Of a stretch of DNA of 44,145 nucleotides, positions 1 to 44,145 are shown piece after piece. The translations under genes and the position numbers were made by a program. The stretch spans positions 1-44,145 of the forward strand of contig NSLH01000022.1 in the NCBI GenBank assembly GCA_002763895.1, read 5' to 3'. Under the pieces are notes generated by a model. That model did not search any database. It was not told where the DNA came from and saw only the letters and a program-made list of their open reading frames with translations. This stretch comes from [Chlorobium] sp. 445. Lineage in GTDB: Bacteria > Bacteroidota > Chlorobiia > Chlorobiales > Thermochlorobacteraceae. The stretch's first letter is position 1. Every line of letters starts with the position of its first letter.

Positions 1-39
1 TAGGAAAATGTAAGTTAATTTTTTTGAGCTAGTTTTCCT

Positions 40-1047
40 TTAATAATCACGCATTTTTTTGATGTCACGACGCCAGTGGTGAAAGAGCCACTGGCCAGCA
101 AGACCTACATATTGTGTGCCAAGAATTTCACGAGCGGCATCAGCGAGGGTGCGGTATGCACGAGAACTCAGGCTGGTAGTAGGTGTCTTCAAGCCAAACC
201 ATTGAGCAAGGTACTGGCGCACGTGGGTATCAATTGGAAAAGCATCATGGTGCCCGAGTCCGAAAAGACAGATGCAGTCAGCAATTTTATCGCCAATGCC
301 ATCGTATTGGAGCAGTGTGTTGCGGGCATGTTCAAGCGTAGCATGTGGTGCAGCAAGTGCATTGAGATTGAGCGAGCCATCGGCAACAGCATGTGCGACA
401 CGGCGGATATTTTCTGCGCGTCGGCTGTTGTTGTTAGTGCATTGGCGCAGTTGGCGAAGTGGTGCATCGGCAAGATCAGCCGGCGTAGGAAAGGTGTAAT
501 CCTTGATGACAAAAAACGACGGTGAAGCACTGTGAGGCTTACGCAGCGGTAGAGAAAATGCAAGCGGTGTTCCAAAGCGTTGTGCAAGCTGTGCCACTTG
601 ACGACGAATCAGAGCAATGCCCATACCTTGCGCACACATAAACGAAATCAGGGTTTCAAACGGTGCTTGTCGCAGAAGTCGCAATCCAAAGTATGGCATG
701 GCACCAGCCACCAAATGCGGGTAGCGGCTCTGAAACGATGGACTGAAAACCTCTTGCAGATTATCAGACAGTCCCAGGTAGTAGTCTACGAAGAGTGTTA
801 GCGGTTGTTGCGCAATCATGGGTGCAGAAGAGGCAATGAGGAGTTGTGATGACTGCATCTGCAGCGCAACGAAAGCATTTTGTACAACTGCTGTATAAAT
901 TTCGCCCGAATCACTGTGCAAAGTTTGCCAGCGAAAGGCTTGACCGCAAAAGAGAGTTTCGCGCAAATTCAGTGGTACGTTGAGCGAGAGCTTTTCCACA
1001 AAAGGGCTTGCTAGTTCAATACAATCGCCTCTGGAAGAGATCAGCAC
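40..1047 (-). CDS. OGG1-like 8-oxoguanine DNA glycosylase/AP lyase
   Basis: Base-excision-repair glycosylase of the HhH-GPD superfamily, OGG1 branch. An OGG_N-like start (LNLRETLFCGQAFRW) is followed by the helix-hairpin-helix core with GIGDKIADC, holding the catalytic Lys, and the Asp of FPIDTHV (about residues 254 and 273 from the start chosen here). I chose a GTG at 1047, 8 bp after the hisC stop. The frame stays open to an ATG at 1152, but that would overlap hisC by 97 bp and add residues unlike the family. The product is about 335 aa. The loop that reads NNNIAR in human OGG1 is GMGIAL here, so lesion or opposite-base specificity may differ. It is the last gene of a five-gene minus-strand run. 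Confidence 0.82.
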   Translation of the reverse strand: MLISSRGDCIELASPFVEKLSLNVPLNLRETLFCGQAFRWQTLHSDSGEIYTAVVQNAFVALQMQSSQLLIASSAPMIAQQPLTLFVDYYLGLSDNLQEVFSPSFQSRYPHLVAGAMPYFGLRLLRQAPFETLISFMCAQGMGIALIRRQVAQLAQRFGTPLAFSLPLRKPHSASPSFFVIKDYTFPTPADLADAPLRQLRQCTNNNSRRAENIRRVAHAVADGSLNLNALAAPHATLEHARNTLLQYDGIGDKIADCICLFGLGHHDAFPIDTHVRQYLAQWFGLKTPTTSLSSRAYRTLADAAREILGTQYVGLAGQWLFHHWRRDIKKMRDY

Positions 1048-1055
1048 AGCTAAAA

Positions 1056-2171
1056 TCAGGATTCTTGGAGTGCGTGCGTAGTAAGAAATTTTTCCATCAG
1101 CTCCACGCAGCGTGCGTTTTCTTTGGGCAATCCAATTGAGATACGCAGACAATGTGGCAACCCAAACGCTTTGAGTGGGCGGACAATAACGCCATTGCGA
1201 AGCAAAAATTCTGTAAGGTCATTGACGCGCGCCTCACTTTCCAAATCCAGCATAATAAAATTCGCCCAAGAGGGAATCCAAGTATAGCCGAGCTCTGAAA
1301 AAGCTTTGGTAAAAAACTGATAGCCTTCTCGGTTAAGTGCAAGTGAGCGTTGTAAGAACTCTTCATCGTCAAGGGCGGCAAGTGCGGCGGCTTGCGCAAC
1401 AGAATTCGGTTCAAACGGGAGCTTGACTTTCAGAAGGTTGGTGATGAATTTTTCATGCGCAAAGCCATATCCAACACGCAAGCCTGCAAGTGCGTAGGCT
1501 TTTGAAAAGGTGCGCAGTGTAATAACGTTGTCATAGCGATACGACATAGAATCAGGGTAGAGTGGGTCGGAAGCGGCATACTCAAAGTAGGCTTCATCGA
1601 GGATGATAATGACGCGCTCAGGAATATGCTGAATGAAACGATCGAATTCTTCACGGGTGAAAATTGTGCCAGTCGGGTTATTGGGGTTGCAGAGATAGAT
1701 GACTTTTGTGTTTTGTGTGACGGCATTTGCGATAGCATCTAAATCAAAGCGGTAGTCTTTTTTCAAGGGAACTTGAATGAAAGGGGCGCCTTTGGATTGC
1801 GCTAGCACTTTGAAGCCGATAAATGTGCCTTCGGATGTAAGCAGTTCGTCTTCGTCGCTGACAAATGCGCGAATGATGTTTGACATAATGCCTTCTGAGC
1901 CGGCGCCAGCGATGACATTATCTACTTTGAGATTGAAGCGTGCCGCTAATTTTTCACGCAAGGCAAGTGACAACGGATCGCCATAACGATTCACGCTGGT
2001 AATTGCTTCACGCATCGCTGAAAGTGCACGGAGTGAAATGCCCAGGGGATTTTCATTTGAGGCAAGTTTATAGACTTCGCTGATGCCGTAGAGCGTCTGG
2101 ATTTCTGAAATGCTGCGTCCCGCTTTATAGGGCTCTAATTTTTCGATATGCGGTGGCACTAATTGCGACAT
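1056..2171 (-). CDS. hisC: Histidinol-phosphate aminotransferase
   Basis: Class I/II PLP-dependent aminotransferase of histidine biosynthesis that converts imidazole-acetol phosphate to histidinol phosphate with glutamate. Visible features are SNENPLG near residue 38, the CNPNNPTG substrate/PLP segment at about 161-168, Asp192 in LDEAYFEY, and the Schiff-base Lys224 in TFSKAYALAGLRVGYG. Its 371 residues are normal for HisC. It follows two LolC/E-type permeases with a 75-bp gap and precedes the OGG-like gene. No other his genes are present, so its place here is not part of a his operon. A broader aromatic aminotransferase role is possible, as HisC paralogues can have one. Confidence 0.9.
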   Translation of the reverse strand: MSQLVPPHIEKLEPYKAGRSISEIQTLYGISEVYKLASNENPLGISLRALSAMREAITSVNRYGDPLSLALREKLAARFNLKVDNVIAGAGSEGIMSNIIRAFVSDEDELLTSEGTFIGFKVLAQSKGAPFIQVPLKKDYRFDLDAIANAVTQNTKVIYLCNPNNPTGTIFTREEFDRFIQHIPERVIIILDEAYFEYAASDPLYPDSMSYRYDNVITLRTFSKAYALAGLRVGYGFAHEKFITNLLKVKLPFEPNSVAQAAALAALDDEEFLQRSLALNREGYQFFTKAFSELGYTWIPSWANFIMLDLESEARVNDLTEFLLRNGVIVRPLKAFGLPHCLRISIGLPKENARCVELMEKFLTTHALQES

Positions 2172-2246
2172 ACTTGTGCTGAAAAAGCGTTAGCGAAATT
2201 GGCAAAGTAATTTAGCAAAAGTGTAAAACTAAAAGTATGGAGCGTG

Positions 2247-3527
2247 CTACGACCGCCAGCGCTCAGCTGAAGTTGTAGCTAAAAGTGCCGCTCGATGCGC
2301 AGGGTAGAGACTGGCAAGAAATACAATCAGAAGTGCAGCCAAAATCACGGCAAGAAAATCGCTAGCAAGCATGGAAACGGGATAAGCACTAATGATAAAC
2401 GACTCGGCATAAGGCAATGGCACAAGACCAAGTTTTTCTTGTAGCAAGCACACGAGAAACCCAAGTGCAGTGCCAATTGCTACGCCAATGAGTCCGATGA
2501 GCAAGCCCTCGAAGAGAAAGATGCGTCGCAGACTTGCAGGTGTAAATCCGATGCAATAGAGAAAATAGATATCGCGTCGTTTCTCGATGGCGGTCATGGT
2601 AAGTGAGCCAATCAAGCTCAAAGCTGCAACGATAACAATGAGTAACAGAATGATAAAGCTGCCCCATTTTTCTAGCTTCATAACGCGAAAAAGATCGAGA
2701 AATTTATCCGACAGACTCTCAACACTATACTGTTCTGAAAGCCCCTTTTGCTCAAGCCACTTAATCAACTGTGCTTTAAGCACGTCGTCAGAGATGCCTG
2801 ATTTTGCGCGTACTTCAATGCCTGTAACGACGTCAGCCGGATAGCCAAAGACTTCTTGTGCAGTGCGAAGTGCAGCAAGGGCATAGATCTCGTCATAGAC
2901 ACGATGTGCTGAAAAGAAATTAGCAACGCGAAGTGTAGGCAACTCAAGGGTAGAGTAAAACAGCGGATTTTGCAGGGCGGCAAGTCCAGCATCAATGTGT
3001 TTTGCAGAAAGCAGACGCGCCTTGGTGTTATACATTGCAGAAAATCGGTAAGCCAGTGGCAAGCCCAACGTGAGTGTCCCTTCCTCGAGCGGTCGGCGAT
3101 GTTCATCTAAGTAGTACGCTATTTCTTGATATGCTTCAGGCAAAATGCCTTTGAGCATGATAACGCCGCTTTGTTTATCGGTAATCATTAAGGCTTTGCC
3201 TTCAACGAATGGACGTGCTGAAGCGACACCATTGAGTGTAGAGAGTTCAGCACAAAGCGAATCGGAAAAACGAAGAGTAGCGCCCTGTTTGGCAATAACT
3301 TTTGCTTCGCTATCAATCACCAAAAAAAGGTTGTAGGCAAGATCTCGAAAGCCATTCATGACGCTGAGCACAATGATAATTGTGGCAGTGCCGATAATCA
3401 CGCCAAGGATGCTAATGCCTGTAATCACGTTAATGATGCGAACTTTTTTAGCGGCGAAAATAAACCGTGAGGCAACATGCATGTTGGCTTTCAACTGCGG
3501 CGCTTGATGAAGCAAAGGAGTCTTCAT
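2247..3527 (-). CDS. LolC/LolE-family lipoprotein-releasing ABC permease (second copy)
   Basis: Inner-membrane FtsX/MacB-type permease of about 426 aa. There is one N-terminal membrane helix (GISILGVIIGTATIIIVLSVMNGF), a long periplasmic domain, and three C-terminal helices (about 290-315, 335-365 and 385-412). The family exports or releases lipoproteins from the inner membrane together with a LolD-type ATPase. Its ATG overlaps the stop of the upstream paralogue by 4 bp (ATGA), which indicates translational coupling. Two different permeases side by side fit a LolC-LolE heterodimer. The ATPase is not adjacent; a LolD/MacB-type ATPase lies at 11757-12442 and may or may not be the partner. Confidence 0.82.
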   Translation of the reverse strand: MKTPLLHQAPQLKANMHVASRFIFAAKKVRIINVITGISILGVIIGTATIIIVLSVMNGFRDLAYNLFLVIDSEAKVIAKQGATLRFSDSLCAELSTLNGVASARPFVEGKALMITDKQSGVIMLKGILPEAYQEIAYYLDEHRRPLEEGTLTLGLPLAYRFSAMYNTKARLLSAKHIDAGLAALQNPLFYSTLELPTLRVANFFSAHRVYDEIYALAALRTAQEVFGYPADVVTGIEVRAKSGISDDVLKAQLIKWLEQKGLSEQYSVESLSDKFLDLFRVMKLEKWGSFIILLLIVIVAALSLIGSLTMTAIEKRRDIYFLYCIGFTPASLRRIFLFEGLLIGLIGVAIGTALGFLVCLLQEKLGLVPLPYAESFIISAYPVSMLASDFLAVILAALLIVFLASLYPAHRAALLATTSAERWRS

Positions 3528-4795
3528 ATGCGAATGGCGTTGATGGGACTAAGTCGTGCCGCACTTTGTGCAGGAACAAGCGATGCCAAAAGTGCAATGA
3601 CAAGTGCGACAATTGAAACAATAGCGTAATGTGCTGGCTCAATGATAATTGGAGCTTGCGAAATGTAGTATGTTTCTTCAGGCAAGGGAATAAAGTGAAA
3701 GTGCAGCTCAAGCAGCGAAAGTGCAAGTGCAAGTGCATTGCCAATCCCAATTCCCAAAAGCGACATCAAAAAAGCCTGAGAAATGAAGATTCGGCGTATA
3801 TGTTTTGGGCTTGCGCCAAATGACATCAAAATACCGATTTCCATACTCTTTTCTAAAACAGTGATAAGCAAGGTGGAAATAATGTTGAAGGAAGCGACGA
3901 TTGTAACCATCACCAAGAGCAGCGGCACGACATTTTTCTGCAAGCCAAGCCACGCATAAATCGAGGCGTGAAGTTGATAAATCGTGCGTGCAACAAGCGG
4001 CGCTTTGAGCTCATGGTTTATGATGTCGGCGGTTTGCCGCACCTGCGCAAAATTCTCAACGCGCACGTCGTATCCAGAAATTTTTTGGGGCGAATCTAGA
4101 AAGTGTTGAAGTGCAGGCAGCGTGGTGAAAACAATTGTTTCATCGAAGCCTTGCGCAAGACCTGTTTCATAGATACCGACGACCTGAGCGGTTTCAATTT
4201 TAAGTTGGCGCAAAAGTTCTTCAGGGCGTTGAATGTGAATGTGCGGCGGCAACTCACTCATTGCCACCGTTGAGGAAATAACCAAGAGTTCGGAGCCAAC
4301 AGACAGTGCCAGACGCTGGGCTAGTTTTTTACCAATCAAAATTGGCAGTTTCACTGAAGCACTGTCTGAGAGGAAGTTGCCAGCGATAACTTTTTCATGT
4401 ATGAATGAGACATCGTCTTTAGGTAAAATGCCTTTGACGAGAGCAGGCTCAATGAGTGCTTCACCAGTGTTGGAGCGCGATTTCAGAATCACATTGCGCT
4501 GCAGGAACGGTGCAACAGCTGCAACATTTTCAAGCTGCGAAAGGCTCAAGAGGGTTTGTGTGTCTAATTCAATTTCTTTGAGTGAGGCGTGCGAGACTTG
4601 AAGATGTGCACCGAAGAGAGAGAGTTTGGATTCAATGACTTGACTGAAGCCATAGACAATCGAGAGTGTCAGAATGAGAGCGGCTGTACCAACGCTCATG
4701 CCAACAACAGCAATAAGTGTAATGAACGAGGGTTTGCGATGACGCTCTTCTCTTGGAAAGGTAAAACGCCGAGCAATTGTGAACTCAAATTTCAC
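3524..4795 (-). CDS. LolC/LolE-family lipoprotein-releasing ABC permease (first copy)
   Basis: FtsX/MacB-type permease, 423 aa, with the LolC/E N-terminus: a cytoplasmic ARRFTF segment, then a membrane helix (TLIAVVGMSVGTAALILTLSIVYGF), a periplasmic domain to about residue 270, and three C-terminal helices. It probably pairs with the overlapping downstream paralogue. Only 6 bp separate it from the diguanylate cyclase upstream, so the two are likely co-transcribed. No ATP-binding motif is present, as expected for a permease subunit. Which member is LolC and which is LolE cannot be decided from the sequence alone. Confidence 0.82.
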   Translation of the reverse strand: MKFEFTIARRFTFPREERHRKPSFITLIAVVGMSVGTAALILTLSIVYGFSQVIESKLSLFGAHLQVSHASLKEIELDTQTLLSLSQLENVAAVAPFLQRNVILKSRSNTGEALIEPALVKGILPKDDVSFIHEKVIAGNFLSDSASVKLPILIGKKLAQRLALSVGSELLVISSTVAMSELPPHIHIQRPEELLRQLKIETAQVVGIYETGLAQGFDETIVFTTLPALQHFLDSPQKISGYDVRVENFAQVRQTADIINHELKAPLVARTIYQLHASIYAWLGLQKNVVPLLLVMVTIVASFNIISTLLITVLEKSMEIGILMSFGASPKHIRRIFISQAFLMSLLGIGIGNALALALSLLELHFHFIPLPEETYYISQAPIIIEPAHYAIVSIVALVIALLASLVPAQSAARLSPINAIRI

Positions 4796-4801
4796 AGCGC
4801 T

Positions 4802-6121
4802 TTATTCAGTTTGAGTCAGTTGAAGGTCGGAATAATGTAAGGATCGGTTTCGACCACGTGCTTTTGCTTCGTAGAGCGCCACATCAGCCACGCTAATCAG
4901 TTCCTCTTCGCTAGTGGCATCATGTGGGAAGGTGGCGATGCCTAAACTTGCGGTCAGGTTACCGCCCGGTTGCTTTTCCTGATTGATGAAAACTTCAGCT
5001 TCTATGGCTTTGCGAATGCGTTCAGCGACAGCTTTAGCTTCCTCCTTGTCAGTGCGGGGTAAAAGTACCGCAAACTCTTCACCGCCGAAACGCGCAGGCA
5101 CATCGGTCTCACGGCACTCTTGACGAATCAGGCGTGCAACTTTCTTCAAGACTTCATCGCCGAGCAAGTGTCCGTTTGTGTCGTTGTAATGCTTGAATTT
5201 ATCGACATCGACCATAATGATAGAGAAGGGCTCTTGAAAACGACGGGCGCGAACAAACTCTTGATGCAGTTGCGATTTGAAGTAGCGAAAATTGAACATT
5301 TGAGTTTTTTCATCAGTAATGATTAGGCGACTGAGCTCTTCGTTTTTTTCGTTGATGGCAGTACCAAATTCACTGATTTTTCGACAGAGCATTGCAATTT
5401 CGTCATTAAATCGGCGTGAGGTGCTCATCATGCGCATGTTGCTAATCATTTGAACGATAGTTTGAGGATCATCGACGCGCACAGAGCCCAGTCGGTCGCA
5501 GATGTTGCGGAGTGGCACGGCGGTCGAGCGGTAAATCAGGTAAGCAATGAGACAAAGAAGGGGCAAGAACACCGCAGCCATGAGAATAGCAAGACTGGTC
5601 AGCGTAGAAAGTTTTTCTCGCAGTTGAGTTGAAGCTCCAACAAGATCATCTTGTGTCGCTGACAGCAGTACATTGATGTCGCGCATAATTTGGTCAATCT
5701 TTTGCTGCTGATTCAAAGCCAACCGGCGCACTTCACTTTGCGACTTAGAGATTTCTGCAACATCAGCAAAATACTGCTGCACCGCCGCTTTCACATTTTG
5801 CAGTCTCGAGCGTGACAGAGAATCGGAATGGGGGTTTTTGAGCAAATCTTTCAAATCGCGCTCAATGCTTGCTTCAAGCGGTTTCATCTTGGAAAAAAGG
5901 GAACGATCACCTGTGGCAACAAACTTCCACAAACCCGAGTCATAAATCAAAAGGTGAATTTTCACTTCTTTGAGGGAAATGAAGTCATTGCTTTGCTCGG
6001 CTACATAACGCTTGAAGTCTGTCTCGAAGCGATACAACAGAAAAAGTGACACAGCTGGAAATGCCCCAGAAATCGCAATCGTGAAGATCAACAGAGCGAT
6101 GATTTTGCCTTGAAGCGTCAT
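4802..6121 (-). CDS. Membrane-bound diguanylate cyclase (sensor + HAMP + GGDEF)
   Basis: Makes cyclic di-GMP from two GTP. Domains in order are a membrane helix (about 7-30), a helical extracytoplasmic sensor of roughly 140 residues, a second helix (about 174-197), a HAMP-like linker, and a GGDEF domain from about residue 265. The active-site motif GGEEF is at 346-350. Asp residues of MVDVDKF lie near 305-307. The inhibitory I-site RxxD is intact as RETD at 337-340, so product feedback is expected. The sensor resembles four-helix-bundle (CHASE3/MCP-like) modules, but the ligand is unknown. It is the first gene of the minus-strand run. Confidence 0.9.
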   Translation of the reverse strand: MTLQGKIIALLIFTIAISGAFPAVSLFLLYRFETDFKRYVAEQSNDFISLKEVKIHLLIYDSGLWKFVATGDRSLFSKMKPLEASIERDLKDLLKNPHSDSLSRSRLQNVKAAVQQYFADVAEISKSQSEVRRLALNQQQKIDQIMRDINVLLSATQDDLVGASTQLREKLSTLTSLAILMAAVFLPLLCLIAYLIYRSTAVPLRNICDRLGSVRVDDPQTIVQMISNMRMMSTSRRFNDEIAMLCRKISEFGTAINEKNEELSRLIITDEKTQMFNFRYFKSQLHQEFVRARRFQEPFSIIMVDVDKFKHYNDTNGHLLGDEVLKKVARLIRQECRETDVPARFGGEEFAVLLPRTDKEEAKAVAERIRKAIEAEVFINQEKQPGGNLTASLGIATFPHDATSEEELISVADVALYEAKARGRNRSLHYSDLQLTQTE

Positions 6122-6146
6122 AGTTACATGTGTTGTTCAAGAGTTG

Positions 6147-6179
6147 TTAAATTACTTAATTTACTTCAAGCTCCTCAAA
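6147..6179 (-). promoter_or_regulatory. Weak candidate promoter for the diguanylate cyclase run
   Basis: On the minus strand TTTG, 21 bases, then TAATTTAA. The -33 box is exact and the -7 box matches TAnnTTTG in six of eight positions. It lies 26 bp upstream of the cyclase start. Support is from pattern and position only. Confidence 0.3.
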
Positions 6180-6395
6180 CAAATTCTTAAAGTGTTCAGG
6201 ATGCGCCTCAGGTGAGATGTTTTGTTCCTGCCCTAGTCCAATAGAGTTGCAGAAACAAGTATTGCATCTACAAGTTATGTAAAAAAGCACAATGAATGCA
6301 TTGTGGCGCAGACACCTTTCCGTAGCAAGCAGAGCGGAAGACAATGTGCAAGCATGTCAAACCGTACAAAATGTGCAACAGCTCTTATCAAAACT

Positions 6396-6426
6396 GTTGA
6401 ATTGAAAAGTTCTTTTTTTATCTTTT
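6396..6426 (+). promoter_or_regulatory. Candidate promoter of the PucC-like operon
   Basis: GTTG at 6396-6399, 19 bases, then TATCTTTT at 6419-6426, close to the TTTG-N19-TAnnTTTG pattern seen more exactly before tRNA-Ala and PBP1A in this window. Transcription would begin near 6433, about 45 bp before the start codon. Confidence 0.5.
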
Positions 6427-6478
6427 GCAAAACTAACTCAACGCGCATTTTACACTTACACATTTACCTGCCATAACT

Positions 6479-7795
6479 ATGAGCAAATTCGTCTTTTACT
6501 TCAACCTTGCGCGACTTGCGCTGTTTCAAATCTCTTTTGGCATTATCTACGCGATTCTCACCGATACACTAAACCGCGTAATGACAATTGAGCTGGGCAT
6601 TGCAGCGGCACTTGTTGGTGCGCTCATTGGTATTCGTGAACTGATGGTGCTTCTAGGTGTGAAAATTTGGGCGGGCAATCTCTCCGATAAGACACACTTT
6701 TTTGGCTACAAACGCACACCCTTTATTCTGGGAGGCTTGGTGCTCTGCTGCATGATGTTCCCACTGATTGCGCCGCTTGCAATTAAGATGCAGACAAATT
6801 TCTGGCCTAACTTACTGTTGCTGATTGCAGTCTTCACAGTGTTCGGGATAGGTTACCATGCTTCACTGACAACCTACTACGCCTTAATTGCTGATTATGC
6901 CGGCGAAAAATCGCTGAGCAAAGTTGCAGCCATTAGTTGGATTTTGATGGTGCTCTCTGGCATCTTTACAGCGGTGGCAATGAAGAAAGCCTTAGAAGAT
7001 TTTACGACCGATAAGCTTATTGCGGCAATGCAAACTGCAACAATGGTTTCATTTCTCATTGGCACATTGACCACGATTGGACTAGAACGCCGCTACCAAG
7101 AACCCACCCAGCAAAGCGATGCCCCACTCACATTTTTGCAATCACTGGCACTTATTAACGACTCTCCAATGACAAAAGGGTTTTTCTTCTATGTCTTCAT
7201 CTCCATTTTTGCCGCGTTTGGCAATGAACTTGTTATGGAGCCTTTTGGTGCCGATGTGCATGGTCTGACCGTCGCTGAAACCACCAATTTCAGACCTTAT
7301 CTTGGCGGCTCGCAGTTGATTTTCATGCTGATTACAGGCTTTACGATTCAGTATGTTGGCTTAAAAAATGCCATTGCGTTTGGCAATACCGTAGCAGCGA
7401 TTGGGTTTTTCATTTTAATTGCTTCTGGACTGCTGCATTACAAACTTTTGCTCTATGTCGGACTTGTTGTTGTCGGTATTGGTTTAGGATGCTGCACAGT
7501 AGGAAACATCATCTTCATGATTTCCATGCATGCAGGGCGTTCGGGACTTTACATTGGGCTTTGGGGCACAGCACAGAGCCTTGCCAACTTTTCAGGTGAG
7601 CTTGGAATGGGCGCAATTCGCGACATATTAATACATTGGTTCCCTAATCCGATGGTAGCCTATGGCGCGGTGTTTTTGCTAGAAATAGTGGCATTCAGTA
7701 TTGCGACGCTCATGCTGCCAAGGTTCTCGCAAGAAAAATTCGAAGCCGAAAGCAGAGTCTCACTGGAGCGAGTGCTGGCGGTTGCCGCCGATTGA
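6479..7795 (+). CDS. PucC/LhaA-like (BCH family) major facilitator protein
   Basis: About 12 membrane helices in 438 aa. It belongs to the MFS branch that contains PucC, LhaA and Bch2, proteins linked to assembly of bacteriochlorophyll-binding antenna or reaction-centre complexes. The signature region (ELMVLLGVKIWAGNLSDK, then GYKRTPFILGG) follows helix 2, as in PucC. Assignment is by family resemblance and by context: a thioesterase 31 bp downstream, then an NmrA-like SDR and the reaction-centre cytochrome pscC. The cargo, chlorophyll or otherwise, cannot be read from the sequence. The ATG at 6479 has no Shine-Dalgarno sequence. Confidence 0.82.
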   Translation: MSKFVFYFNLARLALFQISFGIIYAILTDTLNRVMTIELGIAAALVGALIGIRELMVLLGVKIWAGNLSDKTHFFGYKRTPFILGGLVLCCMMFPLIAPLAIKMQTNFWPNLLLLIAVFTVFGIGYHASLTTYYALIADYAGEKSLSKVAAISWILMVLSGIFTAVAMKKALEDFTTDKLIAAMQTATMVSFLIGTLTTIGLERRYQEPTQQSDAPLTFLQSLALINDSPMTKGFFFYVFISIFAAFGNELVMEPFGADVHGLTVAETTNFRPYLGGSQLIFMLITGFTIQYVGLKNAIAFGNTVAAIGFFILIASGLLHYKLLLYVGLVVVGIGLGCCTVGNIIFMISMHAGRSGLYIGLWGTAQSLANFSGELGMGAIRDILIHWFPNPMVAYGAVFLLEIVAFSIATLMLPRFSQEKFEAESRVSLERVLAVAAD

Positions 7796-7826
7796 TACAG
7801 GGCGATGCGCCTCAAGAATCTCTACG

Positions 7827-8246
7827 ATGAGAATGAGTAAAACTGTATTGAAGCCAAAGCAAGTCTTTGAGCGGCATTTTCGTGTGCAACCCGAAGACAT
7901 TGATATGCAAAATCACGCTAGCAACATTGCCTACCTGAAATGGACACAAGACGTGGCGGTACAGCATTGGCGTGCTCGCGCAACGATAGAGCAACAAGAA
8001 AACTTCACATGGGTTGTGATTCGCCACGAAATTGACTACCTCAAACCATCTTTTTTAGGTCAAGAATTGCTCTCGAAGACTTGGATTGGCAAAGCCACTG
8101 CAGCAACCTGCGAACGCTTTACAGAAATTTGGCGACCAAGTGACAACCAGCTCTTGGCAAAAGTGCGCAGCGTCTGGTGCCTACTAAATAGACAATCACT
8201 CCGACCGCAACGCATTACGCCAGACTTAGTGGCGCGTTTTCAATAA
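7827..8246 (+). CDS. Hot-dog acyl-CoA thioesterase (4HBT-like)
   Basis: Small cytosolic thioesterase of the 4-hydroxybenzoyl-CoA thioesterase/YbgC type, about 139 aa. The family motif is at the N-terminus (EDIDMQNHASNIAYLKW, about residues 23-39), with the active-site Asp followed by H-x3-N. I start at ATG 7827, with ATG 7833 as an alternative; the open frame further upstream overlaps the PucC-like gene and is not conserved-looking. The acyl-CoA substrate is unknown. Because it lies between photosynthesis genes and green bacteria use menaquinone, a DHNA-CoA thioesterase role is a reasonable guess, but nothing in the sequence proves it. Confidence 0.75.
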   Translation: MRMSKTVLKPKQVFERHFRVQPEDIDMQNHASNIAYLKWTQDVAVQHWRARATIEQQENFTWVVIRHEIDYLKPSFLGQELLSKTWIGKATAATCERFTEIWRPSDNQLLAKVRSVWCLLNRQSLRPQRITPDLVARFQ

Positions 8247-8280
8247 GCAAAACCACATGACTCAACCTTAACAGCCGTCA

Positions 8281-8287
8281 GAGGAGG
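8281..8287 (+). promoter_or_regulatory. Strong Shine-Dalgarno sequence (GAGGAGG)
   Basis: GAGGAGG lies 7 bases before ATG 8295 and decides that start over the in-frame TTG at 8289. It stands out because most other starts in this window have no recognisable ribosome-binding site. Confidence 0.7.
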
Positions 8288-8294
8288 CTTGACC

Positions 8295-9287
8295 ATGAAA
8301 AATGTCCTCATTATTGGTACAACAGGCGTTTTAGGCAGGGAACTCGTGCCACGCCTCAAAGCCAAAGGATATCAGGTACGCGGGCTTGTACGCCCTGAGT
8401 CCAAAGAAAAATTAGAAGCTGCACGCGCAGCAGGGCTACCAGAGTTTGAGGTTGCTTTTGGCAACATTATGGACAAGGCGAGCTTAGTGCAAGCCATGCA
8501 GGGAATGGATGTCGTGATTTCTTGTGTGAGCGCAGGACAAGACCGTACAGCTCAATCGCGTGGCAATGCAGAGCACTTCGGACAAATGAATGCCATTGAA
8601 GCCGCAAAAGAGACAGGCGTAAAGCAGTTTATTTTTACTTCGACACTCTTTCCTAAAAACTCTCTCGGATACAGTTTCGTCTGGGCAAAGCTAATGACAG
8701 AGGAAAAACTACGTGAAAGCGGGCTAACCTACACGATTTTCCGTCCATGCGGATTTTTCTACGAGCTCTATTACAGAGGCGAGCCGTTTGTTCAAGCCAC
8801 AAACATCTTTCCCATTCTCGGTGATGGCAAAACCACGACGCAAATGCTTGCAGAGCAAGATGTGGCAGCAATGTATGTTGCAGCAATTGGCAACCCAGAG
8901 TGCTTGAACAAAACACTGGAAATTGGTGGTGGTAGACTCATGACTTTTAATGATCTCATTGAAGAGTGGTCGAAGGTGAGAATGAAGTATGAAGGCAAGC
9001 CTGTTGTAGCGTTCCACATTCCTGTAACGCCGCTACGTATCTTTGCTGAAGCCGTCAAGCCTTTCTGGGAGCAAGCGTGGGGACTAGTGCATCTCTTAGA
9101 TTTTAGTTACGACAATATGGCGTGCGACATGACAGAACCTAAGCGCATCTTGGGCATCGATCGCCTGATGACGCTGGAGGAATACATCACAGAAGCCTAT
9201 GAGAAAAAATATGCCGGGCGGCTTCATCAGGCAACAAGTGCAACAAGTGAGCACTTGACATCTGAACAAGTCTCTCACACGGCATAA
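8295..9287 (+). CDS. NAD(P)-binding SDR, NmrA/Ycf39/divinyl-reductase-like
   Basis: Atypical short-chain dehydrogenase of about 330 aa with a Rossmann glycine motif at the very N-terminus (IIGTTGVLGRELV). RPCGFFYE and LGDGKTTTQMLAEQDVAAM match the later core of NmrA-like, Ycf39-like and 8-vinyl-reductase (BciA/DVR) proteins. It lacks the fuller BciA signature I would expect around the RAKLKFE region (FVWAKLMTEEKL here), so I do not call it bciA. Its position between the PucC-like gene and pscC suggests a role in bacteriochlorophyll synthesis or complex assembly. The C-terminal tail is Ser/Thr-rich and may be disordered. Confidence 0.72.
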   Translation: MKNVLIIGTTGVLGRELVPRLKAKGYQVRGLVRPESKEKLEAARAAGLPEFEVAFGNIMDKASLVQAMQGMDVVISCVSAGQDRTAQSRGNAEHFGQMNAIEAAKETGVKQFIFTSTLFPKNSLGYSFVWAKLMTEEKLRESGLTYTIFRPCGFFYELYYRGEPFVQATNIFPILGDGKTTTQMLAEQDVAAMYVAAIGNPECLNKTLEIGGGRLMTFNDLIEEWSKVRMKYEGKPVVAFHIPVTPLRIFAEAVKPFWEQAWGLVHLLDFSYDNMACDMTEPKRILGIDRLMTLEEYITEAYEKKYAGRLHQATSATSEHLTSEQVSHTA

Positions 9288-9443
9288 TAAGCATGCATCA
9301 AGTTTGAACTAAGCGTGGTCGATAGAGCCGAATTTTCAGGCAAGTGGTTCTACTGCGTAACATGAGTTTTTACACTATGGTCTAACTTTGTCTGCGCGCG
9401 GTCTCGCTTCGCAAAAAACTTTAAGTAAATTAGAGTGGTTTCA

Positions 9444-9462
9444 GTGGGTAGTGTTTACCCAC
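9444..9462. repeat. Inverted repeat upstream of pscC
   Basis: GTGGGTA, 5-base loop, TACCCAC: a perfect 7-bp dyad about 100 bp before the pscC start, in a 277-bp region with no gene. It could be an operator or an RNA hairpin; no T-tract follows. I found no convincing promoter box pair in this region. Confidence 0.4.
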
Positions 9463-9564
9463 AGCGCACATTCAACTCGCATAGTAGTTTTGCGCATTGC
9501 ATTGTGAGTGTGGGCAGACAAATGTATCGTAGTATCTGCAACAACTAAACAACTTTCGCAAACT

Positions 9565-10563
9565 ATGGACAGATCATCAATTAAGCTCTTCCTTGCAGTC
9601 GTGCTCGGTATCTTGACAATCTTTGTCATTTATCTAGCAGTTGCAGCATGGAATGGCGTTCCCGTCAGTAAAGTCGGCTATACTTACATTAGATACGTTG
9701 CGCTGTTTCTGGGCGCCAGTCTAACGGTGTGGATTGCTGGCAAATTCGTACAGCAGTACAATTCAGGGTGGTTCCTGCCAATTATTTTCGTCGGCATGGC
9801 ATCTATCTTCTTTGCGTGGATCGGGGTAGTGGCTACCAACCCGCGTGAAGTCAGAGTCTTCAAGGATGGCAGCCCTGCACCACGTACCGTTGCGCAACTT
9901 AACGGCGAAGAGCCAGTGCCTGCTACACCTGCAAGCGAGGTAACCCCGCCAGCTTTGACCTCTGTCGATGCCGCCAAAGCTGAGTACGATGAGTTAATGA
10001 AGAAATACGACTTCCCTGAAAAGTATCGCCAATTCGATGAAACCTTTATCGTATCCGAATCAAAGGTTAACGAATTTGTGGCGCAAATGCTCGCTTCCAA
10101 AAATTCTAAAGGTGAAGCCATCAAGGTAGAAGATGTTGATGTCTTCAAAATTCAGAACTACCTGATGAAGGAATTTTTGAAGCGTAAGGAAGAAAAGGAA
10201 AAGAAAGCCTCAGAAGCGACTTCCGCTGTCAATGCCCCTGCGCCAGCAACGGTTGCTGCTGCTGAGCCAGCTCCAGCTGATGAACCTGCGGCACCTGCTG
10301 AAGCAGTAGTCGTACCAGCCTCTGGTGGACAAGATGCACTAGCTTATGAAGCACTCTACAAAAAGAAGTGTGCTAGTTGCCATTCGCTGAGTGCCAATGC
10401 AGGCAAGATGCGCCAAAAGTGGATGAAAGATGATGCGAAAACGCTGGAACTTGTCCAATGGATGCAGCGCCTTGCAAAACAAGATCGCTCCAAAGCCTTC
10501 ACCGATGATGAAGCTAAGAAAATCGCAGCGTTCATCAGAGCGCCCGGCGCAAAACTTTACTAG
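9565..10563 (+). CDS. pscC: Reaction-centre cytochrome c (PscC-like) with extended linker
   Basis: Donates electrons to the special pair of the type-1 (P840) reaction centre in Chlorobiota. Three membrane helices (about 7-29, 38-60 and 68-90) are followed by an exported C-terminal c-type haem domain with CASCH at 269-273, the known PscC (cytochrome c-z) architecture. At 332 aa it is far longer than the roughly 206 aa I recall for Chlorobaculum PscC. The extra length is a charged helical segment (about 135-215) and an Ala/Pro-rich tether (about 216-255). The start is ATG 9565; the frame is open upstream from a GTG at 9508, but that adds residues before the first helix. The axial Met may be one of those in KMRQKWM. 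A terminator follows. Confidence 0.82.
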   Translation: MDRSSIKLFLAVVLGILTIFVIYLAVAAWNGVPVSKVGYTYIRYVALFLGASLTVWIAGKFVQQYNSGWFLPIIFVGMASIFFAWIGVVATNPREVRVFKDGSPAPRTVAQLNGEEPVPATPASEVTPPALTSVDAAKAEYDELMKKYDFPEKYRQFDETFIVSESKVNEFVAQMLASKNSKGEAIKVEDVDVFKIQNYLMKEFLKRKEEKEKKASEATSAVNAPAPATVAAAEPAPADEPAAPAEAVVVPASGGQDALAYEALYKKKCASCHSLSANAGKMRQKWMKDDAKTLELVQWMQRLAKQDRSKAFTDDEAKKIAAFIRAPGAKLY

Positions 10564-10583
10564 CCGACTTTCAAACCCTGAAG

Positions 10584-10626
10584 AAAGCGTTTCAAGGCAC
10601 AAATCTTGAAACGCTTTTTATTTTGT
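10584..10626 (+). terminator. Rho-independent terminator after pscC
   Basis: A 13-bp perfect stem (AAAGCGTTTCAAG / CTTGAAACGCTTT) with an 8-base loop, followed by TTATTTTG. It lies 20 bp after the pscC stop. Confidence 0.9.
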
Positions 10627-10651
10627 CTTTCAGTCTTACTACGATACCACT

Positions 10652-11368
10652 ATGTCCGTCATTCTCATCACTGGCGCAGGTAAAGGGATTGGGCGCCATC
10701 TTGCTCTTGAATTTGCACAGCGCAAGTGCACTGACTTTGAGCCTAAGTTGTTGCTTGTCTCCCGCACCCACGCCGATTTAGAAACGCTTCAACACGAGTG
10801 CCACCAGCATCATGTGGAAGCAGAAATTTGTGTCGCTGATATTGCCCGCCTCTCTGACATTGAAAACATCTACACGTGTGCCATCAAGCGTTTCGGCAAG
10901 ATTGACTGCCTCGTCAACAATGCAGGTGTGGGGCGCTTCAAGAACATCTTAGAGCTCACCGAAGAGGACTTTGACTACACCATAGACATTAACCTAAAAG
11001 GCACATTTTTCCTGACTCAGAAGGTCTTTGAAGACATGCAACGTCGCCGTAGTGGGCATATCATTTTCATAACCTCTGTGGCAGCAGAGACCCCCTTTGA
11101 GCAAAGTGCAATTTACTGCATGTCAAAGTTTGGTCAGAAAGGCTTGGTAGAAGTCCTCCGACTTTATGCGCGCAAATGCAATGTGCGTGTAACCAACATC
11201 ATGCCCGGCGCGGTCTATACGCCAATGTGGGGCGAAGATGCTCAAAAATTCCAACCACGCATGATGATGCCTGAAGATGTTGCAAAACTTGTCGTGGAGG
11301 CATACTTGCAGCCCGAGCGCACCAGCGTTGAGGAAATTGTCTTACGACCTATCGCAGGAGATTTGTGA
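10652..11368 (+). CDS. Sepiapterin reductase (biopterin synthesis SDR)
   Basis: Classical NADPH-dependent SDR, 238 aa, that reduces sepiapterin in biopterin-type pterin synthesis; green sulfur bacteria make pterin glycosides. It has TGAGKGIG near residue 8, NNAG near 89, and the catalytic Ser142-Tyr155-Lys159 triad. As I remember the structurally studied Chlorobaculum tepidum enzyme, long segments agree, including VNNAGVGRF, LTEEDFDYT, NLKGTFFLTQ, YCMSKFGQ and LYARKCNVR. This is one of the stronger taxonomic indicators in the window. It follows the pscC terminator and appears to be its own unit. A generic FabG-like role is the alternative but fits less well. Confidence 0.88.
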   Translation: MSVILITGAGKGIGRHLALEFAQRKCTDFEPKLLLVSRTHADLETLQHECHQHHVEAEICVADIARLSDIENIYTCAIKRFGKIDCLVNNAGVGRFKNILELTEEDFDYTIDINLKGTFFLTQKVFEDMQRRRSGHIIFITSVAAETPFEQSAIYCMSKFGQKGLVEVLRLYARKCNVRVTNIMPGAVYTPMWGEDAQKFQPRMMMPEDVAKLVVEAYLQPERTSVEEIVLRPIAGDL

Positions 11369-11382
11369 TGCATGTGACGCAC

Positions 11383-11656
11383 TTACTGCAAAGTGCGAAC
11401 TTTCATTGACACTACTTCTTCAGTCAGAATATCTACCTTGAAGACTTTATAGCGGCGCACAAGATTTGATAACGCATACGACGAATCATTGGTGGGCATA
11501 TCGTAGCCAATGGTAACAAACCAGAATTGCCCATCTTCCGACTTTCTCAATTTCTTCAACGCAGATATTTTGATAGGCAGCATCTTGCATCACATCACGA
11601 AAGTGCGAGAGCGCTTTCTGTGCCGCTTCCTTGAAACCTACAATGTTTTTGGACAT
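11383..11656 (-). pseudogene. Frameshifted small gene of unknown function
   Basis: The frame from ATG 11656 (MSKNIVGFKEAAQKALSHF..., ending near EEIEK) runs out of frame at about 11538-11546. Coding sense continues in another frame as SEDGQFWFVTIGYD... to KVRTLQ at 11383. Joined, it is a roughly 90-aa soluble protein; the second half (YKVFKVDILTEEVVSMKVR) looks like a compact alpha/beta tail seen in small uncharacterised proteins. I do not recognise a function. The shift is probably a base-call error, as elsewhere in this window. It converges with the sepiapterin reductase gene. Confidence 0.55.
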
Positions 11657-11756
11657 ACTACTAAATTTGAGTTAGAGTTTGTGTAAGATACGCACTTCGA
11701 CTGAACGTCTTTAGAAGGCAAGGCGTTTTGAGAACAATGTTTTCTTCATTTCGGCA

Positions 11757-12442
11757 TGATTGAACTCAAAGACGTTGTCAAAATCTACAACGAAAAAAAC
11801 TGCACCAGTCTATGCGCTTGCAGGGGTCTCACTCAAGATTGAGCGGGCCGAACTTGTAGCACTCATGGGCAGTTCGGGCAGTGGCAAGACCACAATGCTG
11901 AACATTGTGTCGGCAATTGACAAACCGACGCGCGGCACCGTGAAAATTGATGGAACGGATATCAGCATGATGACCGAGCGCGAACTGACGGCATTTCGAC
12001 GCAAAAAAATTGGGGTCATCTTCCAATTCTTCAATTTGATGCCCACACTCACCGTACTGGAAAATGTGCTTTTGCCAAGCACGCTGGCGCGCTTACCTGA
12101 AAAAGAAACACAGCGCGTGCATTGATGCTCATTGAACGCGTAGGACTTTCACATCGGCTGTCGCATAAGCCCTTTGAACTCTCAGGCGGAGAAATGCAGC
12201 GCACCGCAATTGCCCGCGCTTTGATGAACAATCCTGATATCATTATTGCTGACGAACCAACGGGAAATTTGGACTCAAAAAATGCGGCACAAATTTTGGA
12301 CCTTGTAGAAGAGCTAGCGCGTGAGCAAAAAAAGACATTCATCATTGCCACCCATGCCAGTGATGTAGCGCAAATCGCGGACCGTACAATTGTCATGCGC
12401 GATGGACAAATCGTGGAAGATGAACTTGCCATAAGACGCTGA
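11757..12442 (+). CDS. LolD/MacB-type ABC transporter ATPase (two frameshifts)
   Basis: ATP-binding subunit of an ABC exporter of the LolD/MacB/FtsE group. Reconstructed order: an N-terminus from ATG 11757 (MIELKDVVKIYNEK), Walker A GSSGSGKTT, the Q-loop in FQFFNLMPTLT, signature LSGGEMQR, Walker B IIIADEPTGNLDS and the H-loop ATHAS. About 228 aa in total, normal for LolD. Two shifts break it: one in a run of seven A at 11793-11799 and one near 12108-12118. The downstream nadE starts 33 bp later. No permease gene is adjacent; the LolC/E pair at 2247-4795 is a possible partner. Confidence 0.82.
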
Positions 12443-12475
12443 AAGTGTTTGCCCTAACGCTATCAAAACGCTCCA

Positions 12476-13288
12476 ATGAATTACCAACTTGTTGAAGACA
12501 TTCTGCTCAATTTCATTCGCTGCGAAGTGCGCAAAGTCGGATTTGAGAAAGTTGTACTCGGGCTTTCAGGCGGTGTGGATTCGGCAGTGTCGTGTGCCTT
12601 GGCGACACGTGCATTAGGCAAGGAAAACGTGCTGGCTGTGATGATGCCCTACAAAACAAGTAGCCCCGATAGTCTCTCTGATGCAGAATTGCTGATTGCG
12701 CAGTTAGGCATTGCCTCAGAGCGGCGTGATATTACACCAATGGTTGATGCGTATTTTGCAACAGAGCCTGATGCCAATCACGTGCGTCGTGGCAATGTTA
12801 TGGCGAGAATGCGTATGATTGTGCTCTATGATATTTCCATGCGCGATCATCGACTCGTGATAGGCACAAGCAATAAAACGGAATTGCTGCTGGGCTACGG
12901 CACACTCTTTGGCGATATGGCTTCCGCAATCAATCCGATTGGTGATCTCTACAAAACGCAAGTTTGGCAGTTAGCTAAGCACCTGCAGATACCGCAGCGC
13001 ATCATTGATAAAAAGCCCAGTGCAGACCTCTGGGAAGGACAAACAGATGAAGATGAGCTTGGCTTCACGTACGCTGAAGTCGATAAATTGCTCTATCAAA
13101 TGATAGACTTGCGCCTATCCGATGAAGAACTCATAAAGAGTGGAACTTCTGCGGCGTTTTTGAGTAAAACAAGGCAACTTGTCGTGCGCAGTCAATTTAA
13201 GCGAATGACACCAGTGATTGCAAAACTTTCTGCACGCACACTGGGCGTTGATTTTCGCTATGCGCGCGATTGGCAAGCTGTCAAATAA
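12476..13288 (+). CDS. nadE: NAD+ synthetase, ammonia-dependent type
   Basis: Final step of NAD synthesis: adenylates nicotinate adenine dinucleotide and amidates it. The PP-loop SGGVDSAVS is at 31-39. Further family segments are [20 protein letters not shown] (about 130-149) and [18 protein letters not shown] (about 180-197). At 270 aa it has only the synthetase domain and no N-terminal nitrilase/glutaminase, so it should use free ammonia. It is one of three NAD-related genes in the window (with nadV and nrtR), though about 15 kb from them. A STAS gene starts 21 bp after it. Confidence 0.92.
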
Positions 13289-13309
13289 CTCTTGAACTCA
13301 ATAGGTACA

Positions 13310-13690
13310 ATGCAAAGCATTTTTCTGATTACTTTTGCTGCTTCCCAACGAAGCGACGAAAACACAAATGCACTGATTTTGAACACTAAAACGTCATCGC
13401 TGCGTGCCGAAATAGAGCTGAGCGGTGATCTCTGGGGCGGCGAGCAGTCACAACCACTCTATAACGAGGTAACGCGCCTGCTTGAAGCTGGGCACAAACA
13501 CATTATCTTGGATATCAAAAATGTCTTTTTTGCAAATAGCTCAGGCGTAGGATTGCTGATTCGCTTGCATGTCAAAGCCGAAAAGCATGGTGCGAAGATC
13601 ACAATTGCAAATCCTAATCCGAACCTCAAAAAGGTCTTTGAGACAATGAACCTCAATCAAGTAATGCATATTGTATCGGCATCCGTTTAG
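13310..13690 (+). CDS. STAS-domain anti-sigma factor antagonist-like protein
   Basis: A single STAS domain of the SpoIIAA/RsbV type, about 126 aa. The motif LDIKNVFFANSSGVGLLIRL (about 67-86) contains the Ser-Ser-Gly that in this family is phosphorylated by an anti-sigma kinase (Ser77 or Ser78). The first 30 residues are not family-like and the start is uncertain; ATG 13310 is used, with TTG 13292 as an alternative. No kinase, phosphatase or sigma factor lies next to it, so its partner is unknown. A clear terminator follows. Confidence 0.8.
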   Translation: MQSIFLITFAASQRSDENTNALILNTKTSSLRAEIELSGDLWGGEQSQPLYNEVTRLLEAGHKHIILDIKNVFFANSSGVGLLIRLHVKAEKHGAKITIANPNPNLKKVFETMNLNQVMHIVSASV

Positions 13691-13721
13691 AGCTTATCAC
13701 AGCGCCATCATGCGACTACAG

Positions 13722-13745
13722 GGCAGTGCATAACACTGCCTTTTT
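13722..13745 (+). terminator. Rho-independent terminator after the STAS gene
   Basis: GGCAGTG, 5-base loop, CACTGCC, then TTTTTG. It lies 31 bp after the STAS stop, in the gap before the convergent kdsC gene. Confidence 0.85.
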
Positions 13746-13812
13746 GCGTTCATGCCAATTTTGGCTGTAAAAAGATGCAAGCAAGTGTAAAGGGTAGAGT
13801 ATTTGGAGAGTG

Positions 13813-14355
13813 TCAAGGGCGCATGGCACTTTTTTCACCACGCAGGTAAAGCAACCGCTCTGCAAAATCTCGGAAGGCACCATATCCACCACGTGCTTTG
13901 CACACATAGTGCACAATGGAGCGAATTGCAGGCAGTGCATCGTTGGGAGAGGCGGTCAAGCCCGATTCGCCAATGATGTGAAGAATATCCCAATCGTTCA
14001 TATCGTCACCGATGTAAGCAAGATTTTCAACTTTCAAACATGTTTCTTTAAGGATGTGCTCAAGATGCGCACGTTTATCTTTGATACCAAGGTAGAGAAA
14101 GGGGAGATGAAGTTTTTCAGCACGTTTTTTGACACTGCCCGATTGCTCACCAGTGATAATTGCCGTTTCTATGCCAGCCAGTTTACGCAAACGCTCCACA
14201 CCCATGCCATCACGGATAGAAAAACGCTTTAATTCTTCGCCGCGCTCGGAGTAATAGACGCCGGTGTCAGTCAAGACGCCGTCGTTATCGGTGAGCACAA
14301 GTTTGATGCGCGCGGCACGCTTCTTTTGTTCGGCAAGCGAGAGTTTTTTGGGCAT
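13813..14355 (-). CDS. kdsC: 3-deoxy-D-manno-octulosonate 8-phosphate phosphatase
   Basis: HAD-superfamily C0-type phosphatase that forms Kdo for lipopolysaccharide core synthesis. The nucleophile motif TDNDGVLTD (Asp23 and Asp25), a Thr in AIITGEQ, a Lys in GIKDKRAH and the metal site GDDMNDWD follow in the usual order. The GGYGAFRDF tail matches KdsC. Its 180 aa is normal. It follows uvrA with a 9-bp gap, making leuS-uvrA-kdsC a likely unit. No cap domain is present, as expected for the tetrameric class. Confidence 0.9.
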   Translation of the reverse strand: MPKKLSLAEQKKRAARIKLVLTDNDGVLTDTGVYYSERGEELKRFSIRDGMGVERLRKLAGIETAIITGEQSGSVKKRAEKLHLPFLYLGIKDKRAHLEHILKETCLKVENLAYIGDDMNDWDILHIIGESGLTASPNDALPAIRSIVHYVCKARGGYGAFRDFAERLLYLRGEKSAMRP

Positions 14356-14364
14356 CTCATTAGC

Positions 14365-17215
14365 TTAGCTTTTTTTGAGATACTCACGCAGGTATTTGGC
14401 AGTGTAGGAGCGCTCTGACATAGCAACCTCTTCGGGTGTGCCTTGCGCAATAATTTCACCACCACGCTCACCTGCCTCTGGTCCTAAATCAATAATCCAG
14501 TCCGCTTGCTTGATGAGGTCAAGATTGTGTTCAATGACGACAAGTGTGTTGTTTTGCTCAAGAAGTCGATTGAAGCAGGCGATGAGTTTTCGAATATCAT
14601 CAAAGTGCAAGCCTGTCGTCGGCTCATCGAAGATAAACAAGCTATTTTTGGATTCACTGCTAGCGATGTGATAAGCAAGTTTCAGGCGCTGGGCTTCGCC
14701 ACCAGAAAGTGTACTGCCAGATTGACCGAGCTGCAAATAATCTAAGCCAACTTCCTGCAAGATTTTGAGTTTTTTTACGATGTTCTTTTGGTCGCTAAAA
14801 ACTCGGCAGCTTCGGCAACTGTCATCTCCAACACATCGGCAATAGATTTGTCTTTGTAGCGGGCATTCAAGGTATCGCTTTTGTAGCGCTTGCCGTTGCA
14901 AGCCTCACAGATGGTTTCAACGTCTGCAAGAAATTGCATCTCAACGCGAACAATGCCTTCACCTGCACAGGCTTCGCAGCGACCCCCCGGAATGTTAAAC
15001 GAGAAATAGCCTGCATCCCAGCCTTTCATTTTGGCATATGGGGTTTGGGCAAACAGCAAGCGAATGTCATCAAAGACTTTCATGTAAGTAGCTGGATTGC
15101 TGCGACTGGAGCGTCCGATTGGCGACTGGTCGACAATCTCGACTTTCTCGACAAGGTGTGCGCCACGCAGCGCTTTGTGAGTGCCAACTTTTTCACTGGT
15201 GCCGACTTTTTGTTTAAGCAAACCCAAGTAGAGAATGTCGTGCACCAGCGTAGATTTGCCTGAGCCGCTTACGCCCGTTACACAGGTCATGACGCCAAGC
15301 GGAAATTTGACCGTGAGGTTTTTGAGATTATTCTCGAGCGCGCCCTCAATTTCAATTGCCCTTGAAAAATCCACGGCGCGTCGCTGTTGAGGCACAGCAA
15401 TAGCATGTTTGTTGTAAAGATATTTTCCGGTAAGTGAATGAGGCGATTGTACCACGTCGGCAGGTGGACCTTGAAAGACAAGCGAGCCGCCATGGCGACC
15501 AGCACCTATACCCAAATCAATGAGTTCATCAGCAGCTTCGATAATTTCGCGGTCGTGCTCAACAACGACAACCGTATTGCCAATATCGCGCAAGCGTTTG
15601 AGAATTTGAATCAGCCGTGCGGAATCGTGTTGATGCAGTCCAATCGAGGGCTCGTCCAAAATGTAAATGGAGCCCATGAGTGAAGAGCCGAGCGAAGTTG
15701 CTAAGTTGATGCGTTGCGACTCTCCACCTGAGAGTGTGTTCGAGGGACGATTCAGTGTCAGGTAGTCTAAGCCTACTTCAACCAGATAGCCCAAGCGTTT
15801 TTCTAGTTCATTCAAAATGGTTTGTGCAATCTCTTTATCGAAGCGCGAGATTTCAAGGTGTTTGATAAACTCATAGGCTTCAGCGATGCTCATTTGCACA
15901 ATGTCGAAAATCGTTTTGCCGGCAACTTTCACATACAAGGCTTCTTTGCGCAAGCGAGAGCCACCGCAGTCGGGGCAAGTGGAGTAGCCGCGGTAGCGAT
16001 TAAGCAGCACGCGGTAGTGCATCTTGTATTGCGCTTCTTTTTCAACTTCTTCAAAGAAGCCGTTGATGCCAAGAAAGCCATCTTTCGGTGCACCTTGCCA
16101 AATCAGTTTTTGGCACTAGCAGGAAGTTTGCTGTAGGGCATATCGAGCGGAAGGTCATATTTTGGTGCGATTCGAATGAGCGCACGCAAATGCTGAGAAT
16201 GCTTATCTGAGTTCCAACAGACGATGGCGCCATCGCGCAAGCACAAGGCTTTGTTCGGCACCACTGCATCTTCATCGATGCCAGCCACACGCCCAAGACC
16301 TTGACAAGTTGGACATGCCCCAAAGGGCGAATTAAACGCAAAAAGCTGAGGCGTGGGTTCTTCGTATTCGACACCGTTGAGTTCAAACTTATCGCTAAAG
16401 ACATAATCTCTGCCTTCCAAAACACGCACGGTGCAATAACCATTCGATTCAGCAAAAGCGGTTTCAACAGCTTCCGTGATGCGTGAGAAAGTCTCATCGT
16501 TGTGTTTGAGAACTAACCTATCGACCAGCACAAGCAACTTTTCTTGCTCTTTCTTTGCAAGTGCAAGCAATTTTTTTCATCGTCTGGACGACTGACATCT
16601 AAAAGGGTTTTTCCATGAACAATACGGTAAAAGCCTTTTTGTTTGAGGGTTTGGATTTCTTCTGTGAGCGTGCGGTCTTTTTTTCTTTTCGTCTTTGTGA
16701 TGCGGAAAGGGAAAGCAGATGTAGAACTTGATGCCTTCTTCCAAAAGCCGCATTTGAATCAAGACATCTTCGGGCGAGTGCTTGAGCACCATTTCATGTG
16801 TATCGGGTGAATAGGTTTTCCCAATGCGTGCAAAGAGCAGTCGCAGGTAGTCATAGATTTCCGTAACTGTACCAACGGTTGAGCGTGGATTTTTAGAAAT
16901 GGTTTTCTGTTCAATTGCAATAGCAGGCGCGATGCCAGAGATAAAATCTACATCAGGCTTTTGCATGCGCTCGAGAAACTGGCGAATGTAAGCAGAGAGC
17001 GATTCCACATACCGGCGATGCCCTTCCGCATACAGCGTGTCGAAAGCAAGGCTAGATTTCCCTGAGCCACTGACGCCTGTGATGACAACCAGCTTATTGC
17101 GCGGAATAACAACATCAAGATTTTTGAGGTTGTGTGTTCTTGCCCCTTTGATGAAAATCCCATTTACAGCTCGGCTGGTCTGAGAAGCCAACGGCGTGTG
17201 AACTTCTGCACTCAT
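14365..17215 (-). CDS. uvrA: Excinuclease ABC subunit A (four frameshifts)
   Basis: DNA-damage recognition ATPase of nucleotide excision repair. Visible parts are Walker [13 protein letters not shown] near the N-terminus, the zinc cysteines of CPTCQG and CPDCGGSRL, signature [10 protein letters not shown], a second Walker [11 protein letters not shown], the [14 protein letters not shown] zinc module and a second signature [10 protein letters not shown]. Reconstructed length is about 950 aa, normal. Shifts occur in a T run at 16678-16684 (one extra), a T run at 16571-16577 (one missing), near 16103-16108, and in a T run at 14786-14789 (one missing). Each can be repaired by one base to restore family sequence, so the gene is probably intact in the organism. 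Confidence 0.9.
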
Positions 17216-17255
17216 GCTTTAGGATGTCTAAGTTTGCACAGCGTAAATGAACTGA

Positions 17256-19696
17256 CTACGGCTTAACCACCAAGTTGACGAGTTTATTGGGCACAACGAT
17301 TTTCTTAATAATTTCTTTGCCATCAATAAACTTTTGCACGGTGTCGACTTGCATAGCGCGTGCAATGAGTTCTTCGTTAGTAATGCCAACAGGGGCTTCA
17401 AAGGTGCCGCGCAATTTCCCACTGACTTGAACGGCAATCGTAACCACATCATCTTTCGCTAATTCTGGGTCATAAGTCGGATAAGGCTCGTTGGCAATCG
17501 AGGTCGTATGTCCCAGCGCTTGCCAGAGTTCTTCGGCGATATGAGGCGCAAAAGGGGAGAGCATCAAAAGCAAGTTTTCAATGGCGATGCGGTTATGACA
17601 ATTTTCTTTGGTCAAGAGATTGACAAACTCCATCATGGCAGCAATCGCCGTATTGAACCGCAAATTCTCACAATCTTCGCTAACCTTTTTAATCGTTTTG
17701 TGCATCATACGCTCAATCTCTGCGCTCATGGGTGTATCGTCGACAATAATATCATGCTCGGGCGTTTCATGCGATTTGAAGACCAGGCGCCAGACTCTGC
17801 CCAAAAAGCGCGAGATGCCTTCAATGCCTTTGGTACTCCAAGGTTTAACTTGTTCAAGCGGTCCTAAAAACATCTCGTATAGTCTGACGGCATCAGCGCC
17901 ATGTTCAGCGAGCACTTTGTCAGCAGGAATGACATTGCCACGCGATTTGGACATTTTCTCGCCATCTTCACCCAGAATCATACCTTGATTGAAGAGCTTT
18001 TGGAAGGGCTCTTTGGTTGAAACAATACCTAAGTCGAAGAGCACTTTGTGCCAGAACCGTGCATAAAGCAAATGCAAAACTGCATGTTCGGCTCCGCCGA
18101 CATAGAGGTCAACGGCACCCCAGTATTTCTCTTTTTCAGGTGAAAGCAGTTGATGATTGTTATGTGCATCTTTGAATCGAAGGTAATACCAGCAACTGCC
18201 AGCCCATTGAGGCATGGTGTTTGTTTCACGGCGGAATTTGCCGTACTCATCTTCACCGTAGAGCCAGTGTGTGATAGTGGCAAGTGGCGATTCGCCTGTG
18301 CCAGAAGGCTCATACTTTTCTACGTCAGGCAAGAGTAATGGCAAGTTCGTTTCGGGTCGCAAAATTGTGTATTCGCCGTTTTCATCTTGGTAGTATTTCA
18401 TGGGAATCGGCTCGCCCCAATAACGCTGACGTGAGAAAACCCAGTCGCGCAGCTTGTAATTGACTTTGCGCCGTCCCATCCCCTTTGATTCAAGCCATGA
18501 AACGATTTTCTCGAAGGCATCTTTGAAAACTAAGCCGTCAAGGGAGACTTCATCGTTTGAAGAATTAACACAAGGAGCATCTTTACCGACGAACGCTTGC
18601 TCTTGGACGCTGTGCGGTGAGTGTACCACTTCTTTAATTGGCAAACCAAATTTCTTTGCAAATTCCCAGTCACGCTCATCATGTGCAGGGACAGCCATAA
18701 TAGCGCCTGTGCCATAACTCATCAAAACATAATCGGCAATCCAGATTGGAATCGCAGATTGGGTAGCAGGATTGATGGCATAGCCACCCGTGAACACTCC
18801 TGTTTTTTCTTTTTGCAAATCGGTGCGCTCCAAGTCGCTTTTTTTAGCAGTTTCAGTGCGATAGTGTTCTACAGCTGCGCGTTGTGCTGGGCTAACGATG
18901 CGATCGACAAGCGGATGCTCAGGTGAGAGCACTATGTATGTTGCGCCAAAAAGTGTATCGGGGCGCGTGGTAAAGACCGTGATTTTTTTAGGAGAGTTTT
19001 CAAGTTGAAAATCAATCTCGCAGCCTTCACTTTTGCCAATCCAATTGCGTTGCATGTCTTTGATGCTCTCACTCCAATCAAGCTCGTCTAAATCTTGAAG
19101 CAAGCGTTCAGCGTATGCCGTAATTTTCAAGACCCACTGGCGCAAGGGCTTGCGAAGGACGGTGAAGCCTTTTTCGACATATTCTGCGACTTCTTCATTT
19201 GCTAGGACAACACGCTGCTCGACACACCAATTGACAGGCACTTCTGCTGTGTAGGCTAAGCCTTTTTCATAGAGTTTGAGAAAAATCCATTGTGTCCATT
19301 TGTAGTAGTCTGGGTCGGTTGTATTGATTTCGCGCGACCAATCATAGGAAAAACCGAAGCGCATCAAGGTTTGCTTAAAGCTCTGCACGTTTTGTTCCGT
19401 TGTAATGCGCGGGTGTGTACCGGTTTTGATGGCATACTGTTCAGCAGGTAAGCCAAAGGCATCCCATCCCATCGGATGCAAGACATTGAACCCTTTGTGG
19501 CGTTTGAAGCGCGCAAAAATATCTGTTGCCGTATAACCTTCAAGGTGTCCGACATGCAGCCCACTGCCACTGGGGTAGGGAAACATATCGAGAACATAAT
19601 ACTTGGGCTTTGTTTCGTCTTCCGTTACACGGAAAGTCTGATGGGTTTGCCAGTAAGTTTGCCACTTTTTTCAATTTCAGTGAAATTGTATCTCAT
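17256..19696 (-). CDS. leuS: Leucyl-tRNA synthetase (one frameshift near the start)
   Basis: Class I aminoacyl-tRNA synthetase. The HIGH motif is HVGH in [13 protein letters not shown], the KMSKS motif is KMSKS in [13 protein letters not shown], and a CP1 editing domain lies between them. The real start is ATG 19696 ([12 protein letters not shown]... after repair). The open frame picks up only at the Met of MFPYP (19586) because one A is missing in the six-A run at 19666-19671; adding it joins YYVLD to MFPYPSG exactly as in the family. Length is about 813 aa. uvrA starts 40 bp after its stop. Confidence 0.93.
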
Positions 19697-19842
19697 GAGC
19701 GTGATGATTGGTTGTGCGATGCAACAAACTTGGATAACTTGGATTTGCCGTCAAGCTATGCCTGAGCTTTGAGCAATTCTTTAAAGATAGTAACAAATAC
19801 GTCGTGAATTTTGCTTCAAAGAGCGAGGCTTGCATGAGAAGC

Positions 19843-19873
19843 TTTGCATAAGAAAAAAATCGTTGTATCTTTG
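19843..19873 (+). promoter_or_regulatory. Promoter of tRNA-Ala (TTTG-N19-TATCTTTG)
   Basis: A perfect match to the Bacteroidota primary-sigma pattern: TTTG at 19843-19846, a 19-base spacer, then TATCTTTG at 19866-19873, 11 bp before the tRNA. The family consensus is established knowledge; its use here is inferred from the match. Confidence 0.7.
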
Positions 19874-19884
19874 TATTTCCTTTC

Positions 19885-19957
19885 GGGGCTATAGCTCAGT
19901 TGGTAGAGCGCTTCAATGGCATTGAAGAGGTCAGGAGTTCGAATCTCCTTAGCTCCA
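19885..19957 (+). tRNA. tRNA-Ala (GGC)
   Basis: A full cloverleaf can be drawn: acceptor GGGGCTA/TAGCTCC, D arm GCTC/GAGC, anticodon stem CTTCA/TGAAG with loop ATGGCAT (anticodon GGC), and T arm AGGAG-TTCGAAT-CTCCT. It is 73 nt to the discriminator A; the CCA end is not encoded. Confidence 0.95.
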
Positions 19958-20020
19958 CAAGTACCCCTTTTTCTCAAAGCAGCGCAGATATGCCGATAAC
20001 TCTGACGCAAAAACGCCAGA

Positions 20021-20965
20021 ATGCCTGACAAAGAATACCTTCTCAGAGATTCTCTTCGTCGACTCTCTGAACTTAAAGCCACAGAAGATTCACTGCGCTT
20101 ATCTGAGCAATCAGCCGTGTCATATTGGCTCGACCAAATGCTCTCACCAGAGTTGTCGTTGCAATTTTTTGTATCACTTTTACTCATTTTTCTTGGGACT
20201 GTTTTTGCCTATTTGCTCTACCGTCGCAGTAATCGCCTCAAAAGCATTGACAAGCTGCAAGCACGGGCACTGCAGTTTGCAGCGTTGGCACTACTTTGTC
20301 TTGCATCCAAAGGTGTGTTTTTCATTATCTCGTCACTAGCGGTGTCAGGTGTGCTAGCTGCTGGCAGCTATGGTCAACTCTACTGGCTGGGCTGGCAGAT
20401 TTCACTGCTGTGGTTTGTCTATTTTGCATTTATGTTCGCTATCGGTTTTACACGCTCCAGAAAAAGTTACGACATTTATTTTGCCATGAGTCTAATGCTG
20501 TTGTTCCTAGTGATTACGGCGCTCTACAACGAGTGGTTTTGGAAGTGGCTACTTTACAAAATGAAAGTGGCTGAAATTGCCCCGAGCAGAATTGATATGC
20601 TTGTCGTGACGCTGGCGCCACCGCTGCCTTTCAAAACTGAAACCCTCATTCCTGTGCTGAGCCGGTTTTCATTCTTTGCCCTTAGTGTGCATCTCTTGTT
20701 GTGGCTGGTGCTGTTTGGCTATGCTGCGTTTATCATGTTTCGTCGCAGTCGCTCCTACAAAGATAGCAGTGCGAAAAATGCCGTATTTCTACTTGCGAGC
20801 ACTTTCTTGGTGCTTGCACTCTTTGGCGGCTTTGGGCTCCTGAAATTTCGTAGTGATTTTTCTCTGCTCACTTCAAAGTCCTATCTTGTAGCACTCGTTG
20901 CAATGATCATCTTTTTTTTGAGTGTAAGAAATACATATCGGCACGGTCGATACAAACGCAATTAA
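20021..20965 (+). CDS. Unknown polytopic membrane protein
   Basis: I do not recognise this 314-aa protein. After a charged amphipathic N-terminus (RDSLRRLSELKATEDSLRLSE) it has about seven hydrophobic helices, at roughly 46-66, 82-110, 120-145, 152-175, 210-237, 246-266 and 280-302, and ends in a basic tail (YRHGRYKRN). No His, Cys or charged motif in the membrane points to a transporter or redox family. It lies 63 bp after tRNA-Ala and 26 bp before purF, so it may be co-transcribed with purF. Confidence 0.7.
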   Translation: MPDKEYLLRDSLRRLSELKATEDSLRLSEQSAVSYWLDQMLSPELSLQFFVSLLLIFLGTVFAYLLYRRSNRLKSIDKLQARALQFAALALLCLASKGVFFIISSLAVSGVLAAGSYGQLYWLGWQISLLWFVYFAFMFAIGFTRSRKSYDIYFAMSLMLLFLVITALYNEWFWKWLLYKMKVAEIAPSRIDMLVVTLAPPLPFKTETLIPVLSRFSFFALSVHLLLWLVLFGYAAFIMFRRSRSYKDSSAKNAVFLLASTFLVLALFGGFGLLKFRSDFSLLTSKSYLVALVAMIIFFLSVRNTYRHGRYKRN

Positions 20966-20991
20966 TCAACTTTTGAACAAAGAAAACGAGA

Positions 20992-22469
20992 ATGTGTGGT
21001 GTTTTTGGGGTCTATAACTCTCCTACAGCCGCAATTGATGCCTTCTATGGCTTATATGCACTGCAACACCGCGGGCAGGAAGGCGCCGGCATCGTGGTCT
21101 CTGACTTTGATGCAGAACGACAAAAACCCGTGTTCCGTACGCACAAAGGACTTGGGCTTGTCGCAGAAGTTTCCGAGACGAAAAATTTTTGAGCAGCTCA
21201 AAGGACGAGCCGCTATCGGGCACAATCGCTATTCTACTGCGGGCTCGGCAAAAACGCCACAAAACATTCAACCCTTTTCAGTCAATTACAAAGGTGGACA
21301 CCTCGCGCTTGGGCACAATGGGAATCTGAGCAATCAACGTGCCTTGCGCAAAAACTCTCAGAGGATGGCGTGATTTTTCAAGCAACCTCCGACACTGAAG
21401 TCATCTTGCACCTTATTGCACGCAGTAAAGCTGAAACGACGCTTGAACGCATTTATGATGCGCTCTTGCAAGTTCAGGGCGCATATTCCCTTGTGATTCT
21501 TACCGATGGGGCGCTCATTGCAGCGCGCGATCCGCTCGGTTTTCGACCGCTGGCACTTGGTATAAAAAACCCACTGACAGAAAGACAAAACCAGCTTACT
21601 TACTTGCCAGTGAAACCTGCGCGTTTGACTTGATTGGAGCAAAGTATGAGCGTGAAATTGAACCCGGAGAAATTTTGATGATTGACCAGCATACCGTCGA
21701 GACAGGCGAATATAAGAGCATGCATTTACCAAAATCAGCACGCAAAGCACGATGTATTTTTGAGTATGTCTATTTTTCGCGTCCTGACAGCATCGTCTTC
21801 GGCGAATCTGTCGATAAAGTGCGCCGTAAGTTGGGCAAAAATCTCTCGCTTGAAGCAGGGGTTTCGCCTAAAGAAGATGAAAAGTATGTTACGGTTATTA
21901 GCGTGCCTGATTCATCCAACACAGCGGCACTAGGATTCGTTACAGAAAGCAACAAGCACGGCTCACCAGCACGCCTTGAAATCGGCTTAATCCGCAATCA
22001 TTACATCGGGCGCACATTTATTCAACCGGGTGAAGCTGATCGGCAACTCAAAGTGCGTACCAAATACAACATCGTGCGCGGAATTCTGAAGAATCGTCGC
22101 ATCGTGGTTGTCGATGACTCTATTGTACGTGGTACAACATCCAAGATGCTCGTGCAACTCCTGCGCGAAGCGCATCCAAAAGAAATTCACATGCGTATTA
22201 GCTCCCCGCCTATCGTCAACCCCTGCTTCTACGGAATGGATTTTCCAACGCGCGACAAACTCATTGCATATCAATTTGGCGGCAACATTGAGAAAATTCG
22301 AGAAGAACTTGGCGTTGATTCCTTAGCGTATCTTTCACATAAGGGCTTACTTAACAGCGTGCCAAAGTATGAAGATGAACAAGGCAGTTACTGCACAGCT
22401 TGCTTTAGCGGCAATTATCCCGTACCCATAGATGACGCAACAACTGAAAAAGAAGAAAACGACATTTAG
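20992..22469 (+). CDS. purF: Amidophosphoribosyltransferase (three frameshifts)
   Basis: First committed step of purine synthesis: PRPP plus glutamine to phosphoribosylamine. The N-terminal nucleophile Cys2 is in MCGVFG with no propeptide, followed by [11 protein letters not shown] and GHNRYSTAG of the glutaminase domain. The PRPP motif is [12 protein letters not shown] in the C-terminal half. Shifts occur in an A run at 21181-21185 (one extra), an A run at 21350-21354 (one missing) and an A run at 21564-21569 (one missing). All fall in the first 600 bases. Its stop overlaps the convergent photolyase stop by 4 bp. Confidence 0.92.
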
Positions 22470-23815
22470 ACATAGGGCAACGCATGGGCTTCAAAAATGT
22501 GTGCGGCGCTAAAGGCTTGAAGTTCAGGAATCCACAACTTGATATACTGCGCATTAGCATCATACATCTCCGCTTGTCGCTTCGGGTTGAAGTAACGGTC
22601 TTCGCGTGGATCGTTGCCAATGCCAGCAACATAGTTCCAGTTGCCATAGTTGCTGCACACATCGTAATCAATCAAGATGGATTCAAAGTATTCAGCCCCC
22701 CAACGCCAATCTACATTCAAATCGCGCACCAAGTAACTGGCTACATTTTGCCGACCACGGTTCGACATAAAGCCTGTTGCAGCCAGCTCACGCATGTTGG
22801 CGTCAATGAACGGTTGACCAGTTGTTCCCGATACCCATTTTTGAAAGGCGGTTTTATCGCGTCCCCATTTTTTAGGTTTGCCTTGGATGCCGAATTTGTG
22901 AAAAATGCGGTTGCCATATTTGAGCGCAATGAAGCGAAAGTAATCGCGCCAGACAAGTTCAAAAATGAGCCAGTAAGTTGAGTCATTAGCAACGCGCTGG
23001 GCTTCATACTTTTTAACTTCATCGTAGATTTTTCTCGGTGAAAGCGCGCCATGAGCAAGCCAAGCCGAAAATTTTGAAGAATAATCTGCGCCGATAAGCC
23101 CGTTGCGTGTCTCTTTGTAGGTTTTGAGCAGATCTTTTTGCCAGATGTATTCGTCAAGGCGCTTCAAGCCTTCGCTCTCGCCTCCTTTGAAATGAAGCAC
23201 AGCGCGCGCGTCAACTTGCGGCTCTTCCAGTCCAAAAGTGTGCAGCGTGGGAAGTTCGCCAGCTTCAACTTCTACGACAGACTTCAAGCGTGTTGGGGTT
23301 GGAAAAAGTGCGCGCACACGCGCATGCTTTTCGACTTGCTTGCGAAAATGCGTGAAAACATCAGGAAGACGCTCAATCGACATTGGCAAGTCGTTTTTGT
23401 GGTAGAGCGTGCTGCCCCAGTATTCTTTTGTGCTGACGCCAAGCGTGCGAAGGTTTTTTCTCAAAGCGGCTTCAACGCGCAGCTCTTCATCTGTTGCTTC
23501 TTGATGAAAATACACACATAAGATGCCAAGCGACTGAGCAAGGCTTGCGATAATTTCTTCAGGCTTGCCGACACGCACAAGAAGTTCGCCGCCACGCTCA
23601 CGAATAGATTGGCGCAAATCAGCGACGCTCTCGAGCAAAAACTTTGCACGAAATTTTCCCGTCTTTGCAAATCCAGAGGGGAGCTTACCAAACTGACGCT
23701 CATCGAAGCAGTAGAGCAAGATAACTTCGCTGGATTCAGCAAGAGCACGTGTAAGTGCTTCGTGGTCGTGCAAGCGCAGGTCGTTTCGAAACCAGACAAG
23801 CGTCTTTTGAGGCAT
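22466..23815 (-). CDS. Cryptochrome DASH-type photolyase
   Basis: FAD- and light-dependent flavoprotein, 449 aa. It begins with the photolyase alpha/beta domain (TLVWFRNDLRLHDHEAL) and ends with the FAD-binding helical domain. DERQFG and KTGKFRAKFLLESVADLR near the N-terminus, NRGRQNVASYL, and GIGNDPREDRYFNPKRQAEMYD near the end are typical of the DASH subgroup rather than CPD class I photolyase. DASH enzymes repair CPDs mainly in single-stranded DNA. Three Trp in the usual electron-transfer region are likely but I did not map them. It converges with purF. Confidence 0.87.
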   Translation of the reverse strand: MPQKTLVWFRNDLRLHDHEALTRALAESSEVILLYCFDERQFGKLPSGFAKTGKFRAKFLLESVADLRQSIRERGGELLVRVGKPEEIIASLAQSLGILCVYFHQEATDEELRVEAALRKNLRTLGVSTKEYWGSTLYHKNDLPMSIERLPDVFTHFRKQVEKHARVRALFPTPTRLKSVVEVEAGELPTLHTFGLEEPQVDARAVLHFKGGESEGLKRLDEYIWQKDLLKTYKETRNGLIGADYSSKFSAWLAHGALSPRKIYDEVKKYEAQRVANDSTYWLIFELVWRDYFRFIALKYGNRIFHKFGIQGKPKKWGRDKTAFQKWVSGTTGQPFIDANMRELAATGFMSNRGRQNVASYLVRDLNVDWRWGAEYFESILIDYDVCSNYGNWNYVAGIGNDPREDRYFNPKRQAEMYDANAQYIKLWIPELQAFSAAHIFEAHALPYV

Positions 23816-23952
23816 GTGATGTGTGTTGAGATGATGCTTGAACGGCTTGCAAGATCAAACGCCAAAAAGGTGGTGATTGGTTTCTTTGTCGCACTGATGT
23901 AAAGCAAGTGAGCGTCGGTACGCTGTATTGAGTATTGCCCACCAAAAAAACG

Positions 23953-23983
23953 TTTGCAGACGAGCAAGCAATGTTTAACTTTC
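23953..23983 (+). promoter_or_regulatory. Candidate promoter of the cystathionine beta-synthase gene
   Basis: TTTG at 23953-23956, 19 bases, then TAACTTTC at 23976-23983; only the last base departs from TAnnTTTG. Transcription would start near 23990, about 70 bp before the start codon. Confidence 0.55.
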
Positions 23984-24001
23984 CGAGCTAAAGTCGGAAA
24001 G
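23979..24001. promoter_or_regulatory. Palindrome over the CBS-gene promoter (possible operator)
   Basis: CTTTCCGA, 7 bases, TCGGAAAG: a perfect 8-bp dyad overlapping the -7 box and the predicted transcription start. Position suggests a repressor site. As RNA it would form a 5-prime hairpin, so attenuation is the other reading. Confidence 0.45.
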
Positions 24002-24061
24002 ACGCAATCTTTAGCGCATTTTTAAAAATAGCTTTTCAGAAAGTTTTTTGCGCAATACAGC

Positions 24062-25432
24062 ATGTGGAAAAATAGCATTCTTGATACCATCGGGCAGACG
24101 CCAATGGTACGACTGCATCGCATCACCAAATCGCTGAAGCCTGTGATGCTGGCAAAGTTAGAGTTTATGAATCCGGGGGGCAGTATCAAAGACCGCATTG
24201 CGCTAAGCATGATTGAACATGCCGAACAAAACGGGCTACTCAAACCGGGCGGCACGATTATCGAGTGGACGGCGGGCAACACGGGCATCGGACTTGCGCT
24301 GGTGGCGACTGTGAAAGGCTACAAGTGCATTATGGTGATGCCTGATAAAGTCTCACAAGAAAAAATCGATCTTTTGCGTGCCTTAGGCTCTGAGGTAGTC
24401 ATTACCCCTACAGCCGTTAAGCCCGAGGATCCACGAAGTTGCTACAGTGTAGCAGAGCACCTAGCAAAGACAATTCCGAACTCTTACTACCCGAATCAAT
24501 TTAGCAACGAAGCAAATCCAGAGGTACATTATCGCACGACGGCACAAGAGATTTGGGAACAAACTGACGGCAAAGTAACGCATGTGTTTGCGGCAATGGG
24601 TACAGGTGGCACGGTCTCGGGTATCGCTAAGCGACTGAAAGAGTTGAATCCAAAGGTCAAAGTCATTGGTGTAGATTCTGTGGGGTCAGCTTATGCGCCT
24701 TATTTCAAGACGCGACAGATGCCCGAGGAAATTGGACTGTGGAAGTTAGAAGGAATGGGCGGCAGTCGCATCCCTGAAACCGCTGATTTTGACGTGCTCG
24801 ATGATGTTATTGCAGTCAGTGATGGTGATGCATTCTCAGCTGGGCGAGCACTCTCGAAACTTGAAGCTATCTTTGCAGGAGGCTCATCTGGGGCAGCACT
24901 GCATGCCGCAATGAAATACGCCAAGCAACTGAGCGAAGATGATGTTGTTGTCGTGATGATTACTGACACCGGTACGCGCTACCTTAGCAAAATGTATAAC
25001 GACCTGTGGATGAAGGAAAACAATTTTGCGCAATCGTTCAGCCACGATAAATCCCAGATGACAGCAGCAGATGTGCTTGCAACTAAAAAGAATCGCAAAT
25101 TGATTTTCGTAACGCCAGAAACGCCCCTATTTGAAGCGTTTGAGTTGATGAAAAAATATGAAATCTCTCAAGCCCCGATTATTTCCGATGGCGCAGAGAT
25201 TGGAAGTATTAGCGATAACAAAATCCTCAGCATCTTGCTTGCCGAAGCAGATGCAAAGCAGAATAAGGTGATTGGCTACATGGAAAAACCATTTCCAATT
25301 CTACCGCCTAATGCACCGCTATCAAAACTCTCTGATGAACTCACGCGCGACAATGCTGTGCTCATTGGCGATGGCAACAGTGAATTTGAAATTATCACCA
25401 AGTCGGACCTCATCGCTGCAATTACATCCTAA
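24062..25432 (+). CDS. Cystathionine beta-synthase with C-terminal CBS pair
   Basis: PLP enzyme that condenses serine and homocysteine to cystathionine. The PLP Lys43 is in NPGGSIKDR, the substrate loop EWTAGNTGIGLALV follows at about 68-81, and the PLP-phosphate loop is in GTGGTVSG near 180. Two CBS domains occupy roughly 335-456, as in full-length CBS, and could sense an adenosyl ligand. There is no N-terminal haem domain. A cystathionine gamma-lyase-like gene lies 0.6 kb downstream, so the pair likely runs reverse transsulfuration (homocysteine to cysteine). A plain cysteine synthase is less likely given the length and the CBS pair. Confidence 0.87.
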   Translation: MWKNSILDTIGQTPMVRLHRITKSLKPVMLAKLEFMNPGGSIKDRIALSMIEHAEQNGLLKPGGTIIEWTAGNTGIGLALVATVKGYKCIMVMPDKVSQEKIDLLRALGSEVVITPTAVKPEDPRSCYSVAEHLAKTIPNSYYPNQFSNEANPEVHYRTTAQEIWEQTDGKVTHVFAAMGTGGTVSGIAKRLKELNPKVKVIGVDSVGSAYAPYFKTRQMPEEIGLWKLEGMGGSRIPETADFDVLDDVIAVSDGDAFSAGRALSKLEAIFAGGSSGAALHAAMKYAKQLSEDDVVVVMITDTGTRYLSKMYNDLWMKENNFAQSFSHDKSQMTAADVLATKKNRKLIFVTPETPLFEAFELMKKYEISQAPIISDGAEIGSISDNKILSILLAEADAKQNKVIGYMEKPFPILPPNAPLSKLSDELTRDNAVLIGDGNSEFEIITKSDLIAAITS

Positions 25433-25442
25433 GACAGCAAGT

Positions 25443-25733
25443 TTAGTTAAGTTCGTAGCGGCGAATCACGAACGTGTGTCGCTGAAAAATCACCTGATTG
25501 AATGAAGGTTCGCTTTGTGCACGCTGTGCTGAGGCGGGTCGTTCAAGCTCACCATCAAAAAGCCATGAAAGTCCTTCGAGCCGAGACCCGAGGTAAAGGA
25601 GCCCTATCGCAATCAATGGAAACACACTGACAAGAAAGAGCGGCACCGTAAGCGCAAGCAAAATGCCAGCAGGAATGGCAAAAAGGGCAATCAAAAGAAT
25701 AACCGCAAGAAAAATAAACGTGCGTCTAATCAT
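25443..25733 (-). CDS. Small membrane protein of unknown function
   Basis: A 96-aa protein with two closely spaced hydrophobic segments (about 5-27 and 29-48) that form a hairpin, then a polar C-terminal half rich in Glu, Arg and Gln. No family is recognised. It converges with the cystathionine beta-synthase gene, and its stop lies 10 bp past that gene's end. Coding status rests on composition and the lack of a competing frame. Confidence 0.5.
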   Translation of the reverse strand: MIRRTFIFLAVILLIALFAIPAGILLALTVPLFLVSVFPLIAIGLLYLGSRLEGLSWLFDGELERPASAQRAQSEPSFNQVIFQRHTFVIRRYELN

Positions 25734-26041
25734 CTCTGACGATGGTTTGCGTGGAACTGCGATTATGGACTATGATACTTGGGAAATGACACTGCTGGTA
25801 ACTTCTAAATGCGAGAAACTCTCGTATGGAGTAAAACGTTCAAACCGTCCGCAAGTTTTTTGTAGCAACGCACATTTTTACACTCAAATTGTCTAGCGCT
25901 GTGCGTAGAGGAGCGCAACAGAAGAGCATCGGCATGAAGCCTTATGTTGAAGTAGCACGAGAGAAACAAAGCAGTGCATTTGCCTTTCGGCTTCGCAGGC
26001 TTTTTGGTAACTTAAAATTTCAACGGTTTATTATCGGCTAA
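25734..26041. other. 308-bp region before the cystathionine gamma-lyase gene
   Basis: No clear gene. It contains a 35-codon frame at 25934-26041 (MKPYVEVAREKQ...) whose TAA directly abuts the lyase ATG, so it could be a leader or coupling ORF. No good TTTG-N19-TAnnTTTG pair and no terminator were found. Confidence 0.4.
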
Positions 26042-27232
26042 ATGGACATGGACAAAAAACGCTGTGGCTTTAGCACGCGTGCAATTCATCACGCGCAAGA
26101 GCCTGACGAGAAAACGGGCGCGGTGGTGCCAATGCTCTCAATGGCAACCACATACAAACAAGATGGTATCAATCAACCGCGCGGTGGCTTTGAGTATTCT
26201 CGAGCGCAAAACCCGACACGTGCTCAGTTAGAACACGTCTTAGCAGGCTTGGAAAACGCAATGTATTGCAATGCATTTTCGTCAGGACTTGCTGCACTTG
26301 CTGCACTGATGAGCCTCTTTGAAGTACAAGACCATATCATTGCTGGCGATGACCTCTATGGTGGCACCGTGCGCTATTTCAATCAAGTGCTTGCCAGGTA
26401 TGGCATCACATTTTCTTATGTGGATACAAATGATTTGCAGGCAGTCGAAAAGGCGATTACACCGAAGACAAAACTCATCTACCTTGAATCACCAACAAAT
26501 CCGATGCTGCGGCTCTCCGACATTTGCGCTGTAGCAACGCTTGCCAAAGCACATGGGTTGTTGCTCGCTGTCGATAACACATTTGCAAGTCCCTATCTAC
26601 AAAACCCATTGGATTTGGGGGCTGATGTTGTGCTGCATAGTTCAACGAAGTATCTAGGCGGGCACTCCGACATTGTAGGCGGTGCGTTGATGACAAACAA
26701 CAAATCGCTCTACGACAAATTTTGCTTTCAGCAGAAAGCAGTAGGCGCCGTGCCATCGCCATTTGATTGCTGGCTACTAATGCGCTCGGTCAAAACGCTG
26801 GCGGTGCGCATGCGTCAGCAGTGTGAAAACGCACTGGCGATTGCCAATTTTCTTGCACAACATGGTGGAATTGAAAAAGTCTATTATCCGGGCTTGCCCA
26901 CGCATCCACAGCATGAATTAGCAAAGCGTCAGATGCCACGCGGCTTCGGGGGTATTGTCTCTGTGGATTTAGGTTCAAGAGCACGTGTGGAGGCGTTCAT
27001 CAAAGGCTTACAGATTTTCACATTTGCGGAAAGTTTAGGCTGCGTTGAAAGTCTGGTTTGCTATCCGTGGGAGATGACACACGCCGCTGTGCCCGTAGAG
27101 CAGCGCAGAAAACTTGGTATCACCGAGGGCTTGATTCGCCTCTCTATTGGAATTGAAGAAAAAGAAGACTTGATAGAGGAATTGCATGCTGCACTAGCAC
27201 TTGCAATGCCGCAGATTGAGACAGCGCGATAG
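26042..27232 (+). CDS. Cystathionine gamma-lyase / gamma-synthase family enzyme
   Basis: Cys/Met-metabolism PLP enzyme, 396 aa. The PLP Lys203 is in HSSTKYLGGHSD. SRAQNPTRAQLE and FSSGLAAL are the N-terminal substrate and PLP contacts. The C-terminus (ESLGCVESLVCYPWEMTHAAVP and GLIRLSIGIE) fits the lyase/synthase subgroup. Given the cystathionine beta-synthase just upstream I favour gamma-lyase (cystathionine to cysteine, 2-oxobutyrate and ammonia). Gamma-synthase or Met gamma-lyase activity cannot be excluded by eye. ATG 26048 is an alternative start. Confidence 0.85.
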   Translation: MDMDKKRCGFSTRAIHHAQEPDEKTGAVVPMLSMATTYKQDGINQPRGGFEYSRAQNPTRAQLEHVLAGLENAMYCNAFSSGLAALAALMSLFEVQDHIIAGDDLYGGTVRYFNQVLARYGITFSYVDTNDLQAVEKAITPKTKLIYLESPTNPMLRLSDICAVATLAKAHGLLLAVDNTFASPYLQNPLDLGADVVLHSSTKYLGGHSDIVGGALMTNNKSLYDKFCFQQKAVGAVPSPFDCWLLMRSVKTLAVRMRQQCENALAIANFLAQHGGIEKVYYPGLPTHPQHELAKRQMPRGFGGIVSVDLGSRARVEAFIKGLQIFTFAESLGCVESLVCYPWEMTHAAVPVEQRRKLGITEGLIRLSIGIEEKEDLIEELHAALALAMPQIETAR

Positions 27233-27296
27233 GACAACCATCGCTTGCTGCAAGGATGCTAAACACATTCACTTAACTTAACCCGATACAACTCCA

Positions 27297-27629
27297 ATGA
27301 CGCCTGAACCACAACCGCAACAGCCGTTTCAACTCAACATTGAAATTGACGAGAAAATGGCAGAAGGGACTTACTCTAATTTTGTGCTCATCAATCATTC
27401 ACCTGCCGAGTTTGTGATTGATTTCACACGTGTATTGCCCGGCATTGCGAAAGCCAAAGTAAGTGCAAGAATTGTCATGACACCGCAACACGCAAAGTCA
27501 TTTTTGCTGGCGCTGCAAGACAACATTCAAAAATACGAGAGTGCATTTGGCACAATTAAAATCATCGGTGCACCTGAAACATCCTCGCAAATGGGATTTC
27601 GCATCGATAACAAGACAAAACCATCCTAA
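27297..27629 (+). CDS. DUF3467 family protein
   Basis: A 110-aa soluble protein with the DUF3467 pattern: EGTYSNFVLINHSPAEFVIDF, then a VMTPQHAKSFLLALQDNIQKYES segment. The molecular function of this family is not established. It lies 64 bp after the cystathionine gamma-lyase gene on the same strand and converges with the BMC shell gene, with 50 bp between stops. Confidence 0.78.
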   Translation: MTPEPQPQQPFQLNIEIDEKMAEGTYSNFVLINHSPAEFVIDFTRVLPGIAKAKVSARIVMTPQHAKSFLLALQDNIQKYESAFGTIKIIGAPETSSQMGFRIDNKTKPS

Positions 27630-27679
27630 TTGCAAGATAGCTTGCTGTGTGTGAAGGGCGGACTTCGTGCAGCATGGCG

Positions 27680-27949
27680 CTATACTTTGGTGAGCAATTT
27701 GTGCAAATCTTCATGCGGATTTTCAAGCGCATGAGCAGAGATAAGTTCACCAGCACGCTGTGCTGCAATTGCGCCCGCTTCAACGGCATGTTTGACCGCA
27801 GGCTGCTCCCCTTTGACAATGACAGCCACGTAACCGCCGCCAATGTATTCTTTGCTGACAAATTCTACATTTCCCGATTTGAGCATCGCGTTGGCTGCCT
27901 CTAAGGCACCGACAAATCCTTTTGTTTCGACAATTCCTAATGCACTCAT
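27680..27949 (-). CDS. Bacterial microcompartment shell protein (single BMC-H domain)
   Basis: An 89-aa protein that is one complete Pfam00936-type BMC domain, the hexamer that tiles microcompartment shells (CsoS1/EutM/PduA group). Visible are the start SALGIVETKGFVGALEAANAML, the pore loop IGGG at 36-39, the EAGAIAAQRAGELISAHALENPH segment and a short C-terminal tail. I start at ATG 27949; the open frame upstream adds 17 residues unlike the family. It is the last gene of the nrtR-nadV-BMC run, 57 bp after nadV. No second shell protein, pentamer or encapsulated signature enzyme is in the window, so it is a stand-alone shell gene here. Confidence 0.93.
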   Translation of the reverse strand: MSALGIVETKGFVGALEAANAMLKSGNVEFVSKEYIGGGYVAVIVKGEQPAVKHAVEAGAIAAQRAGELISAHALENPHEDLHKLLTKV

Positions 27950-28006
27950 AATGCGTGTTGATAGAGATTGATTGAAGCGCAGGTATGGACTTTTCAACAT
28001 GCTTGC

Positions 28007-29401
28007 CTAAAGATTGACAGGAAGTGGCAGTACAGCATTTCGTTTTACTTCCTCAAACGAATACTGTCGCACAATTTCGCCATTCTCAAAAACAGTCTGC
28101 AAAATATCTTCGCCGCTCTCGTGTTGGCTAACGGTCTTGAAGGTATCGCCGCTTTTGACAAGTTTCAATCGTCCGCGCTTAGACTGCTTGCCATTGTCAG
28201 TGATTGGACTTTTGAAGACGTCACGCATTTCGTTTTGAATCGTGATGCTGCTGCATTTGAAAGCAAACTTCTGTGTATCGCGGTCGAGTTTCTGCAGCAG
28301 TGCACCGCCCATTCCAAATGCGATATTATCGGCTGACCATCCATGCTGCTTGAGTGTCTCTAAAACTTCAGCAATGGTGTCGTAATTGACGCCGTCGCCC
28401 TGAATGACTCTCACTTTGGGATGTAAGACTTTGAACTGCTTGCGGTTAAGTTCATAACCAAACTTTTCACCTAAAATTTCTACAACGCGCAGCACGACAT
28501 CTTTCGGGTTGCCTGAATCGGGACGAATGACAAGGGTGCCATCACGCGAGAGCACGTCTTGACGCAAGACTTCGCCCCAGAGATGCTCACAAGCGTGGTA
28601 GATATCGTAAGAATCGCTCACGACGGCAATTGTACCAGTCGGGTATTGGCGCAGCATGTTCTCGAATGCTTGTACTTCGTTTTCTTTGCCCCACGATGTA
28701 ATGGTGCTATGCTCAGCAGCAGGAATTGAGAAGCCAAACATCGCTTGGCTCTCATAATAATTGCGAATCAACAGCAAGCCGGGCAACGTATCCGTTCCCG
28801 CAAAATTAACAAGGTGTGCGGCAGCGCCTATCATCGCCGATTCAACTGAAGAGACACCTCTGAACCCAAAATCGTGCAGCTTAAAATCGATAAGGTCAGG
28901 GCTACCAGTTTCAGCAAGGTAATCCAAAATCAAGCGTTTAATCTCGCGCGACTGTGTAGCGACAGTGCAGCCATACCAGACTTGCACAAGCAGCGTTTCT
29001 AAGTAGTTTGTAAGCCAGTAGCAATTCATATCTGTGTTTTCAACCGTCATGAGCACATTTTGTGTGGGCACAACAAACCCCTCGGGCACCGCTTTGATTC
29101 TAACAGGCAAACGACCTCTGTGTGCATCGACGATATACTCCCAACCTGTGCGGTTAAAAACAAAGGCGTTGCCAAAGTGCGCAGCGCAACATTCTTCAGC
29201 CTCATCAATTTTTTTCTTAGTGATAACTTCTCCTGCCAGATAGGCTTTGAGATAATACTGCAGTCCGAAAAAAACCACTTCTTTGAAACGCCCACCACGT
29301 GACTCAAAATACGAATAGACATTTTCCGTTTTCGGCGGATATTGCTTGTAATGGCTGATTTTGTAGGAATCTGTCAGAAGAATCAAGTTGTGTAGTGTCA
29401 T
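28007..29401 (-). CDS. nadV: Nicotinamide phosphoribosyltransferase
   Basis: NAMPT-type enzyme, 464 aa, that makes NMN from nicotinamide and PRPP, a one-step NAD salvage route that bypasses nicotinamidase. It has the NAMPT start (LTDSYKISHYKQYPP and YSYFESRGG), the catalytic His in FSIPAAEHSTITSWG, the Asp of VIRPDSGNP and the GDGVNYD phosphate region. It resembles animal and phage NAMPT rather than nicotinate phosphoribosyltransferase (PncB). It lies between the nrtR gene (102 bp upstream) and the BMC-H gene (57 bp downstream), all on the minus strand. Confidence 0.93.
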   Translation of the reverse strand: MTLHNLILLTDSYKISHYKQYPPKTENVYSYFESRGGRFKEVVFFGLQYYLKAYLAGEVITKKKIDEAEECCAAHFGNAFVFNRTGWEYIVDAHRGRLPVRIKAVPEGFVVPTQNVLMTVENTDMNCYWLTNYLETLLVQVWYGCTVATQSREIKRLILDYLAETGSPDLIDFKLHDFGFRGVSSVESAMIGAAAHLVNFAGTDTLPGLLLIRNYYESQAMFGFSIPAAEHSTITSWGKENEVQAFENMLRQYPTGTIAVVSDSYDIYHACEHLWGEVLRQDVLSRDGTLVIRPDSGNPKDVVLRVVEILGEKFGYELNRKQFKVLHPKVRVIQGDGVNYDTIAEVLETLKQHGWSADNIAFGMGGALLQKLDRDTQKFAFKCSSITIQNEMRDVFKSPITDNGKQSKRGRLKLVKSGDTFKTVSQHESGEDILQTVFENGEIVRQYSFEEVKRNAVLPLPVNL

Positions 29402-29412
29402 GTCGTTTCCCT

Positions 29413-29442
29413 CAAGTTTAATTCATGCAAGTTTAATTCATG
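29413..29442. repeat. Tandem 15-bp direct repeat just upstream of nadV
   Basis: Two perfect adjacent copies of CAAGTTTAATTCATG (plus-strand reading) fill the leader between nrtR and nadV and end 11 bp before the nadV start codon. They could bind a regulator, affect translation, or be a recent duplication. Confidence 0.6.
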
Positions 29443-29503
29443 CAATTAAAAAGCTAAGTCTGAGCTTCTGATTCGGTCTCTGCTCAGGAACATAAGGCTT
29501 TTG

Positions 29504-30208
29504 CTAGGCTACAAAATTCTGCAAGTCAAAATAAAAACCTGACTTTGCAAGTGCATCATATTTCTTTTTATTGAAGCGATAATACTCCGCTTTGCGGTGC
29601 GCCACACCTTCTTGATATTCACCGAGAGGCTCTAAGATGCCAAACTTCAATATCTTCTTGCGAAAGTTACGCTTATCGAGTTCGTGTCCTAAAATCGCTT
29701 CATAGAAGCGTTGTAATTCAGTTAGGGTAAATTTTTTAGGCAAGAGCTCAAAGCCGATAGGCTGATAGGTAACCTTGCTGCGAAGGCGTGCGATAGCGGT
29801 TTGAACAATAAGGTTATGGTCAAAAGCAAGTTTGGGAATGTTATGAATAGGATGCCAGATTACATGTCGCGCATCGCTGCGGGCTTTGAGCCTGTGATGC
29901 GCGAGCCGCGCAAGAGCATAGTAAGCAACTGAAATGACTCTATCTCTTGGGTCGCGCTTTGGGGCACCGAAGGTATAGAGTTGTTCCAAAAACACATTTT
30001 TGACGCTCGTTTCTTCCCAGAGTTCGCGTTTTGCAGCGTCATCGAGCGTTTCATTCATTTTGATAAATCCGCCGGGCAAAGCAAATGCGCCTTTAAATGG
30101 CTCTTTAGCACGCTCAATTAAGAGAAGTTTTAGATCGGCACCATCATAGCCAAATACGACACAATCGACTGCAAGCGCCGGGCGCGGATAAGCGTAAGTA
30201 TATGGCAC
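29504..30208 (-). CDS. nrtR: Nudix-type transcriptional regulator NrtR
   Basis: A 234-aa two-domain protein with an N-terminal Nudix fold and a C-terminal winged helix (about 160-234, [22 protein letters not shown] then [19 protein letters not shown]). NrtR proteins sense ADP-ribose and repress NAD-metabolism genes. The Nudix box is almost complete (G47-x5-E53-x7-R61-E62 and E65-E66), with Ser68 where Gly is usual, so hydrolase activity may persist. The start is GTG 30208; no ATG is nearby. The neighbouring nadV and the palindrome 16 bp upstream support autoregulation and control of NAD salvage. An AraR-like sugar regulator of the same fold is the alternative. Confidence 0.85.
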
Positions 30209-30223
30209 GCTATAAAGTCTCTT

Positions 30224-30244
30224 TTAGTGTAATTTTTACACTAA
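30224..30244. promoter_or_regulatory. Candidate NrtR operator (21-bp palindrome)
   Basis: TTAGTGTAA, 3 bases, TTACACTAA: a perfect 9-bp dyad centred 26 bp upstream of the nrtR start. A weak -7-like TATCTTAG on the minus strand (30241-30248) overlaps its edge, so binding would block transcription. Assignment to NrtR is inferred from position. Confidence 0.7.
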
Positions 30245-30250
30245 GATAGG

Positions 30251-30276
30251 AAAAAAGCATGATTTTGAAATCATGC
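30251..30276 (-). terminator. Rho-independent terminator after the TPR histidine kinase
   Basis: Read on the minus strand: GCATGATTT, 2 bases, AAATCATGC, then TTTTTT. It separates the kinase gene from the nrtR promoter. Confidence 0.82.
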
Positions 30277-30387
30277 TCACTGAGCACTGCGAAACGAAAG
30301 TTGGGGCTTGAGTGGAAATCTAGCACATGTAGGGGCGGCTAACACCCCTAAGACGCGTGTGTACTGGATGTTAGAGTAGCTTAGTGT

Positions 30388-32212
30388 TCATTCTACTTCA
30401 GCCTGCGCAAGTTCAAATGCAAACGTACTGCCTCTCCCAGGTCCTTCTGATTCAGCCCAGACTCTGCCGCCATGCATTTCGACTAATTGCTTAACGATGG
30501 CTAAGCCAAGTCCCGTTGAAGATTCACCGCCAGTGGGCTTTGCCGTCAGACGCTGAAACTTCTTGAAGAGTTTCTCCTTCTCGTCCTGCGAAAAACCTTG
30601 TCCTTCATCTCTGACCTCAAACACAACCCACTTTTCACGATGATAGATGCGCACGTCAATGGCTTTACCATGTGGTGAGTACTTGATAGCGTTACTGATA
30701 AGGTTATCAATAATTTCTTTTAAGCGCTCTTCATCACCTTCCACAATACAATTTTGCTCAATGTGGCTGGTCAAGGTTTGACCTTTTTGTTCAGCGCGTA
30801 CCGATGAGATGGCTACCAGCAATGCACCCAGTTGACCTAAATCCAGCAGACGCAAGTTAAGTTTGACCTTGCCGCTCTCAATTGTCATGCTATTGAGCAA
30901 GTCATTGATGATGTGATGCATACGATGAGCAAGGTCTTTGATAAGCGAAAGAACCTGCGCCGGTCTTTCTGCCATAGGTGAGGCGGGATCGAGCAACATG
31001 TCGGCAAAAGTCATAATCGAAAAAGCGGATTTTGAGGTCGTGTGCGGCAATGCCCAAGAGTTCGGTTTTAAGGTGGTTGGCTTCCTCGAGCGCTTTGTTG
31101 GCTTTAGTAAGTTCTAAGTTGCGCACTCTTACCAGTTCAGCTTCGCGCTGCGCTTTTTCTACTTCGCGCTCAATCGTAACACGGCGTACCCGCTTGCTGG
31201 CTTCTTCTCCAAAAACTTCTTCTTTGACACAGTGAAACGCTTTGTAGTGCGCTAATGCCGCTTTCAAATCGCCCATCGTCTCAAAAATCTCGGAGAGCTC
31301 AAGGTGGTAACAATACTCTAAGTCTTTTGCCCCAATTTCCTGAGCAATGTGCAAGGCTTGCAGAAAACGGTGCTCGGCTTTTTTTAAGGTCGTTGAGCCC
31401 ACGATAAAGCATACCCACGCACCCGAGACTTTCAGCCTCAATGCGCCTATCGCCTAATTCGCGTGCAAACTGCGTGCTTTGCATCATAAAAGACAGCGCA
31501 TTTTCAGGATCGCCAAGAGCAATGTAGGCTTTGCCCAAATTGAGCAAGATGACGCTCTCGGTGCGGCGCAAGTCCATGGCTTGCACAACCTCTAATCCCT
31601 TCTTGAAATACTCTAAGGCTTGCTTTGGCTTTTGCATAGCCGCATAGACTTCGCCGATATGGTTAAGAGCGTTGGCTTCGATGTTATGGCTATTCAGCAC
31701 ATGGCTAATACTGAGACTTTCCAAAAATATCCTAACGCTTGATTGTAATCGCCCAACTCTTGATAAATCGAGCCAATGTTCATAATCGTCATCACTTCGC
31801 CGTGCTGGTCGCCGATGTCCTCGAAGAGTTTCAGGCTTTCATCGTAGTAGTGAAGTGCTTTTTCGTAGTCGCTCAGGTCGGTGTAAATAACGCCCAGCGT
31901 GTTGAGTGTAGAGGCTTTGCCGTCCAAGTCATTCATTGCAGCAAAGTGTTCAACCGCTTCAAGCGAGACGGTAAGGGCTTCACTGTAGCAAGAAAGCATC
32001 GCCAAGAACGTGCCTTTGTTACGCAGGCTGTAAGCAATCCCTTTGGCATAATGCTCTGCTGTAGAAAGCCTATAGGCTTCTTCAGCAAGTGTCAATGCAC
32101 GCCTTGGGTCAGAGTGTCGAATTTGCCATGCAAGCGCATTGAGCACATCAACTCTTAAGGTGTTGCTAACGGCAGATTGCAATTGCAATTCTAAAGCTTC
32201 ACTGCTCATCAT
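30388..32212 (-). CDS. Soluble TPR-repeat sensor histidine kinase (frameshifted)
   Basis: Reconstructed cytosolic kinase of about 608 aa. The N-terminal half is a series of tetratricopeptide repeats (for example STLNTLGVIYTDLSDYEKAL and TIMNIGSIYQELGDYNQAL), followed by a coiled coil (about 340-385) and a HisKA/HATPase core. The H-box is AAHDLKNPL, the N-box DNLISNAIKYSP, and the G boxes DEGQGF and STGLGLAIVK. There are no membrane segments, so it should sense an internal or protein-borne signal. Shifts: A run 31723-31727 (one missing), T run 31379-31385 (one extra), and two near 31027-31042 (one A and one T missing). No response regulator is adjacent. Confidence 0.85.
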
Positions 32213-32242
32213 TTTTCTGGAAAAACTTTAATGCCAGGCTAA

Positions 32243-32272
32243 CAAACATACTTAGCATAAACGCAAGGTAAA
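32243..32272 (-). promoter_or_regulatory. Candidate promoter of the TPR kinase gene
   Basis: On the minus strand TTTA, 18 bases, then TATGTTTG, an exact TAnnTTTG, about 30 bp before the kinase start. The -33 box and spacing are slightly off consensus. Confidence 0.4.
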
Positions 32273-32380
32273 CTAGAGCGCCAGCAGAGAAATGCCTTGT
32301 GCTGCCAGTATGATGGATAATTAGTATAAACTGGGTTGTATGCCCTTAGAAACTCTGCTGAATTTACGCCTTTGACAAGG

Positions 32381-32407
32381 AAAATTTAAATTTTTAGCTT
32401 AGCTAAA
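32381..32407. repeat. AT-rich palindromes before thpR
   Basis: AAAATTTAAATTTT (32381-32394) is self-complementary and runs into TTTAGC-N3-GCTAAA (32393-32407), 27 bp before the thpR start. It may be an operator or simply AT-rich promoter DNA. Confidence 0.35.
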
Positions 32408-32433
32408 TTTTAGCTCTTCCTTATTGAGAAACG

Positions 32434-33009
32434 ATGCGACTTTTTGTTGGAATTTTTTTAGAAGTCTCGCTGCGTGAGGCTGTAAGACGCTTTTGTGCTG
32501 CATTGAGCGAAGCGTGTCCAAGCATGTCGGCAGCAGTCAAATGGGTTCAGCCAGAAAATTTGCATCTGACTCTAAAATTCTTGGGCACAGTGAGCGCAGA
32601 AAAGTTGCCTGCACTTACAGAAGCGCTGCATGAGGCAGCAACTGTTGGGGCTTTTGACATTGCGTTGTGTGAGTTCAACGCTTTTCCTTCTCTTGCGCAT
32701 CCACAAATTCTCTGGATAGGCGTAGAGGAAGGAGCGCCATATTTAGCTAGTCTTGCTGCTTCTATCAATGACCGACTCACCGAAAGAGGCTTCCCAAAAG
32801 AGACACGCAAGTTTGCAGCACATGTAACTATCGGACGAGTTCGCCAAGGTTATCATCTCAGCGGCTTGGCTAAAGCAGCACAAACCTTAAAACCTGTAAA
32901 ACTTGGCAGACAGCATGTGGATGCCTTTGCGCTCATTGAAAGCCGCCTAACGCCGAGGGGATCACTTTATGCGCTGCGTGAAAACATTGCCTTGATGCCG
33001 CCAGCATAG
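32434..33009 (+). CDS. thpR: RNA 2',3'-cyclic phosphodiesterase (2H family)
   Basis: LigT/ThpR-type 2H phosphoesterase, 191 aa, that opens 2',3'-cyclic phosphate ends of RNA. Both HxTx motifs are present: HLTL at 44-47 and HVTI at 130-133, spaced as in the family. The N-terminus MRLFVGIFLE is also typical. It is monocistronic by appearance, facing away from the kinase gene, with tRNA-Ile2 70 bp downstream. The biological substrate in bacteria is poorly defined. Confidence 0.9.
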   Translation: MRLFVGIFLEVSLREAVRRFCAALSEACPSMSAAVKWVQPENLHLTLKFLGTVSAEKLPALTEALHEAATVGAFDIALCEFNAFPSLAHPQILWIGVEEGAPYLASLAASINDRLTERGFPKETRKFAAHVTIGRVRQGYHLSGLAKAAQTLKPVKLGRQHVDAFALIESRLTPRGSLYALRENIALMPPA

Positions 33010-33022
33010 TGTCTTACTTTTC

Positions 33023-33054
33023 CTTGTAGAAGCAAGTTGCAAAAATTATCTTTA
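33023..33054 (+). promoter_or_regulatory. Candidate promoter of tRNA-Ile2
   Basis: CTTG at 33023-33026, 20 bases, then TATCTTTA at 33047-33054, one mismatch in each box from TTTG and TAnnTTTG. It lies 25 bp before the tRNA. Confidence 0.5.
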
Positions 33055-33079
33055 CACTTCCTTCAGACTTTAGGCAAAT

Positions 33080-33153
33080 GGTCCCTTAGCTCAGTTGGTC
33101 AGAGCAGGCGACTCATAATCGCTTGGTCGCAGGTTCAAGTCCTGCAGGGACCA
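33080..33153 (+). tRNA. tRNA-Ile2 (CAU, lysidine-modified type)
   Basis: A 74-nt cloverleaf with acceptor GGTCCCT/AGGGACC, anticodon stem GGCGA/TCGCT, loop CTCATAA (anticodon CAT) and T arm GCAGG-TTCAAGT-CCTGC. The anticodon arm and variable loop match, from memory, the E. coli minor isoleucine tRNA rather than elongator or initiator Met. It should therefore need TilS to read AUA. CCA is not encoded. Confidence 0.88.
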
Positions 33154-33220
33154 CATTGCTACAAGCCTGCTCCACATCCTGCTCATTGCTAAAGAGATAA
33201 ATCAAGTGAGAGCAAGTCAA

Positions 33221-34972
33221 TTACTTGATTTCCCATTCGTGTGCATTAATCAGAACGGCAAGCATGTTTACTTTGACATTCCTAATGCGCTTGTTGAAGC
33301 CTTGCAGTTCATCATAGTAGTAAAGAAAAGTTCGCGGTTGTTCATCATGCAGAATCTCTTGGTATTCGTGCCAGTATCGGAGGGCGGTGTCAGCGGGAAG
33401 GGGTTCAGTGAGGCGTTGGCACAGCGTATCCAATCGTGCGTTTTGAAAGCAAGAGGAATTAAAGGGCGTATTCTTAAAGTCGGAGTTCCAAATTGTAAGT
33501 TGAAACGGTAAAGTTTCTGCAGAAAGACCAGAGAGGGCGGCATCGTAGCGCAATTGATTTTGATTGTCATTAAAGACAACGGCTTCAGCAGCAGAAAGCG
33601 TACACTCAATGCCAATTTCTTTGAGGTTTTGTTGAATAGCGGTGGCGGCGTACATGCGGCGCTGATTGCCAGCAGGGTAAGCCAGTGTGATAGCAAAGGG
33701 TTTGCCATCTTTTTCTAGTGTGCCAGATTTGCCACGCTGCCAGCCAGCAGCACGAAGCAGTTCAAGGGCTTTTTGAGGATTGTAGTCGTAAGGGTGCAAT
33801 GATGGATGCAAAATGCTTTTGTAGGCAGGTGAAAGAGAGGTATTGACAATGGTTGCACGATCTTTGCCCATGAAGCCCTCTGCAATAGCCTGACGATTGA
33901 TTGCGTAAGTCATAGCTTGACGCACGCGTTTATCGCCAAAGAAAAAATTAGGTACGATTTTACTGCTGGTACGATAAGCCTCACCATCGATTGTAAGCCA
34001 GACAATGCTGTCAAAACTGCGGGCGCGCACTGCTAGCACATCGAGATTAGGGTTTTGCTGCACTTCGCCAAGATCTTTTGGACTAATACCGCCAGCGGAC
34101 ATAATCACGTCGACTTCACCGGTTTTAAAGGCGGCAAGACGTGTTGCATACTCTGGAATAATGCGAAAAACGATGCGCTGCACTTTTGCAGGATGTGGCA
34201 AAACGGAGCGTGGATTTGAGACCAGCACAAGTGATTTTTGCCGTTCCCATTTTTCAACTTTGAAAGGACCGCCGCCCACGATTGCTAACTCTGCAGACTT
34301 TGCTCGCAAATCCTTCGGATCAATCTTTTCGAAAATGTGCTTTGCAACTGGCATCAGGTCGTAGAAGTGATCTAAAATGATGAGCGGGGCGAGCGGCTTA
34401 TTAAAAGTGAGAATAAGTGTGGTATCGTTCGGGGTTTGAACAGCGCGCTCAAAATCGATATTGCCATTTTGGTCGCGCAGCAAGTCTTGAACATACTGCT
34501 GACGTGTGCTGGCAACAGCAGGGTGTGCATAAAGTTGATAAGAAAATTTGAGGTCGGCGGCAGTAATGGGCTGACCGTCGTCCCACTCTGCATCACTGCG
34601 CAAGTAAAATGTAGCGCGCCTGCCATCATCAGAAAATTCCCAGCGTGTAGCAAGACAAGGTGAGTAGCGCACTTCGCCAGTGGCTTCATCAAAGTCGGCA
34701 AGAACCAATTTAGGAAAGACTTGGATGCAGACCTCGCGTGAGAGCGAGAGCTGAATCAGCAGCGGATTGAGATGATCAAAGTCGTTTGCAATAGCTACAA
34801 CAATAGGTTTGGGTGATGCGCTGTGCTCTTGACTTTTTTTACACGAAAGGTTCAGAAAAAGAAAGGGCAGTGCAAAGATGAAGAGCTGCAAAAGACCGAA
34901 ACGCAAAGACAAGTGAATTCGGCGCAAAGATTTGCACAAGAAGACTAGTTGTTCAGACCGTGTAGCGACCAT
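33221..34972 (-). CDS. Oligopeptide/dipeptide ABC transporter substrate-binding lipoprotein
   Basis: SBP_bac_5 family, 583 aa. After a basic N-terminus and a hydrophobic stretch there is a lipobox-like FLNLSC (Cys near 44), so it is probably a lipoprotein. The family core follows: AWSFSDDGR-like RWEFSDDGRRATFYLR, DGQPITAADLKFSY, a middle RVGYG-free segment with VRQAMTYAINRQAIAEG, and a C-terminal lobe. Ligand could be a peptide, nickel or a glycan fragment. No permease or ATPase gene is adjacent. Its ATG lies 28 bp inside the cobC end, which suggests coupling. Confidence 0.82.
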   Translation of the reverse strand: MVATRSEQLVFLCKSLRRIHLSLRFGLLQLFIFALPFLFLNLSCKKSQEHSASPKPIVVAIANDFDHLNPLLIQLSLSREVCIQVFPKLVLADFDEATGEVRYSPCLATRWEFSDDGRRATFYLRSDAEWDDGQPITAADLKFSYQLYAHPAVASTRQQYVQDLLRDQNGNIDFERAVQTPNDTTLILTFNKPLAPLIILDHFYDLMPVAKHIFEKIDPKDLRAKSAELAIVGGGPFKVEKWERQKSLVLVSNPRSVLPHPAKVQRIVFRIIPEYATRLAAFKTGEVDVIMSAGGISPKDLGEVQQNPNLDVLAVRARSFDSIVWLTIDGEAYRTSSKIVPNFFFGDKRVRQAMTYAINRQAIAEGFMGKDRATIVNTSLSPAYKSILHPSLHPYDYNPQKALELLRAAGWQRGKSGTLEKDGKPFAITLAYPAGNQRRMYAATAIQQNLKEIGIECTLSAAEAVVFNDNQNQLRYDAALSGLSAETLPFQLTIWNSDFKNTPFNSSCFQNARLDTLCQRLTEPLPADTALRYWHEYQEILHDEQPRTFLYYYDELQGFNKRIRNVKVNMLAVLINAHEWEIK

Positions 34973-35529
34973 TGACCATTGTTGTGCTGCAAGTGCATGA
35001 TGCCACCAAAGGCAACATCGACCGAGAAGGCGCGTTGAAGCGGTAAGCCAATAGCATGACAGAGTGCGGCGCGAATCGGTCCAGCATGCGTAACAATCAC
35101 AACGCGCTGTTCAGGGCGTTGCAAAAGCAAATCCATTTGCAGACCGATGCGGTAGTGCAGTGATTGAAATGATTCACCATCAGGCGGTGTAACACGCACA
35201 AAATCTTTCATCCACGCTTGCAAGACAAGGCTATCGTTGCGCTCAATATCTTCCCAAGTCCGATTTTCCCATTGACCAAAATCTACTTCGCGCCATGAGC
35301 GTGAGGTTTCAACTGAAAGCCCAAGTTGACTGGAAGCAGACTCTGCAAGGGCAAGGCAGCGATCCAGATCGCTTGAAATGATTAAATCAGGTTTTAGGGC
35401 AACCAATCGAGCTGCAACGAGGTGAATGTTCTGTTTGCCAAGCTCAGAGAGCGGCACATTGGTTTGACCAATGCATCGCGCTTCGCCATTCTGCTCAATT
35501 TCTGTATGGCGCACTAAAAAAACTTCCAT
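34945..35529 (-). CDS. cobC: Alpha-ribazole phosphatase (histidine phosphatase family)
   Basis: Histidine-phosphatase-superfamily enzyme, 194 aa, that removes the 5'-phosphate in cobalamin lower-ligand assembly. The catalytic RHT/RHG motif is LVRHTE (His8). SSDLDRCLALAES and EVDFGQWENRTWEDIE are typical of CobC, and the second active-site His is in VTHAGPIRA. Phosphoglycerate-mutase-like proteins share the fold, but the 16-bp overlap with cobS makes the CobC call firm. It shares 28 bp with the start of the substrate-binding protein gene. Confidence 0.85.
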   Translation of the reverse strand: MEVFLVRHTEIEQNGEARCIGQTNVPLSELGKQNIHLVAARLVALKPDLIISSDLDRCLALAESASSQLGLSVETSRSWREVDFGQWENRTWEDIERNDSLVLQAWMKDFVRVTPPDGESFQSLHYRIGLQMDLLLQRPEQRVVIVTHAGPIRAALCHAIGLPLQRAFSVDVAFGGIMHLQHNNGQWSLHGLNN

Positions 35530-36311
35530 TCTGGCATCAAGGTTTTTGAAGCGTTCTCAAAAGTCAAAATTACGAAATATAACGAAAGTTCGACAATCTG
35601 ATTGGCTGCACCCAGAGTGTCGCCTGTAATGCCTCCAATCCTGCGTTTGAAAAAGCCTGCAGCAAAGGCACTCACGACAAAAGCAGCGATGACGATAAAA
35701 AAAGCAAGCCAGTTAAAGCAAAGCAACGCAATGAGCACAAATGCTGACGATGCAAGCCAAAACCGACGTGGAGTAACGCTGCTGGCAAAAGGTTTAGCCG
35801 TAGCAGATTCTGCGCGCACATACTCCAAGCGCCAAATAAGCCAAAGGCTAGACCATCGCCCCGCTGAATGGGCGATAATGAGCGATAGCATTGCAGTTTC
35901 AAGGCGCAGCTCACAGAGGTGTGTGAGCAGTATCCACTTTGCCGTAAGTAAAAACCAGAGGGCAATTGCGCCAAAAGTGCCGATACGACTATCGCGCATA
36001 ATCTCCAGCACACGCGCTTTTTCAGCAGCGCCCCCAAAGCCATCAGCGCTATCGGCAAGCCCATCTTCATGAAATGCACCTGTAACAAGAATTGTCGTCA
36101 GCATGGATAACAACACGGCAAGCGAGAGCGGGAAGGCCAGCGCGCATAACCACAACGCACCGGCAGCGATCATACCTACACCGGCACCAACAAGCGGAAA
36201 ATACAGCGTCGAGCGCGCCAGCAATCCCTGTTCATAGTCTATCCACTTACCAACAGGGATACGGGTTAGGAACATGACAGCAATCAAGAAAATATTCCAG
36301 TGCTCTTTCAA
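35514..36311 (-). CDS. cobS: Adenosylcobinamide-GDP ribazoletransferase (cobalamin synthase)
   Basis: Polytopic membrane enzyme, 265 aa, that joins adenosylcobinamide-GDP and alpha-ribazole. The family motif FHEDGLADSADGFGG (about 80-94) holds the Asp-rich metal site. FLTRIPVG near the N-terminus and several hydrophobic helices agree with CobS. It overlaps cobC by 16 bp and follows the peptidase C26 gene by 12 bp. Only the lower-ligand end of the cobalamin pathway is here, which fits salvage or late synthesis. Confidence 0.92.
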   Translation of the reverse strand: MKEHWNIFLIAVMFLTRIPVGKWIDYEQGLLARSTLYFPLVGAGVGMIAAGALWLCALAFPLSLAVLLSMLTTILVTGAFHEDGLADSADGFGGAAEKARVLEIMRDSRIGTFGAIALWFLLTAKWILLTHLCELRLETAMLSLIIAHSAGRWSSLWLIWRLEYVRAESATAKPFASSVTPRRFWLASSAFVLIALLCFNWLAFFIVIAAFVVSAFAAGFFKRRIGGITGDTLGAANQIVELSLYFVILTFENASKTLMPEWKFF

Positions 36312-36323
36312 AGTGGGCTACGC

Positions 36324-37115
36324 TTATGCAGGTTGAACTTTTTTCTCTGCCAGAAATGAAAGAAAGCCTTTGAGCAAATTTTCTGAAAATGCATTGTTGA
36401 ATTCAGGTCTGTGGTCGCGCCGCGCTTCAAGCCACATGCGTTCAGGGTGCCACTGCACAAGCAAAATCGTTTGTTCAGGTGCAGAAGATTCTAACGCTTC
36501 AATGATACCATCAGGTGAGTACGCAACTGGCTTCAAGCCATGACCGATTTTCTCAATACCTTGGTGATGACGTGAACTGACAAAATCCGTGTAGGTTTCG
36601 CCTATTAGTTCGTAGAGCAGTGAGTTTTTCTCGAGCGTAACGGCATGATAGCGGCTATGCTCTGGGTCGAACTTCTTGTGGGTTTGCGGCGATGCGCCTT
36701 GTTTGTCAATATCCAAGTAAAGCGTGCCGCCCATTACCACATTGATGAGCTGCATGCCACGGCAGATGCCAAAAATGGGCAAGCGCCGCTCCAAACTCGC
36801 CTCTGCAAGTGCCCATTCCATCTCATCGCGCTCAGGTTCAGAGACAATATCGAAGTAAGAGAGTTCTTCTGGGCTCAAGACAACGCCAAGCCGTTTTGGC
36901 TCAACATCTTCACCACCCGTGAAGACAATCGCATCAAGGTGATGTAAGGCATCAAGATTTTGCTTCAAAAGCGCGTCGGTGTGGCTGCCTTTGAAAGGCA
37001 GCTCAATGCACTCGAGCTGATAGCCAAATTTTTCGCCATCTTTCAACCAATTGATGTATTGTGGGGTTTTTGAACATTGAGTAACGCCGATTCGCAAAGT
37101 TTGCATATTGCGCAA
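36324..37115 (-). CDS. Class I glutamine amidotransferase-like hydrolase (peptidase C26)
   Basis: PuuD-like gamma-glutamyl hydrolase, 263 aa. The nucleophile elbow is FGICRGMQLINV (Cys near 117), with DHLHA-like GGTLYLDI just after it. The catalytic His-Glu pair is VQWHPERM near the C-terminus. Members cleave gamma-glutamyl amides such as gamma-glutamyl-GABA or folylpolyglutamate; the substrate here is not known. It is the first gene of the minus run that continues into cobS and cobC, so it may have a role beside cobalamin metabolism or simply share a promoter. Confidence 0.8.
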   Translation of the reverse strand: MRNMQTLRIGVTQCSKTPQYINWLKDGEKFGYQLECIELPFKGSHTDALLKQNLDALHHLDAIVFTGGEDVEPKRLGVVLSPEELSYFDIVSEPERDEMEWALAEASLERRLPIFGICRGMQLINVVMGGTLYLDIDKQGASPQTHKKFDPEHSRYHAVTLEKNSLLYELIGETYTDFVSSRHHQGIEKIGHGLKPVAYSPDGIIEALESSAPEQTILLVQWHPERMWLEARRDHRPEFNNAFSENLLKGFLSFLAEKKVQPA

Positions 37116-37144
37116 GTTTGATTTGTAGTTTTTAGAAGGATTCG

Positions 37145-37177
37145 CAAAAATACGATATTATCAATTTCAAGCACAAA
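37145..37177 (-). promoter_or_regulatory. Promoter of the peptidase C26-cobS-cobC run
   Basis: On the minus strand TTTG, 21 bases, then TATTTTTG: both boxes fit the TTTG-N19..21-TAnnTTTG pattern exactly. The -7 box ends 29 bp before the start codon. No cobalamin riboswitch was recognised in this leader. A 6-bp dyad AGACGC-N7-GCGTCT lies further upstream at 37227-37245. Confidence 0.6.
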
Positions 37178-37290
37178 AATTAGAGGTCGCTGAGCAATAA
37201 AGATGGTGCTCAAAGCGATAAGCAAAAGACGCCAAGTGCGCGTCTGGGAAAAGTTGAAACATCATAACAAAACATCAAGCCTTCATTGAG

Positions 37291-37740
37291 ATGATGCCAC
37301 AGTGGCTTTTTTTGCTCCTTGCTCTAGTTGCAGGTGCGATTTTACCGATGCAAGTTGGCATGAATGCAACCTTGCGTCAGAGTGTAGGTAGCCCTGTGTG
37401 GGCATCGCTGACATCATTTAGCGTTGGCACACTTTGCCTGACGCTCTACGCACTTTTCAGTCGGTTGAGCACACCGGCGCTAAGCACCTTAAGCACGGTG
37501 CCAGTTTGGTCATGGTTTGGTGGCGCGATTGGTGCAATGTATGTCACGCTCTCAATTGTGCTGGCGCCGAAACTGGGCTCTGCGACACTCATTGCAGCAA
37601 CGATTACAGGACAAATGCTTGCTTCAATCACCATAGACCACTTTGGGTGGCTTGGCTTTTCCGAACATCCTATCAGCGTGGAAAGGGTGTTTGGTGTAGC
37701 ACTGCTGCTGACAGGAGTGTTACTGATTCAACGTGGATGA
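37291..37740 (+). CDS. YdcZ/DUF606-type small membrane transporter
   Basis: A 149-aa protein of the drug/metabolite-transporter superfamily, YdcZ branch, with about five hydrophobic helices. LALVAGAILPMQVGMNATLRQSVGSPVWASLTSFSVGT at the N-terminus is the family hallmark, and GVALLLTGVLLIQ forms the last helix. Substrate unknown. ATG 37294 is an equally good start. It stands alone, divergent from the peptidase-cobS run. Confidence 0.82.
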   Translation: MMPQWLFLLLALVAGAILPMQVGMNATLRQSVGSPVWASLTSFSVGTLCLTLYALFSRLSTPALSTLSTVPVWSWFGGAIGAMYVTLSIVLAPKLGSATLIAATITGQMLASITIDHFGWLGFSEHPISVERVFGVALLLTGVLLIQRG

Positions 37741-37786
37741 CCGACATCTTGCTCAAGATGGCATGACTTGATGAAACTTTGCACAC

Positions 37787-37817
37787 TTTGCGCAATGGCT
37801 GCCTCGCGCTATCTTTG
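37787..37817 (+). promoter_or_regulatory. Promoter of the PBP1A gene (TTTG-N19-TATCTTTG)
   Basis: TTTG at 37787-37790, a 19-base spacer, then TATCTTTG at 37810-37817, 47 bp before the start codon. The boxes and spacing are identical to those before tRNA-Ala. Confidence 0.7.
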
Positions 37818-37864
37818 TACTTCAAACTATGGCTGTAAACGCTGTTTCTATCAAGAAAGACTGA

Positions 37865-40209
37865 ATGGAGAATCAGGCGCCTCTTTCACCAGAAAACTCA
37901 ACTGGCGAAAATCCTTACTCATCGAAGGAACGCGAAAGATACTTCAACGATCCTGAAGCACGACGCCGTATTGCACGACGTCGGCAACTGCTTGACCGCA
38001 TCTTCTATGCGATAGTAGGTACAATTGGCATCGGTTTTTTGCAGCCATCATTCTTATCGTCATACTCTCGCGCAGCCTGCCTAGCCTTGAACAGCTTGAA
38101 AACCCAAAGCCACAACTTGCTACCGAAGTGTATTCGGCAGATGGGGTGTTGCTGACCAAATTCTTCAATCAGAATCGCACGGTGGTACGCTTGGATTCGA
38201 TTTCTCCACATGTCATTCACGCGCTGATTGCAACGGAAGATGTCGGATTCTATGAGCACTGGGGACTTGATGCGCCGCGCTTGATGCGTGCAATGGTCGA
38301 AAATATCGGTCTCGTCTTGCGTGGCAGACGCGCACGCGGCGCCAGTACTATCACGCAGCAACTTGCACGTAACCTTTGGCTGACACCAGAGCGGAGTTTG
38401 AGTCGCAAACTCCAAGAACTTCTAATTTCAATTCAGATTGAGCGCACCTACACGAAAGATGAAATTCTGTCGCTCTATCTCAACACGGTCTACTTTGGCG
38501 AAGGTGCCTATGGTGTGGAAGCAGCGGCGTGGACATACTTTGCAAAACCCGCCTCGCAGCTCACTGTGCCGGAAAGCGCACTTTTGGTTGCTGCGCTCAA
38601 AGAACCGGCTCGATACAACCCGGTCAAGAATCCGAAAGATGCACAGGCTCGGCGCAATCTGGTCATTAGCCTAATGGAGCGCGCTAAGTTCATTACTGCA
38701 CGTGAGGCTGAAAAATACCGCGCCTCCAAAATCGAATTGCACTATACGCCCGTTACCGACTTAGGCATTGCACCTTATTTCACAGAATATGTGCGCAGGC
38801 AACTTCAAAGTGAGGCGGAAAAGCATAAGTTTGACATCTACCGCGATGGCTTAGTGATTTACACTACGCTCGACACACGCATGCAAGCGCATGCCGAACG
38901 TGCTATTCAACGCCACTTGCCCATGCTACAAAATGAGTTCAACAAAAATTGGAAGTGGGATTCCAAACGCGGTGACTCGCTGCGTACAGTGTTTATTAAA
39001 GAATCTGACCGCTTCAAAGAACTCATTACAAAAGGCATTTCAGAAAAAGAGGCTATTCGCCAACTAAAAAATGACAAAGGTTGGTTAGACACACTGCTCT
39101 ATGAAAAAACGGTCGTGCAAGTTGCCTTTGTAGCCATTGAACCTTCAACGGGGCACATCAAAGCATGGGTAGGCGGCACAGACTTTGTTAAGTATAAGTT
39201 CGACCATGTCTGGCAAGCCAAGCGTCAGCCTGGCTCCACCTTCAAACCCTTTGTCTACACAGGTGCTATTGACCAAGGCATTCCACCGAACTACAAAATT
39301 CTCAATCAGCCGATTGCCATCAAGACCCCACAAAAAATGTGGATGCCTGAAAATTCAGAGAAAGATGTCGGCGGCCTGGTAACACTGCGTGATGCAATTG
39401 CAAACTCTATGAACCTTGTTACCATTCGTTTGGCACAAGCCCATGTGCCGCCTTCAAAAATCGCTCAGTATGCCCGTCGAATGGGCATTGAAACACCACT
39501 CGAAGAAAATTTGGCGTTAGCCTTGGGAGCCTCAGTTGTTACCCCGCTGGAAATGACGTCCGCTTACGGCACATTTGCAAACAATGGTGTGCATGTCTCG
39601 CCCATCAGCATCTTGCGCATTGAAGATCGATTTGGCAATGTGATTTTAAGTAATAAACCCGTCAAGCGTGAAGCCTTAAACCCAGCGACAAACTACGTGA
39701 TGGTAACCATGCTCAAAGGTGTCATGGACAGAGGTACAGGTGCAGCGGCACGCTCAAAGTATAACTTTCGCTACGAAGCAGGAGGAAAAACAGGCACAAC
39801 ACAAGAGCAGGGCGATGCATGGTTTATGGGCTTCACGCCGCAACTTGTCGCTGGTGTCTGGACAGGCTTTGATGACCAACGCATAAAGTTTACCTCAATG
39901 AGCTATGGGCAAGGCTCCCGTGCAGCATTACCAATATGGGCGATGTTTATGAAAGCCTGCTATGATGATAAATCCTTGAAATACAGCGCACAGTATTTTG
40001 CCCGACCGAGCAATGTCTACACGCGTTTGATTTCACTCGATACTAACCAACCAACCGATGCCTCATCGCCGCGTGCTTATGTGGAGTTTTTTACTGAAGC
40101 TTGTTTGCGCCGATATGCATCACTCATTCCAGGCGGTGATTCCTTACGCCTCAATACACCTATCTTGCTACCTGCCGCAAGCAAAAAACGCGGTGAAGGC
40201 GAGTACTAA
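37865..40209 (+). CDS. Penicillin-binding protein 1A, bifunctional (one frameshift)
   Basis: Class A PBP of about 781 aa that polymerises and cross-links peptidoglycan. It has a short cytosolic N-terminus, one membrane helix (about 45-72), then the GT51 domain with EDVGFYEHWGLD (catalytic Glu) and RGASTITQQLARNLWL. The transpeptidase follows with SxxK in QPGSTFKPF, SxN in NSMNLV and KTG in GGKTGTTQEQGD. A single T is missing in the six-T run at 38035-38040; repairing it joins GTIGIGF to FAAIILIVI. The C-terminal extension after the KTG domain is about 100 aa. Confidence 0.92.
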
Positions 40210-40316
40210 GTAAAACATGAGTACTTGTGCTAAACAAACAAGAGCAGCCTAACACGAGAGCAACCCAATGTGATTTTTAAGTGTGGAATGAGACCAATAA
40301 AAAGATGAGAACGACA

Positions 40317-40372
40317 ACTAACTGATGTTAGTCGGGCAAGGCTACACTCTGACTTGAAAACTTGCAGCGCAA
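40317..40372. repeat. Two small hairpins in the PBP1A-DUF3098 gap
   Basis: The 209-bp gap between the convergent genes holds ACTAAC-N4-GTTAGT (40317-40332) and CTTGC-N3-GCAAG (about 40360-40372). Neither has a clear T-tract; one may serve as a weak terminator. Confidence 0.3.
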
Positions 40373-40418
40373 GCCTAACTGACTTCCATCAGAAGTGTTT
40401 TGATTGACCTGTCCTGCT

Positions 40419-40730
40419 TTATGACGATGTGCTCTCTACTTTTGGCTCATCAGATTTGGGCTGATAAAGAATTGCATAGACAATCCACGCGTAACTGCCA
40501 ATGAGAAGAATAGGGCAGAGCGTCAGCGAGATAAAGCCATCGACACTGTTATCAATTGCCATCAACACATAGCTTCCTATAATCATAGCAATACCAATTG
40601 CAATGAAAAGGTAGTTTTCCTTGCGCAGCGGCATGGTCAGTGAGAGAGCAGATTTCTTACTGGAACGCTCGGCAGATTTTCGCTTTTCGCGGTCACGCTT
40701 TCTTTCGGAAGTAGCTTGCGGTTTCGACAT
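40419..40730 (-). CDS. DUF3098-like small membrane protein
   Basis: A 103-aa protein with a Lys/Arg/Ser-rich N-terminus (about 1-30), two membrane helices (about 40-60 and 68-90) and an acidic tail. The core MPLRKENYLFIAIGIAMIIGSYVLM, then SLTLCPILLIGSYAWIVYAIL, resembles DUF3098 proteins of Bacteroidota, often found beside ftsX. Function is unknown. It is the last gene of the DUF4296-coaE-argD run, 104 bp after argD. Confidence 0.68.
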   Translation of the reverse strand: MSKPQATSERKRDREKRKSAERSSKKSALSLTMPLRKENYLFIAIGIAMIIGSYVLMAIDNSVDGFISLTLCPILLIGSYAWIVYAILYQPKSDEPKVESTSS

Positions 40731-40834
40731 CGTGATGAGTTTGCAGAATTGGTAATTCGTTAAGGTTTTGAAGTTGAGCGAGACTAAGAAATTTTCTTGA
40801 AAGAAAAAAGAGAAAAATGCCTCTTGCGCAATTT

Positions 40835-42061
40835 TTAGTTTTTAATCAGCCATTCTTCCGAGAGAACTTTGTCTAGTGCATGCATGCAGATTTCAGCTTC
40901 ATGTTCGGTAATCGTCAGTGGCGGGAGCAAACGAATGACGTTGGTATTTGTAGCGTTGATGATAACGCCGTGTGCAAGCATTTTTTCTACATAGAAACTG
41001 GCATCACGTGGCATGGAAAAGCCCACCATCAATCCAATTTGTCGCACCGAACGAATCTGAATGTGCTTGCGCATCAGCTCATGTCCTCGCTTTTGCAAAT
41101 AGGAGCCGACTTTGACTGCATTTTCCATCAAGTTCTTCTCCAAGAGCTCCTCGATTAGTGCAAGACCAGCGGCGCAAGCAACAGGATTGCCGCCAAACGT
41201 GGTGCCATGATTGCCTTTCGTGAAAGTTTCGGCAACACGCGCATTGCCGATAATAGCGCTGAGTGGCAAGCCACCGCCAAGCGGTTTGGCGGCACAAATC
41301 ACATCGGGCTGCACATCATAGTGCATATAACTAAAAAATTTGCCTGTTCTGCCGCAGCCTGCTTGCACTTCATCAGCAATGATGAGGAAGTTGTAACGCT
41401 CACGCAGTTCAGCGAGTTTTTCAGCAAAAGTCTTGGAGATAGCGCAAATGCCGCCTTCGCCTTGCACAAATTCTACAAACACTGCAGCCGTGCGTGCGGA
41501 AACTTTCGCTTCTAAATCAGAGACATCGTTGAAGGTAATGAAGCCAGTTTCAGGCAAAAGTGGCTCGAAGCCTTTGTGGTATTTTGAGTTTGCTGTAAGT
41601 GTAACAGCGCCGTAGGTTCGACCGTGAAATCCATTTGTGAGAGAAAGAATCTCGCGTTTTTGCTCGGAGATTGCACTTGCCCACTTGCGTGCAAGTTTCA
41701 TAGCACCTTCAATAGCTTCTGCGCCGCTGTTAGAGAAAAAAACTTTTGAGAAGCCAGTAAGCTCCAGAAGTTTTTCTGCAAGTTTGAATTGCGGCTCGAG
41801 CAGGAAAAGATTGGACGTGTGAATGTACTTTTTCGCTTGTGCTTCAATCGCTGCAAGAATACGTGGGTTGCCATACCCAAGCGCATTGACGCCAATGCCT
41901 GAAATCATATCCAAAAATTGACGACCATCTTTGGTGTAGAGATAGACGCCTTCACCGTGCGAAATTTCAAGTGGCAAGCGCGCATAGGTATGAAAAAAAA
42001 TCTCGCTTTCTTTTTCTTTTAGCGAAAGCCTTTCAGATGAGAGCACATCTTGTTGAGTCAT
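40835..42061 (-). CDS. argD: Acetylornithine/class III aminotransferase
   Basis: PLP enzyme of arginine synthesis, 408 aa, that converts N-acetylglutamate semialdehyde to N-acetylornithine. [28 protein letters not shown], Asp230 in [14 protein letters not shown] and the PLP Lys259 in [10 protein letters not shown] match the class. [15 protein letters not shown] follows. Family members also include succinylornithine and other omega-aminotransferases; arginine synthesis is the usual role. No other arg gene is in the window. It starts 36 bp after the coaE stop. Confidence 0.87.
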
Positions 42062-42097
42062 ATCTGATAGAATTTGAAAAATAGTATTAGTTGATAG

Positions 42098-42717
42098 TTA
42101 TCGGTTGATGCGAACCGGTGTCGATGAGCTTAGAATTTTTTCTAGCGTTATTTTCACGCTGCGCTCTAAGTCTTCAAGTGAGCCATTATTTTCGATAACA
42201 TAATCTGCACGAGTGCGCAAATCATCGTCAGAGAGTTGGGCAGCCATTCGGCGCTCGATTTCCTCTTTTGTTAAGCCCCTTTCTTGTAGGCGTTTGAAGC
42301 GCAGGTCTTTGCGAGCCAGCACAGCGATAGTATCGTCGACTTGTTTGGCGCCGCCTGATTCAAAGAGAATCGCCGCTTCTTTAACGAGCGCTTTAACACC
42401 TTTTTGTGCGGCAGCTTTTTTAGCGGTCTCAAAGCATTCAAACACTTTCGGGTGAATGAGGTGATTGAGTGCCGCTAATTTTTCAGGGTTTTGGAAAGCA
42501 ACTTCGGCAATTTTTTGCGGTTCGGCATGGTGCCTGTGTAACTGTCTTCACCAAAAAGCGCTTTGATGCCTGCAATAATGTCGGGGTCGCGCTCTTGCAA
42601 GGCTTTCGCGGCAAGGTCGGCACTGAAAATGTCGCAGCCAAGTCTACGCAAGATGTTGCAAACAGTGGTCTTGCCGCTGCCAATGCCGCCAGTTACGCCA
42701 ATTACTCTCACTGTCAA
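42098..42717 (-). CDS. coaE: Dephospho-CoA kinase (one frameshift)
   Basis: Last step of coenzyme A synthesis. The P-loop is GVTGGIGSGKTT at 7-18 and the substrate motif CDIFSADLAAKAL follows. The C-terminal half includes FESGGAKQVDDTIAV and RMAAQLSDDDLRTRADYVIENNG. One A is missing in the run at 42511-42516; with it restored, NRKKIAEVAFQNPEKLAALNHLIHPKVF joins the two halves in the normal family order. Length is about 207 aa. It lies between a DUF4296 lipoprotein and argD. Confidence 0.92.
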
Positions 42718-42746
42718 GTTGGTATGCTAGTGTTGCGCAAAAATCT

Positions 42747-43124
42747 TTACTGCATCTGAATCTTTCTATAGATCGTGTCCTGCTTTTCTTGCAGAATCAG
42801 ATTGCGCCGTTCCTCTAAAATTTGCAGCGTGCGCATTTGAATTTCTTGCCATCGCTTGGGGTCGGTACGATAGCGTTCAAACTGCCGAACAAACGTTTCA
42901 GGTGAATAAGCGTGCGCTGCAAAAAGTGCATTCAGGCTATCACTTTTGCTAAAAAACTCTCGAAGCGAATCACCGACCGCGGCGTAACTACCCTGCAAAA
43001 CAAGCACATCAGCATATACTGCGATAAACTTTTGGTCGCTTTCGTCTAACTTAACCTGTTGCGTGCAGCCTGCAACGCAAAGTGTGTACAGCGCAAGTGC
43101 AAACGCTATTAGCTGGTTCTGCAA
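42747..43124 (-). CDS. DUF4296-like lipoprotein
   Basis: A 125-aa exported protein with a signal peptide and lipobox (LCVAGC, Cys at 20), then an alpha-helical body. YSPETFVRQFERYRTDPKRWQEIQ resembles the DUF4296 family of Bacteroidota. Function unknown. The start is TTG 43124, as no ATG or GTG lies close by in frame. A TAnnTTTG-like box (TATGTTTG) lies upstream on the minus strand without a good -33 partner. It is the first gene of the coaE-argD run. Confidence 0.75.
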   Translation of the reverse strand: MQNQLIAFALALYTLCVAGCTQQVKLDESDQKFIAVYADVLVLQGSYAAVGDSLREFFSKSDSLNALFAAHAYSPETFVRQFERYRTDPKRWQEIQMRTLQILEERRNLILQEKQDTIYRKIQMQ

Positions 43125-43320
43125 GGCTTTCTGTAGGCTCCACTTTAAGTGATTAGGTCGAGTAAAAACTGCTGCTCCTTACAAACATAACCCTATTTTG
43201 CACACAATTTAAGCTACTAAATGCTTGCAAAGCAAGGCTTTGGAAACGAAGCGGAGGCGTTTTTGGTTGAAGCATTGCAGTTTTTCCAACTCTAAAAAAT
43301 AAAAAAAGAAAGCAAACGCT

Positions 43321-43926
43321 ATGCCATTCACGCTTCCTGACTTACCCTATCCAAAAGATGCACTTGAGCCACATCTTTCAGCACGCACATTTGAATTTCA
43401 CTACGGCAAGCATCATCAAGCCTATGTAACTAACCTGAACAATCTGCTGCCGGGCTCAGAATTTGAAAATGCGTCGCTCGAAGAGATTGTGATGAAAACC
43501 GCTAAAGATGCATCAAAAGCTGCATTTTTCAACAATGCTGCACAAGTGTGGAATCATACCTTCTACTGGAACTGCATGAAGCCAAACGGCGGAGGTGAGC
43601 CCACAGGCGCCTTGATGGATAAAATCAAAGAAGACTTCGGGGATTTCGGCAAGTTCAAAGAGGCTTTCAAACAAGCAGGCGTGACACAATTTGGTTCGGG
43701 CTGGGCATGGCTGGTTTTAGATAATGGCAAACTTGCCGTAACCAAAACCCCAAATGCCGAAGTGCCACTGACCGAAGGTAAAAAGCCGCTGCTCACGATG
43801 GACGTATGGGAACATGCTTACTACATTGACTACCAAAACCGTCGTCCCGACTACGCGCAAACCTTTATTGACAAACTTATCAACTGGGATTTCGTGAGTG
43901 AGAACTTCGCTGCAGCGATGAAGTAA
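43321..43926 (+). CDS. sodB: Superoxide dismutase, iron type
   Basis: Detoxifies superoxide. The 201-aa protein has metal ligands His27, His79, Asp161 and His165 (HYGKHHQAYV, WNHTFYWN, DVWEHAYY). Gln75 in NNAAQVWNH is the second-sphere glutamine position of iron enzymes, so FeSOD is more likely than MnSOD. There is no signal peptide, so it acts in the cytosol. It is monocistronic with its own terminator. Its presence in a green-bacterial genome fits exposure to oxygen. Confidence 0.95.
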   Translation: MPFTLPDLPYPKDALEPHLSARTFEFHYGKHHQAYVTNLNNLLPGSEFENASLEEIVMKTAKDASKAAFFNNAAQVWNHTFYWNCMKPNGGGEPTGALMDKIKEDFGDFGKFKEAFKQAGVTQFGSGWAWLVLDNGKLAVTKTPNAEVPLTEGKKPLLTMDVWEHAYYIDYQNRRPDYAQTFIDKLINWDFVSENFAAAMK

Positions 43927-43961
43927 AAACCTAAAAACTTTTCAGGAATAACCAGTAATAA

Positions 43962-43987
43962 AAAAGAGGGGCTTCAACCCCTCTTTT
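43962..43987 (+). terminator. Rho-independent terminator after sodB
   Basis: AAAAGAGGGG, 6-base loop CTTCAA, CCCCTCTTTT: a perfect 10-bp stem with its own T-tract. The A-rich left arm means it could act in both directions. Confidence 0.9.
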
Positions 43988-44106
43988 GGTCATATCGCAA
44001 CCTTGGCAAGTTTGCCTATCGTGCGATACTGACAGTTTGTGCATGGTGCATACTATCAGTCCAAACTGATTTGTATGCCATCGTTACTTCTTACTGGTAC
44101 TGCGGG

Positions 44107-44145
44107 TACTACTATACTACTGTACTACTACTATACTACTGTACT
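44107..44145. repeat. TAC-rich low-complexity repeat at the window end
   Basis: Imperfect copies of TACTACTATACTACTG (16 bp, then a 19-bp version) run to the last base. No gene is seen after sodB. It may mark an assembly edge. Confidence 0.6.

Follow-up and report, generated by a model that had tools for sequence, protein, structure and literature searches.

How can the mobile haem of PscC serve P840 while drawing its electrons from separate membrane complexes? This question is raised by an open reading frame of [Chlorobium] sp. 445 (GenBank assembly GCA_002763895.1) in contig NSLH01000022.1, of which positions 1 to 44,145 (44,145 nucleotides) form the window analysed here. In Chlorobaculum tepidum, a mobile PscC haem domain docks at the PscA Trp601 pair near P840 (PMC9529944, PMC10968294, PMC11108878), and Lys168 and Arg181 of PscC lie at the edge of the haem during docking (PMC10968294). 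Cryo-EM structures leave this domain unresolved or only poorly resolved (PMC9529944, PMC11108878). A sequence-only reading of the window had taken the frame for a PscC of 332 amino acids, against about 206 in Chlorobaculum, and had suggested that the extra sequence provides a longer swinging arm or an added docking module, which would alter the path of electrons to the special pair and perhaps bring a distant donor within range of the haem.

Identification of an elongated PscC

The frame translates without internal stops into 332 residues beginning with MDRSSIK. An alternative GTG start 57 bases upstream of position 9565 would yield 351 residues, but 9565 is the likely start, since the relatives all begin at an equivalent M(D/E/N)(R/K/N)SS. 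Against the Pfam family PF10643, the protein scores 30 bits (cut-off 27.1), best over its haem domain, which matches model positions 136-212 and also matches PF13442 at 28.1 bits; other PscC of the family score lower against PF10643, with matches that cover the N-terminus or most of the protein. This is the sole such gene found in a search of the 2.81-Mb genome, which also encodes pscA (C4:101036), adjoined by a ferredoxin-like pscB (two-cluster 4Fe-4S Pfam match), and fmoA (C15:60283). The score above cut-off, the single copy and the presence of pscA, pscB and fmoA indicate that the protein is, by sequence, a genuine PscC (cytochrome cz) orthologue of a Thermochlorobacter-type green bacterium from hot springs. 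The earlier assignment, which had been made to hang on pscA and pscB, is thus upheld. The PscC of 'Candidatus Thermochlorobacter aerophilum' is approximately 90% identical.

Upstream of pscC lie genes for a PucC-type transporter (PF03209) and an NmrA/epimerase-like protein (6479-7795 and 8289-9287, both on the forward strand), and this gene order is found, among the loci compared, only within the genus. Elsewhere in the window, a uvrA-like gene (14365-17215, reverse strand) and an ABC-transporter ATPase gene (11760-12442, forward strand) are split across frames in what look like frameshifts, assembly errors or real decay.

Domain architecture

The domains of the protein are listed in Table 1, along with two PscC of another type that are considered below. 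As the sequence-only reading had described, the protein starts with three helices (residues 3-30, 34-65 and 70-91 in the AlphaFold2 model) and ends in a domain with one CxxCH motif (CASCH, residues 269-273). The anchor aligns over its full extent with the Chlorobiaceae PscC N-terminus, MDNxSxxKL...GKMS...WFL, and in a tree of haem domains the C-terminal domain groups with those of canonical PscC (support 95/84). In the alignment, M300 corresponds to M182 of the 206-residue form, the Met of the RMQ/WMQ motif conserved in short PscC, and is taken as the axial-ligand position. The length given for Chlorobaculum also proved accurate: the Chlorobaculum chain (PDB 7uea_C) has 206 residues, and Chlorobiaceae PscC range from 206 to 233.

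Table 1 Features of the elongated pscC and of the di-haem PscC genes
Feature	Coordinates	Strand	Description	Basis
pscC, elongated, reaction-centre cytochrome c (cytochrome cz / c-551)	9565..10563	+	single copy	PF10643, PF13442; orthologues
Membrane anchor	9565..9849	+	residues 1-95, three helices	AlphaFold2; alignment
Pre-insert linker	9850..9960	+	residues 96-132, conserved (I/P)R(S/T) motif (Arg107)	alignment
Inserted domain (predicted)	9961..10200	+	residues 133-212, ~80 aa, three helices, charged, no haem motif	AlphaFold2
Flexible tether	10201..10326	+	residues 213-254, Ala/Pro-rich	composition, pLDDT
Cytochrome c domain	10327..10560	+	residues 255-332, single haem	PF10643, PF13442, haem tree
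Di-haem PscC (G005)	L089:3052-4032		anchor, haem domain, Ala-rich linker, second CxxCH domain	
Di-haem PscC (G087)	L086:1563-2573		anchor, haem domain, Ala-rich linker, second CxxCH domain	

Compared with the short form, approximately 125 residues are added between the anchor and the haem domain. They had been read as a charged helical segment followed by an Ala/Pro-rich tether, and composition agrees, with 18 D/E and 15 K/R in the segment and 55% A+P in the tether, whose length differs among relatives. The linker preceding the insert has low pLDDT and evolves fast (24-86% identity). In the full-length AlphaFold2 model, the insert is well predicted and residues 90-131 and 221-256 are mostly poorly predicted (pLDDT <50 at 221-256), so that the insert probably sits between two flexible stretches. 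This multi-domain model is loose (pTM 0.29), and a Foldseek search with it was uninformative.

The insert is a predicted domain under purifying selection

Modelled alone, with an alignment of the nine available inserts and no haem-domain rows that could bias the result, the insert reaches a pLDDT of 91.9 and a pTM of 0.78, with a small strand element and three helices, at 2-15, 33-45 and 58-81 in the numbering of the 82-residue construct. It is thus predicted to form a discrete, compact folded domain. Ten residues are invariant across the nine sequences, and Cys is absent from every one of them, leaving no CxxCH site for haem attachment. Where synonymous change is unsaturated, which in most pairs it is not, so that the figures rest on few comparisons, dN/dS is approximately 0.06 for the insert and 0.07 for the haem domain. 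By these rates, purifying selection on the insert is strong and resembles that on the haem domain.

A profile of the insert, searched against 296 genomes of the phylum, found convincing matches nowhere but in the PscC of two families. Many of the weaker matches (E 0.002 or worse) were to proteins of roughly 355 residues from another family; those sampled lack cytochrome features, and the weaker matches were dismissed as chance. Nothing significant was returned from Pfam, from the PDB by sequence or by Foldseek, and no relative was found in plasmid and viral collections.

Distribution of PscC arm types

Full-length elongated PscC of 332-343 residues, with the insert, were found in eight of the nine genomes of the Thermochlorobacter-type family, the ninth (81% complete) giving no PscC match. 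In a genome of the sister family (G276), the end of one contig carries anchor and insert and the end of a second carries a PscC haem domain, apparently the pieces of one split pscC with the insert; evidence for the sister family is this single genome. Conservation across the family and in G276 argues against a chance insertion. Far from being the oddity of one genome, the insert is the norm throughout the Thermochlorobacter-type family and apparently in its sister family as well. It had also been asked whether all green sulfur bacteria share the greater length, and they do not: every one of the 28 PscC measured in Chlorobiaceae is short. The stretch between the conserved Arg behind the membrane helices and the CxxCH motif spans 155-166 residues in the Thermochlorobacter-type family, compared with 38 residues from that Arg to the haem Cys in 24 of the 28 Chlorobiaceae and 56-59 in the other four. 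At L042, L044, L056 and L057, Chlorobiaceae PscC carry approximately 20 extra Ala-rich residues in the linker between anchor and haem, a smaller lengthening of the same arm.

The sequence-only reading had also asked whether Chloroherpeton-like genomes carry the extra segment, but neither of the two Chloroherpeton-type PscC has it. In these proteins (327-337 residues), the first haem domain occupies the canonical position and the C-terminus bears a further CxxCH domain (PF13442). Among green bacteria, the PscC arm thus comes in at least three designs: short, with insert and tether, and di-haem. In the open literature searched we found no description of the di-haem type and no text naming Chloroherpeton thalassium together with PscC; Thermochlorobacter and PscC are named together only in a general review. 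We also considered an ancestral di-haem PscC, in which the insert would correspond to the first Chloroherpeton haem domain and the haem domain of the 332-residue protein to the second, and disfavoured it because the haem tree prefers the PscC type for the family's own haem domain; grouping this domain with the second Chloroherpeton domain is not rejected statistically (AU p = 0.06-0.11).

In the PscA tree, the Thermochlorobacter-type genomes and G276 fall on one side of a branch with support 100/99. Since the insert-bearing families form one clade, a single gain of the insert suffices. Species relationships are taken from the PscA tree only, an FmoA tree having been set aside because two of its entries were wrong-strand reading frames.

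A proposed longer-reaching haem arm

The residues that serve docking in Chlorobaculum tepidum are largely conserved. An equivalent of PscA Trp601 is kept in 14 of the 14 PscA compared, and the alignment places Lys168 at K285 and the axial Met at M300, with Arg181 replaced by W299. With Trp601, Lys168 and the Met retained, the end of the shuttle that does the reducing has probably stayed the same, and the change would lie in the arm; on these alignments, docking on PscA is likely retained. Placement of the insert and the haem domain in the periplasm would follow from the topology of known PscC.

We propose that the insert and the long Ala/Pro tether were gained between anchor and haem domain in the common ancestor of the two families. 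The three-helix anchor would be positioned beside PscA, and the haem domain would, at the periplasmic face, accept an electron from a quinol-oxidising complex, then swing to the twin tryptophans over P840 and re-reduce P840+. The added domain would act as a spacer that moves the pivot of the haem away from the membrane anchor and, together with the longer tether, widens the radius that the haem can sweep: a folded spacer of 80 residues with approximately 40 flexible residues on either side would allow a wider sweep than the short linker. The insert is thus most likely a spacer that lengthens the haem arm, although both this role and the wider reach are what we infer from the architecture. We assign a probability of roughly 0.55 to this explanation as a whole, that of a genuine PscC with an inserted spacer domain and a longer-reaching haem arm. 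Given that the linker already varies from 38 to 59 residues within the Chlorobiaceae, constraint on arm length itself may be loose and part of the change may be neutral.

The genome offers three candidates for what the haem would reach: a Rieske/cytochrome b like that of Chlorobium, the product of a second Rieske/cytochrome b operon, and alternative complex III (ACIII) beside cytochrome oxidase. The second operon (L124:7040-11313; G000:C16, about 51039-55312) encodes an unassigned 400-residue membrane protein, a Rieske protein, a cytochrome b and a bd-like membrane protein, the last with an N-terminus like cytochrome bd subunit I and a C-terminal CxxCH domain; it is a candidate for an unusual quinol-oxidising complex beside the Chlorobium-type Rieske/cytochrome b. 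The ACIII genes (L125:3275-16281; G000:C17) encode a penta-haem ActA-like protein, a mono-haem ActE-like protein and ActD, and adjoin cytochrome oxidase genes.

Ten invariant residues are more than a purely mechanical spacer would need, and they hint at a binding surface. The insert could accordingly be the docking module that the sequence-only reading had also suggested, binding a periplasmic partner (ACIII, the second Rieske/cytochrome b complex or an accessory subunit of the reaction centre) and holding the reaction centre near its electron donor. We regard this as a tentative possibility. The highly charged, stably folded character of the domain is in keeping with it, and ActD (PF11821) occurs in every genome where the insert was found and is missing from both Chloroherpeton-type genomes and all Chlorobiaceae genomes of that search. 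However, insert and ACIII share one branch and represent one joint event with no independent replication; as a single coincidence rather than a statistical association, their co-occurrence is only suggestive. Aerobic life in general would yield the same pattern and, given the adjoining oxidase genes, the acceptor of ACIII is probably the oxidase.

Origin of the insert

The spacer role is compatible with descent of the insert from a second copy of the PscC haem domain, arisen by tandem duplication, which was kept after losing its CxxCH motif and decaying. In an ordinary MAFFT alignment, the insert fell on canonical PscC haem domains, with YDELMKKYDFPEKY over the CxxCH helix, and a profile comparison with the protein's own haem domain was collinear (hhalign, P 0.009-0.015), only 2 of 300 column-shuffled controls scoring as high. 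The order of helices in insert and haem domain is similar in the AlphaFold2 model, and a haem-domain HMM scored above 200 of 200 shuffles for five inserts out of ten, of which a single genus supplies four. These scores are nevertheless very weak (hhalign probability 3-5%); the other, more divergent inserts and the reverse search stayed near chance, Foldseek returned no cytochrome c for the confident insert model, and Pfam gave no cytochrome match. We consider a decayed duplicate possible but rather unlikely.

It is highly improbable, and already disfavoured, that the elongation is neutral and without functional consequence: the flanking linkers do evolve fast and vary in length, and some Chlorobiaceae also have longer linkers, but the insert shows conservation and a predicted fold, and purifying selection acts on it no less strongly than on the haem domain. 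Highly improbable as well is that a haem-less cytochrome relic has come to serve as a docking platform linking the type I reaction centre with ACIII, which, if true, would allow photosynthetic and respiratory chains to share donors.

Comparison with known systems

Natural length variants of PscC offer a testbed for how arm length and added domains affect donor choice and the re-reduction of P840+. Furthermore, the genomes of the insert-bearing clade also encode ACIII, and the elongated PscC thus bears on how a type I reaction centre is fitted to an oxygen-respiring cell. In Chloracidobacterium, PscX and PscY are likewise periplasmic cytochromes that donate to a homodimeric type I reaction centre but, compared here by description only, they are a different protein pair with no tethered three-helix PscC (PMC10968294). 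The Chloroherpeton-type PscC is also longer, with two periplasmic domains parted by an Ala-rich linker; in contrast to the protein described here, its canonical haem domain follows directly after the anchor, its added domain is C-terminal and it has no insert.

The closest counterpart is the PscC of Chlorobaculum tepidum (PF10643; 7uea_C, 3a9f), which likewise is encoded by a single gene and has a three-helix anchor and one CxxCH haem domain. The two share Lys168 and the axial-Met position, and their genomes share pscA, pscB and fmoA. They differ in length (332-343 residues in the elongated form, not 206), in the added haem-less domain of 80 residues with its Ala/Pro tether, and in the replacement of Arg181 by Trp. 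The short linker of approximately 38 residues is typical of Chlorobiaceae PscC and does not define the PF10643 family. The elongated PscC is best described as a variant, confined to one clade, of a well-known subunit, to which a domain predicted to fold and kept by selection has been added, and not as a new kind of system.
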